Source: Candidatus Kapaibacterium sp. (GTDB lineage Bacteria > Bacteroidota > Ignavibacteria > Kapaibacteriales > UBA4661). Taken from it: 64,000 nt of DNA. Positions within the stretch are counted from its first letter, which is position 1, and the number at the start of each line of letters is the position of its first letter. The translations under genes and the position numbers were made by a program. The notes beneath the pieces were generated by a model. That model searched no databases, was not told where the DNA came from, and worked only from the letters and a program-made list of their open reading frames with translations. Positions 1 to 64,000 of the stretch are shown piece after piece. The stretch spans positions 1 through 64,000 of the forward strand of contig RDXM01000107.1 of assembly GCA_004292595.1 (NCBI GenBank). Reading direction: 5' to 3'.

Positions 1-59
1 TTTTAAAGAATCTCTATTGACTACCATTTGCACCGATGACGATTGCGCTATATCGCGCC

Positions 60-155
60 GCGCCCTGCGTTCAAAGCAACGCAGACCGCGACCGCTCAGT
101 CGGCAATCGTGGTGCTTTCATCCCACGGCTAAAGCGCGTGGGCTTTCCCGCACTA
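60..155 (+). mobile_element. Putative IS200/IS605 (IS1341-type) right end with omega-RNA-like hairpins
   Basis: Three hairpins lie in series: TGCGTT/AACGCA (66-71 and 78-83), CGAC/GTCG (89-92 and 99-102) and CCCACG/CGTGGG (122-127 and 137-142), followed by TTTCCCGCAC. A terminal hairpin of the form CCCACGGCTAAAG...CGTGGGCTTTC is typical, as I know the family, of the 3' end of tnpB-carrying IS200/IS605 elements, where the omega RNA is encoded. Any tnpB gene would lie left of the window and cannot be seen, so this may be a live element end or a remnant. It abuts the 3' end of pyrG. Confidence 0.4.
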
Positions 156-169
156 ATTATCGTAAAGTA

Positions 170-1819
170 TTATTGTGGCTTTTCATGCCGTTGCAACGCC
201 GCGCCAACAAACCCAACAAAAAGCGGATGCCCACCGACAGCAACCGACTTAAATTCTGGATGAAACTGGCAGCCCACAAACCACGGGTGGTCTGGCAATT
301 CAACCATTTCCACCAAGCGTCCGTCGGGCGAAACGCCGCTAATTATCAAGCCGCTTGCTTCCAATTCTGCGCGAAAATCGTTGTTAAATTCGTACCGATG
401 CCGATGCCGCTCGCGGATAATCTGCGATTTGTACGCCTCCAGCGACTTTGTGCCTTCCTTCAACACGCACGGATACGAGCCAAGGCGCATCGTTCCGCCC
501 TTGTTGGTGATGCCGCGCTGGTCGGGCATGAGGTCAATCACATTATTTTTCACTTTCTTAAATTCTGCCGAATTTGCACCCGCAAAGCCCGCCACATTCC
601 GCGCAAATTCTATCACCGCACACTGCATTCCCAAGCAAATTCCAAAAAAAGGAATCCCGCGCTCGCGGACTTGCTGAATTGCCAAAATTTTCCCTTCAAT
701 TCCGCGCGAACCAAAGCCCGGAGCCACGATAATCCCGTCAGTGTCCTCAAGTGCGTTCATTGCCTCTTCGGCGGTGGTGATTTTTTCGGAATCAATGTAC
801 TTCACCGTAACGCGAGCATTATTCACGGCTCCAGCGTGAGTGAGTGCCTCCAAAATACTTTTGTATGCGTCTTGGTGCTGGACGTATTTGCCCACAAAGC
901 CAATGGTAACGGCAGATTTGGGCTTTTTTACGCGCTGGACAAATTTCGTCCAATCATTCAAGGTAGGCTTCTGTGTGCGGCTGATGTTGAGCTTTTTGAC
1001 GACCGTATCGTCCAATTTTGCTTTTGCGTACAGCATTGGCACTTCGTAAATTGTCTCGGCATCAAGCGCGAGAACGACGGAATCTTCATCCACATTGCAG
1101 AACAGCGCGATTTTCGATTTTATATCTTTTTCCAAATCTTCTTCGCAACGGCACACTAAAATATCAGGCTGAATCCCATATTCCATCAGCATTCGGACTG
1201 AGTGCTGCGTGGGTTTGGTCTTAAATTCGCCAGCTGACTTGATAAACGGCACGTAGGTAAGATGAATAAAAAGCGCGTTGGTGCGTCCTTTCTCCAAGCC
1301 CAGTTGTCGTGCGGCTTCTAGGAAAGGCATGGATTCAATATCGCCAACGGTTCCGCCCAATTCAATCAGCACAATATCAAATTTTTTCTCGAAACTTACC
1401 ATCCGATTCTTAATTTCATCGGTAATGTGCGGCACAACCTGCACTGTTTTGCCCAAGTATTTGCCTTGTCGCTCGCGCTGAATCACCTCGAAATAAATTT
1501 GCCCCGTGCTGATGCTGTTGCTGCGCGTAACCGGAGCCTGCACGAAGCGTTCATAATGCCCCAAATCAAGGTCGGTTTCCGCACCATCATCGGTAACATA
1601 GACTTCGCCGTGCTGGTAGGGATTCATTGTGCCTGGATCAACGTTGATGTACGGGTCGAATTTCATTATCGTCACCGATAAGCCCCGCTCTTTGAGCAAT
1701 AAGCCCAGCGATGCCGATGTGATGCCCTTTCCAAGTGACGATAGTACGCCGCCCGTGATGAAAATATATTTTGTTTTGGTAACCGCTTTAGGAGTGGTTT
1801 TGCTAACGCTTCGCGCCAT
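170..1819 (-). CDS. pyrG: CTP synthase
   Basis: Makes CTP from UTP, ATP and glutamine, the last step of pyrimidine nucleotide synthesis, in the cytoplasm. The 549-residue product has the normal full length. The N-terminal amidoligase domain begins with the nucleotide loop [17 protein letters not shown] (about residue 23 on). The C-terminal class I glutaminase has the nucleophile in FFGICLGMQ and the His/Glu pair in CQFHPEF. About 17 basic, Thr-rich residues precede the usual start, so a slightly later start is possible. It is divergent from the HmuY-like gene, with about 255 bp between them. Identification is secure. Confidence 0.97.
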
Positions 1820-2002
1820 GACGAAATCCTTATGTTAAATCTGTTGAAAGGAAAGACAGATAGTCAAACACAAGGGCGTAAAAATAGCATTTTTTTTGGT
1901 TTCAGAAAGGAAGAATTCCCAGCGAGGCGTGGTAAAATATTTACCAGTGCTAAAAAGGCGCATTTTCCCTCGCTGGATGTTTTTACACAAAATATTTTTT
2001 CC

Positions 2003-2010
2003 TATATTTG
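2003..2010 (+). promoter_or_regulatory. Bacteroidota-type -7 box TATATTTG
   Basis: TATATTTG matches the Bacteroidota -7 consensus TAnnTTTG exactly, 65 bp before the HmuY-like start codon. A T-rich stretch (1980-1984) lies about 18 bp upstream where the -33 TTTG would be, but that box is imperfect. It is the best candidate promoter for the lipoprotein gene. Confidence 0.4.
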
Positions 2011-2074
2011 TATAAACACACGTAGAGAAAACGAAGCGTTTTTATTTCCACTTGAACCACTTTCCAGTCGCTTT

Positions 2075-2707
2075 ATGAATACTTCCATGAATACTTCTTT
2101 TCGCTCACAGCAAGTGCTTGTTGCGCTTGTCTGTATCACGCTTTTCGGCGGCTTTTTGCAATCATGCACTCCCGTCGAAACAAACGTACAGCCACCCACC
2201 ATTACCAAAACAGGAAGCATTGTCGAGGTAAAAAACCTGAACGCAAGCTCGGAAGACCGCTTCACGCTGTTCAATCTTCGCACAGGTGCAATCGTTCAAA
2301 ATCGTGATTCTGCCACAAGCACGTGGGATGTTGGCTTTCGCAAAACCAGCATTATCGTCAATGGCGGGGCAATTCGCACGGGCAAAGGCGCGGGACTCCG
2401 CCTCACCGAACAAGCATTTGAGACGCTTCGCACGATTCCCACAACAGGCTTCCGCACCGACGAGAGCGAAGAGAATCTCGCTTTTACGCCGCGCACAGGG
2501 CAAAGTTGGTATATTTACGATGCAACGGTCATTCGCCCGATTGAAAACGTCTGCCTTGTGGTGCGCTGCGCCGACGGGCAGACTGTTGCCAAAATCCAAA
2601 TTCTCAGTTATTACAAAGATGCCGTCCAACCTGATGCCCTCGCAACGACACGCTTCTACACCTTTCGCTATCAACTTACCGCCAGCAATCCTCGTGCATT
2701 TGACTAA
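2075..2707 (+). CDS. HmuY-like lipoprotein
   Basis: A 210-residue exported protein. A signal peptide ends in a lipobox (FLQSC) about 30 residues in, so it should be a lipoprotein. The body contains STWDVGFR and, near the end, FYTFRYQL, both typical of HmuY family proteins, which bind haem or related ligands in Bacteroidota. The in-frame reading extends upstream to 1832, but ATG 2075 or ATG 2087 gives a proper signal peptide. Both starts lie inside a 12-bp tandem duplication (ATGAATACTTCC/T). No outer-membrane receptor is adjacent; a tonB gene lies far off at 21382. The ligand is unknown. Confidence 0.75.
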   Translation: MNTSMNTSFRSQQVLVALVCITLFGGFLQSCTPVETNVQPPTITKTGSIVEVKNLNASSEDRFTLFNLRTGAIVQNRDSATSTWDVGFRKTSIIVNGGAIRTGKGAGLRLTEQAFETLRTIPTTGFRTDESEENLAFTPRTGQSWYIYDATVIRPIENVCLVVRCADGQTVAKIQILSYYKDAVQPDALATTRFYTFRYQLTASNPRAFD

Positions 2708-2728
2708 CGCCTTTTTCTTGAGCATTGT

Positions 2729-2873
2729 TAGGACTCTCGTAGGACTCTCGTAGGACTTTCGCACAATGTGCTTTTGAAGCTCACAGACAGGAATGTCTGT
2801 GCCACCAAAGCCAGTATTTATCAGTTTTGTAGTGGCACAGGCATTCTTTCCTGTGAGGTGTGCGAAAGTCCTA
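2729..2873. repeat. Family A inverted-repeat element, copy 1, with duplicated end
   Basis: The core 2751-2873 has perfect 15-bp inverted ends, TAGGACTTTCGCACA at 2751-2765 and its complement at 2859-2873. Inside lie two hairpin modules also used by family B. It codes for nothing convincing. It is preceded by two tandem copies of TAGGACTCTCG (2729-2750), near-copies of its own terminal 11 bp. The TA at each end would fit TA target duplication. Other copies are at 41056 and 46241. Confidence 0.85.
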
Positions 2874-2954
2874 ATTGTGTAGAATCGAAACTTTTTCTAT
2901 TATGCGCTGGCGATGTACGCACGAACACATACCACACTTCACTTGCGCATTCTC

Positions 2955-4418
2955 ATGAACACACGCTCAGAAACCCCACCAACACAAGGCTTTCGCCGTG
3001 AACTCGGCTTGCTTTCTTCCACAATGATTGTCGTTGGCTCAATGGTGGGTTCGGGAATTTTTATTGTGAGTGCCGATATTGCTCGCACGGTTGGCTCGCC
3101 AGCAATGCTGTTGGGTGTGTGGCTGGCGACAGGCATTATGACGCTCATTGCCGCTCTCAGCTACGGCGAACTTGCTGGAATGATGCCCGAAGCGGGCGGG
3201 CAATACGTCTATTTGCGCGAAGCATACAATCCCCTGACGGGCTTTTTGTACGGTTGGACGCTCTTTATGGTGATTCAAACTGGCACGATTGCTGCCGTTG
3301 CCGTCGCGTTTGCAAAATTCTCGGCGGTGCTTTTTCCTGCGCTCAGTCCGAAAAATATCTTGTTTTCGCTTGGTAGTTTTTCTGTTTCGGCGGCACAGAT
3401 ATTTGCTATTGCGAGCATTATCTTTCTTACAGCCCTGAATTTACGCGGTGTTCGTGGTGGACGCTTGGTGCAAAATGTCTTCACGGGCGCAAAGGTGCTG
3501 GGTTTGGCGGGATTAATTTTTGCTGGACTGATTTGGGGACGCAATGAACTTGCCCTCATGCACAATACCGCAGACCTTTGGCAACACGCATGGACACACG
3601 TAGAAAGCGGTACAATCACAAGCATAGAGCCGCTTGCGGGTTGGTCTCTTCTGGCGGCAATGGGCGTGGCAATGGTTGGCTCGGTCTTTTCCAGCGATGC
3701 GTGGAATAACATCACCTTTGCTTCTGCCGAAGTGGTGAACCCAAAACGCACAATTCCGCTCAGTTTATTTATCGGTACAATGCTGGTAACGGCTCTGTAT
3801 CTGGTGGCGAATGTGTCGTATCTGGTTACCTTGCCGCTTGTGGGCGACCCCACTGCTGGCACTGCACTCCAGCGCGGCATACAGTTTGCCGCCGAAGACA
3901 GAGTCGGCGTAGCGGCGGCTTCGGTGATTTTTGGCAATTCAGCCGCAAGTATTATGGCGGTTCTCATCATGCTCTCCACCTTCGGTTGCAACAATGGTCT
4001 TATCCTTGCCGGAGCGCGTGTTTACTACGCGATGAGCCGCGACGGTCTCTTTTTTGAGCGAGCTGGACTGCTGAACGAGCGGGGCGTACCAGCATTTGCG
4101 CTGGTTATTCAAGCGGTCTGGGCGAGTTTGCTGTGTTTGTCTGGCACATATGGCGATTTGCTTGATTACGTCGTGTTTGCAATTCTCATTTTTTACATTC
4201 TCACCATTGCGGGAATTTTCGTGCTTCGCAGAAAGCGTCCCAACGCAGAACGACCCATTAAAGCCTTTGCCTACCCAATTCTTCCTGCTGTGTATATCCT
4301 CATGGCATTGGCAATGTGTATAGATTTGCTTATTTTTAAGCCGCGTTTCACCTACCCAGGACTAGCGTTGGTTCTCTCTGGTATTCCTGTGTATTTTCTC
4401 TGGAAACGCGCACGGTAA
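2955..4418 (+). CDS. APC-family amino acid permease
   Basis: A 487-residue inner-membrane transporter of the amino acid-polyamine-organocation superfamily, with about 12 hydrophobic segments. The first segment carries the family signature GSMVGSGIFIV (about residues 28-38), where the unwound helix binds substrate. The overall pattern resembles bacterial LAT/SteT-type exchangers, but the substrate cannot be read from the sequence. The in-frame reading extends to 2913; ATG 2955 is preferred because it leaves a short polar N-terminus. It stands alone on its strand, followed 100 bp later by the peptidase gene. Confidence 0.88.
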   Translation: MNTRSETPPTQGFRRELGLLSSTMIVVGSMVGSGIFIVSADIARTVGSPAMLLGVWLATGIMTLIAALSYGELAGMMPEAGGQYVYLREAYNPLTGFLYGWTLFMVIQTGTIAAVAVAFAKFSAVLFPALSPKNILFSLGSFSVSAAQIFAIASIIFLTALNLRGVRGGRLVQNVFTGAKVLGLAGLIFAGLIWGRNELALMHNTADLWQHAWTHVESGTITSIEPLAGWSLLAAMGVAMVGSVFSSDAWNNITFASAEVVNPKRTIPLSLFIGTMLVTALYLVANVSYLVTLPLVGDPTAGTALQRGIQFAAEDRVGVAAASVIFGNSAASIMAVLIMLSTFGCNNGLILAGARVYYAMSRDGLFFERAGLLNERGVPAFALVIQAVWASLLCLSGTYGDLLDYVVFAILIFYILTIAGIFVLRRKRPNAERPIKAFAYPILPAVYILMALAMCIDLLIFKPRFTYPGLALVLSGIPVYFLWKRAR

Positions 4419-4475
4419 CGCCCTTGGACAAGCACTTCACGCTTTGGTTTGCACTATGATTCACTGCACCACTAA

Positions 4476-4501
4476 ATATTCAATTTTGATATTCAATTTT
4501 T
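4476..4501. repeat. 13-bp tandem duplication ahead of the M16 peptidase gene
   Basis: ATATTCAATTTTG (4476-4488) is followed at once by ATATTCAATTTTT (4489-4501), 12 of 13 identical. It ends 19 bp before the start codon, so it may touch the ribosome-binding or promoter region. Confidence 0.7.
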
Positions 4502-4520
4502 TATTTTTCTTTCCCTCAGC

Positions 4521-5780
4521 ATGACTTCACCCCTTACATACACAACACTTCCGAATGGACTTCGCGTCGTTGTGATTCCCCGCATGAATGCTCCCGTTGT
4601 TTCGGTTGCTGTTACCTACAAGGTTGGTTCATACTCTGAACAGCCCGTGAACACTGGTTTTGCGCACCTTTTTGAACATCTGATGTTTGAAGGCTCGGAA
4701 AACGTTGCGCATGGAATGTTCGATAGATACTGCTCCGAAGCAGGCGGCGACAACAACGCCTACACGACCTTCGATAAAACAACATACTATATGTCGTTGC
4801 CAGCACATCAGATAGAGCTTGGTTTGTGGCTCGAAGCCGACCGTATGGCAGCGTTCGGCATTGACGAAGAAGCCTTGCAGGTACAGAAAAATGTTGTGCT
4901 GGAGGAAATCAATCAGAACGTAGAAAACTCGCCCTACGGCACATATTCGCGGGTATTAGCGCGGGCGGCGTTCAGCAATGAAGCGGGGTATAGCTGGGAA
5001 GTCTATGGCAATCCCAAGCACGTAGCAGCTTCCACGCTTCAGGATGTGCGAGATTTTTTCTCCACCTTCTACCGTCCCGATAACGCTTGCCTCGTGGTCT
5101 GCGGTGCAGTCGAAACCCAAGAAGCACTGCGCCTTGCAGAAAAGCATTTTGGGAGAATCACGCCACAAGGCGCAGTGCCACAGGAAAAGAATTTTGCACA
5201 GGAATATCGCAAAGGAAAAAGCTACGAGCGTGTAACGGACACGGTTGCAGCCGATTCGCTTTTTTGCTCCTACCACTTCGACGGCTATATGCAGGAGCGC
5301 GATGTCCACACGGCGGATGTGCTGTGCAGCATTATTTCGGATGGTATGAGTTCTCGTTTGTACAAAAAATTGGTGTACGATGAGCAAATTGCCAGCGAAG
5401 TAAATGCCTACGTGGACGACCGCCGCTTTGCCAGTCTTTTCACGATGTATGCGATTGCCAATGGCAAGGAATATAGCTGCGATGCGCTCTACACGTCATG
5501 GCACGCCGTGATGCGCGACATCGCACAGAATGGCGTAAGCGAGCGAGAACTCACCAAAGCCAAAAACCGCATACAAACACGCATTGCCCGAACAATGCAG
5601 CGTGTATCAGGCATTGCGGACGAAGCAGCACACCAAGCCTTGTTTTTCAACGCACCAGAGCGCGTCTTTACCCTTGCCACCGAATATTCCAGCATTGATG
5701 CTGCTCGTGTGCATGAGTTCGCCCAGCGCATTTTCACGACCGATAACGAAGTGCGGATAGATTTTGTGCCAAAAGAATGA
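4521..5780 (+). CDS. M16-family zinc peptidase (insulinase/processing peptidase type)
   Basis: A 419-residue metallopeptidase. The inverted zinc motif HxxEH is visible as H49-L-F-E52-H53, with the third ligand probably the Glu in NVVLEEINQ about 75 residues later. The usual two-lobed arrangement is present: a catalytic N-terminal half and an inactive C-terminal half. No clear signal peptide is seen, so it may be cytoplasmic. Length fits the short bacterial M16B class. The following T9SS gene starts about 90 bp downstream on the same strand and could be cotranscribed. The substrate is unknown. Confidence 0.9.
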   Translation: MTSPLTYTTLPNGLRVVVIPRMNAPVVSVAVTYKVGSYSEQPVNTGFAHLFEHLMFEGSENVAHGMFDRYCSEAGGDNNAYTTFDKTTYYMSLPAHQIELGLWLEADRMAAFGIDEEALQVQKNVVLEEINQNVENSPYGTYSRVLARAAFSNEAGYSWEVYGNPKHVAASTLQDVRDFFSTFYRPDNACLVVCGAVETQEALRLAEKHFGRITPQGAVPQEKNFAQEYRKGKSYERVTDTVAADSLFCSYHFDGYMQERDVHTADVLCSIISDGMSSRLYKKLVYDEQIASEVNAYVDDRRFASLFTMYAIANGKEYSCDALYTSWHAVMRDIAQNGVSERELTKAKNRIQTRIARTMQRVSGIADEAAHQALFFNAPERVFTLATEYSSIDAARVHEFAQRIFTTDNEVRIDFVPKE

Positions 5781-5787
5781 CAAAAGC

Positions 5788-5827
5788 AGGACTTCCGCAC
5801 TCCGATATACTCGTTTGCGAAAGTTCT
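5788..5827. repeat. Possible degenerate family A ends without the interior
   Basis: AGGACTTCCGCAC (5788-5800) and GTTTGCGAAAGTTCT (5813-5827) are near matches to the two inverted ends of family A, but only 12 bp separate them. This could be an internally deleted copy or a chance resemblance. Confidence 0.35.
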
Positions 5828-5869
5828 CCATTTCTACTTTTTGCTTGCCTTTCCACCACACCACCATTT

Positions 5870-8800
5870 ATGCTGTTTCTCAACCGTCATCGTTGCTCAA
5901 CTACGGCACAAATACTGAGTTTTACACCAAACCTTTTTCTTGGGATTCTCTCTGCTGTGTGCGTACTCTTGGTTGCCCTTTCTGCACGTGCGCAAGCACC
6001 CGACACGCTCCGTATTCCGTTCAATCGTAGTGAAATCACGCAGTCCAGCATCATCCTTCGCCAAGACGCGCTCTATCGCTGGACAGTGCGCGGGCGGGCG
6101 CAAGTAGGCGTGTTTGGGCAATCCTCTCTCACTGCCGATGCTCGCTTTGCCACAAATAATCTCGGACTTCCGCAGCTTCCCGTGCAGCCCACGCGCCTTC
6201 CGCTCGACGAAAATACAGCAGTACAGCCGCTCTGTACCTCGCTTCAAGAAACATCGCCCGCAAGTTCGCCGTGCAATATTTACTTTTTGACGAATGCTCG
6301 GCGCGGTGCATCAAATCTCGCGCTCGACCCCGCATTCCGCCTCACCGATGCCGCACAAATGAAGCAATACGCCTTTCGTCCCGATGACGACACCTTTCGC
6401 GCAAGCTCGGTCTATCAAGCAATCGTGCGGGGTGCAAACGATTTCGTGAAAGCATTATTTGTTGATGGCTTTGGGTTTCCGAATAATCGCAGCTACATGG
6501 ACAATCCCTCAGACACCGCACTGGTGCTTACGATTGAGCGCCTCAGCCCTGAGTTGCTCCTTACCGCCGAACCCAATTTCAACATCACCGGACGGCTTCC
6601 CGTGCGGGTTCTGAACGATATTTCACCAGCAAGTACCTTCCGTGATACAACGATTGATTTCGGCTCGGTGCAAGTAAATACGCCACCCGTGCAAACGCGG
6701 CGCATTGTCCTGCGCAATCGCGGTGCGGAAGCACTTCGCATTCTGCGCATCGAAGCACCGATGCTGAATCCAGCCTTTACGGTGGTAAGTTCGGCAGGTG
6801 CGCTCGGTAATCCGATATTGCTGGGTGCAATGAGCGATTCCATCACGCTTTCTTGTACGTTTTTTGCCCGCGAAGCGCGTGAATACACGCAGGAAATCCG
6901 CATTATCACGAATGACCCTGCGAATCCGATATTTACCCTGCGTTTGCAAGGCAAGGGCGCGAGCGGCACACTCAGCCCCGTTCAGCCAATGGATTTTGGG
7001 AATGTGTATGTAGGAACAACTTCGCCAGTACTGACGCGGGCATTTTCTCGAACAAATTTTCTTGAGGCATTTGCGATTGATTCTGTGCAGCTTCCCGACC
7101 CGTCGTCAGGCTTTACGGTGATAGGTCTTGCGCCACAGTCGTATCCCGTTGGTCCAGACCCCCGTTTTACGCCCAGCGCATCGTTCTCTCCCAAAAATAT
7201 TGGCGATGTTGCTGATTCCGCCGTGCTGCGCGGAAACAACCTCGTTGATTACAAAATTTTCCTCACAGGACGCGGCGTGCGTGCAGATTTTACCTTTCTA
7301 CGTCAAGGAACTCCGCTTGTCGAGCGGGTTCTGGACTTCGGCACCCACGTCTCTGGCGCGAGCAGCACACAGACTATTACCATTCAAAACACAGGCAATC
7401 TTCCCCTGAACATCGCAGTAAATCTTACTTCCAGCACCAATAGTCGCCCAAGCGATGTAGGTGAATTTTCGATTGTCAGTGCGCCAAATGCGCTTGGCGA
7501 AATAACGGGAACAACGCAAAATTTTATTCTCCGCTATACCGCAAATCCGCAAAATCCCGACGGGCGCAAAGAGGCTGTCTTTGAAATAAATATCCGCGAC
7601 GGTAATAACGGTGCGGCTCTCACGCCACAACGTTTCACGCTTGTTGCGCGGCGGCTGCCAAATGTGATTACGCCGAGCCGCACCGATGTTCGCTTCGACA
7701 GCGTGTACGTCGGCAGCGAGGCGCGTGATACTATTCTTGTGAGCAATACATCGCGGTTTCTAGGAACAATTCTTCGGCAAGCCCCGCCACGTCTGCCTTT
7801 TAACGCAGATACGGTGCGCTCTCCACGCACGTTTCTTCCAGCAAATTCCGCCGTTGTCAATCTCACCTTTGCGCCAACACGAATCGGTATGCACGAGGAC
7901 TCGCTTACTCTGGCAAGCCGCGTAGATTCTACGGGGGCGCAGGAAATTTCGCGTGTGGCTGTGCGCGGTGTGGGTGTACGCCAGCAATGTCCTCTTATTC
8001 GCCTCACCTCCGACAGCAGCGCAAACACGAATACGACCATCAACACCGTATCAACGCTCGTGAATGGCAAAACACGCACCTACACGGCGGATATTGGCTG
8101 TGTGCGCGTTGGCGAGCGCAGAGATATACGCTGTTTCTTTCGGAATGATGGGAATATTCCGTTTCGAGCCTTCGACCGATTTGTACGCCTCGAACCCGCA
8201 CAAACACGTGATTTCTCGGTTGTTAATCCCTTTCAGATAGTGCGTTCTCTTTTGCCCAATGAACAAGATAACTCGTTACAAATACGCTTCACGCCAACTG
8301 TGCGCGGACCACAGGAGATGCACTATACGATTCGGAGCGATATTCGGCAAAATATTGGCGGACGAGTCCGCGTCCCGACTGCGCCAGACAGCACCGATGA
8401 CATTACCATCATCATTCGCGGTGAAGGCATTACACCGAGCATTGAGGCAGCGCAAAGTGTCGATTTTGGCGAAGTAACATTCGATGCGACGGGCGGAACT
8501 GGGTGCAATTCGACCCAGCGAGCAATTCCCTTTACGAACTCCAGCGCGATTGCCTGTGGCACCTTTACGCGGCTCTCCAATCCGCGCCTTGCAAATGCCA
8601 ATGCTACACCGTTTAGCATTCGTTCTGGCTCGACAGACCTCATCGTGCGCACAGGCAGTTCGGCGGGAACGATTCAGGTAGAATTTAAGCCTACCCGACA
8701 AGGCGATTTTCAAGATGAATTGATTGTCAATACCGACGCGCCTCCGCCACGCGATGTCCTGCGCATTCGCCTTACGGGGCGTTCTATTCCTTTGCCAAAT

Positions 8801-9589
8801 GTGGTGATGAGCATTGCCAGCAATCACACCGCACGACCGGGAAGTCTCATCAGCATACCAGTTCTGGTAACCGCCTCTACCATTGGCAACATCAACGCGA
8901 ATGTGGGTGCGCTCCGCCTGACTAACCGTGCGGAGTTTCAGCTAAAGTATAATCGCACCTTACTCGAATTTGATGGCGTGAATACCGACGGAACAGCATC
9001 GGCGGGCGGGCGCGATTCCGTGAGAGTAGATACAAGCAATCGGCGAGAACCAACCGTATTTGTCAGAATTTCTGCGCCGCAAAATGAGAACTTTCGTCCC
9101 ACCGAAACGCTTGTTAATCTCAGGTTTCGAGCATATTTAGGGAATGACACGGCAACAGTTCTGACGCTCTCGGGCGTGAGTTTTGGCGAGCCACTGTGTC
9201 CTAAAATCAACTTTCGCAAAGAGGCAGATGTGCGGCATGGGCGATTTCAGCTTGATGGCGTGTGCGATTTAGTGTGGAAAGCAGCACTGATGACGCAAAA
9301 ACCGCTCGTAATGGCAGACGTTTCGCCGAATCCGATTGTCGGTGGGCAAGGAAAAATGAGATTCTTGGTCAATGAAGCAGCAACGATTACAATTACGATG
9401 CGCGACGCGCTGGGCGTGAACTCAGTGCGAACACTTGTGCAGGAACGCAGTGTTGATGCGGGTTTGTACGAAGAAACGCTGCCGTTGGAAAACCTGCCGA
9501 CAGGAATATATTTCTGCGAAATTCTCGCTATTGCGGCAACAACAAACAGCGTGTACCGCGAAGTCAAGAAATTTGTGGTCGTAAAATGA
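5870..9589 (+). CDS. Large T9SS-exported protein with choice-of-anchor-D/ASPM-like repeats
   Basis: A 1239-residue secreted protein. A hydrophobic signal segment ends near ALSARAQA (about residue 40). Several Ig-like repeats follow, each opening with a DFGxVxVG-type strand (for example TTIDFGSVQV, MDFGNVYVG, LDFGTHVSG, VDFGEVTF), as in ASPM-SPD-2-Hydin/choice-of-anchor-D proteins. A cohesin-like beta domain (about residues 980-1140) precedes the C-terminal sorting domain, which starts at VSPNPI and ends YREVKKFVVVK. That tail is the type IX secretion signal of Bacteroidota. The in-frame reading extends to 5777, overlapping the peptidase stop; ATG 5870 gives the better signal peptide. It is probably surface-attached or released. 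Confidence 0.9.
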   Translation: MLFLNRHRCSTTAQILSFTPNLFLGILSAVCVLLVALSARAQAPDTLRIPFNRSEITQSSIILRQDALYRWTVRGRAQVGVFGQSSLTADARFATNNLGLPQLPVQPTRLPLDENTAVQPLCTSLQETSPASSPCNIYFLTNARRGASNLALDPAFRLTDAAQMKQYAFRPDDDTFRASSVYQAIVRGANDFVKALFVDGFGFPNNRSYMDNPSDTALVLTIERLSPELLLTAEPNFNITGRLPVRVLNDISPASTFRDTTIDFGSVQVNTPPVQTRRIVLRNRGAEALRILRIEAPMLNPAFTVVSSAGALGNPILLGAMSDSITLSCTFFAREAREYTQEIRIITNDPANPIFTLRLQGKGASGTLSPVQPMDFGNVYVGTTSPVLTRAFSRTNFLEAFAIDSVQLPDPSSGFTVIGLAPQSYPVGPDPRFTPSASFSPKNIGDVADSAVLRGNNLVDYKIFLTGRGVRADFTFLRQGTPLVERVLDFGTHVSGASSTQTITIQNTGNLPLNIAVNLTSSTNSRPSDVGEFSIVSAPNALGEITGTTQNFILRYTANPQNPDGRKEAVFEINIRDGNNGAALTPQRFTLVARRLPNVITPSRTDVRFDSVYVGSEARDTILVSNTSRFLGTILRQAPPRLPFNADTVRSPRTFLPANSAVVNLTFAPTRIGMHEDSLTLASRVDSTGAQEISRVAVRGVGVRQQCPLIRLTSDSSANTNTTINTVSTLVNGKTRTYTADIGCVRVGERRDIRCFFRNDGNIPFRAFDRFVRLEPAQTRDFSVVNPFQIVRSLLPNEQDNSLQIRFTPTVRGPQEMHYTIRSDIRQNIGGRVRVPTAPDSTDDITIIIRGEGITPSIEAAQSVDFGEVTFDATGGTGCNSTQRAIPFTNSSAIACGTFTRLSNPRLANANATPFSIRSGSTDLIVRTGSSAGTIQVEFKPTRQGDFQDELIVNTDAPPPRDVLRIRLTGRSIPLPNVVMSIASNHTARPGSLISIPVLVTASTIGNINANVGALRLTNRAEFQLKYNRTLLEFDGVNTDGTASAGGRDSVRVDTSNRREPTVFVRISAPQNENFRPTETLVNLRFRAYLGNDTATVLTLSGVSFGEPLCPKINFRKEADVRHGRFQLDGVCDLVWKAALMTQKPLVMADVSPNPIVGGQGKMRFLVNEAATITITMRDALGVNSVRTLVQERSVDAGLYEETLPLENLPTGIYFCEILAIAATTNSVYREVKKFVVVK

Positions 9590-9625
9590 GGAAACTTTGA
9601 AGTGCTTCAACGCAAGATTCCGTCT

Positions 9626-9646
9626 GGCTTTGAAGCCTGTTTTTTT
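9626..9646 (+). terminator. Weak terminator after the T9SS gene
   Basis: A short stem GGCT-TTGA-AGCC is followed by TGTTTTTTT, 37 bp after the stop codon, between two convergent genes. The stem is only four to five pairs, so this is a weak call. Confidence 0.3.
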
Positions 9647-9758
9647 GTTTTTGCACTTTCGAGGCTCTTCCCTTGTACACCTGATACAACAAGCTCTCCA
9701 AGCGTTTTTTGTTTCAAGGTCGGTGAAAGTCTGCACGTGATTCCGCACCTGATTTTTT

Positions 9759-10529
9759 TTACCCAAAGCGTCCTGTTACATAATCTTCAGTTTCTTTTTT
9801 ACCAGGATTGGTGAAGATTTTGCGGGTTTTGTCGTATTCAATCAAATATCCCATGTAAAAGAATGCGGTATATTCGCTTACTCGCGCTGCCTGCTGCATA
9901 CTGTGTGTTACGATGACGATGGTAAACTGATTTTTCAATTCCAAAATCAATTCCTCAATTTTCGCCGTCGAAATGGGGTCGAGCGCGGAACACGGCTCGT
10001 CCATGAGCAAGATTTGCGGATTCACTGCGATTGCCCGCGCGATGCACAAACGCTGTTGTTGTCCGCCAGAAAGCCCCATCGCGGAACTCTCCATGCGGTC
10101 GCGGACTTCCTCGAAGAGAGCAGCTTTTTTCAGGCTTGATTCTACAATGTGGTCAAGTTCGGCGCGGTCGGTAATGCCATTCAAGCGCGGACCAAAGGCA
10201 ATATTTTCGTAGATAGACTTCGGGAACGGCGTGGATTTTTGAAAGACCATGCCCACGCGCTTGCGTAATTCTACTACATCCACGCTGCTATCGTAAATGT
10301 TCACTTCGTCAATCCCCAATTCCCCTGTAATGCGGATGTTCGGCACAAGGTCGTTCATGCGATTGATGGTGCGCAAGAACGTGGATTTACCGCAGCCAGA
10401 CGGACCAATAAATGCGGTTACTTCTTTTTCGTACAAGTCTATTGCGACGTTGTGCAATGCCTTTTTCGCGCCGTAATACACTGATAAATCTTGCGCTTTG
10501 ATTTTTATTTGGGGTGTTTTTTTGGACAT
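9759..10529 (-). CDS. pstB: Phosphate ABC transporter ATP-binding protein PstB
   Basis: The cytoplasmic ATPase of the high-affinity phosphate importer PstSCAB. The 256-residue product is the normal size. The Walker A motif is GPSGCGKST (about residues 38-46), the signature motif LSGGQQQRL, and Walker [13 protein letters not shown]. The spacing and the region [20 protein letters not shown] are typical of PstB rather than other importers. pstS, pstC, pstA and phoU are not adjacent: the next gene upstream on this strand is a PAP2 enzyme. The transporter genes must be elsewhere or upstream of a rearrangement. Confidence 0.95.
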
Positions 10530-10582
10530 ACCGAAAACTCGTTATTCCTGAATTGTACAAAAGATGATGGTGATGATTTTCG

Positions 10583-10621
10583 CGCTACATTTACACACTA
10601 CATTTACGCACTACATTTACG
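10583..10621. repeat. 13-bp tandem repeat, three units, over the stop codon of the PAP2 gene
   Basis: Units at 10583-10595, 10596-10608 and 10609-10621 read CRCTACATTTACR; the second and third are identical (CACTACATTTACG). The PAP2 stop codon (10617-10619) lies in the last unit, so the duplicated units carry the same TAA downstream. Confidence 0.8.
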
Positions 10622-11774
10622 CACTGACAAAGCCCCGTGAGCGCATAAAACCTTGCATTGACCGAATGCCAAGCATAAAAAGTGGTGCAAGCACAAGTCC
10701 TGCCAACACGTCCACCGCATGATGATAGCGCAAATATACGGTTGAAAGGAGAATACCCGCACAAATACTTGCGACCAGCCACCGATACCGCGAGCGAAAA
10801 CGAAATGCGCATACGATATTTACGACCGCAGCAATCGTGTGTCCACTTGGCATACAGTTGCGGTGCGCCGTCAGATGCGGAAGCGACGTGCCTGCGCCAG
10901 AGCCGTTATTGATAATCATGCGAATCGTCTCGGTAAAGAAAATGCCCGGAAGCTCAGTATTGGTGCGGGCAAAGTCGTGGACGGTAAAGCACGGACCTAT
11001 CGCCGGAAGGCAAAAATACAGCAAATATGAGCCATACAAGGCAATCATAAACTGTGCTGTGTATCTCCGAAAAACGGCATCTGATTTTGTGCGATGAAAT
11101 TCAATCCCCAAACATAAGGGAATTATGAAGAACAACAAGTAACAGGCTTGTAAAATTTCCGTAACAATCGGATGCGAATACGTATACAGCCATACCGTTG
11201 GCGACACGCCGAACAAGGTTTTATCAAGCGTGGCAAGCAACGTGTCGTAATCGTGCGGATGCACAAACGGCACGTACAACGGAGCTTGCATATACACAAT
11301 CAGCAAGGTGGGAAAGAGCAACAAACGCCGCGCTGGAGCAAGGAAACGCGGTGCATTCGCGCTTTCGAGTGGCTGAAAACGGGTGTCGTTCGCCTCGTTC
11401 ATTGCCAAAATTGACATTACCGAAATTAAGCCGAAATCCACCGCCGCAAGCGTGATTCCATGCGCTACTTGAGCAGAATACACGATGCCCAAAAGTGCGT
11501 AAAATGCCAGCATCGTCATTGTGGCAAGTTCGGCTGTGGAAAGCGAGGTTTTTAGTGCGTCGAGCGTTGTGCCAAGCCTTGTCCGTGAAAGCAAGGAAGG
11601 AAGCGGCTTTGCAGCAGAAACATCCGTTTCAGCATCGTGGCGCGTTGGGAACGATTCTCGCAATGATTGCCGGCGCATTTTGCCCGCAAGCGCACGATCG
11701 CGCCCCGTATGGTGCGGGTGCGCCTGCGAATGCGGCGATTTTTCTTGCTTCGATGTATTGCGCGATGATTTCAT
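10617..11774 (-). CDS. PAP2-family membrane phosphatase/phosphotransferase (inositol phosphorylceramide synthase-like)
   Basis: A 385-residue membrane protein with a long polar N-terminus (about 85 residues) and about six to eight hydrophobic helices. The PAP2 catalytic motifs sit at the C-terminus: CMPSGHT (motif 2) and STVYLRYHHAVDVLAG (motif 3), giving the catalytic histidines and aspartate. The order and the late position of these motifs resemble Aur1/inositol phosphotransferase-type PAP2 enzymes, which move a phospho-head-group between lipids. The substrate is not readable. It starts 49 bp after the end of the barrel gene on the same strand, so the two may be cotranscribed. Confidence 0.75.
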   Translation of the reverse strand: MKSSRNTSKQEKSPHSQAHPHHTGRDRALAGKMRRQSLRESFPTRHDAETDVSAAKPLPSLLSRTRLGTTLDALKTSLSTAELATMTMLAFYALLGIVYSAQVAHGITLAAVDFGLISVMSILAMNEANDTRFQPLESANAPRFLAPARRLLLFPTLLIVYMQAPLYVPFVHPHDYDTLLATLDKTLFGVSPTVWLYTYSHPIVTEILQACYLLFFIIPLCLGIEFHRTKSDAVFRRYTAQFMIALYGSYLLYFCLPAIGPCFTVHDFARTNTELPGIFFTETIRMIINNGSGAGTSLPHLTAHRNCMPSGHTIAAVVNIVCAFRFRSRYRWLVASICAGILLSTVYLRYHHAVDVLAGLVLAPLFMLGIRSMQGFMRSRGFVSA

Positions 11775-11822
11775 AACACGGTGAACAAATGCAGAATGAA
11801 TGCGGTTGTGGGCGTTGTTTGC

Positions 11823-12668
11823 CTACTCAAAAGTGAAAATACGAGGAAAAGAATACCGCACGCCGATACTGAACGAAACGGGCTGCACATTGTATGTACG
11901 CAAGCCTGCAAGCGGGTCTTGACCAATGATATTGTAATACGGTGGAATGCTCGTGAGCGGAAGAAACCGAACCAAACCATTGATAACAAGCCCTGCTTGC
12001 AGCACAATCGATAGTTTCTGTCCTTCGACAAACGACCATTCTGCGGGAACAATGTCCAGCAACGCCTCTAGGACTGGCTCGGCGCGTTTGCTTGGAATGG
12101 TATAGGATTTCACATCGCCTGTACTCAGTTTTGCTTCGCCCTGAACTTCAAAAACATCAACAGTGGAAGTGTACGATTGCTGTACTGGAAGCCCCGCGCG
12201 AATGAGAAAACCAACGCTCGGCAAGCCCGCCACGCGATGGAAATTCATTCCCACGCTTGCCACAAGATAGGAAAAATTGGTGGTGATTTGAAAATCAGAA
12301 ACGGGTCGTCCAGAAAAAGGGTCGCTCGAAACCGAGCGTGTTGCGTAGGGCTGATACCCAAGCGCGAGGATAAACCGCCCTTCATCGAAGCGATTGAGCG
12401 AATACGTGCCTTCCACGCCAAAAGCAGGAATGGGAGAGAAGGCAAATTCCGTTCGCGTAAGAGCGTTCAGCGTCCTATTTATGCCGCCTTGCGCCATAAC
12501 ATAAGCATTGATGCCAAGCGCACTACGCGGGATTTCTCCAGCACCGCTTATGACATCATTTACCACATCATTTACCACATCATTTGCCGCATCATTCTCT
12601 GCACGAAGACTCATTGCCGCAATGAGCAAGGAAATGCTCCACGCAAAAATATTTCTCCAAAAGCTCAT
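11823..12668 (-). CDS. Putative outer-membrane beta-barrel protein
   Basis: A 281-residue exported protein I do not recognise as a named family. The signal peptide (about residues 1-23) is followed by a short linker of four-residue repeats (NDVVNDVVND) and then alternating amphipathic strands. It ends SFSIGVRYSFPRIFTFE, with the terminal aromatic-rich strand typical of outer-membrane barrels. The linker is encoded by a 12-bp tandem repeat (12553-12600). It is followed by the PAP2 gene on the same strand. Confidence 0.6.
   Translation of the reverse strand: MSFWRNIFAWSISLLIAAMSLRAENDAANDVVNDVVNDVISGAGEIPRSALGINAYVMAQGGINRTLNALTRTEFAFSPIPAFGVEGTYSLNRFDEGRFILALGYQPYATRSVSSDPFSGRPVSDFQITTNFSYLVASVGMNFHRVAGLPSVGFLIRAGLPVQQSYTSTVDVFEVQGEAKLSTGDVKSYTIPSKRAEPVLEALLDIVPAEWSFVEGQKLSIVLQAGLVINGLVRFLPLTSIPPYYNIIGQDPLAGLRTYNVQPVSFSIGVRYSFPRIFTFE
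12553..12600. repeat. 12-bp tandem repeat, four units, inside the barrel gene
   Basis: ACATCATTTACC occurs at 12553, 12565 and (one change) 12577, with a diverged fourth unit to 12600. The period is a multiple of three, so copy-number change adds or removes four residues (Asn-Asp-Val-Val) just after the signal peptide without breaking the frame. Confidence 0.85.
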
Positions 12669-12763
12669 AAAACCTTGCTCCGATAAAATGATACTTGGTC
12701 GATTGATAAAAAAAACCTGCTATCGTACCTTTTGCCCTCTGCCCTTTTCCTTCTGCCTTTGCC

Positions 12764-13868
12764 TCAAATATCCTTGCCAAATTCCAGCAAAAAGGCTTTG
12801 ATAAGGTCGTCTAATTCGCCGTCCATGACGGAATGGACATCGGTTACTTTCATTTCCGTGCGGTGGTCGTTTACCATCGTGTACGGTTGAAAAACATACG
12901 AGCGAATCTGGCTTCCCCACTCAATTCTCTTCTTTGTTCCTTCAATCGCATCTTTGGCAGCTTGTTGTTCTTCGAGTTGCTTTTGATACAAGCGCGATTT
13001 GAGCATTTTCATTGCCCGCTCGCGGTTCTGAAATTGTGAGCGTTCTTGCTGACACGCCACCACAATTCCTGTGGGAATATGCCGCAAACGCACCGCCGTT
13101 TCTACCTTGTTCACATTCTGACCGCCTTTGCCGCCAGAGCGAAACGTGTCCATTTCCACATCGGCGGGATTCACTTCGATTTCAATATTATCATCAATTT
13201 CAGGATACACAAACACCGATGCAAACGAGGTTTGACGCTTGCCCTGAGCATTGAACGGAGAAATGCGCACCAGGCGATGCACGCCATTTTCTGCCTTCAT
13301 GTAGCCGTATGCCGACGCGCCTTGAATCTCCAGCGTTACTGATTTTATGCCTGCTACGTCGCCTTCGACCTCTTCCGCCAAGTAAATCGTGTAACCGCGC
13401 CTCTCCGCCCACCGCATATACATTCGCATCAGCATTTGCGACCAGTCCTGCGCTTCGGTGCCGCCCGCGCCCGCATTGATGGTGAGAATAGCATTGCGCG
13501 AATCATCGGGACCGGAAAGAATATTTTTCAATTCCAGAGTATTGACTAAATCTTGCGCACGGGCAATTTCGCCCAGTACGTCAGCTTCCATGCTGCTATC
13601 GTCCATTTCTTCGGCAAGCTGAATCATTGTTGCAGCGTCATCCACCGCTTTTTGCGCGTTCACGCAGCCGTCGATCCATTCTTTCAGCGTAGCGATGTGC
13701 TGCATGGTTTTACGCGCTTCTTCGGCATTATCCCAAAACTTCGGTGCTTCCGATTCCGATTCCAAACGCTTCATTTCATCAATCTTGGAATCGAGGTCAA
13801 AGAAACCTCCGCAGGTTGTCGTTGCGTTCACGGAGATCTACGAGCGAGTTTTTTTGCGGTTCAAACAT
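12764..13868 (-). CDS. prfB: Peptide chain release factor 2, with programmed +1 frameshift
   Basis: Recognises UGA and UAA stop codons and releases the finished peptide on the ribosome. The gene must be read in two frames. ATG at 13868 opens 23 codons (beginning [15 protein letters not shown]) that end CTT-TGA. Skipping one base continues as GACCTCGATTCC (Asp-Leu-Asp-Ser) through 344 more codons, for a 367-residue product of normal length. The GGQ motif ([10 protein letters not shown]) and the RF2 body are intact. Upstream in-frame starts in the downstream frame, such as 13831, would lose the true N-terminus. The gene stands alone on its strand. Confidence 0.95.
13796..13812 (-). promoter_or_regulatory. 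Programmed +1 frameshift site of prfB
   Basis: On the coding strand the site reads GCGGAGG-TTT-CTT-TGA-C: an internal Shine-Dalgarno sequence, a three-base spacer, the slippery CTT and an in-frame UGA. The geometry equals that known from Escherichia coli prfB. It gives autoregulation: low RF2 slows UGA decoding and favours the shift to GAC. Confidence 0.95.
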
Positions 13869-13940
13869 GGTTTTCCGATATAAAATTTGGTAAAAAATGC
13901 GTAATATTCCTAGACACAGTACACGACAAAATTCCTTCAA

Positions 13941-14017
13941 TAGTGGCACAGACATTCTTGTCTGTGAGTGTTAGTGCGGGATTCAGCCAGAACACAGACA
14001 AGAATGTCTGTGCCACT
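13941..14017. repeat. Family B palindromic element, copy 1
   Basis: The module TAGTGGCACAGACATTC (13941 on) and its inverted copy ending at about 14017 flank a 25-bp centre. Each module folds on itself (CACAGACA-TTCT-TGTCTGTG), and the whole folds into one long stem. The 12-bp direct repeat ATTCCTAGACAC lies on both sides (13906-13917 and 14064-14075). It sits between the divergent prfB and the exported-protein gene. Other copies are at 17943 and 48491. Confidence 0.85.
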
Positions 14018-14176
14018 GAAGCCTGATTTAACCTGCTGTTTAGAGACTTTCTTGTGTACCAAAATTCCTAGACACTCTTCCGTGAAAATACCGACAACAT
14101 CAAGCGTGTACCGATGCTACTGCCAGATTTTTTCATCACGAAAAGCCACAAATTTACACATTTTTCAGAAAATTCT

Positions 14177-14980
14177 ATGATGCGCCGTGCAATTCTTTTT
14201 CAACGAACAAGCATCTATGCGGCTTGTGCGACAGCAATAGCAATGATGCTCTTGTTTCAATCATTGTCACCATCATCGCTTCAAGCGCAAATCAGCGCGG
14301 GTGAGCAAGCAGTGGTCGAGTCGCGCTACATTGTGGATATGCCCACGGCGGGCGTACTTGCGCGGGCGAAGTTCAGCGTGGATGGGTATTTGTTCGGCGA
14401 TAGCGGCGCAATGTTGGAATTTAATGCCTCGCCATTTACGAATCTGATGCTCGGCTTGAGTTTTGGAGGTTCTGGCTTCTTGGGCAATGGCGGAGTGAGT
14501 ATTCAAGCACTTCCGGGCTTCCACGCACGTTTTCGCTTCTTTGATGAAACGCTGACCGTGCCAGCCATCACGCTTGGCTTGAGCACGCAGGGACGCGGAG
14601 CATTTGGCGGCGGACGTTTTGAAACGCAATCGCCTGGAATTTTTATTGCCGCAAGCAAGAATTTCTCTTTTTTAGGCGCGTTTGCTCTGCACGGCGGGAT
14701 TTGCTATTCGCTCGAACAACAAGGAACAGAGCGGCTTCCAAATGCGTACATTGGTTTTGAAAAAACAATCGGCTCTATCGTAACGCTCACCGCCGAATAC
14801 AATCCGTGCATAGACGACGCGCCAATGCGCCTGCGCGGGGGCTTGCTGAATTTGGGATTGCGCATCGGCACAGGGCGCGGCTTTACGGTCGAGCTGCAAG
14901 CACGCGATATTTTTCGTCATTTGCGCGGTGCAACGCTGCCGTATCGCCTTGTGCGCGTGGAGTTTGTCGGGGCGTTTTGA
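14177..14980 (+). CDS. Exported protein of unknown function, probably membrane barrel
   Basis: A 267-residue protein with a signal peptide (MMRRAILFQR..., ending about SLQAQ, residue 35). The rest is rich in glycine and aromatic residues in alternating strands (for example LMLGLSFGGSGFLGNGGVS), ends VRVEFVGAF, and has the look of an outer-membrane barrel. I do not recognise a named family. The tandem ATGs at 14177 and 14180 are the likely starts; the reading to 14114 lacks a sensible signal. No partner gene is evident; the next gene is about 290 bp away. Confidence 0.6.
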   Translation: MMRRAILFQRTSIYAACATAIAMMLLFQSLSPSSLQAQISAGEQAVVESRYIVDMPTAGVLARAKFSVDGYLFGDSGAMLEFNASPFTNLMLGLSFGGSGFLGNGGVSIQALPGFHARFRFFDETLTVPAITLGLSTQGRGAFGGGRFETQSPGIFIAASKNFSFLGAFALHGGICYSLEQQGTERLPNAYIGFEKTIGSIVTLTAEYNPCIDDAPMRLRGGLLNLGLRIGTGRGFTVELQARDIFRHLRGATLPYRLVRVEFVGAF

Positions 14981-15114
14981 GAAGCATTCTGAGAAAAACT
15001 ACTCGCTTGACGTATTTGCCCAAAACAACACTGAGCAACACTTTGAGAAAACGACCTTTTTTCATGCGTTTGCGCTCACTCTCATTATGTTCATGGTTCG
15101 CTAGGTGCGACATT

Positions 15115-15126
15115 TTTTGTATCTTG
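15115..15126 (+). promoter_or_regulatory. Promoter-like box TTTTGTATCTTG
   Basis: The same 12-mer occurs at 27147-27158, and with one change at 36215-36226, in each case about 100-150 bp upstream of a start codon. TATCTTG resembles the Bacteroidota -7 box. Here it lies 148 bp before the exported protein at 15274, in a gap of 293 bp that otherwise shows nothing. Confidence 0.35.
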
Positions 15127-15273
15127 GAGTTTTACGAAACAAAAAACTCTCCACAGTAGAAACAATCAGGCTTTAATGGCTTGAGACTTTTTGTCTGTGT
15201 TCGTGTTTGTTGAACCATTTTTCCACCGTACCACGGCTTTATTTCTTTTTTGCCGTCCTTTTCGGAGTATTGA

Positions 15274-16101
15274 ATGAGCATTCGCACATTGCCAACCCCT
15301 TTTTTTCGCCCGTTCTCGCACCCTTTTTTTTCGTTTGTCGTGCTTGTTTCCTACGTTCTTGCGCCGAGTCTTTTTGCACAAAAAGCAGAGAAACAAATTG
15401 CGCGTGTTTTGCAGCAAACCATTACAGCATCGCAGCTTGAGCCAGACGATAAAATTAAAGCGCAAGCAAAAGCAGAGCTTAAAAAAGACTATCCGAAATG
15501 GCTAACGCAAATTCGCTACGTGAAACTCGCTTCGATGGTCTGGGAGCCGCTCCAACAGAAGTTTATGAAGGAAAAAGGCATTACGGTCGCGCCCAGCGAA
15601 GTAACGTCGTTTTTTGAGTACGCAAAGAAAGCCCGCGAATTACAAAAAGGACAATTCCAACAAGCCTTGCAAAAACTGAATGCTGATATGGCGGCGGGAA
15701 AAGTGCCGCCCGCCCAAAAAGCCGAAGCCGACGCAATGAAGAAAAACTTACAAAATGCGCTCGAACAGCTTGGCAAGCCGCTCCCAGAGCCGTCGGCACA
15801 AGAAAAAGAATTTGCGAGCCGCACCATTCAAGTCTGGAAATTCGACCAAGCCTTGTACAAGCAATTTGGCGGCGCAGTGGTGATGAAACAATCAAACCCG
15901 ATGGAGCCTATCGGCGCGTACAAAAAATACCTTGAAGACCGCGAAAAAGCGAAGAATTTTGAAGTAATTGATGCTGAATACAAAAAGAATTTCTGGCAAA
16001 TGTTCGATGTTCCCAAGCAAGCTCCCGTCGTGCCACCGAATAAGGTAGATTACAGCAAACCTTGGTGGGTGCTGATGGTTGAGGCAGGACAGAAAAAGTA
16101 A
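15274..16101 (+). CDS. Exported helical protein of unknown function
   Basis: A 275-residue protein with a signal peptide (about residues 1-35, ending SLFAQ). The mature part is charged, Lys/Gln/Ala-rich and mainly helical (KQIARVLQQT, KAQAKAELKKDY, QFQQALQKLNAD), ending in a Trp-containing tail (SKPWWVLMVEAG). It loosely recalls periplasmic chaperone or SurA N-terminal helices, but there is no rotamase domain and I would not assign a function. acpS follows 80 bp later on the same strand. Confidence 0.6.
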   Translation: MSIRTLPTPFFRPFSHPFFSFVVLVSYVLAPSLFAQKAEKQIARVLQQTITASQLEPDDKIKAQAKAELKKDYPKWLTQIRYVKLASMVWEPLQQKFMKEKGITVAPSEVTSFFEYAKKARELQKGQFQQALQKLNADMAAGKVPPAQKAEADAMKKNLQNALEQLGKPLPEPSAQEKEFASRTIQVWKFDQALYKQFGGAVVMKQSNPMEPIGAYKKYLEDREKAKNFEVIDAEYKKNFWQMFDVPKQAPVVPPNKVDYSKPWWVLMVEAGQKK

Positions 16102-16136
16102 ATGAGCTTTTGAGCAAGTATTTATGCGGCTTGCAG

Positions 16137-16157
16137 ACTTCATACTTCATACTTCAT
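16137..16157. repeat. 7-bp tandem repeat ahead of acpS
   Basis: ACTTCAT is repeated three times without a gap (16137-16157), 24 bp before the acpS start codon. Confidence 0.75.
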
Positions 16158-16180
16158 TATTCAACCATCCTCCTTTCTTT

Positions 16181-16600
16181 ATGATTATCGGTATTGGAAC
16201 AGATATTGTGCTGGTAGCCCGCATCAATGAAGCAGTTGAGAAGTATGGCGAACGCTTCTTGCGCCGCATTTTTACGCATGGCGAGCGCGAATATTGCGAA
16301 GCGCAAAAGAACAAATCCCAGCACTACGCCGCTCGCTTCGCGGCGAAAGAAGCCTTTAGCAAAGCCATCGGAACGGGGATTGCGGGCGATACGGTCTGGA
16401 CGCACATTGAAGTCGTCAAACACCAGCGAAGCGGAGAACCGTTTCTGCGCTTACATGAGAAATTGCAGGAACGCTACGGTACGTGCCGCGTTTTGGTGTC
16501 GCTCTCGCACACAAGCGAAAGCGCGATTGCGATGGTCGCTGTGGAAACCACGCCCGACACACCGCCAGAACTCGCGCAAAAGCTGACGCGAAGCGTGTAA
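16181..16600 (+). CDS. acpS: Holo-[acyl-carrier-protein] synthase
   Basis: Transfers 4'-phosphopantetheine from CoA to a serine of acyl carrier protein, activating it for fatty acid synthesis. The 139-residue product has both motifs: GIGTDIV near the N-terminus with the magnesium-binding Asp, and FAAKEAFSKAIGTGI (about residues 51-65), followed by VSLSHTSE. ATG 16181 starts exactly at the conserved MIIGIGTD; upstream codons in the frame come from the tandem repeat region. It is followed 58 bp later by argD. Confidence 0.95.
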   Translation: MIIGIGTDIVLVARINEAVEKYGERFLRRIFTHGEREYCEAQKNKSQHYAARFAAKEAFSKAIGTGIAGDTVWTHIEVVKHQRSGEPFLRLHEKLQERYGTCRVLVSLSHTSESAIAMVAVETTPDTPPELAQKLTRSV

Positions 16601-16658
16601 GTTCTTCGCAACTCACTGTAAAAAACTTTGTCTATTCTCACATTCCATTCTGAAAACC

Positions 16659-17855
16659 ATGAGCGTACAAAGCAGCGCATCCTTGATTGAACGCGAGCAA
16701 CAATCACTGTTTCAGGTGTATCGCCGTTTGCCGATAGCCGTTCAACACGCATCCAAATGCCGTATTATCGACGTTGAGGGGAATGAGTATTTGGACTTCC
16801 TGAGCGGCATTGCCGTTTCCGCGCTCGGCTACGGTCATCCGCGCCTTGTGGATGCGATTACCCGCCAAGCACAAGCATTCATGCACCTTTCCAACGTTTT
16901 TTATCAAGAGCCACAAATTGAAATGGCGGAGTTGTTGCTGCAACGCACAGGCTACTCGCGCGTGTTTTTCTCCAATTCTGGCACCGAAGCGATGGAAGGC
17001 GCATTAAAGCTGGCGCGGAAGTGGGGAACGCTGAACAACAAAACCGAAATTTTTGCTTTCACGGGCGGCTTCCACGGGCGCAGCTACGGTGCGCTTTCGG
17101 TCATGGACAAGCCCTTGTACAAAAGCGGCATGGGACCGTTTCTGCCAAACACGCACATCCTTCCCTTCAATAACAGCATTGCTCTCCGAAATGCCGTGAA
17201 CGAAAGCACCTGCGCGGTTGTGCTGGAATTTTTGCAAGGCGAAGGCGGCATTGTTTTCGCCGAGCCAGATTTTGTAAACACCATGCTCGAATTGCAGGAA
17301 AAATACGATTTTCTCATCATTGCCGACGAGGTGCAAGCAGGCGCGGGACGCACGGGCAAGTTTTTCGGCTTCGACCACTTCATGGTAAAGCCTGACATTG
17401 TAACAATGGCAAAAGGTATTGGCGGAGGCTTGCCGCTTGGCGCGATTCTTGGTACAAAGCGCGTAGAAGCGGTCTGGGAGAAGGGAAATCACGGCACGAC
17501 CTTTGGCGGAAATCCCGTTGCGTGTGCGGCGGGAATTGTGGTGATGAAAGAGCTTGCGGGTGGCGTACAGCAAAATGCCCACGACGTAGGCTGTTACTTG
17601 CGCGAGAACCTTTCCGTCTTGCAGCAAAATTTCCCCGATATTGTCCAAGAAGTGCGTGGTTGCGGGCTGATGGCGGGTTTGAAGCTCTCCACGTCTGCTA
17701 CGCCGCTTGTGGAAGCATTGCTCAAACGCCGCGTCATTGCTAATGCGACCGCCGAAACGGTGATTCGCCTTTTGCCGCCACTTATCGCCACGCGCAAAGA
17801 TGTGGATGAATTTACCGCCGCCATGCAGGATTGCTTGAAGGCGCATCGGGGCTGA
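16659..17855 (+). CDS. argD: Acetylornithine/succinyldiaminopimelate-type aminotransferase
   Basis: A 398-residue class III PLP aminotransferase. Visible motifs are the phosphate-binding NSGTEAMEGALKLAR, the FHGRSYG loop, the Asp of IIADEVQAGAGRTGKFF and the Schiff-base lysine in TMAKGIGGGLPLGA. The length and the GNHGTTFGGNPVACAA stretch fit ArgD, which converts N-acetylglutamate semialdehyde to acetylornithine. Related ornithine or GABA aminotransferases cannot be excluded, since no other arginine gene is adjacent. Confidence 0.88.
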   Translation: MSVQSSASLIEREQQSLFQVYRRLPIAVQHASKCRIIDVEGNEYLDFLSGIAVSALGYGHPRLVDAITRQAQAFMHLSNVFYQEPQIEMAELLLQRTGYSRVFFSNSGTEAMEGALKLARKWGTLNNKTEIFAFTGGFHGRSYGALSVMDKPLYKSGMGPFLPNTHILPFNNSIALRNAVNESTCAVVLEFLQGEGGIVFAEPDFVNTMLELQEKYDFLIIADEVQAGAGRTGKFFGFDHFMVKPDIVTMAKGIGGGLPLGAILGTKRVEAVWEKGNHGTTFGGNPVACAAGIVVMKELAGGVQQNAHDVGCYLRENLSVLQQNFPDIVQEVRGCGLMAGLKLSTSATPLVEALLKRRVIANATAETVIRLLPPLIATRKDVDEFTAAMQDCLKAHRG

Positions 17856-17942
17856 AGAGAAGGATGAAATCTGAAGTTTGAAGGTTGAAGTTCTTGCTTG
17901 GATGCATCTGGAAATACAGATTGATACAAGTAAAAAAACACT

Positions 17943-18020
17943 TAGTGGCACAGACATTCTTGTCTGTGTTCCTCCTAAATCCCGCACGAAAACTCACAGA
18001 CAGGAATGTCTGTGCCACTA
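17943..18020. repeat. Family B palindromic element, copy 2
   Basis: TAGTGGCACAGACATTC at 17943 and its inverted counterpart ending CCACTA at 18020 enclose a short centre. The ATG in its right arm creates a false in-frame start (reading MSVPL) ahead of the amidohydrolase gene. Confidence 0.88.
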
Positions 18021-18095
18021 TTTGAAGAGCAAAACCAAGTAATCTGTTCTAAATACTTTGCGTCATTTTCTCGCACTTTTCACGAAGCAAATTTT

Positions 18096-19442
18096 ATGAA
18101 AAAAACCTTATACACCGTATGGATGCTCGCTTGCAAGAGCCTCGTTGCCGCAGCCGCTTTTACGCAGATTGCTTCCGCGCAGTATAGCGGGCAGTCCATT
18201 CCAACGCCAGCAAAGGCGCAAGAAAAGCCAGTTGTCATCGTTGGTGCGACGGTTCACGTGGGCAATGGCACGGTGATTGAAAATGGCGCGATTGCGTTTG
18301 ACAAAGGTAAAATTACGCGCGTTGGCGCGAATGATGCGTCATTCGACCGCACGGGCGCAGAAGTCGTGGAAGCCGCAGGAAAACACGTCTATCCGAGTTT
18401 TATTGCAGGAAATACGACGTTGGGTTTGGTGGAAGTTGAATCTATTCGCCAAATGCAAGATGTATTCGAGGTCGGCAGCATCAATCCTCATGTTCGCTCG
18501 CTTATTGCCTACAATGCGGAATCGCCAATTATTCCCACAATCCGCTTCAATGGTGTTCTCCTTGCAATGGTCGCGCCCAAAGGTGGCTTGGTTTCTGGGC
18601 GTTCATCGGTGATGGAGTTGGATGCGTGGAGCTGGGAAGATGCGAGCTTGAAATCGGATGTTGGTATTCATGTCAATTTTCCCAATGTTAGTCGCAATGC
18701 GGCTTCCAGCGATATTGACCGCAAAACACAGGACGACCAAGTAGCAAAGCAGCTTGCAGCATTGTACCAATTTTTCCGCGAAGCAGAAGCGTACAGCAAA
18801 TCAGCGCAAGCAAAAGAGAAAAACCTTCGTTTGGAGGCAATGCGCGGGCTGTTCGACGGCACGAAAAAGCTCTTTATTCGCATTGATGCGGCAAAGGGAA
18901 TCCTCGCGGCGGTGCAGTTTGCGAAGGAATTTGGGATTACACCCATTATCGTGGGTGGCGCAGATGCGTGGCTTGTGGCGGATATTCTAAAAGCAAACAA
19001 TGTTCCTGTGATGCTCGAAGGCACACACGCCTTGCCAGAGCGCACTTCCGACGACATTGAACAGCCGTACAAAACGCCTGCCATGCTCCAAAAAGCTGGT
19101 GTGCTTTTTTCGCTGAGTGCAAGTTTGCAGACCTTCAGCTATGGTGCGTTTCAGCAGCGAAATATCTGCTTTGAAGCGGGAACCGCCGTTGCGCACGGAC
19201 TTAGCAAAGAAGAGGCTCTGGCGGCAATTAGCGCAAATGTGGCGAAAATACTGGGCGTGAGCGACCGCGTTGGGACGCTCGAAACAGGCAAAGATGCCAC
19301 GCTCTTCATCTCCGACGGCGACGCGCTGGATATGCGCACAAACAACCTCCAAGCCGCGTACATTCGTGGAAAGAGGCTGCAATTAGTCAATAAACAGAAG
19401 TTTCTGTACGAGCAATACAAGTCGAAGTACGGGCAGAAGTAA
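18096..19442 (+). CDS. Exported amidohydrolase-like protein lacking the metal HxH motif
   Basis: A 448-residue protein with a signal peptide (MKKTLYTVW..., ending about IASAQ). The fold markers of the imidazolonepropionase-type amidohydrolases are there: the N-terminal beta cap with VGNGTVIENGAIAFDKGKI, and the C-terminal GTLETGKDATLFISDGD. However, where active members have PGLIDxHxH, this one reads VYPSFIAGNTTLGL, so the first two metal ligands are absent. Paired, catalytically diverged amidohydrolases are common in Bacteroidota, but no partner is adjacent here. ATG 18096 is chosen for its signal peptide; an upstream in-frame ATG lies in a repeat element. Confidence 0.8.
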   Translation: MKKTLYTVWMLACKSLVAAAAFTQIASAQYSGQSIPTPAKAQEKPVVIVGATVHVGNGTVIENGAIAFDKGKITRVGANDASFDRTGAEVVEAAGKHVYPSFIAGNTTLGLVEVESIRQMQDVFEVGSINPHVRSLIAYNAESPIIPTIRFNGVLLAMVAPKGGLVSGRSSVMELDAWSWEDASLKSDVGIHVNFPNVSRNAASSDIDRKTQDDQVAKQLAALYQFFREAEAYSKSAQAKEKNLRLEAMRGLFDGTKKLFIRIDAAKGILAAVQFAKEFGITPIIVGGADAWLVADILKANNVPVMLEGTHALPERTSDDIEQPYKTPAMLQKAGVLFSLSASLQTFSYGAFQQRNICFEAGTAVAHGLSKEEALAAISANVAKILGVSDRVGTLETGKDATLFISDGDALDMRTNNLQAAYIRGKRLQLVNKQKFLYEQYKSKYGQK

Positions 19443-19450
19443 TTTTTTTT

Positions 19451-19619
19451 GTAACCAGTCAGGTATTCGCAATGGAGGGGGACGCAGATGAAGATGATTA
19501 AATGGATGAAGATGATGCAAGAGCAAAAGATATTACCACTAGGTACGCGTTCAATCTATCATCTTCATCCATCGAATCATTTTCATCTGCGTCCAAAAAA
19601 TCAAGACCTGACCAGTTAG
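19451..19619. repeat. Family D long inverted-repeat element, copy 1
   Basis: Outer ends GTAACCAGTCAGGT and ACCTGACCAGTTAG enclose a second inverted repeat, GACGCAGATGAAGATGAT... on the left and its complement on the right (about 19490-19594). The arms are built from the direct repeat GATGAAGATGAT. It is non-coding, lies just after the amidohydrolase stop, and matches 51370-51569. Confidence 0.85.
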
Positions 19620-19667
19620 TTTTTTTTCTCCGAAATTCTCCGCTTTCACAATCATTTCTCAATCACT

Positions 19668-20054
19668 ATGACGGTTCGTATTGGCTTACACGCTCGCAAT
19701 GTTCTAGGCGAAACCTTACAACCATGCTCGCTCGCGCCCCTGACGGGCTATTACCGAACAGGCTGCTGCGACACAGGCGAGGACGATAGAGGTTCGCACA
19801 CCGTTTGCGCTGAGATGACCGAAGAATTTCTTGCCTTCAGTAAATCTCGCGGAAACGACCTTTCTACGCCTGTTCCGCAGTATAATTTTCCGGGCTTGAA
19901 GGCAGGCGACCGTTGGTGTTTGTGCGCTGGACGCTGGAGAGAGGCATGGGAAGCGGGCTGCGCGCCACGTGTGTTCTTGGCAAGCACCCACGTCGAAACC
20001 TTGCGCTTTGTGCCGCTTCATGCCTTGAAGCAATACGCTGTGGAAGATGTGTAA
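19668..20054 (+). CDS. DUF2237 family protein
   Basis: A 128-residue cytoplasmic protein of a conserved, uncharacterised family. The hallmarks are NVLGETLQPC, TGYYRTGCC, the VCAEMTEEFLAFSKSRGND stretch, FPGLKAGDRWCLCAGRW and a Cys-rich surface (six cysteines), which suggests metal or redox involvement. Length is normal for the family. purK starts 73 bp downstream on the same strand; no functional link is known. Confidence 0.88.
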   Translation: MTVRIGLHARNVLGETLQPCSLAPLTGYYRTGCCDTGEDDRGSHTVCAEMTEEFLAFSKSRGNDLSTPVPQYNFPGLKAGDRWCLCAGRWREAWEAGCAPRVFLASTHVETLRFVPLHALKQYAVEDV

Positions 20055-20127
20055 ATACGCTCCAAGCGTGTATTGATGAGCCTTCCCAACCTTTATCCTT
20101 TTGCTCTCATCCTTTTTCCTTTCCTTC

Positions 20128-21297
20128 ATGCTCGCTTCTGTGTACAATGACGGCGCACCAGTAACCATCGGCATTCTCGGCGGTGGACAATTAGCCAAAA
20201 TGAGTGCGCTTGCCGCATACCGACTGGGTTTGCAGGTGGCAATAATTGAACCCGCCGAAGAATCACCCGCAGGAAATATGACCAAGCACGATTTTACCGA
20301 AGGCTGGCTGTCTGAGCCTGAATTGGAGCGGTTTATCGAGGTGAGCGATATTGTTACCTTAGAAAATGAGTTTATTCCTGTGCCAATTTTAGAACGTATT
20401 GCCGAGCGACGCTTAGTGCTGCCCAGTCCAGAAACCATGCGACTTGTGCAGGATAAATTTATTCAAAAAGAAACCATGCGGGCATCGGGAATCCCAGTGC
20501 CAGAATTTGCCGCAATCAACAGCGTACAAGAAGGCTACGACTTCGGCAAAGCGCACGGTTATCCCTTTGTGATGAAAACACGGACGCTCGGCTACGATGG
20601 CTACGGCAATGCGACGGTTACACGCGACAATCAAACAATGGTCGCATTTACGCGCTTCACGAGCGACCCCGACGTGCCGCGCCAAATGATGGCGGAAGCA
20701 TTCGTAACCTTTCAGAAAGAGCTTGCGGTGATGGTTGCGCGGAATCGGCGTGGCGAATTAGCGGTATATCCGTGCGTGGAGACGGTGCAGGAAAATCACA
20801 TTTGCCGCTACGTGCTTGCGCCCGCGCCCGACCTCACGGCGGAAACACGCAAACGCGCACAGGAAATTGCCGTTGCGGCAGTAGAAGCGGTGCAGGGTGT
20901 AGGAGTTTTTGGCGTGGAAATGTTTTTGACAAATACGGGTGAAATTTTGTACAATGAAATCGCGCCGCGCCCGCACAACTCTGGTCATTACACGATTGAA
21001 GGCTCGTACACATCGCAATTTGAAAATCACATCCGCGCCGTGTGCAATTTGCCGCTTGGTTCGGGCGACCTCATTGCTCCAGCAGCCGTCATGGCAAATG
21101 TGCTTGGAAAGCGCATTGGTTCTGGTACGCCGGACACGGTTACTGCGCTTTTCCGCCATGACAAAGTAGCCTTTCACCTCTACGGCAAGCGCACCAGCCG
21201 CGTTGGGCGGAAAATGGGGCATTTGACGGTGCTAGGCGCGTCGGTCGAAGAGGCTTTGGCGAGCGCGAAAGCGGCGGAAGCGGATTTGTTTTGGTAA
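20128..21297 (+). CDS. purK: 5-(carboxyamino)imidazole ribonucleotide synthase
   Basis: An ATP-grasp enzyme that carboxylates aminoimidazole ribonucleotide with bicarbonate in purine synthesis. The 389-residue product starts near the family hallmark IGILGGGQLAKM (about residues 13-24). The ATP-grasp core KTRTLGYDGYGN and the metal-binding EIAPRPHNSGHYTIEG follow. It is somewhat long at the N-terminus. ATG 20128 fits best; upstream the frame continues only from a TTG codon. purE, the usual neighbour, is not present. Confidence 0.93.
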   Translation: MLASVYNDGAPVTIGILGGGQLAKMSALAAYRLGLQVAIIEPAEESPAGNMTKHDFTEGWLSEPELERFIEVSDIVTLENEFIPVPILERIAERRLVLPSPETMRLVQDKFIQKETMRASGIPVPEFAAINSVQEGYDFGKAHGYPFVMKTRTLGYDGYGNATVTRDNQTMVAFTRFTSDPDVPRQMMAEAFVTFQKELAVMVARNRRGELAVYPCVETVQENHICRYVLAPAPDLTAETRKRAQEIAVAAVEAVQGVGVFGVEMFLTNTGEILYNEIAPRPHNSGHYTIEGSYTSQFENHIRAVCNLPLGSGDLIAPAAVMANVLGKRIGSGTPDTVTALFRHDKVAFHLYGKRTSRVGRKMGHLTVLGASVEEALASAKAAEADLFW

Positions 21298-21318
21298 CGC
21301 GCTGTGCAGAGCCATTTG

Positions 21319-21347
21319 CACAGACAAAAGTGTCCGCGCTACTGAAG
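21319..21347. repeat. Degenerate half of a family B module
   Basis: CACAGACAAAAGTGTCC followed by GCGCTACTGAAG matches the right arm of family B copies (as at 13993-14019) with several changes. No left arm remains. It sits just after the purK stop. Confidence 0.45.
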
Positions 21348-21381
21348 AAAAGGAAATGTGCGTACGAGATGCACAGTATGA

Positions 21382-22230
21382 CTACTTCATGCGAAAATTC
21401 ATTGGGATACTTACCCAGCAATCAAGCGGGGTTGTGCCTTGAATAGCAGGCGTAAAGGTGGACGACATGACGGCATCAATCGCTGCTTTATTCAAAAGGT
21501 CGGAGTCGGTTGATTCGATAATGTATTTTTTCGGCTTGCCTTTTTTATCTACCAAAACGCGGATATTCACTGTGCCTTCAATTCCTGCACGTCGCGCAAT
21601 ATCGGGATAGACGACGCGCTTTTGCAAATCTGCAATATCAATATACGGCTCTTTGTCCACCGCCATAAATTCGTAGGCATTCGGCTCGGCTTCGCGGACT
21701 TCCACATCCACATCGCTGGCAAGTCCCAAAAAGCCTTGGTCATCGCCGTCGCCGCCAGAGGTGCTGGCACGCGAGATTTCATCCACATTGGCGAAGTCTT
21801 TTACGTCGGGTGCAACGAGCGCATCAGGTACGGGAACAGGCGTACCAGCGCGAGCAGCTGGACCGGGTGCGCTTGTGGGCGGCGGCGGCGGTGTTGCTTC
21901 GGCAGCTTGCGGCGGTGGCGGCAGCGTGGTGAGTTTCATTTTATTGATTGCTGGACCGCGCTTTTTTAAGGCGGTGGTGCTAGCAAGGAAAGCCGTGTAG
22001 CCGCCCAAAAGCAGCAACGAACTGGTGAGCGCAATGGCAAAGCCACGCACGGTTGCTTTCGGCAAGTATGCTTTTATTTCTCGTGCGCCGTACAAATGCG
22101 GTGGCACAAGCGGTGAAGCGGTAAACGGCTCGCCATTGCGCACCGAATAGAGCGTTGGTGCGCTCTGGGGGGTGAGGCTCTGAGGTGAGGTGAGTGTCTG
22201 CGGGTGTTCGTTTTCAATCGTGGTGTTCAT
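21382..22230 (-). CDS. TonB-family energy transducer
   Basis: Couples the proton-motive force to outer-membrane receptors. The 282-residue product has one hydrophobic anchor (about residues 75-95, ALTSSLLLLGGYTAFLAS), a Pro/Ala-rich periplasmic spacer (TTLPPPPQ..., ATPPPPPTSAPGP) and a C-terminal TonB domain with VVYPDIARRAGIEGTVNIRV and the closing WVSIPMNFRMK. The N-terminus before the anchor is unusually long (about 70 polar residues). ATG 22230 is preferred over the reading from 22296. No exbB/exbD or receptor gene is adjacent. Confidence 0.9.
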   Translation of the reverse strand: MNTTIENEHPQTLTSPQSLTPQSAPTLYSVRNGEPFTASPLVPPHLYGAREIKAYLPKATVRGFAIALTSSLLLLGGYTAFLASTTALKKRGPAINKMKLTTLPPPPQAAEATPPPPPTSAPGPAARAGTPVPVPDALVAPDVKDFANVDEISRASTSGGDGDDQGFLGLASDVDVEVREAEPNAYEFMAVDKEPYIDIADLQKRVVYPDIARRAGIEGTVNIRVLVDKKGKPKKYIIESTDSDLLNKAAIDAVMSSTFTPAIQGTTPLDCWVSIPMNFRMK

Positions 22231-22341
22231 GCAAATTTTGCCAATGATGGACAGAAGTAAAGTACTACCAAAAGTGATACCAATTATCAAACGCAAAATT
22301 GACCCAAATGTTGCACTCTACCGAGTTATGATTTCATAATA

Positions 22342-22355
22342 GTTGATATATCAAC
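22342..22355. promoter_or_regulatory. Palindrome GTTGATATATCAAC upstream of tonB
   Basis: A perfect 14-bp palindrome about 112 bp upstream of the tonB start codon, in an otherwise AT-rich intergenic region of 505 bp. It has the form of a dimeric repressor site, but no regulator is identified. Confidence 0.3.
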
Positions 22356-22535
22356 AATAATTGCCCTCGTGTGCGCTTCGTGCAAAACTGCTCATACTTT
22401 GATTTTTTTGGTTTTGTTGTGAATTATTCTGCAAATTGTTTGCGATAGAGACGATAGGGTTGTGTGGGGCTGTTTTTCATTGTAAGCACAAGGAACAGCT
22501 TGCCATCAAGAAAGTTCACAAATGAAAGAATTGTA

Positions 22536-22640
22536 TATACTGAAAAAGATTTATTGCTTCAGATGTAGTCCACCTTCAAGGTGGACTACATCTCAACTCC
22601 TTCACTTTCCGATATGCAGTTTTTACCCATTTTTAGTATA
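22536..22640. repeat. Family C element, copy 1 (complete)
   Basis: The ends TATACTGAAAAAG (22536 on) and TTTTTAGTATA (to 22640) are inverted. Inside, 22561-22593 is a perfect 16-bp hairpin around one central base (AGATGTAGTCCACCTT and its complement). It ends 95 bp before the start of a histidine kinase gene. Copies occur at 42453 and 46142, both beside another kinase gene. Confidence 0.88.
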
Positions 22641-22735
22641 AAATAAGCACGACACAACGAGCATAATTTCTCATTATCAATGAGATATTCTTGGTATTCT
22701 CATTGCCTCTCAATATTCCTCAAAGTAGTTCAACT

Positions 22736-25513
22736 ATGTGGTTTCGGAATTTATCATTACCTCTTAAATTTGGTCTTCTCACAGGGCTGATATTTTGTGC
22801 CGTTCTGATGCTGATTATCGGTGGAATGCGCCAACTGTCCGCTTTGAACGATACAGTGATTGTCCTCGACACAAACCGTATTCCCTCGGTGCAGCATCTT
22901 TCGATGATGCGCTCGGCATTTGCGGACTATCGCATTTACGAATATCGCCATGTTATTTCTACCGAAGAGCGCGAAATGGCGGCGATTGAAGCCCTTCTTG
23001 CTGCCGAACGCGCTCGCTTTATTGCCGCCGAGCAAGCATATATGCCGCTTGTGTCCGATCCTCTTGAAGTAACGCTCTTCCAAGAGTTCAAGCGGAATGA
23101 ACAACAATATCTTGCTATCCATGAAAAGCTCATGGATTTATCCCGAAATAATCGCAATCAGGAGGCAAATCAACTCCTTTCTGGCAGCGCAACGCTGCTC
23201 TACGACGAGTGCCGAACCTCGCTGCAACGAGTCATTGCGCATAATATTCGCTTGGCAACAGAAATAACGGTGAAATCTCGCGCACGACAACGCCTTGTTG
23301 CCGCCTCTGCTGCGGGCTTGGTTGTCTTTGTTTTACTTATCATCTTTGTTGTCCATTTTGTTGCGCAGCGCATGATTACTCAGCCTGTGCAGCAGTTAAG
23401 CTACGCAATGAAGCAAGCAGAACAAGGTCAGTACGATGGTGTTCTGCCAGCGCAAAGCCATGATGAAATTGGTGCGCTGGTGGGTTCGTATCAAAGTATG
23501 GTTGGTTCTATCACGCATAAATCCGAAGAAGTGCAGGCGCAAAATGAAGAAATCGTGCGTCAGCAGCGTATTATGGAAGTACAAGCGCAGTATTTGGAGC
23601 GAGCAAATTCCTCCTTGCGGCAAAATAACGTGGATTTGCGCCAGTTTATGCAGCGCGAATTTTTGCGTATTGAAGAACTAACGCGCCTCAAGGACACGCT
23701 CGTCAATATCGCTCGCACAGAATCTTTGCATAACGGCAACGTCAGCGAAGCAATGCACTTTATTACCGAGCAGGGCGCACTGCATCTTGATGTTGCGCGG
23801 GTCAGTATTTGGCTCATGCGTGGCGGGCGAGGTTTTATCGGCAAGCCGTCGGTCATGGAACTGGAGTTGATGGATTTGTATGATAAAAACGCAGGAGCGC
23901 ATAGCAGCACGGCATGGCTCAGTGAGCGCGACTATCCGCACTACTTTTCGGCACTGGAAACGCTCAATGTCATTGATGCAACCGATGCACTGACCGACCA
24001 ACGCACGAAAGAATTTACCGAAAAATACTTAAAGCCGCTCGGCATCAATGCTATGCTGGATGTGCCGATTCGGAGCGGTGCCATAGTAATTGGTGTGCTG
24101 TGCGTAGAGCATATTGGCGGTCTGCGAAATTGGACGTTGGAAGAAGAAATTTTTGCTCGCAGTTTAGGAAATTTCGTTGTGATTGCGCTTGATGCACAAG
24201 AAAAAATGCGGCAGCGCGAACGCTTGAAAGACTTAAATAAAGAGCTTCTCCTCGTCAATACGGATTTGCAGGAAAAGAATCTCGCCTTGCAAACCGCGCA
24301 AGATGCGGCTGCGCAGACGTTGTTGTATATCAATCACCAAAATCAGCTTTTGGAAGGAAAAACGCACGAACTTATCAATGCAAATCGGGAAATGGCAGAG
24401 AAGCAAAACCTTATGAGCGAGGTCAATGCGTTGCTTGCCGATGCGCACAAGCAGCTGAATGCTCAAAATAACCTTTTGAAAGAGCGCGCAGAAGAAACAA
24501 CAATCCACCTTCTGAGTTTGAAGGACGAAAACTCTGCGCTTCGTTTCATGCACGATGAACTGCAACAAGCATATACCGAAATTCAGCGTCAGCATATGAT
24601 GTTAGAGCAGCAATCACGCCACACTAGTGCTATGGCAGACGAAGTGCAAGGGAAAAACGAACTGCTTCTGCAAGCAAACACCGAGCTTTCGCAAGTGTAC
24701 CGTGAATTGCGGCGGCAAAATGAATTGCTCCAAGAACAAGCCGTGCGCATTGAAGAAGCAAATACAGAATTACAAGAGAAAAATATGATGCTGACACGCA
24801 TTGACCAAGAGAAAAACGATATGCTCGGCATTGTCGCACACGACCTTCGCAATCCGCTTTCGTCCATTATGCTGGGTGCGGCATTTCTGAAGCGTTTGCA
24901 CAATCGCGGACAGCTCACCGGAGAAGATATGCTACGGCACTTAACCCGCATCGAAGATACTTCCGAGCGCATGAATACGATTATCTCCGAAATGCTGGAC
25001 TTGAACGCTATCGAAACTGGACGCTTGCAGATCAATACCGTAGATTTAGACTGTACTGGCTTAGTGCAGGTCGTCGCCGATGATTTTACCAAACGCGCCG
25101 AAACAAAAAATATCACGATTCAAGCGCGTACACCAGTAGAAAGTGTGCGCCTGACGACCGATGGTCGTATTATGCGGCAAATTATGGATAATCTTGTTTC
25201 CAATGCTGTGAAGTTCTCTCCTCTGGGAAAATCTGTCTTTTTAGAATTACGGAATGATGAGTATTCTGTAACGTTTATCGTCCGCGACGAAGGACCTGGA
25301 ATTAACGTGCAAGACCGCGCACACCTCTTCCAAAAATTTACGCGCCTCTCAGCCAGACCAACAGGTGGCGAGCATTCGACAGGATTGGGTTTATCTATTG
25401 TGAAGAAGTTTGTTGTCGCGCTCGGCGGCGATATTCGTTGCGAAAGTGCGCCAGAAAGTGGGCAGATTGGCGCGACGTTTATTGTTACGTTCCCGCTTCA
25501 AGCATCAAGCTAA
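22736..25513 (+). CDS. Membrane sensor histidine kinase (4HB-HAMP-GAF-HisKA-HATPase)
   Basis: A 925-residue kinase. Two membrane helices (about residues 10-30 and 183-205) enclose a helical periplasmic sensor of the four-helix-bundle MCP type. A HAMP linker, a coiled coil, a GAF-like domain (about 320-480) and a second very long coiled coil (about 490-690) follow. The phospho-accepting His702 lies in IVAHDLRNPLSS. The ATPase domain has the N box DNLVSNAVKFSP, G1 DEGPGI and G2 GEHSTGLGLSIVKK. It has no receiver domain. The likely start is ATG 22736 (MWFRNLSLP), though the frame is open from 22691. A second kinase begins 90 bp downstream. Confidence 0.93.
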   Translation: MWFRNLSLPLKFGLLTGLIFCAVLMLIIGGMRQLSALNDTVIVLDTNRIPSVQHLSMMRSAFADYRIYEYRHVISTEEREMAAIEALLAAERARFIAAEQAYMPLVSDPLEVTLFQEFKRNEQQYLAIHEKLMDLSRNNRNQEANQLLSGSATLLYDECRTSLQRVIAHNIRLATEITVKSRARQRLVAASAAGLVVFVLLIIFVVHFVAQRMITQPVQQLSYAMKQAEQGQYDGVLPAQSHDEIGALVGSYQSMVGSITHKSEEVQAQNEEIVRQQRIMEVQAQYLERANSSLRQNNVDLRQFMQREFLRIEELTRLKDTLVNIARTESLHNGNVSEAMHFITEQGALHLDVARVSIWLMRGGRGFIGKPSVMELELMDLYDKNAGAHSSTAWLSERDYPHYFSALETLNVIDATDALTDQRTKEFTEKYLKPLGINAMLDVPIRSGAIVIGVLCVEHIGGLRNWTLEEEIFARSLGNFVVIALDAQEKMRQRERLKDLNKELLLVNTDLQEKNLALQTAQDAAAQTLLYINHQNQLLEGKTHELINANREMAEKQNLMSEVNALLADAHKQLNAQNNLLKERAEETTIHLLSLKDENSALRFMHDELQQAYTEIQRQHMMLEQQSRHTSAMADEVQGKNELLLQANTELSQVYRELRRQNELLQEQAVRIEEANTELQEKNMMLTRIDQEKNDMLGIVAHDLRNPLSSIMLGAAFLKRLHNRGQLTGEDMLRHLTRIEDTSERMNTIISEMLDLNAIETGRLQINTVDLDCTGLVQVVADDFTKRAETKNITIQARTPVESVRLTTDGRIMRQIMDNLVSNAVKFSPLGKSVFLELRNDEYSVTFIVRDEGPGINVQDRAHLFQKFTRLSARPTGGEHSTGLGLSIVKKFVVALGGDIRCESAPESGQIGATFIVTFPLQASS

Positions 25514-25603
25514 AAAGCGTATCACGAAAGGTCATTATCTGTGTTTCCAGAAAATTGAGGTATGACGAACTAAAGTATCACGAAGAGAACGCAGAAAAAC
25601 ACT

Positions 25604-27010
25604 ATGGGACTGCATTTTCGGGCATATTATCATTATTTTCCTCGTGTGCGAGCAGCACTTCGCACACGAAGCATTTTTGCTGTCTTGGGGAATCGTGTTT
25701 ATCCACCAACATTTTTGGAAGAGATTAACGAGCAGTGCCGTATCTTTTTTCCTTTGTATGCCGCGCCGTTCTTTGTTGCTTGGCTTCCCTATCTCAGCAT
25801 TGACCCGCTTCTTTACCCCAATGAGCCGATATTTCCTCTTTTGCGCGTTGGTCTTAGTGTTGTTGGTGTTCTGGCGGTGATTGCACGAAAGGTATGGAAG
25901 CATCCAGCAAAGCACCGTTTTATCGGCGTTGGAATGCTGTACTATCTCATTATCGCAACGGGGATTCTCACGGGACTTTCTGGGGCGCATCCGAGCTATA
26001 TCGGTGGCTATTGTTTTTTGATAACGGTTGTCGGCGCAATGCCTGTGCAGCTTTTTCATTTATATTCTAGCCTTGCCGCGTCGTTGCTGGTATTTACAGG
26101 ATTATGCTTCGTGCAAAATGTGCATTTCGATACCCCTGCACTTCAGTATAGCTTGCAAGACCTCATAAGCACCGTTGGAGTAACGATTCTTCTTAGCTAT
26201 GGGTGGTCGGTATTGCGGCGCAACACCTACGAGAAAGGACGCGGCTTGCAGGAGAGCAATCAGCGCATTCAGGAGCAGCACCACGAACTGGAAGCCAAAA
26301 ATCAAGAGCTTTTTGCGCTCAATACCGAAAAAGATGAGCTTCTGGAAATTGTTGCCCACGATTTAAAAAATCCTTTGGCTGGAATGAAAGGCATCGTGGA
26401 AATCCTTCAGAAAGACAGCGAGATTTTATCGCGGTCGTTTCAGCAAACGCTTCTGGTGCAAATAGATACCAGTTTGGAGCGAATGTTTGGTATTGTGAAT
26501 AATGTGTTGGATATTCATCGTTTAGAAGGAGATTCATTTGGCTATGCCATTACGCATCAAGACGTAATGCTGCTTCTGAAGCGTTCTGTACAATTTCACG
26601 CTGCGGCAGCGCAGGCAAAGCATCTGACCGTGCGGCACAATTTCAGTAATGAAACAGTTCTGGTCTATGCTGACGGGCAAGCATTGACGCAGGTTTTGGA
26701 CAATATTCTCTCAAATGCTATCAAATACTCACCACTCGGCAAAACTATCACCGTGCGCCTTGAGGACACTCCAGAAACAGTGCGCATCGTTGTTCAAGAC
26801 GAAGGCGCAGGCATTCCGAAAGAAGAGCAGGTGCGGCTTTTTACCAAATTTGCGCGGCTTTCGACGCAGCCAACGGGCGGCGAACACAGCACGGGTTTGG
26901 GATTGAGCATTGTAAAAAAGCTCGTACATGGCATGAATGGTCGTGTGTGGTGTGAGTCTGCGCGAGGCGCAGGAGCAGCATTCTTTGTGGAATTACCTAA
27001 AATTATCTAA
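25604..27010 (+). CDS. Membrane histidine kinase with six-helix sensor
   Basis: A 468-residue kinase. About six hydrophobic helices fill residues 40-210, then a short coiled coil leads to HisKA with His252 in IVAHDLKNPLAGM. The ATPase domain shows DNILSNAIKYSP, DEGAGIP and GEHSTGLGLSIVKK. The sensor has no recognisable ligand-binding domain and may be of the multi-helix integral-membrane type. The C-terminal 50 residues closely match the other four kinases in the window. It carries a 10-bp triple tandem repeat over its stop codon. Confidence 0.92.
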   Translation: MGLHFRAYYHYFPRVRAALRTRSIFAVLGNRVYPPTFLEEINEQCRIFFPLYAAPFFVAWLPYLSIDPLLYPNEPIFPLLRVGLSVVGVLAVIARKVWKHPAKHRFIGVGMLYYLIIATGILTGLSGAHPSYIGGYCFLITVVGAMPVQLFHLYSSLAASLLVFTGLCFVQNVHFDTPALQYSLQDLISTVGVTILLSYGWSVLRRNTYEKGRGLQESNQRIQEQHHELEAKNQELFALNTEKDELLEIVAHDLKNPLAGMKGIVEILQKDSEILSRSFQQTLLVQIDTSLERMFGIVNNVLDIHRLEGDSFGYAITHQDVMLLLKRSVQFHAAAAQAKHLTVRHNFSNETVLVYADGQALTQVLDNILSNAIKYSPLGKTITVRLEDTPETVRIVVQDEGAGIPKEEQVRLFTKFARLSTQPTGGEHSTGLGLSIVKKLVHGMNGRVWCESARGAGAAFFVELPKII

Positions 27011-27020
27011 AATTACCTAA
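26991..27020. repeat. 10-bp tandem repeat, three units, over the stop codon of the second kinase
   Basis: AATTACCTAA, AATTATCTAA and AATTACCTAA follow without gaps. The stop codon is in the second unit (27008-27010), so the last codons and stop are repeated downstream. Confidence 0.85.
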
Positions 27021-27146
27021 AGTCGTGGAGAGCCTGAGACCATAGAACTCTGGCGTGTTTGCTTGGTCTTTTCAAAGAAGAATAGTACGTTATCGCTGAA
27101 AAAAAACAACGATTTCCGTGAGATTTTTCTGCTTGTTTCTTGTAGT

Positions 27147-27158
27147 TTTTGTATCTTG
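27147..27158 (+). promoter_or_regulatory. Promoter-like box TTTTGTATCTTG
   Basis: Identical to the box at 15115-15126, 128 bp upstream of the receiver-cyclase start codon, in the 275-bp gap between that gene and the second kinase. It suggests that the cyclase has its own promoter. Confidence 0.35.
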
Positions 27159-27285
27159 AACAACGTTGAATGCTTCAACAAGACAAAACATCTGGAAAAG
27201 TATCTTTCAGGTGCATAGCATGGAACAGCCTTCAACACCGCAATTCTCCGCCTTTCTCTTTATCACTTGCCGATGATTGAGGATT

Positions 27286-28443
27286 ATGTCTGAACTCTAT
27301 CAAGACTTATCGACAAACACAGCATCAAAGCCAGCTTTGGGCATTGCTTCGGGGACAACTCCCGGCACAGTGCCAGAGTTCAGCACGACCCAGTCCGAAC
27401 CCTCACAAATCCTCATCGTGGATGATGTGCCAGTGAATCTACAAGCTCTTGAGAGTATTTTGCAAACACGCGGCTTTCGCGTGGTAAAAGCAAACAACGG
27501 CGAACAAGCATTGGAGGCAGTTGCGGCAGAAAAGCCTGACCTGATTTTGCTGGATGTGATGATGCCGAAAATGAACGGCTATGAAGTGTGCCAGCACTTA
27601 AAAGAAAATCCCGCCACCTCGAAAATCCCCGTTATTTTCCTGACAGGGCGCAATGATTCGTACTCGGTCATAAAAGGTTTTGCTTCGGGCGCGTTGGATT
27701 ACGTTGTGAAGCCATTTCACGCGCCAGAGCTTCTTGCCCGCATCAATACACATCTTGAACTCAAACGCTCACGCGATGCGATTGTGCGCTACAATTTGCT
27801 TTTAGATGCAGAAAAACGCCGCGCCGAGCAGCTTTTGTTGAATATTTTGCCCGCTTCCATTGCCGACCGTCTGCAAAATGGCGAGCGGCAAATTGCAGAC
27901 CGATTCGATGATGCAACCGTGCTATTTGCTGATGTTACGAATTTTACACCGCTTTCGGAAACGTATTCTGCTGAAGAAATCGTTGGACTGCTCAACCGTC
28001 TCTTTTCTGCTTTCGATGCACTTGCCGATAAGTATGGTGTGGAGAAAATCAAAACAATGGGCGACAGCTACATGGCAGCCTGCGGCATTCCGCTCCAACG
28101 CCCCGACCATGCCGCCGCTTCTGCGCATATGGCAATAGAAATGCTTCAATCACTTGCCACATTAAATCAGGAATCAGGTAATTCGCTCAATATTCGTATT
28201 GGACTGCATTGCGGTCCAGTTGTTGCTGGTGTGATTGGCGTAAAAAAATTCATCTACGACCTCTGGGGCGATACCGTGAATATCGCCTCGCGCATGGAAT
28301 CGCATGGCGAAGCAGGAAAAATACACGTCTCGGAGGCAATCTATACGAAACTCAAGGATACGTTCCGTTTTGAGGATAGAGGAATGGTAGAAGTCAAGGG
28401 CAAGGGTAGCATGAAAACGTACTTCTTGACTAATGCGCTATGA
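27286..28443 (+). CDS. Response regulator with class III adenylate cyclase output
   Basis: A 385-residue cytoplasmic protein. After a Thr/Pro-rich leader (about 40 residues) comes a CheY-type receiver with phospho-acceptor Asp90 in LILLDVMMPK and the conserved Lys in YVVKPF. A helical linker (NILPASIADRL) leads to a class III cyclase domain. The two metal aspartates are Asp216 (VLFADVTNF) and Asp260 (KTMGDSYMA). The Lys before TMGD and the Asp in IYDLWGDTVNIASRME are the adenine-selecting residues, so cAMP rather than cGMP is expected. The start ATG 27286 follows a TGAGGATT ribosome-binding site. It is the only receiver domain in the window. Confidence 0.94.
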   Translation: MSELYQDLSTNTASKPALGIASGTTPGTVPEFSTTQSEPSQILIVDDVPVNLQALESILQTRGFRVVKANNGEQALEAVAAEKPDLILLDVMMPKMNGYEVCQHLKENPATSKIPVIFLTGRNDSYSVIKGFASGALDYVVKPFHAPELLARINTHLELKRSRDAIVRYNLLLDAEKRRAEQLLLNILPASIADRLQNGERQIADRFDDATVLFADVTNFTPLSETYSAEEIVGLLNRLFSAFDALADKYGVEKIKTMGDSYMAACGIPLQRPDHAAASAHMAIEMLQSLATLNQESGNSLNIRIGLHCGPVVAGVIGVKKFIYDLWGDTVNIASRMESHGEAGKIHVSEAIYTKLKDTFRFEDRGMVEVKGKGSMKTYFLTNAL

Positions 28444-28600
28444 CAACATACACCAGCAACGTAGGGGAAGAGACATGAACTATCAATAGTTTTTTGCCCT
28501 CAGTGTCCATACTTTTCCTATTTTTCATATTGTAAAATTTTTGCACTAAATTTTCCACTCACTCACCGCACTTTGTACTGACGTTTGAAGGAGCTTGACC

Positions 28601-29449
28601 ATGAATATCGTCCCTTTAGATGGACAACTTCCCCTAAAAAATGATGGCGCATTAGAACTGTTCTTTATCGGAACAGGCTCGGCGTTTGCGCAAGAGCATT
28701 TTCACACCAACTTCTTGATTATCAAGGGGAATGACCATATCCTTGTGGATTTTGGCGGCACTGGTCCCGTTGCATTTCCCGCAACCACGCACCGCTCCGC
28801 CTCGGATGTGGAAACGCTCTTTGTTACTCACAGCCACTTCGATCACGTCGGTGGGGTAGAGTATTTGGCATTGCTGAATCGGTATATTGGTATGACGACG
28901 CTCAGTCGTCCAAAATTGAAAATGATTATCAACGAGCAGTACCAGCGCACCTTGTGGGAGATGACCCTTCGCGGTGGTATGGAATGGAACGAAGTAAACC
29001 GCGAAGGCGAACGCTTAGGATTTACGGACTTTTTTGAGATTATTCGTCCAAGCCTCGTAACGAGCGAACCGCGCGAAGTCTGGCAAGTGCAGCACGGAAG
29101 CATAAAGCTAGAAATTTTTCGCACCAACCACTTGCCCAAGCAGCCCTTTCCATGGCAGCAAGGCTTTGTTACCTACGGTGTATTTATTGACGACCGCGTG
29201 TTTTTCTCTGGCGATACAGTGTTTGATACCGAATTGATAGAGATGTATGCTACGCGCTCGCAGTATATGTTCCACGATTGTTCATTCATGCCGAATCCCG
29301 TCCATGCCTCGCTTCCAGAATTGCGCACCTTAGCCGATGACATCAAGAAAAAAATGTTTCTGGTGCATTACCCCGACAAGCCAGAATTACATGATTTTAC
29401 AGGCTTTGCAGGGCTAACGAAGCAAGGGTGGCGGTATATTCTTGAGTAA
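28601..29449 (+). CDS. Metallo-beta-lactamase-fold hydrolase
   Basis: A 282-residue cytoplasmic metal-dependent hydrolase. The core motif is THSHFDHVGG with His77, His79, Asp81 and His82; further ligands are expected in HDCSF, SGDTVFDTE and the late FLVHYPD. The opening (LELFFIGTGSAFAQ) resembles RNase Z and related phosphodiesterases. A strong Shine-Dalgarno GAAGGAG (28587-28593) sets the start at ATG 28601. It lies between an adenylate cyclase gene and a kinase gene, all in one direction, so cleavage of a cyclic nucleotide is a reasonable but unproven role. Confidence 0.88.
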   Translation: MNIVPLDGQLPLKNDGALELFFIGTGSAFAQEHFHTNFLIIKGNDHILVDFGGTGPVAFPATTHRSASDVETLFVTHSHFDHVGGVEYLALLNRYIGMTTLSRPKLKMIINEQYQRTLWEMTLRGGMEWNEVNREGERLGFTDFFEIIRPSLVTSEPREVWQVQHGSIKLEIFRTNHLPKQPFPWQQGFVTYGVFIDDRVFFSGDTVFDTELIEMYATRSQYMFHDCSFMPNPVHASLPELRTLADDIKKKMFLVHYPDKPELHDFTGFAGLTKQGWRYILE

Positions 29450-29500
29450 TGCTCACTGGTTGTGCTCGACTCATTTTTCTCTGTTTCGTTTTTTCTGTCA

Positions 29501-32002
29501 ATGACTTCTTTTTCTACATCCGAGATTCCTCCTGCTTTTTCGCCCAATGACCACACGCTTTTCGCGGAGTCATTGTCGGCAGATACAGCAGCGAGCCTTT
29601 TCGCAGAGCCGTATCGGCATGGAGTTGTGCCAGATACTGCGCTGGCGCGTCGTGTTCATCTTTGCGCAATGGATGAAGAGCTTCAAGACTATATTTCTGG
29701 GCATGATATTTCTTTGTCAAGGGGACAACTGCTCGGTGCGGAGTTGAATGCGTCTCCTGCCGAGTTGCATGATTTTACCACAGCACAAGACTTTACACCA
29801 TTTTGGAAAGCCTCTGTCTTTCATTGGCGTGCTGCAGCGCAGCTTGCTACATTGTCCGAGAGCGATGCCATCTCGCCCGACAGCCTCGCCGAAGCACACT
29901 GGAACGTGATTTTGGCGGATATTGCTGCTACGGGGAATATCTTGCGCACCTCGCCCGCGCTTGCCGCTCTCAGGCGGCTTTCGGAGATTTCTGACCGTGC
30001 GCGGCGTATTGCCTATTTCAGTCATTGCCTCACCTTTCCGACCGTCGAAGCATTCTCCGAAAGTCTCACACGCCGCGACCTCAACGACGTAGAGCGTCTC
30101 GTCCTCACCTACGGCGAAGCCTGTTGCTACGCCTCGCGCAAGGATGAAGAACGTTTTGAGCATTCCGCCGAAAAATTTGTGAATCTTTGCACGATGGATG
30201 TTCCCGCGATGTCGGCTCCGGCGTATCATTTGCTTGTGCTGCTGCGGCAATTTGGAAAGGGAAAGTCGGAATCAGCCGAACAGCTAAAATCATACTTACA
30301 ACGCCTCCGCTTGCAGCATCCCTCGCCCTTTGTGCGTTTACATACCGATATTCTCTTTCAAGAAGATACGCTGAATTTCGACTTTTGGACCGGTAGTGTG
30401 CGGCAAAAAATTGACTGGACATTTGCCGCTCTCCAAAGCCTGAAGATGGCTATTGCGCTGGGCTTGCACCACTCGTGGTATAGCTATTTGCAATATACGA
30501 TTGCCCAGAGATGTTCGTATTCTGGCATCTACGGTGTTGCGCGAGAACTCATTGAAGGTATGGAACGCCAAGAGTCGCTCTATGCCTACGTTGCGCGTGG
30601 GTATTATTGGGCAGAGCAAGAAAAATACGACCGCTCGGCGACAGTCTATCACGAGTTGGTAGAATTTATTGAAGATGAAAACGCTGCCGCCGCTCGCAGC
30701 ACCTACGAACTGCATCCAGCAATTCGCCAAAATGATATTGCTTTTTGCTATTACTACGCTGCCCAAGCCACGTTCAATACGCGCTCGACCGACGACGATA
30801 TCGAGTTGTGCGCGAGCTACATTGAAAAATTCTTTTTGTGGTCGGAGTATCTCTCGCTTGCGGCGAGAACAGTGTTGCAGAAAATTTGCCATGCAATGCT
30901 GAGTGAACTCATGCACAATCTTCCCGAAGCTGTTGCTTTTTATGAAGAATACGTGAGTTTAGTTGCCGAAGACGATTATATTAGCAAAATCAAGACCTTA
31001 TCGCATTTGGCGCAGCTCTACGCTCAATCTTTGCAAAATTTTACCAAAGCCGATGAACACTTGCAATCGCTCAAACGCCTTTTGCCGCAAATTCAGCGCA
31101 ATTCCGTCGAGCAGCTCGGTATTAATGACGGCACGAATCGCTCGGAAAACCAAAGCACCGAAACGCAACTCTGGCTCACAAAATATTCTCTCAAAGCCAC
31201 GCAAAAAGTAATGACCTCGCTCGATTCCGTAACGAATCAACTTGGCTCGGCATACCAGCTTTTGGAGTCGCAGAATGACCGCTTAATGGAAGTAAATCAA
31301 AGTTTGGTGGAATTGAACAACGAAAAAAATGAGTTTTTAGGAATTGTTGCGCACGACTTAAAAAATCCGCTCGCTAGTATTTTACTCGGAATTGATATGC
31401 TCGACCGCTATCACGACAAAATGCCCATTGAGCAGCAACGCAAAAAACTGGTGGATATTCGCCACACCAGCCAGCGTATGCAAGCAATTATCACGAATTT
31501 GCTGGATATTAACGCCATCGAAACGGGGAAGTTTAATCTTTCGCCCGTGCAGTTTAATTTCTCGGAAGCCGTTGAAAAAATGGTAGAAGATTACCAAGAG
31601 CGTGCAACGACCAAGAATATTTTGCTGAATTTTTCCAGCGAAAATACGAGCGCAAGCGCAATGGCAGACCCCAACGCAACATCGGAAATTTTAGACAATC
31701 TCATTTCCAATGCTGTGAAATACTCCCCGCACGACAAGCGCGTTTGGGTAAGCGTTCATCTGAGCAATAGTGCCGTTGCTTGTCATGTCCGCGACGAAGG
31801 TCCGGGCTTGAGCGAAGAGGACAAACAAAAACTCTTTGGGAAATTCCAGCGCCTATCGGCAAAACCCACTGGCGGCGAGCATTCGACGGGCTTGGGGCTT
31901 TCCATCGTGAAAAAACTCGCCGAAGCTATGCGCGGTAATGTGTGGTGCGAATCCGAACTTGGACACGGCGCAACCTTTGTTGTGGAATTACCCACGCAGT
32001 GA
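29501..32002 (+). CDS. Cytoplasmic histidine kinase with helical-repeat (TPR-like) sensor
   Basis: An 833-residue kinase with no signal peptide or membrane helix. The first 560 residues are helical and resemble TPR/SEL repeats (for example CASYIEKFFLWSEYLSLAAR, LAQLYAQSLQNFTKADEHL). A coiled coil then leads to HisKA, with His618 in IVAHDLKNPLAS. The ATPase domain has DNLISNAVKYSP, DEGPGLSEEDK and GEHSTGLGLSIVKK. The sensor probably reads a protein partner rather than an external ligand. It follows the MBL-hydrolase gene by 51 bp. The stop codon lies in a 9-bp tandem duplication. Confidence 0.9.
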   Translation: MTSFSTSEIPPAFSPNDHTLFAESLSADTAASLFAEPYRHGVVPDTALARRVHLCAMDEELQDYISGHDISLSRGQLLGAELNASPAELHDFTTAQDFTPFWKASVFHWRAAAQLATLSESDAISPDSLAEAHWNVILADIAATGNILRTSPALAALRRLSEISDRARRIAYFSHCLTFPTVEAFSESLTRRDLNDVERLVLTYGEACCYASRKDEERFEHSAEKFVNLCTMDVPAMSAPAYHLLVLLRQFGKGKSESAEQLKSYLQRLRLQHPSPFVRLHTDILFQEDTLNFDFWTGSVRQKIDWTFAALQSLKMAIALGLHHSWYSYLQYTIAQRCSYSGIYGVARELIEGMERQESLYAYVARGYYWAEQEKYDRSATVYHELVEFIEDENAAAARSTYELHPAIRQNDIAFCYYYAAQATFNTRSTDDDIELCASYIEKFFLWSEYLSLAARTVLQKICHAMLSELMHNLPEAVAFYEEYVSLVAEDDYISKIKTLSHLAQLYAQSLQNFTKADEHLQSLKRLLPQIQRNSVEQLGINDGTNRSENQSTETQLWLTKYSLKATQKVMTSLDSVTNQLGSAYQLLESQNDRLMEVNQSLVELNNEKNEFLGIVAHDLKNPLASILLGIDMLDRYHDKMPIEQQRKKLVDIRHTSQRMQAIITNLLDINAIETGKFNLSPVQFNFSEAVEKMVEDYQERATTKNILLNFSSENTSASAMADPNATSEILDNLISNAVKYSPHDKRVWVSVHLSNSAVACHVRDEGPGLSEEDKQKLFGKFQRLSAKPTGGEHSTGLGLSIVKKLAEAMRGNVWCESELGHGATFVVELPTQ

Positions 32003-32011
32003 ACGCAGTGA
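31994..32011. repeat. 9-bp tandem duplication carrying the stop codon of the third kinase
   Basis: ACGCAGTGA occurs at 31994-32002 and again at 32003-32011. The first copy ends in the TGA stop codon and the second repeats it in frame. Confidence 0.8.
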
Positions 32012-32045
32012 AAACGGGAAATGCGTTACTTGTCCCACAGAGTGC

Positions 32046-32276
32046 ATGAATGCTGAATCTTACACAGTCTTTGATTGCGATTCACCGACCCAGAAAGAAA
32101 AAATGCTTGCAGAGCAGACCACATCTGACGTGTGGGCGAAGTCATTCAAAAGTGCAATAATCGAAAAACAGGCTTCAACTACTGACAAATACTTGCATTC
32201 AGGTATAAAGAAGAGTACTAAAAAAACAGAGGAAAATAGTCTCAAAAATACTTTTTTTGTTGTGGAGGCACTATGA
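32046..32276 (+). CDS. Possible small protein overlapping the next gene by ATGA
   Basis: A 76-residue reading frame, charged and Thr/Ser/Lys-rich (for example SPTQKEKMLAEQTTSDVW), with no recognised domain. Its stop codon overlaps the next start codon as ATGA (32273-32276), the form used for translational coupling. The GGAGG ahead of the next gene lies inside it. The ribosome-binding site for its own ATG 32046 is poor. It could equally be untranslated leader. Confidence 0.35.
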   Translation: MNAESYTVFDCDSPTQKEKMLAEQTTSDVWAKSFKSAIIEKQASTTDKYLHSGIKKSTKKTEENSLKNTFFVVEAL

Positions 32277-32791
32277 GTTTTCGACATCAATATCCGCTCG
32301 ACGAGCATACGTTTGTGGAGGTCATCCGCGAAAGCGACGCGAGCAATGGCGGGGCTTCCAGCGCAGAAGGTGCGAGTGCTGTGCATTGGCAGCCGCGTGT
32401 GGAATTCCATCTGCACGCCCGCGATGCAAGCACTGGCACCGACGGTAGTTATGTAGAGGTTGCACGTATGATGTTGCGTTCACTGGAGCCGATTACACCC
32501 GATTTCTCAGCAAACGACTTTGTGCAACATGGCTTGAAATCAGTGCAGCCAGGCAAAGGATATGCGCACAAACTGCATGATTTCGTCGTGTCGCATCACA
32601 AAAATTTCCCCTTTCCCGTTGAAAATATCTACTCAACCGAGCCAAGCATTGACAATATCTACTTTGTGCAACGCAATCAGCCGCGCTTGTATATGTCCGA
32701 AAGCGCGAAAATGTTTTGGGGAAAGCGCGTCAAGGCTGGCAAAGCAGAGTATATTGAGGCTTTGAAGCGTTTCCGTATCAAGTGGGAATAA
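32273..32791 (+). CDS. Protein of unknown function (172 residues)
   Basis: I do not recognise this protein. It is polar and cytoplasmic, with a Gly/Ser/Ala-rich loop (about residues 25-35), a His-rich stretch (VEFHLHARD), LHDFVVSHHKNFPF in the middle, and a basic C-terminus (FWGKRVKAGKAEYIEALKRF). A good ribosome-binding site, TGGAGG, precedes ATG 32273. It lies 50 bp upstream of thyX on the same strand, which may indicate cotranscription. Its stop codon lies in a 10-bp tandem duplication, AGTGGGAATA twice (32781-32800). Confidence 0.65.
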   Translation: MSFRHQYPLDEHTFVEVIRESDASNGGASSAEGASAVHWQPRVEFHLHARDASTGTDGSYVEVARMMLRSLEPITPDFSANDFVQHGLKSVQPGKGYAHKLHDFVVSHHKNFPFPVENIYSTEPSIDNIYFVQRNQPRLYMSESAKMFWGKRVKAGKAEYIEALKRFRIKWE

Positions 32792-32840
32792 GTGGGAATA
32801 GAAACGCCAGCACATTGATTTCACCTTTATTTTTTATCGT

Positions 32841-33734
32841 ATGTCCTCAGTAGAAACACACTCTTCTTCCGTCCATCACCAAGCAGCCAGCGCACAACAA
32901 TTCCCTGAAGGGCGCGTTATTTCTTGTCTTGACAAAGGTTTTGTGCGATTGGTTGATTCTATGGGTTCTGATGCGGCAATCGTTCAGGCGGCGCGTGTTT
33001 CCTACGGAGCAGGCACAAAACAGGTGAGCGAAGATAGAGGATTAATCCGCTATCTTATGCGCCATGCCCATTCTACGCCATTTGAAATGGTGGAGTTCAA
33101 ATTCCACGTCAAGCTCCCGATTTTTGTTGCGCGGCAGTGGATTCGGCATCGCACAGCAAACGTGAACGAGTATAGCGGACGGTATTCCGTCATGCACGAT
33201 GAGTTTTATGTGCCAGAGGGTGCGCAAATACGCCCACAAAGTGCGACCAATAAGCAAGGACGCGGCGACGAAACCCTTTCTGCCGATGAAAGCGCACACA
33301 TACTAGATTTGCTGAAAACAGGTCAAACACAAGCATATCAGGACTACGAAACCTTACTCGACCGCAATGTTGCCCGCGAACTTGCTCGTATCAATCTTCC
33401 TGTGTCGATGTACACGGAATGGTACTGGAAAATTGACTTGCACAATCTCTTTCATTTTCTCCGCCTCCGCATGGATGCTCATGCGCAGTACGAAATCCGT
33501 GTGTATGCCGAAGCAATGGCAGAAATGGTGCGAGAAATTACGCCGCTTGCTTTTGAAGCCTTTGAAGATTACGCGCTCAACGCTGTGCGCTTGACTGCGC
33601 CAGAAACACGCGCTCTGAAGCGGCTTTTGAGCGCACACGACCTCGACGACGCTGCATTGCTGGAGAGCGGGCTTTCAAAGCGAGAAATGGCGGAGTTTCG
33701 TGGTAAAGTAGAAAAAATTCGCGCCGCACAATAA
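32841..33734 (+). CDS. thyX: Flavin-dependent thymidylate synthase
   Basis: Methylates dUMP to dTMP using FAD, NADPH and methylenetetrahydrofolate. The ThyX signature RHRTANVNEYSGRYS lies at about residues 100-114. Other supporting stretches are AARVSYGAGTK and LPVSMYTEWYWKIDLHNLFHFLRLR, typical of the longer ThyX forms. At 297 residues it is in the upper part of the family range, with about 30 extra polar N-terminal residues. No thyA or dihydrofolate reductase gene is adjacent. Confidence 0.95.
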   Translation: MSSVETHSSSVHHQAASAQQFPEGRVISCLDKGFVRLVDSMGSDAAIVQAARVSYGAGTKQVSEDRGLIRYLMRHAHSTPFEMVEFKFHVKLPIFVARQWIRHRTANVNEYSGRYSVMHDEFYVPEGAQIRPQSATNKQGRGDETLSADESAHILDLLKTGQTQAYQDYETLLDRNVARELARINLPVSMYTEWYWKIDLHNLFHFLRLRMDAHAQYEIRVYAEAMAEMVREITPLAFEAFEDYALNAVRLTAPETRALKRLLSAHDLDDAALLESGLSKREMAEFRGKVEKIRAAQ

Positions 33735-33826
33735 ACCGCTCCCATATCAACAACTGCCCGACAATCTCATATAATACCGACCAAATATTCTGTTCAAGCA
33801 GCCTGAATACTCAGAGGAGGTCTCTG

Positions 33827-35197
33827 GTGAAACACAGCACAAAAAATGGCAAACTTCTCTACACCGATGGCGCAAGCATTGAAGCCTTTGTGCGCACTGC
33901 CCTCCAAAGCGGCGCAAGCGAAGGCAATGCCGAAGCATTGGTGCAGCTCTACCGCCGCTTGCACGAGCGCATTGAGGCATTAGAGCAATCATTAAAATTG
34001 CATCATATCGACAAAGCCGAGCGCAGTAGCGGCGTGGAAGCGCGGTATCGCCAAATGCTGGACGCTATTACCGATTATACCTTCACCGTAACGGTACAAA
34101 ACGGCGTTCCTGTGCATACGCAACACAGCACAAGTTGTGTGGCTATTACAGGTTACGAAGCGCATGAATACGAGAATAATTCAATTCTTTGGTACGATAT
34201 GATTTTCCCTGCCGACCGCGAACTTGCCTTGCGACAAGCGCGTGAAATCTTGCACGAACAGCAATCCGATGCGGTAGAGCATCGGATTATTCGCAAGGAT
34301 GGCGCGGTGCGTTGGGTGAAAAATACGCCTGTGCTGCATTTCAACGAAGCGCATGAACTTATTGCCTACGATGGGCTTGTTTCTGATATTACCGAGCGCA
34401 AAGAGGCAGAAGAAGCAATGCGCGAGAGCGAGGAACGCTTTCGTTTTATCATTGAGCAATCACCGATCGGGATTGCTCTGACCACGCCGAGCGGACGTAT
34501 TTTGAAAGCAAATGCGACAATTTGCACCATGCTGGGCTTCGACGAGCAAGAAATCACGCGGCTTTCGACGCAGGATATTTCCGTTCCAGAGGATGCCGTG
34601 CGTGAGGAGAAACCGCTTCAGCAGTTACTTGCAGGCGAAATTCCGCATTTAGAAATTGAAAAACGCTTTGTGGCAAAATCTGGCGAAGTGGTCTGGGGAA
34701 ACGTCCATAGCTCGTTTCTCCGCGACCGAGACGGCAAGCCGCTTGTACGAATTGCGATTGTCGAAAACATCACGCCGCGCAAACAAGCAGAAAACGCCCT
34801 GCGCCAAAGCGAAGAACGCCTTCGCGCACTCATGCAAAACGCGAATGATGCGGTTGTGATTTCCGACAGCGAAGGCAGTTTCTCGTATTGCAGCCCCTCG
34901 GTAGCGCGGATGTTTTATTACGGACCAGAGCGTATGCTCGGCACAAATGCCTATTCGTATATTCATCCCGACGATTTGGCACACGTCAAAGAGCAATTTC
35001 GCCAGCTTATTGAGTTGCCGATGAACACCATGAAAACAATGCAATATCGCTTTCGCCGCGCCGATGCTTCGTGGGCAGAATTGGAAGCCGTTTCAACTAA
35101 TTTGCTCAAACACCCTGTTATTCAAGGAATTGTTACCAATGCACGAGATATTTCCAAGCGGCATCGGCAGGGACAAGACACGGACGACGACGAGTAG
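33827..35197 (+). CDS. PAS-domain protein with three PAS/PAC units and no output domain
   Basis: A 456-residue cytoplasmic protein. A helical N-terminus (about 70 residues) is followed by three PAS units, each closed by a PAC-type segment: DGLVSDITERKEAEE, AIVENITPRKQAEN and TNARDISKRHRQ. The region after the third PAC is only an acidic tail (QDTDDDE). The kinase, cyclase or GGDEF domain that normally follows such an array is missing, and the downstream gene runs the opposite way, so the loss is not a nearby frameshift. The start is GTG 33827, set by a strong AGAGGAGG site (33813-33820). Confidence 0.85.
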   Translation: MKHSTKNGKLLYTDGASIEAFVRTALQSGASEGNAEALVQLYRRLHERIEALEQSLKLHHIDKAERSSGVEARYRQMLDAITDYTFTVTVQNGVPVHTQHSTSCVAITGYEAHEYENNSILWYDMIFPADRELALRQAREILHEQQSDAVEHRIIRKDGAVRWVKNTPVLHFNEAHELIAYDGLVSDITERKEAEEAMRESEERFRFIIEQSPIGIALTTPSGRILKANATICTMLGFDEQEITRLSTQDISVPEDAVREEKPLQQLLAGEIPHLEIEKRFVAKSGEVVWGNVHSSFLRDRDGKPLVRIAIVENITPRKQAENALRQSEERLRALMQNANDAVVISDSEGSFSYCSPSVARMFYYGPERMLGTNAYSYIHPDDLAHVKEQFRQLIELPMNTMKTMQYRFRRADASWAELEAVSTNLLKHPVIQGIVTNARDISKRHRQGQDTDDDE

Positions 35198-35212
35198 TTT
35201 GGTCGCGGAAGT

Positions 35213-35968
35213 TTACGCTTTCACGCTCTGCCAACCAAGCTCCGCAGCGAGCGCGTATCGAGGATGTTCCTGCGGAATACACACTTTATTTGGGCTGTTC
35301 GGCGCACGAAAAATCGTATAATTTGGCAAAGAAAAATCAATCTGCGTGTGCGTAATTTCTGCTTGAATAATGGGGCGATAGTGCGCTATAATTTTTGCTG
35401 CACCCTGCAAAACCTGATTCTCTGCGCCTTCTGCGTCAATTTTCAAAAAATCAAACCGTGTGAGTTTTTCCCATGCAAATAAATCATCCAAGGCAACGAC
35501 CAGCGAGGATAAGGCTTGTGCGGTAGAATCATGCTTGAGAAGGCTGAATTCATGCGGCTTTGCGGAGTTCATCCAAAGCGTACTGGTTTCGGTTTTCGCA
35601 CCAGCACAGAAATTGCGAATGCGAAGATTGGTAAATTGATTCTCTTTCGCGCTTTTGAACAAGACCGCCAGCACATCCGGAAATGGCTCAAGCGCCAAGA
35701 CTGTTCCCGTTCCAGCAAGATGCTGTGCGGCTTTGATGCTGTAAATTCCTGTATTCGCGCCAACGTCAATCATCACGCTTTCTGGCGCGAGAAATTTTGT
35801 GAAATGTTTGTATTCTGGCTCAATATCATCGCGCCAAACGTAGATGCCGCGCCCACCGAAGCCTGCTTTGTTCTGACCATAGACGATTGCGCCATTCGAC
35901 AATCGTGTTTTCAAAAGGTGTGTGCGCGGGCTGAGTGCCACGCGGATTTTGCGCAAAAATTCCGTCAT
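35213..35968 (-). CDS. FkbM-family methyltransferase
   Basis: A 251-residue SAM-dependent methyltransferase. Motif I is VMIDVGANTGIYS (about residues 61-73), the acidic end of strand 2 is LALEPFPDV, and the family hallmark FLKIDAEGAENQVLQGA is present. FkbM proteins usually O-methylate polysaccharides, glycolipids or small metabolites. No glycosyltransferase lies next to it, though a flippase is 2 kb away. An in-frame stop 15 bp upstream of the ATG fixes the start. The gene is convergent with the PAS gene, with 15 bp between their stops. Confidence 0.9.
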   Translation of the reverse strand: MTEFLRKIRVALSPRTHLLKTRLSNGAIVYGQNKAGFGGRGIYVWRDDIEPEYKHFTKFLAPESVMIDVGANTGIYSIKAAQHLAGTGTVLALEPFPDVLAVLFKSAKENQFTNLRIRNFCAGAKTETSTLWMNSAKPHEFSLLKHDSTAQALSSLVVALDDLFAWEKLTRFDFLKIDAEGAENQVLQGAAKIIAHYRPIIQAEITHTQIDFSLPNYTIFRAPNSPNKVCIPQEHPRYALAAELGWQSVKA

Positions 35969-36214
35969 TGTGCGAGAAAATTAGTGAAGAAATTGGGAAA
36001 AGAATTTGGCGAAACCTGCTTGTCAAGAGAGCAACCACGCCTACAACGCGCTCCAAAACTACAACAATCCGCCCTCTACCGCAAATCTTTTGCGTTGATG
36101 TTCGTTTGTCAGCTTTCGTGATGTGATTTCTGCGTCCAATTCCAGCATTCACTCGCCTACGGTTGAGAAAATAAGCGGATGATGCGCAAAAGAATGTATG
36201 CAGAAATTTCACAA

Positions 36215-36226
36215 TTTTGTATTTTG
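36215..36226 (+). promoter_or_regulatory. Promoter-like box TTTTGTATTTTG
   Basis: One base different from the boxes at 15115 and 27147, 97 bp upstream of the PrsW-like start codon. The rest of the 354-bp gap shows only the small tandem repeat at 36266. Confidence 0.35.
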
Positions 36227-36265
36227 AAAACTCGGCAGACGTAACGGTCTATTTGCTCGGGAATG

Positions 36266-36285
36266 CTCAGAAATCCTCAGAAATC
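36266..36285. repeat. 10-bp tandem duplication upstream of the PrsW-like gene
   Basis: CTCAGAAATC is repeated twice without a gap and followed by CTCAC, the start of a third unit. It lies 38 bp before the start codon. Confidence 0.75.
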
Positions 36286-36322
36286 CTCACAAATTGTTTC
36301 ATTTTTTGCGAACAGGTGTTGT

Positions 36323-37285
36323 ATGGGAGTTCAACTTTTACTTTCGTTTCCATGTGCCATTATTCCAATGGCTCTTTTTATCTACATTGTGCGCCGTTTG
36401 GATAAGTACGACCCAGAGCCGTTTTGGTTACTGATGTTTCACTTTGCATGGGGCGGCATCATTGCCGTGAGCGCGGCTTCGGTCATTAACGGGCAAGCAC
36501 TCGCATTTTTTGTGGGAGAAGGCATTACGCCCAGTAACGTAACGCCAGATAAACGACTCGCTCTCACGTTTGTTGTTGCCTGCTTAGGACCGATTGTAGA
36601 AGAATTGCTCAAATGCTCGGTATTCGGCATCAGCACACGCTTACGTGAATTCAACAACTTGACCGACGGAATTGTCTATGGCTCGGCAGTTGGCTTTGGT
36701 TTTGGAATGATTGAAAATCTCGTGTATTTCATTCAAAATGCAGCAACGGACAACTGGGTACAACTTGTTATCAATCGTACCTTTTTCTCTGCGATGATGC
36801 ACGCACTGTCGTCGGCGACGTTTGCGGCATTTTTAGGCTACGGACGCTTCAAGTACGGTGATATTCCATGGCGTTTCGCGGTCTATGGTTTTGTTCCTGC
36901 TGCACTGCTCCATATGGCGTGGAATTACTTCATTATGTCGAACATTACTGGCGTGAACATTGTCGGTTTTGTGGTGGTCATCCTCGCTTTTGCTGGCTTG
37001 TGTTTTACCTTTGTGCGCTCCATGAAATATGAGCATATCTATATTCGTGAGGAACTCGTTGATGAAGCGCGTTTGGGTAATATTCCGCAAGATTATATTG
37101 ATTTACCCTTCCGCGAGCATAGTTCTGGCGAAGAGTATCTGGTTGCGCTCATTTGCTCGCAAATTGCTTTCGAGCGCATCACCAACAGACAGCTTCGCAG
37201 TCCGCATCAAATTGAACGCTCAAATAAAATTTTAGATACATTGCGGCAGAAAATTAAGACATTACCACCGCTCCAAGCCTCGTAG
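36323..37285 (+). CDS. PrsW-family intramembrane protease
   Basis: A 320-residue membrane protein with about eight helices. The PrsW-type motifs are all visible: VEELLKC (the paired glutamates, about residue 94), FGMIENLVYF, a His in MMHALSSATFAA and a second His in LLHMAWNYF. These are the proposed metal or catalytic residues of this glutamate-protease clan. PrsW of Bacillus cleaves an anti-sigma factor, but no sigma/anti-sigma pair lies nearby. A soluble C-terminal tail (about 80 residues) extends beyond the usual core. ATG 36323 is chosen over the reading from 36263. Confidence 0.9.
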   Translation: MGVQLLLSFPCAIIPMALFIYIVRRLDKYDPEPFWLLMFHFAWGGIIAVSAASVINGQALAFFVGEGITPSNVTPDKRLALTFVVACLGPIVEELLKCSVFGISTRLREFNNLTDGIVYGSAVGFGFGMIENLVYFIQNAATDNWVQLVINRTFFSAMMHALSSATFAAFLGYGRFKYGDIPWRFAVYGFVPAALLHMAWNYFIMSNITGVNIVGFVVVILAFAGLCFTFVRSMKYEHIYIREELVDEARLGNIPQDYIDLPFREHSSGEEYLVALICSQIAFERITNRQLRSPHQIERSNKILDTLRQKIKTLPPLQAS

Positions 37286-37350
37286 TCTGATACACTATCG
37301 GGCAGTTCTGGTGCGGTGCGGTTCAATACGCAATATTTTTTTCTTCAGCA

Positions 37351-37372
37351 ATTTCCATTGAATTTCCATTGA
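37351..37372. repeat. 11-bp tandem duplication upstream of the biotin-carrier gene
   Basis: ATTTCCATTGA occurs twice in tandem (37351-37361 and 37362-37372), 17 bp before the start codon. Confidence 0.75.
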
Positions 37373-37388
37373 TTTTTTTTCATGTATT

Positions 37389-37949
37389 ATGCACTATACT
37401 CTTTCGTCGGATTTTCTCGCAACTACGATAGATGCTCAAGTTCAGGGTAATGATGTTGTGCTTTCTAATGGCGATACGCTGCATTTTGAGCCACATTCTT
37501 CCATGAATCCCAGCGAGCAAGGTGTGTTTTTTCTTGTGCGCACAGATACCGCCACACAGCACGAAGAACGTATTCCTGTGGTGGTTGTGCAGGATGGTTC
37601 TGCGGCAGTGCGGCTATCGGTAAATGGCTACACATACAGCATTGATGCGCTCTCGGAGCGCGACCACTTTTTTCGCCAACTCCTGAAAGATACCGCCACG
37701 AAAAATTCTGGTGCAGCGAAAGTTGTCGCGCCAATGCCGGGCTTGTTGAAATCTATCAATGTGCAGCCAGGGCAGCGCGTGAAGAAGGGTGAGCGTTTGT
37801 TTATTTTGGAAGCAATGAAAATGGAAAATGATATTAAAGCACCGATAGAAGGCATTGTGGGGCAGATGAACGCAAGCGCAGGAACGGCAGTGGAAAAGAA
37901 TTTCCTTTTGTGCATGATTGAAAAAGCAGAGGACGTGGCTGTAGCCTGA
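37389..37949 (+). CDS. Biotin carboxyl carrier protein (acyl-CoA carboxylase type)
   Basis: A 186-residue carrier. The N-terminal half is beta-rich and unlike AccB. The C-terminal biotinyl domain (about residues 110-180) runs from KVVAPMPGLLKSINVQPG to the biotinylation site EAMKMENDI, with the biotin on its Lys. This layout matches the separate carrier subunits of propionyl-/methylcrotonyl-CoA or oxaloacetate/pyruvate carboxylases in Bacteroidota. The carboxylase and transferase subunit genes are not beside it, so the parent enzyme is unknown. Confidence 0.9.
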   Translation: MHYTLSSDFLATTIDAQVQGNDVVLSNGDTLHFEPHSSMNPSEQGVFFLVRTDTATQHEERIPVVVVQDGSAAVRLSVNGYTYSIDALSERDHFFRQLLKDTATKNSGAAKVVAPMPGLLKSINVQPGQRVKKGERLFILEAMKMENDIKAPIEGIVGQMNASAGTAVEKNFLLCMIEKAEDVAVA

Positions 37950-37971
37950 TTCACCGAGACTATTTTGGGTG

Positions 37972-39279
37972 TCATTTTTGGTGTACTATCTGCCACGTTT
38001 TTCTGCCATAAAAGTAGCACAACATCCCACCAAGACCGCAAACGGTATAGGCGATAAGCGGCGTTGAGAGTGCTATGCCGCAAAAAAAGCACCCCAAAAC
38101 GCTCGCAAAAAATACTCCCAAGAGCGCACTGGAAATCGCAGTAACGCTGCGTTTCTGACCACGTGCCAGCAAAAAGGCTTCAAAAATATTGCTGAGAGTT
38201 TGAAAGAAAAATAACGCCGCAACAATGCGCAATAGCTCCACCGATGGAAGCATAGCTGCGCCATAGACAAAGAAAATAAGCGGCTCTGCGGCAAAGAAAA
38301 GAAAAAAACTACCCGCAAATGCAATTCCGCCGCCCAGCACCAATGCTTGAAGAAGAAGTGTTTTTTGTTGCTGTGCATTTGCGGTATGTGCAGAAGAATC
38401 GTTTTGAAGCGAAACAAAAGAAGGTAAGAGCATCGTAAACAATGCTCCAGCAAAGGTTCTGAGCGCAATAGGGAAACGCATTGCTGCGCCAAAAAAGCCC
38501 ATATCCTGCGCAGAAGCGGTGGTAAGCATCAAAGCAAAAACTCCTGCTCGCGATTCCACAATCCCTAATGCTTGAATTGCCACAAAATACGCTTGCTCAC
38601 GCAGGGCGCACCACATATCTCGCACAGATAACTTTTGCTGAGTCACCTGCCTCAACGCCTCTTTCCATGCGCCCTCCACGACAAACTCTCTGGCAATAAG
38701 CATTTTCGCGCTTTCCACGCAGGGCAGCACCAGTAATGCTAGAAGCAAATTCTGTGACACGACCAACACCGCAATACAACCGCCATGCAACATCAATGAA
38801 GCAATGTTTTCAAGGCGTGCAATGCGGCTATACTGCTCCATTCCTCGCAGTGCGGCTATGTAGCTTGCGCCTAATGCTCGAAAAAGCGACCATACGCCAT
38901 AGACCGCATACAGACTCATCTCTTCCCTTAGTATTCCTTTTGTCATAAAAAGTGCGAAGCTCAGGAGGCACACTGCAACAACGCACCACAGCACGATTTT
39001 AAGCACTTGCGCACGGCGAAAAAGCGCAAGGCACTGGGAAATATCTGTGCGGAAATGCGCTGCCACAACAAGCGGTATGCGGGTTTCATAGCCCCAATCA
39101 ATCAATGTGGTTAGCAGCAAACCCAGTGCTGATGCGCTTGAGAATATACCCAATGCTTCTGCGCCCAGTATTCGTGCTACCGCAATCGGCAGAAGAATTC
39201 CACCCACGAGCGTTGTAGCATTCACCGAAAACAGTGCCGCGAGAGAGCGTGTAAATTGCTGGAAGGAAGGTGTATTCAC
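37972..39279 (-). CDS. Polysaccharide flippase (MOP/Wzx-type)
   Basis: A 435-residue membrane protein with about 12 helices. The N-terminal pattern (SVNATTLVGGILLPIAVARILGAEALGIFSS) is typical of lipid-linked oligosaccharide flippases of the MOP superfamily. Such proteins move O-antigen or capsule units across the inner membrane. Glycosyltransferase genes are absent around it. It is convergent with the biotin-carrier gene (22 bp between stops). Confidence 0.85.
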   Translation of the reverse strand: MNTPSFQQFTRSLAALFSVNATTLVGGILLPIAVARILGAEALGIFSSASALGLLLTTLIDWGYETRIPLVVAAHFRTDISQCLALFRRAQVLKIVLWCVVAVCLLSFALFMTKGILREEMSLYAVYGVWSLFRALGASYIAALRGMEQYSRIARLENIASLMLHGGCIAVLVVSQNLLLALLVLPCVESAKMLIAREFVVEGAWKEALRQVTQQKLSVRDMWCALREQAYFVAIQALGIVESRAGVFALMLTTASAQDMGFFGAAMRFPIALRTFAGALFTMLLPSFVSLQNDSSAHTANAQQQKTLLLQALVLGGGIAFAGSFFLFFAAEPLIFFVYGAAMLPSVELLRIVAALFFFQTLSNIFEAFLLARGQKRSVTAISSALLGVFFASVLGCFFCGIALSTPLIAYTVCGLGGMLCYFYGRKTWQIVHQK

Positions 39280-39358
39280 GAGAAAAATATTGGTAATGAT
39301 GTTAATTCTCCAATCACGTCGAGATGTGCTTGGTCAATATGTGATACCGTTTTGACTG

Positions 39359-39365
39359 TATTTTG
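39359..39365 (+). promoter_or_regulatory. Promoter-like TATTTTG box
   Basis: TGTATTTTG resembles the box at 36215, with TTTTGAC a few bases upstream. It is 231 bp before the oxidoreductase start, in the 317-bp gap that also holds the family E palindrome. Confidence 0.25.
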
Positions 39366-39381
39366 AATACTTTGATTTGAG

Positions 39382-39401
39382 CAAGGCAGCATGCTGCCTT
39401 G
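39382..39401. repeat. Family E palindrome, copy 1
   Basis: CAAGGCAGCATGCTGCCTTG is a perfect 20-bp palindrome, preceded by AG and followed by TTTCG. The same sequence in opposite flanking orientation is at 46394-46413. There is no T-run suited to termination. Confidence 0.75.
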
Positions 39402-39591
39402 TTTCGGAGAATTGAAACTATTCATTTTACAATCGAAGCCTCGCCACATCACGAAGAATAACGAGTTTGGCATACCGCCGTTTGCTTATCGCCGAAAAAA
39501 TGTATTGGCAAAATGCGCAGAGGTCGGCATATTGCTGTGCTAGAAGTTGTTTCGCTAATGCCATTTCATTATCTTAAAAATTTGAAGTCAT

Positions 39592-39615
39592 ATTATATGC
39601 CAAATTATATGCCAA
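39592..39615. repeat. 12-bp tandem duplication over the start codon of the oxidoreductase
   Basis: ATTATATGCCAA is present twice in tandem (39592-39603 and 39604-39615). Both units contain an in-frame ATG, giving an N-terminus reading Met-Pro-Asn-Tyr-Met-Pro. Confidence 0.85.
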
Positions 39616-41000
39616 CAACACCAGCCTCTGCGCTGCTTCACATCATCATCATCGGCAATGGCATTGCGGGAATCACGGCGGCACGGCACATTCGCAAGCG
39701 CAGCAACCACCGTATTACGATTGTTTCGAGCGAGAGTACGCACTTTTTCTCGCGCCCTGCGCTCATGTACATCTACATGGGGCATCTTACCTACGAGCAA
39801 ACGAAGCCATATCACGATGATTTCTGGGAAAAGAATCGCATCGAACTTGTGCATGACCACGCACACCGCATTGATACTGAAGCGAAGGCTATTCACCTCC
39901 AATCAGGCACACAACTGCGCTACGACAAACTTATTGTGGCAACAGGGTCAATTCCGCGCAGGTTGGGCTGGAAAGGTCAGGATTTGCAAGGCGTACAGGG
40001 GTTGTATTCTTTGCAGGATTTACAAAGTATGATTGATATTTCTCATCACATCAAACGAGCGGTGATTGTTGGCGGCGGACTCATTGGCGTAGAAACCGCA
40101 GAAATGCTGTACTCGCGGGGCATTCCAACAACGTTTTTGGTACGGGAATCACGATATTGGAACAGTGTTTTGCCCAATGAAGAGGCGGAGATGATTGGTC
40201 GGCATATTCAGGAGCATAAAAGCATTGAACTTCGCACCAATACTGAGCTTCAGGAGATTTTGGACGATGGAACAGGGCGCGTTCGCGGCATTGTCACCAA
40301 TGCTGGCGAGGAAATTCCGTGCGAGTTTGTTGCACTAACGGTTGGTGTCGAGCCAAACGTCGCATTGGCACGGGCTTCTGGCATTCCCGTTGAGCGTGGC
40401 ATTGTGGTCAATGAATTTTTTGCATCAAAAATACCCGATGTGTATGCGTGTGGTGATTGTGCAGAAATGCAGCATTCAAGCGATGCAGCACGGGGGCGAA
40501 TTGAGCCGCTATGGTATGCAGCCCGCGCACACGGCGAGTGCCTTGCAGCGAACATCTGCGGTGAGCAGCATGAATACACGCGCACAACATTTTTTAACTC
40601 AGCGAAATTTTTTGACATTGAATATCAAACCTACGGTACTGTTTCTGCAAAACTCGGCGAAAACGAAGCAACAATTTTCTGGCAAGATTCTCCGAGCGCA
40701 GCAACGAAGAGGCTTCTGCGCATTGTCTATGCAAAAGATGCAACGAAGCGCGTTGTAGGATGTAATGTGCTGAATGTGCGCTATCGTCAAGATGTTTGTA
40801 CGCATTGGATAGAGCGTGGAGCCAGCATTGAAGAGGTGTTAGAAAATCTCGGTGCAGCAAATTTCGACCCCGAATTTTTTGCTCAAGCCGAAGCGCATTT
40901 GGTAGCAGAGTATAATCGCCAAGAAGGGAAAAATCTTGTACTCAAGAAGCGTCGTAGTCTCTGGAATGCTCTTCAAATCTTGTCTTCCAGCACTGCGTGA
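39597..41000 (+). CDS. FAD-dependent pyridine nucleotide-disulfide oxidoreductase family protein
   Basis: A 467-residue flavoprotein. The N-terminal FAD-binding GxGxxG is IIIGNGIAGITAARHI (about residues 16-31), the NAD(P)-binding loop is AVIVGGGLIGVETAEML, and the second FAD motif is VYACGDCAEM. There is no redox-active CxxxxC pair, so it belongs with nitrite-reductase-NirB, ferredoxin-reductase or nitric-oxide-reductase-type members rather than lipoamide dehydrogenase. The tail (about 350-467) is unassigned. The start codon is duplicated in a 12-bp tandem repeat (ATTATATGCCAA at 39592 and 39604), so ATG 39597 or 39609 may be used. Confidence 0.85.
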   Translation: MPNYMPTTPASALLHIIIIGNGIAGITAARHIRKRSNHRITIVSSESTHFFSRPALMYIYMGHLTYEQTKPYHDDFWEKNRIELVHDHAHRIDTEAKAIHLQSGTQLRYDKLIVATGSIPRRLGWKGQDLQGVQGLYSLQDLQSMIDISHHIKRAVIVGGGLIGVETAEMLYSRGIPTTFLVRESRYWNSVLPNEEAEMIGRHIQEHKSIELRTNTELQEILDDGTGRVRGIVTNAGEEIPCEFVALTVGVEPNVALARASGIPVERGIVVNEFFASKIPDVYACGDCAEMQHSSDAARGRIEPLWYAARAHGECLAANICGEQHEYTRTTFFNSAKFFDIEYQTYGTVSAKLGENEATIFWQDSPSAATKRLLRIVYAKDATKRVVGCNVLNVRYRQDVCTHWIERGASIEEVLENLGAANFDPEFFAQAEAHLVAEYNRQEGKNLVLKKRRSLWNALQILSSSTA

Positions 41001-41055
41001 TGCGGGGGTGCCAGAAAGTCGCTGCTGCTCATTTGGCTCAATAAGACAACTGATG

Positions 41056-41177
41056 AGAACTTTCGCAGAATGTGCTTTTGAAGCTCACAGACAGGAATGT
41101 CTATGCCACCAAAGCCAGTATCTATCAGTTTTGTAGTGGCACAGGCATTCTTGCCTGTGAGGTGTGCGAAAGTCCTA
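41056..41177. repeat. Family A inverted-repeat element, copy 2
   Basis: The right end TGTGCGAAAGTCCTA is perfect (to 41177), while the left end has drifted to GAACTTTCGCAGA (from 41058). The interior matches the copy at 2751 almost base for base. It lies between the oxidoreductase and nuoK, whose genes converge here. Confidence 0.85.
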
Positions 41178-41218
41178 CTGATTTCTGACACTATCCCCCC
41201 GAGCGTTCTCGTCCAATT

Positions 41219-41527
41219 TTACCAGCGCATAAGATTTACTTCATCCACATACACCGTTTGTTTATTGCGGAAGAGTGCCAGAATAATTGCCAAGCCAATA
41301 GCGGCTTCTGCTGCTGCAACGGTCATCACAAAAAAGACAAAAATTTGTCCCGCAGAATTACCGAGAAAGCTCGAAAATGCAACGAGCGTGAGATTGACGG
41401 AGTTCAGCATGAGTTCAATGCACATAAAAATAATAATGGCATTGCGGCGCGTCAGAACGCCGATTGCACCAATCGAGAACAGCACACCCGAAAGCGCGAG
41501 ATAGTATTCAAGAGGAATAGATTGCAT
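41219..41527 (-). CDS. nuoK: NADH-quinone oxidoreductase subunit K
   Basis: A small membrane subunit of respiratory complex I, homologous to the MrpC antiporter subunit. The 102-residue product has three helices and the conserved glutamates in [13 protein letters not shown] and [13 protein letters not shown], which lie on the proton path. It lies 91 bp after nuoJ on the same strand, as in normal nuo order. nuoL, the usual next gene, is absent. Confidence 0.95.
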
Positions 41528-41617
41528 ATAAAAGTAAGAAAGAACAAGAAAAATTTGTTGTCTAACGTTGTACGAATCGCATTGGTATTGCAGTGTGTAA
41601 GGTTCAAGATTTAGAAT

Positions 41618-42130
41618 TCAAGACTCAAGATTGCGTTTCGCCAAAACGACTGAGCCAACAACTGCCGCCAATAGCAGCAACGAAACAGCCTCAAATGGGA
41701 AAAGATAATCGGTGAACAGGACGCGCCCAAGTTCGTTTACCGAGCCGATCACCTCTGCATTCGGCGAAAGCTGGGTAAGCTCGCCGCGCTGCATTATCAA
41801 AAAGGCGATAATCTGCACACCGAGAAGTCCTGCCATGACAATCCCCACGATATTGCGCACATTGAGCTTTTGTGCGAGTTTCTCCTCTTCGCCAAGATTG
41901 AGCAACATTATCACGAATGTAACCAACACCATGATAGCACCTGCATAGACAAGAATTTGCAAGGCTGCCAAAAGCTGTGCCTGCAAGGTAAGGTACAATC
42001 CCGACAAGCAGAAAAAGTGAGTAATCAAGCCGACTGCCGAGGCAACCGGACTTTTGCGCGTTACCATTACCAGCGCAGAGGCGACGGCACAAACGGCAAA
42101 AACAAAAAATGCACCGGAAACGAGGCTCAT
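41618..42130 (-). CDS. nuoJ: NADH-quinone oxidoreductase subunit J
   Basis: A five-helix membrane subunit of complex I, 170 residues. The conserved TM3 stretch with the pi-bulge region reads LQILVYAGAIMVLVTFVIMLLNL (written here in part; about residues 55-77). ATG 42130 (MSLVSGAFF) is preferred over the reading from 42175. The preceding nuo genes (nuoI and earlier) are not upstream: the next gene is a kinase on the other strand about 450 bp away. nuoJ and nuoK thus form an isolated pair. Confidence 0.93.
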   Translation of the reverse strand: MSLVSGAFFVFAVCAVASALVMVTRKSPVASAVGLITHFFCLSGLYLTLQAQLLAALQILVYAGAIMVLVTFVIMLLNLGEEEKLAQKLNVRNIVGIVMAGLLGVQIIAFLIMQRGELTQLSPNAEVIGSVNELGRVLFTDYLFPFEAVSLLLLAAVVGSVVLAKRNLES

Positions 42131-42452
42131 ACGTTGTCCATTGAAAAAAGGTGAAAAAATCTGGTGTCGTGGCAATTCTTAGGAAGAAACTCTTAGGAAG
42201 GTCGAAAAATACTGAATGCCGCGCAAAGATACTACAAAAAAAGCTGTCTTCTGTGTAAATTTCCTGCTGCGCCCGCGAGAAAAAGTTTACGAAATTCCAT
42301 GGTTTTTCCTAGAAAGTCCTTGGCTATTTGCTATATTCTGGATTGCCATAACAATAGTTACAGTTGTATTGGCTGAGAAATCTGCGGTAGAAATTTGGTC
42401 AAAATTGTTTGTGTGCCGCTTCAGATATGCCGCTTTATTGCTTTGTTTTTGC

Positions 42453-42556
42453 TATACTAAAAAAGGTTTGTTGCTTCAGATGTAGTCCACCTCAAAGGTG
42501 GATTACATCTCGCTTCTTCACTTTTTGATATGCAATTTTTACCCACTTTTAGTATA
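42453..42556. repeat. Family C element, copy 2 (complete), abutting a kinase gene
   Basis: Ends TATACTAAAAAAGG (42453 on) and CCACTTTTAGTATA (to 42556). The inner hairpin is at 42478-42510 with one mismatch. The last TA joins TG to give an ATG in frame with the kinase gene. The 425-bp gap before it shows no gene. Confidence 0.88.
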
Positions 42557-42579
42557 TGTGTTTTTCTTTTGTATCCTTC

Positions 42580-45500
42580 ATGCTGCTCCCCTTTTTCTTT
42601 GTTTCACTACCACGGTATTTGACGTTTATTGTCGTCTGTCTATGCGTCGGAATCCCCGTTCTGATGCACTCTCCGCATATATTTTCTCAAGCCGTGCCGC
42701 CGCCTGTCATGGGCAATCAAAAACATATTGCTATCAAGAGCCAATCACCGCTTCGCTACACGGCTTTAGATGCTTGGACTACCGAAAATGGCTTGCCGCA
42801 TAATGGAATTTTGGATATGCGCCAAACACGCGATGGATACATCTGGTTTGGCTCATTCAACGGTGCAGCACGCTTCGATGGCAAAAATTTTCTCCTCTTG
42901 CGCCGCTCCAATACGCCTCTTTTTGGCAGTAATACGATTTCCACTCTCTGGGAAGATATGCGCGGTAATGTGTGGTTTGGTGTGCAGGAAGGTGGGACGG
43001 TCGTGCAAGCTCCCGACGGCTCTATGACACGGCTTGATTCTACCTATACTTTCAAGGACAAAATGATTCGCGCATGGTCGGAAAACCGCATGAAATCTAG
43101 CCCTGAGTATGGAACAGTCTATTTTTCTGCTAATAAAGGCATCTATGCAATTTCCCACGATGCCGCTCGCAAAACGTTTACTCTGCGGCGCGATAGCATT
43201 TACAACCTCGACACGCCAGAAATTTCGCAAGATATACTCTGCGACAGCCATGCTGGGATGTGGCTTGGTACGCGCCTTGGCTTGTATTATCGCCCCTCGC
43301 GCCAGAATGCAAACGATGTCCGCCGCTTCGACACAACAAATGGCTTGCCAAATATCAGTGTGCAATGCTTATACGAAGACCGCTCTGGCACAGTCTGGAT
43401 TGGCACACGGCGCGGCGTTTGCCGATTCACCAATGGACGCATAGTGCAGGATTCTGCGCTCCTCATCAATACACCTGTTCACGATATTTTGGAAGACCGC
43501 GACGGCAATATCTGGTTTGGCTCAGACAATGGTGCGTTTCTTTGGACAAAATCCACTCACACGCCGCAGCTATCACCGCAGCTATCGCCCCAACTCTACA
43601 GGCTTTCGACCGAAGATGGCTTAACCGATAATTCCGTGCGGACACTCACCGAAGACAGCGAAGGAAATATCTGGTTTGGCACGTATTATGGCGGCTTGAA
43701 CCGCTTGAAGCGCGGGATATTTAGCAACATCACGACGCGCGAAGGCTTGATAAATCCTATCGTCTATGCCAGTCTGCAAGCCCGCGATGGTGCAATGTGG
43801 GTAGCAACCTTCAACGGCGTTCAGCGTATTTTACCCGACAAAACAATAAACTATACAACACACAACGGCTTAGTTACGGCACTTGCACGGGCATTAGCCC
43901 AAGACAGCGCAGGCAACGTCTGGGTCGGCACATATGGTGCGCTGCATTGCATCGCGCCAGAGGGCAAGGTAAAAGCCTACACCATGCGCGACGGCTTGCT
44001 TGACGACCAAATCCGCGCTCTGTGCGCCATGCGCGATGGCAGCCTGTGGATTGGCACCGTGAACGGCATGAGTATTCTCAACAATGGCGTATTTACGAGC
44101 TTGACCGTACAAAAAGGCGACCTTGTCTCCAACAGTATTTTGGGAATTATGCAAGACCGCGCCGGAAACGTCTGGGTGAGTTCAAACGGCGGCGGCGTGG
44201 TAATTTTTCACGCAAACGGCACAAAATCGTTCTTGCAAGCCGATAGGGATTTGCCAAGTAGCGATGCTTTTTGCGTTGCGGAGTCGCCTACGAGCGATGA
44301 AATCTGGATTCCCTGCAATGGCGGACTTACGCTCTGGAAACAAGGAAAAACGACCATATTCACCATTCACGACGGCTTACCTGACGAAAATGTTTTTCAT
44401 GTCCTCGAAGATTCGGCAGGAATGCTTTGGATGACGTGCAATATCGGGATTTTTAGCGTCTCAAAGCACGATTTGATGCGCGTTGCAGCCGACCGCAGAC
44501 AAAAATGCAAATGCACACTCTACACTCGTTCCGATGGCTTGCAGACCAATAGCTGCACCGTTCCTAGCTTTGCTACTCGGACGCGCGAGGGCGAGATGTG
44601 GATTCCGATGCTCAAAGGCGTAGCAATTATCAATCCTTCAAAGCAGCTTCAAAACGAGGTTCTGCCCTCCGTGTACTGCCAAACTGTCCGCGCTGATACC
44701 ATGACGCAGACAATAACCTCCGTACACCGCACCATTGCTATCACCGCAGGCACCGAGCGCGTTGAAATTCGCTATACGGCTCTCAGTTTTACTGCGCCAG
44801 AATTGATAGAATTTCGTTTTATGCTGGAGGGAGTTGATAAACACTGGGTTTCCGCAGGAACGCACCGCACGGCATATTACACCAATCTCGCGCCCGGACG
44901 CTATACGTTTCGCGTGATTGCGGCAAACAACAGTGGGAAATGGAATACGACGGGCGACATAATTACGCTGGACGTAGAAGCATTTTTCTATCAAACGCGC
45001 TGGTTTATCGCACTTGCTCTGGTGGTTTTTCTCGCGCTCTGCCTGATGATTGTGCGCGTACGAACGTGGCGTTTGAAGGCGCGGGCGGAAATTCTCGAAA
45101 AAACCGTACAGGAGCGCACACAACAACTGGAGGAGCATTCGGAAGAAATTGAGCATCAGAATCACGAAATCAAGCGACAACTGGAGATTCTCGACCAGCA
45201 AGCCCGCGAAATTGAATTAGCAAATTCCTCACTAAACGAGAAAAATCTGCACTTGCAGCAAGCAAATACCACGCTAGAGAATGCAAACGCTGAAATTTAC
45301 CGCCAGCAATATATTTTGGAGGAACAAGCGGCAGATATTGAACTGGCGAACTCAGAATTGCAAGAGCGCAATGCCCAGCTTTACAACCTGAATCAGGAAA
45401 AAAATGAGTTCTTGGGCATTGCCACGCACGACCTCAAAAACCCACTCGCTGCTATTCGTATGACGGTCTCGCTGGTGCAACGCTACTACGACCGTATGTC

Positions 45501-46137
45501 GAAAGAAGACGTGCTGGATAGGCTTGGAGCGGTGGAAATTTCTGTTGAGCGCATGACGAGTATTATCACGAACCTTTTGGATATTAACGCAATCGAATCG
45601 GGCAAGTTGAATGTAAACTTGCAATACATCAATACGTTGGATTTGGCAAAGCAAATGGTGGAAGAATACCGCGAGCGAGCGAAAGCAAAAAACCTCACGC
45701 TCTACTTTTCATCAGCCACAGAGCGCACCATTGCATATGCGGATAGAAATATCGTCATTGAAGTTTTGGACAATCTCGTTTCTAATGCTGTAAAGTATTC
45801 CCCGCACGACCGCAATATTTTTGTGAGTATTCGAGACTCTGTGCGCGAAGAAATGCACGAAGAAAATACCGCAACACCTGATATTTCCTATCTTCGCATT
45901 GATGTCAAAGACGAAGGACCTGGACTGAGCGACGACGATAAATCGAAGCTCTTCGGGAAATTCATGCGACTCTCGGCTCGTCCGACGGGCGGAGAGCATT
46001 CGACGGGGCTTGGTTTATCCATTGTTAAACGGATGGTCGAAGCCATGAACGGGCGCGTGTGGTGTGAGTCGGAGCTTGGCAAAGGGGCAATGTTTTCGGT
46101 GGAATTGCCCTGCGCGGAACGCGAAGAAAAGACGTAG
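42580..46137 (+). CDS. Sensor histidine kinase with two-component-regulator propeller and Y_Y_Y domain
   Basis: A kinase of about 1185 residues. A signal/anchor segment ends near residue 40. About ten to twelve propeller repeats follow, each with a core like DRDGNIWFGSDNG or DSAGNVWVGTYGA, forming two periplasmic beta-propellers. A Y_Y_Y domain (RFMLEGVDKHW...PGRYTFRVIAAN) leads to one membrane helix (about 805-825), a long coiled coil, HisKA with His950 in GIATHDLKNPLAA, and the ATPase (DNLVSNAVKYSP, GEHSTGLGLSIVKR). No C-terminal receiver or AraC domain exists, unlike classical hybrid regulators of glycan utilisation. The frame is open from 42556; 42580 gives the cleaner leader. A three-fold 12-bp repeat encodes a QLSP tract. 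Confidence 0.92.
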   Translation: MLLPFFFVSLPRYLTFIVVCLCVGIPVLMHSPHIFSQAVPPPVMGNQKHIAIKSQSPLRYTALDAWTTENGLPHNGILDMRQTRDGYIWFGSFNGAARFDGKNFLLLRRSNTPLFGSNTISTLWEDMRGNVWFGVQEGGTVVQAPDGSMTRLDSTYTFKDKMIRAWSENRMKSSPEYGTVYFSANKGIYAISHDAARKTFTLRRDSIYNLDTPEISQDILCDSHAGMWLGTRLGLYYRPSRQNANDVRRFDTTNGLPNISVQCLYEDRSGTVWIGTRRGVCRFTNGRIVQDSALLINTPVHDILEDRDGNIWFGSDNGAFLWTKSTHTPQLSPQLSPQLYRLSTEDGLTDNSVRTLTEDSEGNIWFGTYYGGLNRLKRGIFSNITTREGLINPIVYASLQARDGAMWVATFNGVQRILPDKTINYTTHNGLVTALARALAQDSAGNVWVGTYGALHCIAPEGKVKAYTMRDGLLDDQIRALCAMRDGSLWIGTVNGMSILNNGVFTSLTVQKGDLVSNSILGIMQDRAGNVWVSSNGGGVVIFHANGTKSFLQADRDLPSSDAFCVAESPTSDEIWIPCNGGLTLWKQGKTTIFTIHDGLPDENVFHVLEDSAGMLWMTCNIGIFSVSKHDLMRVAADRRQKCKCTLYTRSDGLQTNSCTVPSFATRTREGEMWIPMLKGVAIINPSKQLQNEVLPSVYCQTVRADTMTQTITSVHRTIAITAGTERVEIRYTALSFTAPELIEFRFMLEGVDKHWVSAGTHRTAYYTNLAPGRYTFRVIAANNSGKWNTTGDIITLDVEAFFYQTRWFIALALVVFLALCLMIVRVRTWRLKARAEILEKTVQERTQQLEEHSEEIEHQNHEIKRQLEILDQQAREIELANSSLNEKNLHLQQANTTLENANAEIYRQQYILEEQAADIELANSELQERNAQLYNLNQEKNEFLGIATHDLKNPLAAIRMTVSLVQRYYDRMSKEDVLDRLGAVEISVERMTSIITNLLDINAIESGKLNVNLQYINTLDLAKQMVEEYRERAKAKNLTLYFSSATERTIAYADRNIVIEVLDNLVSNAVKYSPHDRNIFVSIRDSVREEMHEENTATPDISYLRIDVKDEGPGLSDDDKSKLFGKFMRLSARPTGGEHSTGLGLSIVKRMVEAMNGRVWCESELGKGAMFSVELPCAEREEKT

Positions 46138-46141
46138 AAAT

Positions 46142-46217
46142 GAGATGTAGTTGAGATGAGATGTAGTCCACCTTTGAGGTGGACTACATCGAAAGCACCA
46201 AACCTTTTTTAGTGTAT
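46142..46217. repeat. Family C element, copy 3 (truncated, inverted)
   Basis: The hairpin GATGTAGTCCACC...GGTGGACTACATC (46160-46190) and the end AAACCTTTTTTAGTGTAT (to 46217) match the reverse complement of copy 2. The other end is missing. With copy 2 it flanks the propeller kinase gene in inverted orientation. Confidence 0.8.
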
Positions 46218-46240
46218 CTGTATCTGAAACAATAGACTTT

Positions 46241-46363
46241 TAGGACTTTCGCAAAATGTACTTTTGAAGCTCACAGACAGGAATGTCTGTGCCACCAAAG
46301 CCAGTATCTATCAGTTTTGTAGTGGCACAGGTATTCCTGTCTGTGAGGTTTGCGAAAGTCCTA
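46241..46363. repeat. Family A inverted-repeat element, copy 3
   Basis: TAGGACTTTCGCAAA (46241-46255) and TTTGCGAAAGTCCTA (46349-46363) form a 15-bp inverted end pair. Both arms carry the same change from the GCACA form at 2751, as expected if the two arms co-evolve or convert. The interior matches copies 1 and 2. Confidence 0.87.
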
Positions 46364-46393
46364 ACTTTATTCCGAATAGACTTTTTTACGAAA

Positions 46394-46413
46394 CAAGGCA
46401 GCATGCTGCCTTG
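46394..46413. repeat. Family E palindrome, copy 2
   Basis: CAAGGCAGCATGCTGCCTTG is identical to 39382-39401, with the adjoining CGAAA and CTCC showing that the copy is inverted. It is the third repeat family in the 337 bp between the kinase and ppa. Confidence 0.75.
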
Positions 46414-46474
46414 CTCCAAAACCCTAAAAACCTTATTCGAGATAAACTTTAATAACTACCGTGTGGTATTTTTA

Positions 46475-47140
46475 TCAAACTTCAAAATATGGGAACTTGC
46501 TCCAATAGTCATTTTGGCTGCGCCGAATCACCTCATATGCCTCTTCACGACTGTAAATATGCGTTATCTCGCAAATCGGTTTTTTTCCTTTGCCCGGAAT
46601 ACTTTTATAGGTGAGAAAGTAGTGCCGAAGCCGCTCGACGACATCTTCAGGGCATTCGCTCACGTCTTTCAACTCGCCATAGACCGCATCGCCTTTCATG
46701 ACGGCGATAATTTTATCATCAGCTTCGTTGTCGTCCACCATGCGGAAACCGCCTATTGGCAGGGCTTCCAGGATAACGTCGCCGTGTGGGATGTTTTTTT
46801 CTGCAAGCACACAAATATCAAGCGGGTCGCCGTCGCCGATGATGCCTGTTTTTCCTGTTTTTTCCATGCAAAAGCCCGCAATTTCCTCACCGCAATACGT
46901 TTGCGGAATAAAGCCATAGAGCGCAGGACAGATATTAGAAAATCGCTGCGGACGGTCCACCTTCAAGTAACCGCTTGCTTTATCCACTTCGTACTTAATC
47001 GTATCAGCTGGAACAATCTCAATGAACGCATTGATGCGCTCTGGAGCATCGTCGCCACTCTCAATACCATGCCAAGGGTGCGGCTTAAAAAGGAGCTTCA
47101 TCAGGTTCAAATTTGCGCGGGTATTGGGCGTGTTTTTCAT
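46475..47140 (-). CDS. ppa: Inorganic pyrophosphatase (family I)
   Basis: Hydrolyses pyrophosphate to drive biosynthetic reactions. The 221-residue product carries the signature DGDPLDICVL with its metal-binding aspartates, plus IVPADTIKYEVDKASGYLKVDR and YGFIPQTYCGE. It is longer than the E. coli enzyme, resembling the slightly larger bacterial and eukaryote-like forms. Pyrophosphate is hydrolysed in the cytoplasm. It follows anmK on the same strand by 63 bp and may be cotranscribed. Confidence 0.95.
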   Translation of the reverse strand: MKNTPNTRANLNLMKLLFKPHPWHGIESGDDAPERINAFIEIVPADTIKYEVDKASGYLKVDRPQRFSNICPALYGFIPQTYCGEEIAGFCMEKTGKTGIIGDGDPLDICVLAEKNIPHGDVILEALPIGGFRMVDDNEADDKIIAVMKGDAVYGELKDVSECPEDVVERLRHYFLTYKSIPGKGKKPICEITHIYSREEAYEVIRRSQNDYWSKFPYFEV

Positions 47141-47189
47141 AGTGGAAAGCGGAATGAAGAGTGAAAAAATATGGATGTGAAGATAATCG

Positions 47190-47213
47190 TATTACTTCGG
47201 ATATTACTTCGGA
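47190..47213. repeat. 12-bp tandem duplication carrying the stop codon of anmK
   Basis: TATTACTTCGGA is present twice in tandem (47190-47201 and 47202-47213). The anmK stop codon (47204-47206) lies in the inner unit, and the outer unit repeats the last codons and the stop. Confidence 0.85.
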
Positions 47214-48433
47214 AAAGAAATTTTGCCCATCGAAACCGTTGGTACGCCTTCGCGCTCGCCAAAACTAGTTTCGCCGCCCGTGAGAGCTTCGTTTGCGAGC
47301 GTGGCAAACAGCACGGCTTCTTTTGCATCACCTAAAATACCCAAATCATCGGTTAAACCAAGCGTACAATCGGGCAGTAATTCTTTGATGGAGTTCACCA
47401 GCGAGGGATTATGCGCCCCGCCACCGCTCATGTAGAGCGCGTAGCGTTCATTCGGCTTCATCACGCGGCGCACAGCATCCGCAATGGTTTCTGCGCTGAA
47501 GCGGGCGAGCGTTGCCATGACATCTTCGGCGGGCATTGCGCTCAAAAAGACTTTATGCTCTTTTGCAACATTTTCAATGTACTCAATGTTGAAAAGTTCT
47601 GGTCCCGTCGTTTTCGGGAAAGGCGCGTCGAAAAAGGGATGGTCTTTGAGTGCCGCCAAGAGACGAGGATTTGCCACGCCTGCAAGCGCGATTTTCCCAT
47701 CGGTATCAAACATTTTGCCAAATGATTTTCGCACGTACGCATCCAAGAGCGTGTTGCCTGTGCCAGTGTCGGTGGTGAACACCTCGGAAGCGTTCAGCGA
47801 TGCAGGCAAATACGTGAAATTCGCAATACCGCCCATGTTCAGCATAATGCGGTTTTCGCCGCGCTTCGAGAAAAGGAAATAATCGCCATAAACCGCTAAC
47901 GGTGCGCCTTCGCCGCCTTTTGCCACGTGCTTCTGGCGGAAATCACTGAGCGTGATAACGCCCGACTGCACGGCGACGTGGTCGCCGTCGCCGATTTGCA
48001 GCGTCGCATTGCCAAAGCCTTCGGGTGGGAAATCGTATTTTTTGTGCAATGATTTTGGCGCGTGCATGACGGTTTGTCCATGACTAGCGACAATATCTAC
48101 TTCTTCTGGCGAAATATTCCACATCTGCAAGCATTCACGCACCATGTCGCCATGCAGCTTGCCAATCCAAGCGTTCAGGACGCAGAGGAGTTGAAAATCA
48201 ACCTGCTCCTTCGCAAAGACGCGCCGAATCTCGTGTTTCACGTCGTCGGAATACGGAACGGTGCGGAATTGCTCAATGGTTACTTCCGTGTCGCCACCAG
48301 AGCCGCGCAGAAGGCACAGAGCCACATCCAAGCCATCAAGCGACGTGCCGCTCATCAGCCCGATAATGCGGCGTTCTGGCTTTGCGGCAATGCGGTATAA
48401 TTGTTCGATATTGCTGTTGATGCGAGTATTCAT
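47204..48433 (-). CDS. anmK: Anhydro-N-acetylmuramic acid kinase
   Basis: Recycles cell-wall fragments by phosphorylating anhydro-N-acetylmuramic acid to MurNAc-6-phosphate. The 409-residue product shows the phosphate-binding GLMSGTSLDGLD (about residues 24-35), SHGQTVMHAP, the sugar-site TDTGTGNTLLDAY and the adenosine-site LYMSGGGAHNP. The frame extends upstream to 48505, but those codons come from a family B repeat (reading MSVPLEKK), so ATG 48433 is the real start. MurQ is not adjacent. Confidence 0.94.
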   Translation of the reverse strand: MNTRINSNIEQLYRIAAKPERRIIGLMSGTSLDGLDVALCLLRGSGGDTEVTIEQFRTVPYSDDVKHEIRRVFAKEQVDFQLLCVLNAWIGKLHGDMVRECLQMWNISPEEVDIVASHGQTVMHAPKSLHKKYDFPPEGFGNATLQIGDGDHVAVQSGVITLSDFRQKHVAKGGEGAPLAVYGDYFLFSKRGENRIMLNMGGIANFTYLPASLNASEVFTTDTGTGNTLLDAYVRKSFGKMFDTDGKIALAGVANPRLLAALKDHPFFDAPFPKTTGPELFNIEYIENVAKEHKVFLSAMPAEDVMATLARFSAETIADAVRRVMKPNERYALYMSGGGAHNPSLVNSIKELLPDCTLGLTDDLGILGDAKEAVLFATLANEALTGGETSFGEREGVPTVSMGKISFPK

Positions 48434-48490
48434 GAGCTTTCGAGGGAATGATTCTAAAAATAATTCTATCGATACAACAAATTTCTTCTC

Positions 48491-48570
48491 TAGTGGCACA
48501 GACATTCCTGTCTGTGAGTGTTGGTGAGGTCTTCAGGCGACAAACACAGACAGGAATGTCTGTGCCACTA
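48491..48570. repeat. Family B palindromic element, copy 3
   Basis: TAGTGGCACAGACATTC (48491 on) and its complement ending CCACTA at 48570 form a long imperfect palindrome with 26-bp arms. It lies between anmK and the OmpH gene and supplies a false upstream start for anmK. Confidence 0.88.
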
Positions 48571-48602
48571 TTATTTTTTTAGTCTCTCCTACTGACCAGT
48601 TC

Positions 48603-49523
48603 TCATCGCGGTTTCGTCGTATCGGCGGGCGGTGTTGGTGTTGGCTTGGGAAGGGGTGCGCCGCCGTCGCGTGGAATGCTTGTATTGCTGCGAGGCTTGG
48701 TGCTGTCTTGCTTTGCGGGCGTGTCCAGTCGAATTTCTTTTAAGTCTTTCGCCGTTGTTTCAAAATCTTTCTTCACGTTTTCCACTTCTTTTTTTGCCTC
48801 ATTAACCGTTTCTTCTGCCGCTTTTTTCGCATCTTCCAGAGCTTTACTCAGGCGGCGACCGACAGCTCTGGGCGAAGTTTCCTCGCGTAATTTTTTGACA
48901 TCGCGGTCAATTTTGTCAATAGTTTCCTGCAATTTTGCCTTGATGTCGTCGGTAAATAGCCCAAGTTTCTCCATAACTTTTACGGTCAAATCAAAGCGCG
49001 GATTGGCGTAGAGAAGCGGCTGCGTGGATTTATCCCACACGTAATCGTAGCCTTCGGTAATGCCGACTTCCTGGATTGCCGCCGCAATTTTCGCTTCAAT
49101 CGGCTTCATCGTGGAAACGACAAGCGTATCAAATTTTCCGCCCGTGTTGAAGTGGGAGCGCACGAAATCATCTTTTTCCATGCGCTTGCGCTGGAGCGTG
49201 AGTTCGCGCTCACGGAGTTCGGCTTCGCTCCAGATAAGGCGTTTTTTCTGGATGTCCGTTTCGAGGACTTGAATAGCCGTTTGCTGTTCGTCAATTTGGC
49301 GTTTCCAATCATTAACATTCGATTCTATGCGTTGTTTGGCGTTTTGGTAATCGCCAGAGCGTTCTCGAATGGTGTTAGAATTAACAAAACCAACTTTGGG
49401 CGTTTGCGCAAGAACCAGCATTGGTGCGCTGTGCAGAAATACCGCCCAAGCAGCAAGGAAGAACAATGCAATGTGTGGAGCAAAAAGAGTACGAAAATGT
49501 GCGGATGCTAAGAAAAACGTCAT
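48603..49523 (-). CDS. OmpH/Skp-family periplasmic protein, extended
   Basis: A 306-residue exported protein. The signal peptide ends about residue 40 (LVLAQ), followed by KVGFVNSNTI, the typical OmpH opening strand, and then long coiled-coil helices. Skp/OmpH proteins chaperone unfolded outer-membrane proteins. This one has about 100 extra C-terminal residues: a charged coiled coil (KAAEETVNEAKKEVENVKKD) and a Pro/Thr/Lys tail. It lies downstream of a second OmpH gene on the same strand, separated by a terminator-like hairpin. Confidence 0.85.
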   Translation of the reverse strand: MTFFLASAHFRTLFAPHIALFFLAAWAVFLHSAPMLVLAQTPKVGFVNSNTIRERSGDYQNAKQRIESNVNDWKRQIDEQQTAIQVLETDIQKKRLIWSEAELRERELTLQRKRMEKDDFVRSHFNTGGKFDTLVVSTMKPIEAKIAAAIQEVGITEGYDYVWDKSTQPLLYANPRFDLTVKVMEKLGLFTDDIKAKLQETIDKIDRDVKKLREETSPRAVGRRLSKALEDAKKAAEETVNEAKKEVENVKKDFETTAKDLKEIRLDTPAKQDSTKPRSNTSIPRDGGAPLPKPTPTPPADTTKPR

Positions 49524-49587
49524 TGGTCAAAGGGAAAAGTTCAACAACCGAGAGAATTGAAGCCAATCAAATGGCGAATATGACAAA

Positions 49588-49632
49588 AAAGCCAAAGCAA
49601 GCAATAATGAATATTGCAGATGCTTTGGCTTT
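49588..49632 (-). terminator. Hairpin terminator after the shorter OmpH gene
   Basis: AAAGCCAAAGCA (49588-49599) pairs perfectly with TGCTTTGGCTTT (49621-49632). A second stem, GCAATA/TATTGC, lies inside the loop. Reading the minus strand, the hairpin is followed by TTTTTTGTCA, which fits factor-independent termination. It lies in the 306-bp gap between the two OmpH genes, where nothing else is seen. Confidence 0.7.
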
Positions 49633-49829
49633 AATGTTGATACCAAATATTCGCTAGGCATTTCGGTTATTGAAGAGAGCCATGCAGCAAACGCAAAGAA
49701 ACGTCTCAGCACACATCTCGAATGGAGGAAAATCAATACACCGACAAAGTTACGCGAGAGAAAGTATTTTTGCAAACGAAGATTTTGAGTATCGCGCTCG
49801 CAACTCCTTTTCAGAAGTATTTCTGACGA

Positions 49830-50384
49830 TTACTTATTGCGCTTCAATTTGTCCAAGACGCGGAAGGTGATATCCAATTCTTCATCGTAATACACAAAAG
49901 CTGGCGTTTCCATGACTGCGGAGAGACGTTCAGTTTTCGCAACTTCTTTAATTGCATTTTGAACGCGCTTGCGAATAGGCGCGAGCAATTCTTCTTGCAA
50001 TGCAGCTAACTCACCTTGATTACCAAATTTTTCCTCGCGGTAGCGCTGATACCGCTCTTGGATAGACTTCAAGCGTTCTTCTTCTTTGGTTTTCGCGTCT
50101 GCCGACATCATTGCTTTTTGCTTGTCGTAGCTTTCGAGAGCTTGGACGTAATCTTTTTGGATAGTTTCGATGGTATCGCGGTATTTTTTGCCAGATTCCT
50201 GCAACTTTTCTTGTGCTTCTTTTGCTTCTGGAAGTTGAGCAACAATTTTTTGGGAATCAACCACGCCGATACGCAAACTACCGCCACCGCTACTGCCTGT
50301 CATTGGAGCGGAAACTTTCTGTGCAAGCACAGGGCTTACAAATGCAATCGCAGCGAGAAGTGCTGCGCTTACGAAGATGTTCAT
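49830..50384 (-). CDS. OmpH/Skp-family periplasmic chaperone
   Basis: A 184-residue exported protein with a signal peptide (ending VLAQ at about residue 22), a Gly/Ser linker and the OmpH start GVVDSQKIVAQLPEAKEAQEKL. A long Lys/Glu/Gln coiled coil follows, and VLDKLKRNK closes it. Length is normal for the family. In most bacteria this gene follows bamA, which is not present; rlpA is divergent on its upstream side. Confidence 0.9.
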   Translation of the reverse strand: MNIFVSAALLAAIAFVSPVLAQKVSAPMTGSSGGGSLRIGVVDSQKIVAQLPEAKEAQEKLQESGKKYRDTIETIQKDYVQALESYDKQKAMMSADAKTKEEERLKSIQERYQRYREEKFGNQGELAALQEELLAPIRKRVQNAIKEVAKTERLSAVMETPAFVYYDEELDITFRVLDKLKRNK

Positions 50385-50607
50385 AGTGTTTTTTTTGATG
50401 AAAAAATTGACAAAAAATAAAGGTAATTGAGCAAATTACAAAGACTTCTAATTTACGACACGCAGTGTATTTTGCCAAACAAAATCACACGTTCTTCTTT
50501 TCTTGGAAGAATGAAAGAGCAGAAAAGTTTAATGGAAAAGGTATGGAAAGAATATGGAAAAGATTATGCAAAAGATATGGCATAGCGTTTGAGTGTTGTG
50601 ATGAAGT

Positions 50608-50633
50608 GTTGAGGCTGTCTGTTGAGGCTGTCA
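50608..50633. repeat. 13-bp tandem duplication upstream of rlpA
   Basis: GTTGAGGCTGTCT (50608-50620) is followed by GTTGAGGCTGTCA (50621-50633). The 314-bp gap also has an imperfect array of ATGGAAAAG-like units (about 50530-50580) and no gene. Confidence 0.7.
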
Positions 50634-50698
50634 TCGCACAGATTGCACAACACGTTTTTATTGCGCCGCTTATTTCCCACCTTTTTTCCACTTTCTGT

Positions 50699-51217
50699 AT
50701 GCGTACTTTCCCTCTTGCCGCAAGCACCGTCGCACTAGCATTTGCCATGAGTGCGTGTAGTTCATCGGTTCGTTTTTCTTCGCGTGGTGTGCAGAACAGT
50801 TCGCCGCCCAGCAATGGCGGGTTGTTTGCCTCAACACCAGCAACAACGCCTAGTTCAGGCAAACAGACGGCTGCACCCAAAACGAGCCAAGCAAATGCCA
50901 GTACCCTCAAAACCAGTGATATGAATTTTAGTGGTATTGCGTCCTACTACGGCGATGAATTTCACGGGCGAAAAACAGCCAATGGTGAAATTTATGACCG
51001 TTCAGAATTCAGCGCGGCGCATCGTTCTTTGCCCTTCGGAACATATCTGAAGGTGCGAAATCTCAGTAGTGACCGCAGCGTGATTGTCCGCGTGAACGAC
51101 CGAGGTCCGTTCAAGGCAACGCGCGTTTTAGATGTATCCTTCGCTGCTGCGCAGGAGCTAGGCTTAGTGAAAACAGGAACAGCAGAGGTAGAAGTGACCG
51201 TAATGGAAGCGCAGTAA
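50699..51217 (+). CDS. rlpA: RlpA-like double-psi beta-barrel lipoprotein
   Basis: A 172-residue lipoprotein. The signal peptide ends in a lipobox, AMSACSS (Cys at about residue 20). A low-complexity Ser/Thr/Ala linker follows, then the DPBB domain from SGIASYYGDEFHGRKTANGE to VRVNDRGPFKATRVLDVS, which carries the conserved His, Asp and Arg of the RlpA core. RlpA proteins are septal-ring lytic transglycosylases in some species. There is no C-terminal SPOR domain, so only the DPBB part is present. The frame is open from 50465; ATG 50699 gives the lipobox. Confidence 0.9.
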   Translation: MRTFPLAASTVALAFAMSACSSSVRFSSRGVQNSSPPSNGGLFASTPATTPSSGKQTAAPKTSQANASTLKTSDMNFSGIASYYGDEFHGRKTANGEIYDRSEFSAAHRSLPFGTYLKVRNLSSDRSVIVRVNDRGPFKATRVLDVSFAAAQELGLVKTGTAEVEVTVMEAQ

Positions 51218-51369
51218 GCACCTTAATTATGAAATACGGCACTGACCCTGAAGAAAAAAAAGCCTGTATGCTAGACTCTACCACGCTTGTAGGGAAAAAT
51301 ACTCAAAAGTATAAAACTTGAAAAATAGGCTGTGAGGCTCGACAAATACTTGCGTTGAAGGTGATTAAA

Positions 51370-51569
51370 AAATATTTGTAACTGGTCAGGTCTCAACAAT
51401 GAAGAGGGGACGCAGATGAAGATGATTGAATGGATGAAGATGATAGTGATAAAAAAAATCAGAGCGTGAATGCACGTTGTTGATGTTTTCTGCATTTTCA
51501 TCATCTTCATCCATTCCATCATCTTCATCTGCGTCCAAAAAAATCATGACCTGACCAGTTACGAATATT
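51370..51569. repeat. Family D long inverted-repeat element, copy 2
   Basis: Ends AATATTTGTAACTGGTCAGG and the complement (ending AGTTACGAATATTT) match over about 23 bp with one change. An inner pair, GGACGCAGATGAAGATGAT... and its complement (36 of 37 identical), surrounds a 60-bp unpaired centre. It lies in the 735-bp gap upstream of rpoB and matches 19451-19619. Confidence 0.88.
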
Positions 51570-51626
51570 TATACCTAGTAAGTTGTACAACTACCACAAA
51601 CAAAATTTCAGGAAATCAAGATTTTT

Positions 51627-51687
51627 TTTGTCAAATCCTAAAAAAAGTGTATTTTCTATGTTCGTTAAAATGCGCCCTACGCATTTT
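51627..51687 (+). promoter_or_regulatory. Candidate rpoB promoter and leader hairpin
   Basis: TTTG (51627-51630) is followed after 19 bp by TATTTTCT (51650-51657), the spacing and approximate sequence of Bacteroidota -33/-7 boxes. Just downstream, AAAATGCG and CGCATTTT (51667-51687) form an 8-bp hairpin. The roughly 265-bp leader to rpoB is AT-rich with no gene. Confidence 0.4.
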
Positions 51688-51952
51688 AAGGTTCTTAATA
51701 TGAAACTTTTTATTGTTAGCGCGTTATTCCCTACTTTTTGAAAAAATTTCGCACAGCAATATCCTTACAAGCGCAATGTCCGTTTGTATATAGCTTTACC
51801 ATCGACTTCGGATTTCCCGATTTTTCGTCTTTTTTAAAAAGAAAGAGAAATCGGGAAGTCCTTGTTTTGTTCAATACAAACTACATTGCGCTGCAATACT
51901 TGACTATAAACTTACACACATTCTCACACTTCACCCTTTACGGGAGGCAACT

Positions 51953-54900
51953 TTGAGTACAATGAACGGCAAAAATGGCTCACTTCACGGCGCATCATAT
52001 GGCGCGTACAAAGAGCGTATTTCGTTCGCGGAATTCCCCGCAAAATCTAGCCCGATAGACCTTCTTTCGGTGCAGATGCACTCCTACACAGAATTTTTGC
52101 AGGACGAAGCAGAACCCGCAAGCCGCAGAAATCTTGGGCTTCAGCAAGCATTCCTCACCAATTTCCCGATTTCTGATGCGCGTGAAATCTACGAATTGGA
52201 GTTCATTGAGTATTTCATTGAGCGTCCGAAATATACGGAAACCGAATGCCGTGAGCGCGAACTCACCTACGCACGTCCTTTAAAAGCCAAACTGCGTCTC
52301 TCGTCCAAAGCCGACCCGAAATCTGAAGACTACATCGAAACCATTGAACAAGACGTGTATTTGGGCAATGTTCCTGCGATGACTCCACGCGGTACCTTCA
52401 TCATCAACGGCGCAGAGCGCGTGATTGTATCGCAGTTGCACCGCTCGCCAGGTGTGTTTTTCTCGGATGCCATGCACCCAAACGGTACGCGCGTCTTTTC
52501 GGCACGGATTATCCCGTTTCGTGGTTCCTGGGTGGAGTTTACGACGGACATTCACCAAGTCATGCACGTTTACATTGACCGCAAGAAGAAATTCCCCGTA
52601 ACGATGCTCCTTCGCGCTCTCGGCTACTCTTCTGATGAGCAGATTCTCGACCTTTTCAACTTAACAGAATCCTTAGCCGCACAAGAAGTTGGCGACCAAC
52701 ACATCAATCGTCGCGTGGCTGCTGACGTTGTGGACTTCTCAACGGGTGAAATTATCGCCAGCCGCGACGTAATCTTGGATGAAGGCATGATTGAGGCAAT
52801 CAAAGCCTCGAAGGGCATTCAAGAGGTGAAGCTCTTCAATTATACCGCCGCAAGCGAAGAGCCGATTATTGCGCGTACCTTAGCGAAAGACCCCTCGCGC
52901 ACCCGCGAAGATGCCTTGGAAGGAATTTACCGCCAGTTGCGCTCTGGCGAAGCTCCCGACTTGGAGACCGCACAATCACTGCTTGATAAGCTCTTCTTCA
53001 ACCCGAAACGCTATGATTTGGGCTTGGTTGGACGCTATCGCATGAATAACAAGCTGGAAATCGGCATTGACCCCGAAACTACGACCTTGACGGTGGATGA
53101 CATCATCGCAATTATCAAGTATTTGATTGAGCTTCGTGCTGGTCGCAAGCCAGTGGACGACATTGACCACTTGGGCAATCGCCGCGTTCGCACCGTTGGT
53201 GAGCAATTAAGCGCACAGTTGAACGTGGGCTTGTCGCGCATGGCACGGACAATCAAAGAGCGTTTGAACATTCACGACACCGAAACGCTTACGCCCGCAG
53301 ATTTGGTTAATGCTCGCACGATTTCGAGCGTGATTAACCAGTTCTTCGGCACAAATCAGTTGTCGCAGTTCATGGACCAAACCAATCCGCTTTCGGAGAT
53401 GACACACAAACGCCGTATGTCCGCGCTTGGTCCTGGCGGCTTGACCCGCGAGCGTGCTGGCTTCGAGGTGCGCGACGTTCACTACACGCACTACGGTCGT
53501 CTCTGCCCGATTGAAACGCCTGAAGGTCCGAACATTGGTCTTATTTCCTCGCTTTCGATTCATGCGCGGATTGACCCCTTTGGTTTCTTGGAAACGCCGT
53601 ATTTGCGCGTTGAGAATGGCAAATTGACCACAAAGATTGAGTTTTTGACCGCAGAAAAAGAGGAAGACCGCATCATTGCGCCGTCTTCAACGATTGTCAA
53701 TAAAAGTGGTGTTTTGACCGAAGAGCGCGTAAAAGCTCGTCGTTCTGGTGATTTCGTGATTGTTTCGCCCAACGACGTAGAATACATGGACGTTGCGACA
53801 AATCAAATTGCCAGCGTTGCGGCTTCGCTCATTCCGTTCTTGGAGCATGACGACGCGAACCGTGCGCTCATGGGTTCAAATATGCAACGCCAAGCGGTGC
53901 CGCTTCTGCGCCCGAAAGCTCCGCTTGTGGGAACAGGTATGGAATACATCGTGGCAAAAGATTCTCGCGCAACGATTGTGGCGGAGCATAATGGAACGGT
54001 AGAGTATTCATGCGCCGACTTCATCCGCATTCGCTACGATGACACGATTCCCGAAGATGAACGCCTCGTAACATACGATTACAACCCCGTTGTAACCTAT
54101 CATCTTATCAAATTTTTCCGCACCAACCAAGACACCTGTATCAATCAGCGTCCGACGGTGGTTGCGGGACAAAAAGTGAAGCGCGGTGAGGTGCTGGCGG
54201 ATTCTTCTTCGACCGAAATGGGCGAACTCGCGCTTGGTCGCAACGTGCTTGTTGCGTTCATGCCATGGAGCGGGTACAACTTTGAGGACGCTATCGTTAT
54301 CTCGGAAAAAGTAGTGTCGGAAGATATTTTCACCTCGATACACATTGAAGAATTTTCGCTCCAAGTCCGCGATACAAAGCGCGGTGAAGAAGAATTGACG
54401 AAAGAAATCCCGAACGTCAGCGAAGAAGCAACGAAAGACCTCGACGAGGACGGTATCGTGCGCTGCGGCGCAGATGTGCGCGAAGGTGATATTTTGATTG
54501 GTAAAATCACACCGAAAGGCGAAACCGACCCAACACCAGAAGAGAAGCTGCTTCGCGCTATTTTCGGCGATAAAGCTGGCGACGTAAAAGATGCTTCGAT
54601 GAAAGCACCTCCAGGCTTGAAGGGTGTTGTTATCAATACGAAACTCTTCACGCGCCGCCTTATGACGCGCGAACAGGACCTGCGCCGTCAGGAAAAAGAA
54701 CGTCAAGACGCGCTGAATACGCAAGAAGCAAATGGCATCCACGAACACAATCAAGATTCAGCAAAGCGTATTGCGAAATTGTTGGATGGACACAAGGTTG
54801 TGGGCGGTATGCGCACTGTGCCGGGCGATTCGATTTTCCGTGCTGGAACGGCATTGAAATCAGATGAATTGGAAAAGAAATTCCGCGAAAACCCGCATTT

Positions 54901-55792
54901 CTTCGCTGAGTTCGACGTAAAAGAGCAATGTGTTGAGGATGCTCACACGATGGACTTACTGCGCCGCCTCATTCAGGGCTATAAGCACAAACTCGCTATC
55001 ATCAAGGACGATATTCGCATTGAGCGTCAGAAAGTCGTTACGGGCGATGAGTTGCAGCCAGGTATTATGAAAATGGCGAAAGTGTATGTTGCGAAAAAGC
55101 GCAAGCTCCAAGTCGGTGATAAAATGGCTGGTCGTCACGGAAACAAGGGCATTGTGGCGAATATCGTTCCGCAAGAAGATATGCCGTTTATGCCAGACGG
55201 AACTCCAATGGACATCGTTCTGAACCCGCTTGGCGTACCGTCGCGTATGAACTTGGGTCAGCTCTACGAAACCGCGCTCGGCTGGGCGGCAATGAAGCTC
55301 GGCGACAAATTTGCTTCGCCAATTTTCGACGGCGCGTCTTGGGACGAAGTCGGCGAATACTTGGAAAAAGCAGGTTTGCCACGCGACGGAAAAACAGTCT
55401 TGTACGACGGACGCACAGGTGAAACCTTCGACAACCGCGTAACAGTCGGCGTGATTTATATGCTGAAACTCTCGCACTTGGTGGACGACAAAATCCACGC
55501 GCGCTCAATTGGACCATACTCGCTCATTACGCAGCAGCCTTTGGGCGGTAAAGCGCAATTCGGCGGTCAGCGTTTCGGTGAGATGGAGGTGTGGGCGTTG
55601 GAAGCATATGGCGCAGCGCACACGCTTCAGGAAATTCTCACGTTGAAATCCGACGACGTACAAGGTCGCGCAAAGGCATATGAGGCAGTTGTAAAAGGCG
55701 AAAACCTTCCGCAACCGCACTTGCCAGAATCCTTCAACGTTCTTATTCGTGAGTTGCAGGGCTTGGCGTTGGAAGTGCGCGTGGAGGAGTAA
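51953..55792 (+). CDS. rpoB: DNA-directed RNA polymerase subunit beta
   Basis: A 1279-residue core polymerase subunit of normal length for the phylum. Identifying stretches are [19 protein letters not shown] in the rifampicin region, [20 protein letters not shown], and [19 protein letters not shown] near the active site. The start is probably TTG 51953, which has GGGAGG (51942-51947) five bases ahead; ATG 51962 is too far from it. rplJ-rplL are not upstream, where rlpA stands instead. rpoC is not adjacent but 1.43 kb downstream, after three small genes. Confidence 0.97.
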   Translation: [1279 protein letters not shown]

Positions 55793-55811
55793 ATTTTTAG
55801 TGTTCAATGAT

Positions 55812-55853
55812 TGAGTGTTGAGTTTTGAATGTGTTTTTCAGGCTCAACACTCA
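55812..55853 (+). terminator. Hairpin just after rpoB
   Basis: TGAGTGTTGAG (55812-55822) and CTCAACACTCA (55843-55853) form an 11-bp stem with a 20-base loop, 20 bp after the rpoB stop. No T-run follows, so partial attenuation or RNA processing is likelier than full termination, given that rpoC lies downstream. Confidence 0.5.
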
Positions 55854-55882
55854 TTGTTGTTCATAGTTCATCAGGCAAAACA

Positions 55883-56089
55883 ATGAAAATCATCAACGTA
55901 GATAGCGAGATAATGAGCGGAACACCCGTCTTTAACGGCACTCGTGTACCGCTTCAGAACTTGTTTGATTATCTCGAAACAGGTGATTCGATTGAGAAAT
56001 TTTTGGAAGATTTTCCTTCGGTTCGGCGTGAGCAGGTTGTTGGGCTTTTGGAGATTTCGCAGGAAAGTATTGCCGAAATACTAAACTAA
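55883..56089 (+). CDS. DUF433 protein (antitoxin-like)
   Basis: A 68-residue cytoplasmic protein. The DUF433 hallmarks are visible: IMSGTPVFNGTRVPLQNLFDYL and FLEDFPSVRREQVVGLL, followed by a short helix. The family has a helix-turn-helix fold and is often the antitoxin half of a pair with a PIN-like DUF5615 toxin. No such toxin is next to it: the following gene is an exported barrel. ATG 55883 is used; the frame is open from 55829. It lies between rpoB and rpoC on the same strand. Confidence 0.85.
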   Translation: MKIINVDSEIMSGTPVFNGTRVPLQNLFDYLETGDSIEKFLEDFPSVRREQVVGLLEISQESIAEILN

Positions 56090-56098
56090 TGAGGTCTT

Positions 56099-56665
56099 AT
56101 GCGCTACGTTCTTTGTCATATTGTGTTGTTATGCGCCTTCGCGCTTGGTGTGCTGGCGCAGGAAGCGCAGAAAGACTCGGTGCCGCAAGCATCGGAAATA
56201 CGCACTGCCAACAACAACTTTTTTCTTGAAGCAGGCGGGAATGCAATCGCGTATTCGCTCAATTACGAGCGCATCATGGGCAATCACTTTGTTTTGCGCG
56301 GCGGGCTGAGTTTTTTGCCCGTACAAAGCGCAGAGTTCCGCTACCTTGCGATATTGCCCGTGTCGGTTTCATACCTGATTGGTTCAACGCATTATCTTGA
56401 ACTTGGCTTGGGAACTATGTTTGCAAGCTACAACGGTACTGAAGCACGCTGGCAATACAATCGTGGAAGTGCGATAGATATTTCGGCTGAAGTTACGGGC
56501 ACTCCCAAGTTTGCTATTTCCCCTTTTCCGATTGCCATCCCAATCATTGGTTATCGGTGGCATCCTCTCGGAGGCGGCTTAAACGCTCGAATAGCATTTA
56601 CGCCACTTGTGAGCTTTCTTGGAATACTTCCATTTGGTGGTATCAGCCTTGGTTGGAGCTTTTAA
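56099..56665 (+). CDS. Small outer-membrane beta-barrel protein
   Basis: A 188-residue exported protein. The signal peptide ends at VLAQ (about residue 20). The mature part has about eight alternating strands (FFLEAGGNAIAYSLNYERIM, FVLRGGLSFLPV, YLELGLGTMF) and ends FGGISLGWSF with the aromatic terminus of outer-membrane barrels. I do not recognise a named family. It starts 10 bp after the DUF433 stop, so the two are probably cotranscribed. Confidence 0.7.
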   Translation: MRYVLCHIVLLCAFALGVLAQEAQKDSVPQASEIRTANNNFFLEAGGNAIAYSLNYERIMGNHFVLRGGLSFLPVQSAEFRYLAILPVSVSYLIGSTHYLELGLGTMFASYNGTEARWQYNRGSAIDISAEVTGTPKFAISPFPIAIPIIGYRWHPLGGGLNARIAFTPLVSFLGILPFGGISLGWSF

Positions 56666-56734
56666 GCAAGTGTTTTGACGGTATTTCAGCACATCTGACT
56701 ATCACAAAGCATTACAGTAAAACACTTTAGAGCT

Positions 56735-57151
56735 ATGGGACGAACATATCAAACGGCAACTATTGAAAATTTCAACGACATGGCGAAAGTTGTTGAAGGA
56801 ATACTCACGCCTGACAAAGTACGCTCTTTAGAAGTTGATTTTTTTGTCGATACTGGCGCAGCTATGCTCTGCTTACCTCAAAAAAACATTAAGCAGCTAG
56901 GCTTGCTCAAGATGCGTAGTATGCGGACGCGCACTGCAAACGGCGTGATAGATGCTGATGTGTACAGCCCCGTTCGCATCAAGGTTCTAGATCGAGAAGC
57001 TATCACCGAAGTAATGGCAATTTCCGACGAAACACCGCCGTTACTGGGTTATCTGCCGCTTGAAATGCTCGTTTTGGTCGTTAGTCCAACTGAGCAAAAA
57101 CTTATCGGCGACCCATTTCATGGCGGGAAGTATATGATAGATATGTTTTAA
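56735..57151 (+). CDS. Retropepsin-like aspartyl protease family protein
   Basis: A 138-residue cytoplasmic protein of the clan AA aspartic protease type. The catalytic loop reads FFVDTGAAMLCLP (Asp-Thr-Gly, about residues 38-50), and the hydrophobic second loop of the fold is LLGYLPLEML. One domain is present, so it would act as a dimer, as in retropepsins. The substrate is unknown. It stands 73 bp upstream of rpoC in the same direction, the last of three genes interposed between rpoB and rpoC. Confidence 0.8.
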   Translation: MGRTYQTATIENFNDMAKVVEGILTPDKVRSLEVDFFVDTGAAMLCLPQKNIKQLGLLKMRSMRTRTANGVIDADVYSPVRIKVLDREAITEVMAISDETPPLLGYLPLEMLVLVVSPTEQKLIGDPFHGGKYMIDMF

Positions 57152-57224
57152 TCAAACATTCCTATCGCATTAACACACGAACAATCACAATTTCCAATTT
57201 CAAACAAGCAGAGGCATACCCATT

Positions 57225-60200
57225 ATGCAATCACGCTCCATTCCTCGTAAAGGCTTTTCGCGTGTTTCTATTCGCATTGCATCATCCGACGAGATTTTGC
57301 ACTGGTCGAAAGGCGAAGTTACCAAGCCCGAAACGATTAATTACCGCTCGTTCCGTCCAGAAAAAGACGGTCTTTTTTGCGAGAAGATTTTCGGTCCCGT
57401 GCGGGACTGGGAATGCGCTTGCGGTAAGTACAAACGCATTCGTTACAAAGGTATCGTGTGCGACCGTTGCGGCGTAGAAGTTACCCAGAAATCTGTTCGC
57501 CGCGAACGCATGGGGCATATCACGCTTGCCGTGCCTGTCGTTCACGTGTGGTTCTTGCGCTCTCAGCCCAGCAAAATTGCGGCTGTTATCGGCTTGCCCG
57601 CGAAAGACGTTGAGCGCATCGTGTATTACGAATCCTACATCGTTGTTCAGCCAGGAAACACTGGTTTGCAAGTGAAAGACTTGCTCACTGAAGAAGAGTA
57701 CTTGCGCATCATGGATTCCTTGAAGCCTGAAGAGCGTAGTTTGGACGATGACGATCCGAAAAAATTTATCGCGCTCATTGGCGGCGAAGCGGTGAAAGAA
57801 CTTCTGAAGCGCGTCGATCCAGAAAAAGATGCTGGCGTTCTCCGTGCAATGGTTAAAGAAGAAACATCGCAGCAGAAAAAAGCTGACCAGTTGAAGCGTC
57901 TTCGTATCTTGGAAGCATTCCGCGACAGAGGCGACGGACGCTTGCCAAACGACCCATCCTGGATGGTGCTGGACGTTGTTCCCGTGATCCCACCAGAACT
58001 TCGCCCGCTTGTGCCGCTTGAGGGTGGCCGGTTTGCAACGTCGGACTTGAACGACTTGTATCGCCGCGTGATTATCCGCAACAACCGTTTGAAGCGTCTT
58101 ATCGACATCAAAGCTCCCGAAGTAATTTTGCGCAACGAAAAGCGTATGCTTCAGGAGGCAGTTGATTCCTTGTTCGACAACAGTCGTCGCTCTACAGCCC
58201 GCGCAGAATCTCAGCGTACGCTCAAATCTCTTTCCGATATGTTGAAAGGGAAAACTGGACGTTTCCGCCAGAACTTGCTTGGAAAGCGCGTGGATTATTC
58301 TGGTCGTTCGGTTATCGTTGTTGGTCCGACGCTGAAAATTTGGGAATGCGGTCTGCCGAAAGATATGGCGGTGGAACTCTTCAAGCCGTTTATTATTCGC
58401 AAATTGATTGAGCGCGGGCACGTGAAAACTGTAAAAAGCGCGAAGAAAATGGTGGAACGCAAAACGACCGAAGTATGGGACATCTTGGAGCAGGTAATTC
58501 AAGGACACCCTGTCCTCTTGAACCGCGCTCCAACGCTGCACCGCTTGGGTATTCAAGCATTCCAGCCGCGCCTTATTGAAGGTAAAGCTATTCGCTTGCA
58601 CCCGCTCGTGTGTACGGCGTTCAACGCGGACTTCGACGGCGACCAAATGGCTGTCCACGTGCCACTTTCGCACGAAGCCCAGTTGGAATCAATTTTGCTC
58701 ATGCTTGCCTCGCACAACATTTTGCACACGCAAAACGGCGCACCAATTACCGTACCGTCGCAGGACATGGTCTTGGGTTGCTATTATTTGACAAAAATGC
58801 GCCGCTCGACCGAAGAAGAGAAAATCAAAGGCGAAGGCATGATGTTCTACGGCGCGGAAGACGTGATTATGGCATTCAACAATGGCGTTGCCGAAATGCA
58901 CGCCAAAGTGAAAGTCCGCTTGGATGGTCAAATGGTAGAAACCACCGTTGGTCGCGTAATTTTCAATCAAATTGTTCCGCACGAAGTGGGCTATTTGAAC
59001 GAGGCGTTGGGCAAGGGTCGTTTGCGCCAAATCATCGGTCTCTGCTTCCAAAAAGCGGGCATGGCAAAAACGGTTGATTTCTTGGATGACTTGAAAGAAG
59101 CGGGCTTCCGCGCTGCTACACGCGGCGGTTTGTCGGTGAGCATTCAGGATTTGATTATCCCTGAAGAAAAGAACAAGCTCATTGATGCGTCGCAGATTGA
59201 AGTAGATAAAATTGAAAGCTATTATCAAGCGGGCGTGATTACAAGCGGCGAACGATACAACAAAATTGTTGATATTTGGTCGTCGGCTACAAACCGCATC
59301 GCTGATAAACTCTACAACGAACTTCAAAAGCACAAGCAAGGTTTCAACACCTTCTGGATGATGATGGATTCGCAAGCGCGTGGCTCGAAAGAGCAGATTC
59401 GCCAGCTTGCGGGTATGCGCGGACTTATGGCGAAACCGAAAAAATCCGTAACGGGTTCGACGGGCGAATTGATTGAAAACCCGATTATTGCGAACTTCAA
59501 AGAAGGTCTTTCGATTTTGGAATACTTCATCTCCACGCACGGTGCGCGTAAGGGACTTGCCGATACCGCGCTTAAAACGGCGGATGCAGGCTACCTCACA
59601 CGCCGCTTGCACGACGTTGCGCAGGACGTGATTATTTCCGAAGACGATTGCGGTACGATTCGCGGTATGGAGCTTCGCGCCTTGAAAGACGGCGAAGAAG
59701 TGAAAGAATCGCTCTACGAGCGCATTCTTGGTCGTGTGTCGCTGATGGAAATCACCGACCCGCTTACGGGCGAAGTGCTTGCGAAAAAAGGTGAGTTGCT
59801 CGATGAAAGCGTTTCACGCAAAATTGAAGATACAGCCATCGAAAGCGTGTTTGTGCGCTCGGTGTTGTCGTGCGAATCGCGTCAAGGTATTTGCGCGAAA
59901 TGCTACGGTCGCAACCTCGCAACGGCGCGGCTTGTCGATACAGGCGAGGCTGTTGGTACGATTGCAGCGCAGTCAATCGGCGAGCCAGGTACGCAGCTGA
60001 CGCTCCGCACCTTCCACACAGGCGGTACGGCATCGCTTATCACGGCGCAATCGAACATCACGGCGAAATTCGACGGTGTGATTCAATTCGACCGCGTAAA
60101 GACCGTCAATGCTGAGATTGAGGACGATTCGGGCATGGCAGTTCGCAAAGAATTGGTTGTGAATCGTGGAGGTATTATCAATGTGATTGAACCAGATTCT

Positions 60201-61556
60201 AACCGCACTCTCACCAAGTACGAAGCCATGTACGGCGCGGATTTGCGTGTACAAGACGGTCAAATGGTGAAAAAAGGCGAACTCATTTACGAGTGGGACC
60301 CGTACAATGCCGTGATTATTACCGAAAAAGAAGGCTACGTGCGCTACCGCGACATGATTGACAACGTTACCTTCCGCGAGGAAATTGACGAGCAAACTGG
60401 GCACATCACCAAAACCATCATGGACTCGCGCGACCGCACGAAATCGCCAATGATTGTGATTGTGGATGAAAAAGGTACGGAGTTGAAATCGTACAGCTTG
60501 CCAGGAAACGCGCAGCTTACGGTGGATGAAAACGAATACCTTACCGTCGGTATGTCGGTGGCAAAAATCCCACGTGATTCGGGCAAAACCCGCGATATTA
60601 CGGGCGGTTTGCCGCGTGTAACGGAGCTGTTCGAGGCACGTTCACCGCAGAAATCTGCCGTTGTTTCCGAGATTGACGGAACGGTTGTGTTTGACAGCAA
60701 AATGAAGCGTGGTGCGCGTGTTATTCGCGTTGTCAGCTTCGATGGTCAAACTGAAAAATCGTATCCGATTTCGCTCAACAAATACGTTCTCGTGCAAGAC
60801 GGCGACACGGTTCGCGCAGGCGACCGCCTCACAGACGGCTCGATTGACCCGCATGACATCTTGCGTATCAAAGGTCCGTCGGCGGTGCAGGAATACCTTG
60901 TGAATGAGATTCAAGAGGTGTACCGTATGCAGGGCGTGAAGTTGAACGATAAGCACATCGAGGTAATTGTGCGCCAAATGTTGCAGAAGAGCCGCGTAAT
61001 GGATCCAGGTGATTCGCAATTCTTGGAAGGCGACCAAATTGACCGTATCAAGTTCTTGGACGAAGCGGAACGCATCAAGGAATTGGTCGTGGTTACGGAC
61101 AAGGGCGATACGAAGTTCAGCGAGCATCAGATTGTTGGCAAAAAACGCTTCCGCGAGGTGAATACCGAGTTGAAGAAAAAAGACAAAGCCCTTGCGGTGT
61201 CTCGCTCTGCCGAGCCAGCGATTGCCGAGCCAGTCTTGCTTGGAATTACGCAAGCGGCATTGAACACCGAGAGCTTTATTTCGGCGGCTTCGTTCCAAGA
61301 AACTACGCGCGTTTTGACCGAAGCTGCTATTGCTGCGAAGGTTGATAATCTCGTTGGTTTGAAGGAAAACATCATTTTGGGTCAGCTCATTCCCGCAGGA
61401 ACAGGCTTGCGCCGTTGCCAAGATATTGTCATTCAAACCGAAATCGGCAATATCTTCGACCACGACGAATACTCACTTTCTTTGCCAGAGCGTCTTATGC
61501 CAGCTCCACCGCCACCGCCAACGAAAGGTCGTCGTAAAAAATCAGAAGTTGCCTAA
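57225..61556 (+). CDS. rpoC: DNA-directed RNA polymerase subunit beta'
   Basis: A 1443-residue catalytic polymerase subunit. The zinc ribbon is [20 protein letters not shown] (about residues 66-85). The active-site metal triad NADFDGDQM is near residue 467. The second zinc site ([14 protein letters not shown]) and the C-terminal [18 protein letters not shown] are intact. The tail ends in a Pro/Lys run ([16 protein letters not shown]). The leader has no strong Shine-Dalgarno; a putative AG-rich stretch, AAGCAGAGG, lies about 15 bp before ATG 57225. It ends at a strong bidirectional terminator. Confidence 0.97.
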
Positions 61557-61588
61557 GGAATATATCTTCCTTGAGCGCAGACAATAAA

Positions 61589-61627
61589 AAGCCCCGCAAG
61601 AGCAGCAATAATGCGCTTGCGGGGCTT
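61589..61627 (+). terminator. Strong, probably bidirectional terminator after rpoC
   Basis: AAGCCCCGCAAG (61589-61600) pairs with CTTGCGGGGCTT (61616-61627), a 12-bp GC-rich stem with a 15-base loop. T-rich sequence follows on the plus strand and an A-run precedes the stem, so it can also stop the convergent SDR gene. Confidence 0.88.
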
Positions 61628-61676
61628 CTTTGTTGATAGCACTTGGTGATTTTTTTCGCCATTGGGAGCGCAGATT

Positions 61677-62408
61677 TCACAAATCTCCGTGCTGCGGACG
61701 CAAGACAAGTTCTTCTGGCATTATGCGGGGTGGAAGGCGAAGTGCGGCAAGCAGAGCTTCCGCAATATCGTCGGGCTGCATCATGCGTGGCTCAAATTCA
61801 GTGCGCGATTCCACACTCCAAATGTCCGTCGCCGTTGCACCAACAAGTAAATCAATAACTTTGATACCATCCTTACGCACCTCCTCGCGCAGCACACGGC
61901 TCATTGCCAAAAGACCTGCTTTGGAAGCCGCATACACACTTGCTCCTGCGAATGTCTTGACCGCTGCAACGGAATTGATATTGACAATCACACCAGAAGT
62001 ACGCCCACGCATAGCGGGCAAAACCGCTTGTGTACAAGCGATTGCGCCATGAAGATTTGTCCGGAGCATCGCCTCTGCGTCATCAAGCGAAAGCTCGGCA
62101 AATGGCGCAAATATCCCAATCCCAGCATTATTCACGAGAATATCTACCGCACCGTGCTGAAAAGCAATTTCCTTGTATGCCGCTTGAACACTCGTATTGG
62201 AGGTTACATCACACGGAACAATCGTGTATCGTGCTTCCGAGTGAAGGCTTGCAATGGTATTGGTGAGTGCGTCCTGCGAACGAGCCGAAAGAAGAAGATG
62301 CGCACCTGTTCGCGCAAGCACTTTCGCGCACGCCGCACCAATACCGCGACTTGCACCCGTTATCCATAGTGTGCTTTCGGCAAGATTGAGGGAAGAAGTG
62401 TTATTCAT
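61677..62408 (-). CDS. Short-chain dehydrogenase/reductase
   Basis: A 243-residue NAD(P)-dependent oxidoreductase of the classical SDR type. The cofactor loop is TGASRGIG (about residues 18-25), followed by NNAG and the catalytic Ser (INSVAAV) and Tyr-Lys pair (SVYAASKAG). The basic Arg after strand 2 (SARSQD) suggests NADPH. The substrate cannot be read. It is convergent with rpoC and 63 bp downstream of the kinase at the window end. Confidence 0.92.
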   Translation of the reverse strand: MNNTSSLNLAESTLWITGASRGIGAACAKVLARTGAHLLLSARSQDALTNTIASLHSEARYTIVPCDVTSNTSVQAAYKEIAFQHGAVDILVNNAGIGIFAPFAELSLDDAEAMLRTNLHGAIACTQAVLPAMRGRTSGVIVNINSVAAVKTFAGASVYAASKAGLLAMSRVLREEVRKDGIKVIDLLVGATATDIWSVESRTEFEPRMMQPDDIAEALLAALRLPPRIMPEELVLRPQHGDL

Positions 62409-62471
62409 AGAATTGATACAGTTGTGAAGATAATGAACACGGCATAAATATCGTACGTTTAGTTTGTACGG

Positions 62472-64000
62472 TTAGTCTGCTTGCGGCAATTCCACAATAA
62501 AGGTTGCTCCTGCTCCATACACGCTTTCACACCAGACCTCACCGTTCATTGAACTCACCATTTTTTTGACAATCGAAAGCCCTAAACCCGTTGATTGCTC
62601 GCCGTTTGTAGGCTTTGCCGAAAGGCGCATGAACTTCCCGAATAATTTCTTTTTATCGTCGTCAGACAAACCCGGACCTTCGTCCTGCACTTCAATCCGA
62701 ACACACGACGGCGAAGATTGAACAATTTCACTTTCATTTCCATTCCCGCCAAGCACCTTTTCATGTGGTGTCCAGGCTCTCTCGCCATAAATGCGCATCC
62801 ACACATTTTTGCCCGAAGGCGAGTATTTAATGGCATTGGAAACGATATTTTCTAAAATTTGCATGACGGCAGTTTGGTCGCCAAGGCAGTCCGCATCGGA
62901 GAAGCTGTCGAAATGTAGCTGTACGCCTTTGGCACCGGCTCGCGCTTCGTATTCTTCAAAGACCGAATACGCCGCAACTGAGATATTAAATGCCATGACG
63001 TTCAGCGTGATTGCGCCGCGCTCAATCGCATTCACGTTCAAAAGATTGCTGATAATCCGCGACATTTGGTCGGAGGAGGAAATAATTGTTGTGGTGAAGC
63101 GTTGGCGGTCGTGGTCGGAGACGCTTTGGTCGTGCATCAGCTGTGCCAAGAGCTTGATAGATAAAATTGGATTCTTGAGGTCGTGTGCGACAATCCCAAA
63201 AAATTCATTTTTCTCCGTGTTTAATTCCTCCAAATGCTCGTTTTTGCGAGCGATGACATCGTTTGCAAGCTCAAGTTCATTGTTTGTTTTTTGCAATTCC
63301 ACTGCTGCTTTTTGCTTAATCCGGTAGCCATTGGCAAGCAAAATCACCACCGCCGCAACCAGCACAAAACCGATGGCAAGAAACAAAAAGCGTTGATTCT
63401 GTAACTGAATTTTTTGCTCTTGCAGTTGTAAATCGCGTTGGCTTTTTTCGATAGAACGCTGCTTTTGCACGAGTTCGTACCGAGCTTCGGCGTTGGCAAG
63501 GCGTTTATCGCTTTGGTCATTGAAAATACTATCCTTGAGCTGATTATCAAGGCGAGCGTATTCGAGCGCGAGTTTGTAGTTGCCTTGTGCGGAGTAAAAA
63601 TCGGATAAACTAAAGTAACAGGCTTGCAGGAGCGAGCGCGAGCGTAGTTCTTGTGCGAGCGCGAGCGCGTTGTTGAGATATTTTTTTGCGTTGGTGTAGT
63701 CGTGCTGCCCGTTATAGACATTGGCAAGATTGATGTACAGTTCGCCAAGCCTGAGTTTATCGGGTGCGGAGGCTTCCAAAATGGTTTGCACTTTGAGTAA
63801 ATACGGCAATGCCTGCGCATAATACTCGCGCACAAGATAAATTGTCCCAATGCCGTTGAGCGCAGTAGCAATGCCCATTGTATTGTTCAATTCTTTCCAA
63901 ATGCCAAGTGCTTGTTCATAATTTTTGAGCGCAATCTCAACGCTATCCTGCTCGTCGTACACGAGGGCGATATTGCTCAACGTATTGGCAAAACCCTGCT
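62472..64000 (-). CDS. TPR-containing sensor histidine kinase (5' end outside window)
   Basis: At least 509 residues are in the window; the frame is open to base 64000, so the N-terminus lies beyond it. Tetratricopeptide repeats come first (for example ALPYLLKVQTILEASAPDK, ANVYNGQHDYTNAKKYLNNA). One membrane helix (AIGFVLVAAVVILLANGY), a coiled coil, HisKA with IVAHDLKNPILS, and an ATPase domain (ENIVSNAIKYSP, DEGPGLSDDDK) ending in STGLGLSIVKKM follow. The layout, TPRs and helix before a HisKA, is common in Bacteroidota. It shares the conserved tail of the other four kinases. Confidence 0.9.
   Translation of the reverse strand, partial: QGFANTLSNIALVYDEQDSVEIALKNYEQALGIWKELNNTMGIATALNGIGTIYLVREYYAQALPYLLKVQTILEASAPDKLRLGELYINLANVYNGQHDYTNAKKYLNNALALAQELRSRSLLQACYFSLSDFYSAQGNYKLALEYARLDNQLKDSIFNDQSDKRLANAEARYELVQKQRSIEKSQRDLQLQEQKIQLQNQRFLFLAIGFVLVAAVVILLANGYRIKQKAAVELQKTNNELELANDVIARKNEHLEELNTEKNEFFGIVAHDLKNPILSIKLLAQLMHDQSVSDHDRQRFTTTIISSSDQMSRIISNLLNVNAIERGAITLNVMAFNISVAAYSVFEEYEARAGAKGVQLHFDSFSDADCLGDQTAVMQILENIVSNAIKYSPSGKNVWMRIYGERAWTPHEKVLGGNGNESEIVQSSPSCVRIEVQDEGPGLSDDDKKKLFGKFMRLSAKPTNGEQSTGLGLSIVKKMVSSMNGEVWCESVYGAGATFIVELPQAD

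Follow-up and report, generated by a model that had tools for sequence, protein, structure and literature searches.

The genes for the two large subunits of RNA polymerase, rpoB and rpoC, are adjacent in nearly all bacteria. This adjacency is usually taken to reflect selection that keeps the synthesis of the two large polymerase subunits in balance.

Insertions are known in the wider rpoBC-str-S10 cluster (PMC8046335). Separately, modules of the toxin-antitoxin type are known to be dropped into operons (PMC2701414): an MNT-HEPN module, for example, sits in the lysine operon of Thermus thermophilus HB8 and not in that of HB27 (PMC2701414). DUF433, also called COG2442, is a recognised antitoxin family (PMC2701414, PMC3834315). 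In a search of open-licence papers, no report was found of genes, or of a variable accessory locus, between bacterial rpoB and rpoC.

Here, we describe an uncultured, Kapabacteria-like genus in which the rpoB-rpoC junction is likely to be an accessory-gene hotspot inside an essential operon. The content of the junction changes as genes are gained, deleted or duplicated and as alleles are replaced, and what remains in place throughout is rpoB, the hairpin that follows it, the rpoC leader and rpoC itself.

The split rpoB-rpoC junction

The window, that is, the whole stretch of 64,000 nucleotides that was analysed, lies on contig C72 of a 4.6-Mb draft genome of 199 contigs (G000). In the window, rpoB (51953..55792, + strand) has an open reading frame of 1279 aa, which matches all Rpb2 Pfam domains; it begins with TTG, and an in-frame ATG at 51962 is an alternative start. 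The rpoC gene (57225..61556, + strand) has an open reading frame of 1443 aa and the Rpb1 Pfam domains. Both genes are full length and all their Pfam domains are matched, in agreement with the preliminary description, in which both subunits look intact. Within the genus and family, amino acid identity is 83-98% for RpoB and 85-98% for RpoC (full-length copies). Among named sequences, rpoC is matched most closely by 'Ignavibacteria' MAGs such as GWF2_33_9, which we take to belong to the Kapabacteria group.

Elsewhere, two other genomes have rpoC in pieces. In G033 (G033:C8:743273-747528), a genome of ~10 contigs, the gene is present as two abutting frames, residues 1-473 and 474-1432, which may reflect an error in sequencing, a true frameshift or a gene that is split; rpoC is whole in G038, from the same genus as G033. 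In the low-completeness genome G008 (G008:C13:7402-10460), the rpoC match is in two pieces with ~116 bp between them.

The spacer between rpoB and rpoC (55793-57224) spans 1432 bp and carries three small genes, all in the operon direction (+), as Pfam matches and open reading frames bear out for a junction previously described as split in just this way. Its G+C content, 44.6%, is slightly lower than the 51% of the flanks. The first gene (55883..56089, + strand) is of the DUF433 (COG2442) antitoxin type and encodes a 68-aa protein with a match to PF04255 (E=4.6e-16). The family assignment made earlier stands, but the start, which had been put at 55829, is better placed at 55883 because relatives start there; the longer frame from 55829 begins within the hairpin. 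A DUF433-PIN type II toxin-antitoxin pair is recognised by an adjacent PIN or DUF5615 toxin gene, and the window has none. The DUF5615 partner, present in G004, G007 and G002, is absent here and, since the toxin partner is missing, the window DUF433 gene is an orphan.

The second gene (56099..56665, + strand) encodes a putative outer-membrane protein of 188 aa. Its signal peptide and C-terminal Phe suggest that the protein is probably secreted and located in the outer membrane. The further label of an outer-membrane barrel, given in the preliminary description, is plausible and not proven, because the protein has no Pfam or NCBIfam match; a single-sequence structure model (pLDDT 40) was uninformative. 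Homologues are present at the same locus in G005, G007, G004, G001 and G002.

This gene is followed by a short stretch (56673..56732, + strand) made up of a scrap of the 3' end of a PD-(D/E)XK-type gene plus spacer. The stretch falls in an 86%-identity alignment to G005, which begins inside the 3' end of the corresponding G005 gene, and its local alignment score is 31 against a shuffled maximum of 24. As the gene is whole in G005, the version of the insert in the window arose by deletion.

The third gene (56735..57151, + strand) encodes a 138-aa protein, which is predicted from its DTGA motif and profile matches to be a retropepsin-like clan AA aspartic protease, as had been proposed. Matches to PF13975 (E=3.9e-8) and PF13650 are above cut-off, and that to NCBIfam TIGR03698 (clan AA) is below it. 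A PDB sequence search with the three window proteins gave no meaningful match, and none of the three was matched when PADLOC was used for anti-phage annotation. The spacer ends in a conserved rpoC leader (57177..57224, + strand) with an SD-like AGAGG. Alignment with relatives shows that this leader is identical to that of G005 at 48/48 positions and is common to all inserted species and, in part, to the uninserted species G003.

The preliminary description had suggested that rpoB-rpoC spacing be compared across related genomes. When this is done, seven of the eight genomes compared in the genus carry an insert of 1.2-5.4 kb: the gap is 1435 bp in G000, 3683 bp in G005, 2791 bp in G007, 1158 bp in G006, 2465 bp in G004, 1600 bp in G001 and 5381 bp in G002. 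The genomes of the genus are all multi-contig drafts, and the G002 insert contains a 10-N gap. The gap is 147 bp in G003, the uninserted member of the genus, and 109 bp in G009, from the same family. Among 49 order-level relatives it ranges from 14 to 144 bp (median 61), and 77 named loci from wider bacteria have a median of 66 bp, with one locus, L107, at 1.9 kb. The comparison supports the split as a genus trait, confined to this genus among its relatives. In a tree of RpoB+RpoC, the seven inserted species stand apart from G003 with a bootstrap of only 50.

Operon context, hairpin and transcription

In the canonical rplKAJL-rpoBC arrangement, rplL lies directly upstream of rpoB, and rpoB and rpoC are adjacent (< ~150 bp apart in relatives). 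In the window, the two are 1432 bp apart and rplL is not upstream of rpoB. In the outgroups G009, G016, G018 and G024, rplL adjoins rpoB, and fusA-rpsL is kept after rpoC in G016 and G018. No rplL was found near rpoB in the window or in G001 and G004-G007, where it is on another contig; nusG-rplKAJL is intact but located elsewhere. Loss of the ancestral rplKAJL-rpoBC linkage in the genus is shown by this gene order. The upstream neighbours of rpoB differ between most species of the genus, and despite this reshuffling outside, the block of rpoB, insert and rpoC stays together in all seven. As a control, str-S10-spc (19 query junctions) is colinear and free of inserted genes in the same eight genomes over the length that their contigs cover, and the split is therefore not a matter of general operon decay. 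A general operon breakdown is rejected for both controls tested, str-S10-spc and nusG-rplKAJL, which are intact.

Upstream of rpoB, at 51370-51570, lies a nested palindrome of ~200 bp, with arms of 37 nt at 97% and 23 nt at 96%. Similar copies occur in the window at 19448-19618 and at L164 and L177, and none was found at the same place in G005. It looks like a small dispersed palindromic element.

The hairpin reported earlier right after rpoB was recovered (55812..55853, + strand): its arms, 55812-55822 and 55843-55853, form a perfect 11-bp stem (TGAGTGTTGAG/CTCAACACTCA) that is followed by no U tract. The folded region of the window has z = -3.9. In the comparison of the seven inserted species the hairpin is strong in all, with z from -4.6 to -5.5. 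The stem arms are almost invariant in six of the seven; the seventh, G001, has an unrelated, different hairpin, which is equally strong. The hairpin was not found after rpoB in the uninserted G003 or in the family outgroup G009, and Rfam gave no known RNA element in 51000-62500. We would guess, by preference, at a role in mRNA stability or processing, with the hairpin acting as a boundary and not as a full terminator; it could also be a partial terminator.

The 5' arm of the hairpin (window 55812-55831) is also a copy of a dispersed, sometimes tandem 14-bp motif, GAGTGTTGAGTTTT, which has 18 other sites in G000. With up to 2 mismatches, the motif has 19 sites against 2 for a reversed control. 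The sites are mostly in intergenic-looking DNA, and at rpoB the inverse arm of the motif makes the hairpin.

The inserted genes are most likely carried on the rpoBC transcript, with rpoC being reached by read-through. This is the simplest view because the genes are co-directional, the link between rpoB and rpoC persists and no terminator was recognised in a simple scan of 55700-57300 with an E. coli-type model, which may miss terminators of this phylum. The alternative is that there are two transcription units, with the rpoB transcript ending or being trimmed at the hairpin and rpoC served by its own promoter in or near the insert. This possibility is the less likely one. It fits the strong hairpin after rpoB in every inserted species (the different but equally strong one of G001 included), the absence of the hairpin from G003 and G009, and the conserved rpoC leader. 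However, the hairpin has neither a U tract nor a terminator call, and no sigma-70-like site was found on the coding strand with an E. coli-type promoter model, which may miss promoters of this phylum. Matches to the Bacteroidota-type -33/-7 promoter were found in three relatives, where they are only inside coding sequence, and there is none in the window. In addition, the outer neighbours of rpoB and rpoC vary but the two genes have not come apart, which speaks in favour of their still being coupled. Under the preferred read-through reading, the accessory genes would ride on a transcript that continues into rpoC.

Turnover of the inserted genes

The seven inserted species carry ~37 inserted genes of ~12 families, all on the operon strand, as counted from our own gene models on open reading frames and with families assigned by Pfam and PADLOC. 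The families include DUF433, DUF5615, a VapB-like gene with a VapC-like PIN gene, the outer-membrane protein, a PD-(D/E)XK-type protein of ~290 aa, DUF6934 with a partner of ~70 aa, retropepsin-like proteases, a secreted protein (G006), HEPN and an 80-aa companion. None of the families is intact in every one of the seven species. Family matches place several of the genes either in families of the toxin-antitoxin type (DUF433/DUF5615, VapBC-like, HEPN) or among nuclease-like genes. PADLOC gave a hit for the PD-(D/E)XK protein of G005 to a CRISPR-associated PD_DExK model (E=1e-41) and a weak one for the HEPN protein to a candidate model.

In G000, G001, G002, G004, G005 and G007, as many as 21 matches to the PD-(D/E)XK-type protein occur in a single genome, some of them in tandem arrays of ~210-aa copies, as at G002:C181. 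Full-length, 290-aa matches occur only at the rpoB-rpoC locus.

Content differs even between close relatives. G000 and G005, whose RpoC proteins are 98% identical, share the genes for DUF433, the outer-membrane protein and the protease, and the G005 insert has an additional 1.6 kb before the protease gene and 0.7 kb after it. In G006, the PD-(D/E)XK gene has lost its middle by an internal deletion, and in G004 the HEPN gene, whole in G002, is reduced to its ends; each of these internal deletions keeps both gene ends.

The pair G004 and G002 bears on exchange. Their RpoB and RpoC are 99.8-99.9% identical over the parts covered, with dS of 0.25 (rpoB) and 0.20 (rpoC). Their inserts differ in content and, in the shared genes, synonymous divergence is several-fold above that of rpoB and rpoC, with dS of 1.52 for DUF433, 0.82-0.88 for the outer-membrane protein and 0.81 for PD-(D/E)XK. 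Similarity is high across rpoB and the hairpin, drops just after the hairpin and is 96% in the last 366 bp. The contrast in dS between flanks and insert, together with the onset of divergence after the hairpin, is the pattern that replacement of alleles between conserved flanks leaves behind. In dS, the DUF433 gene of G004 lies closer to its G000 counterpart (0.52) than to the copy in its sister G002 but, at 68 codons, this is suggestive only. The features of an accessory-gene hotspot are thereby found together: conserved rpoB and rpoC flanks, a variable mosaic content in a gap of 147-5381 bp, and alleles discordant with their flanks (dS 0.20-0.25 against 0.81-1.52 in G004/G002).

In the hotspot reading, exchange would take place via homologous recombination where the flanks are conserved, in rpoB and rpoC. 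The inserts would persist because they are seated between two genes that the cell cannot lose. A stronger form, which we regard as unlikely, is that of a maintained exchange site, at which species exchange modules of an addictive or defence type through recombination in the flanking polymerase genes and the hairpin serves as exchange border and as insulator of the rpoB mRNA. If true, accessory genes would be transcribed in step with RNA polymerase synthesis and would be hard to delete.

A rather improbable explanation is that the insert is neutral debris, tolerated, decaying and without function. Consistent with debris are the gene scraps and internal deletions, the orphan DUF433 gene without its DUF5615 partner and the turnover of content among sister species. 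However, dN/dS against G005 is 0.14 for DUF433, 0.23 for the outer-membrane protein and 0.068 for the retropepsin-like protease, values from which the three window genes are judged to be under purifying selection, and the insert is still populated in seven of the eight species.

An integron-like or other site-specific cassette array is very unlikely. The modules do consist of one gene or a gene pair, in one direction and in variable number, but the window insert has no direct repeats, no recombinase is found among the inserted genes, and sister inserts differ by deletions inside genes and not only at clean cassette borders. Integron or transposon borders were rejected on the lack of direct repeats and recombinase in the window insert; a search within the insert for an integrase with repeated recombination sites, or for any recombinase or site-specific signal, found none.

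It is equally hard to credit that the inserted genes were recruited to regulate the balance or activity of the polymerase subunits. Their location between the two subunit genes would suit such a role, and DUF433 proteins are capable of DNA binding and autoregulation (PMC3834315). Against this, content varies by species with no family in all seven, and the DUF433 gene shifts in position, being first in most species and near the end in G007.

Finally, a misassembly or MAG chimera that put unrelated genes between rpoB and rpoC can be dismissed almost outright. Although the window genome consists of 199 draft contigs, the arrangement, with varying content, recurs at one position in seven species whose genomes were assembled independently, and most of these share homologous genes, the hairpin and the rpoC leader. 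The G000/G005 flanks also align into the insert without interruption. Misassembly, which the preliminary description had named as refuting, is thereby excluded, as is chance.

Comparison with described systems

Insertions near the cluster and modules within operons are known, and the novelty here lies in accessory genes that vary at a site between rpoB and rpoC, a situation for which no earlier report was found in open-licence papers. A genus with insertion, deletion and swapping at this junction, together with the uninserted congener G003, is a natural experiment that bears on the importance of rpoB-rpoC spacing, cotranscription and stoichiometry. The locus is a rare gene-swapping hotspot within one of the most conserved operons known, and shows that toxin-antitoxin-type modules can reside in an operon that is essential, where a gross loss of the locus would kill the cell.

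A similar split occurs in the MAG of a Dysgonamonadaceae bacterium (L107, 8064-9973), where intact rpoB and rpoC are likewise 1.9 kb apart with small ORFs between them. The genes there are others (a 158-aa lipoprotein-like ORF and another small ORF) and the bacterium is of a different order; its split is apparently independent of that in this genus.

As in the wider cluster, small gene sets have been inserted; in some lineages covered by the cluster-related text of PMC8046335, parts of the cluster have then become fully disconnected. In that same text, however, the insertions lie between operons or at rplL-rsmC and not at rpoB-rpoC, and the inserted genes track the species tree, whereas here both content and alleles turn over among sister species.

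In G004, G007 and G002, a DUF5615 (PIN-like) gene comes directly after the DUF433 gene, a pair that resembles the VapBC10-type PIN-COG2442 arrangement (PMC3834315). The window differs from that arrangement in that its DUF433 gene is an orphan, the toxin partner being absent. Mobile toxin-antitoxin-type modules (PMC2701414) are likewise two-gene modules within host operons. In contrast to those, the host operon here encodes the essential subunits of RNA polymerase, and many families interchange at one site across a genus.
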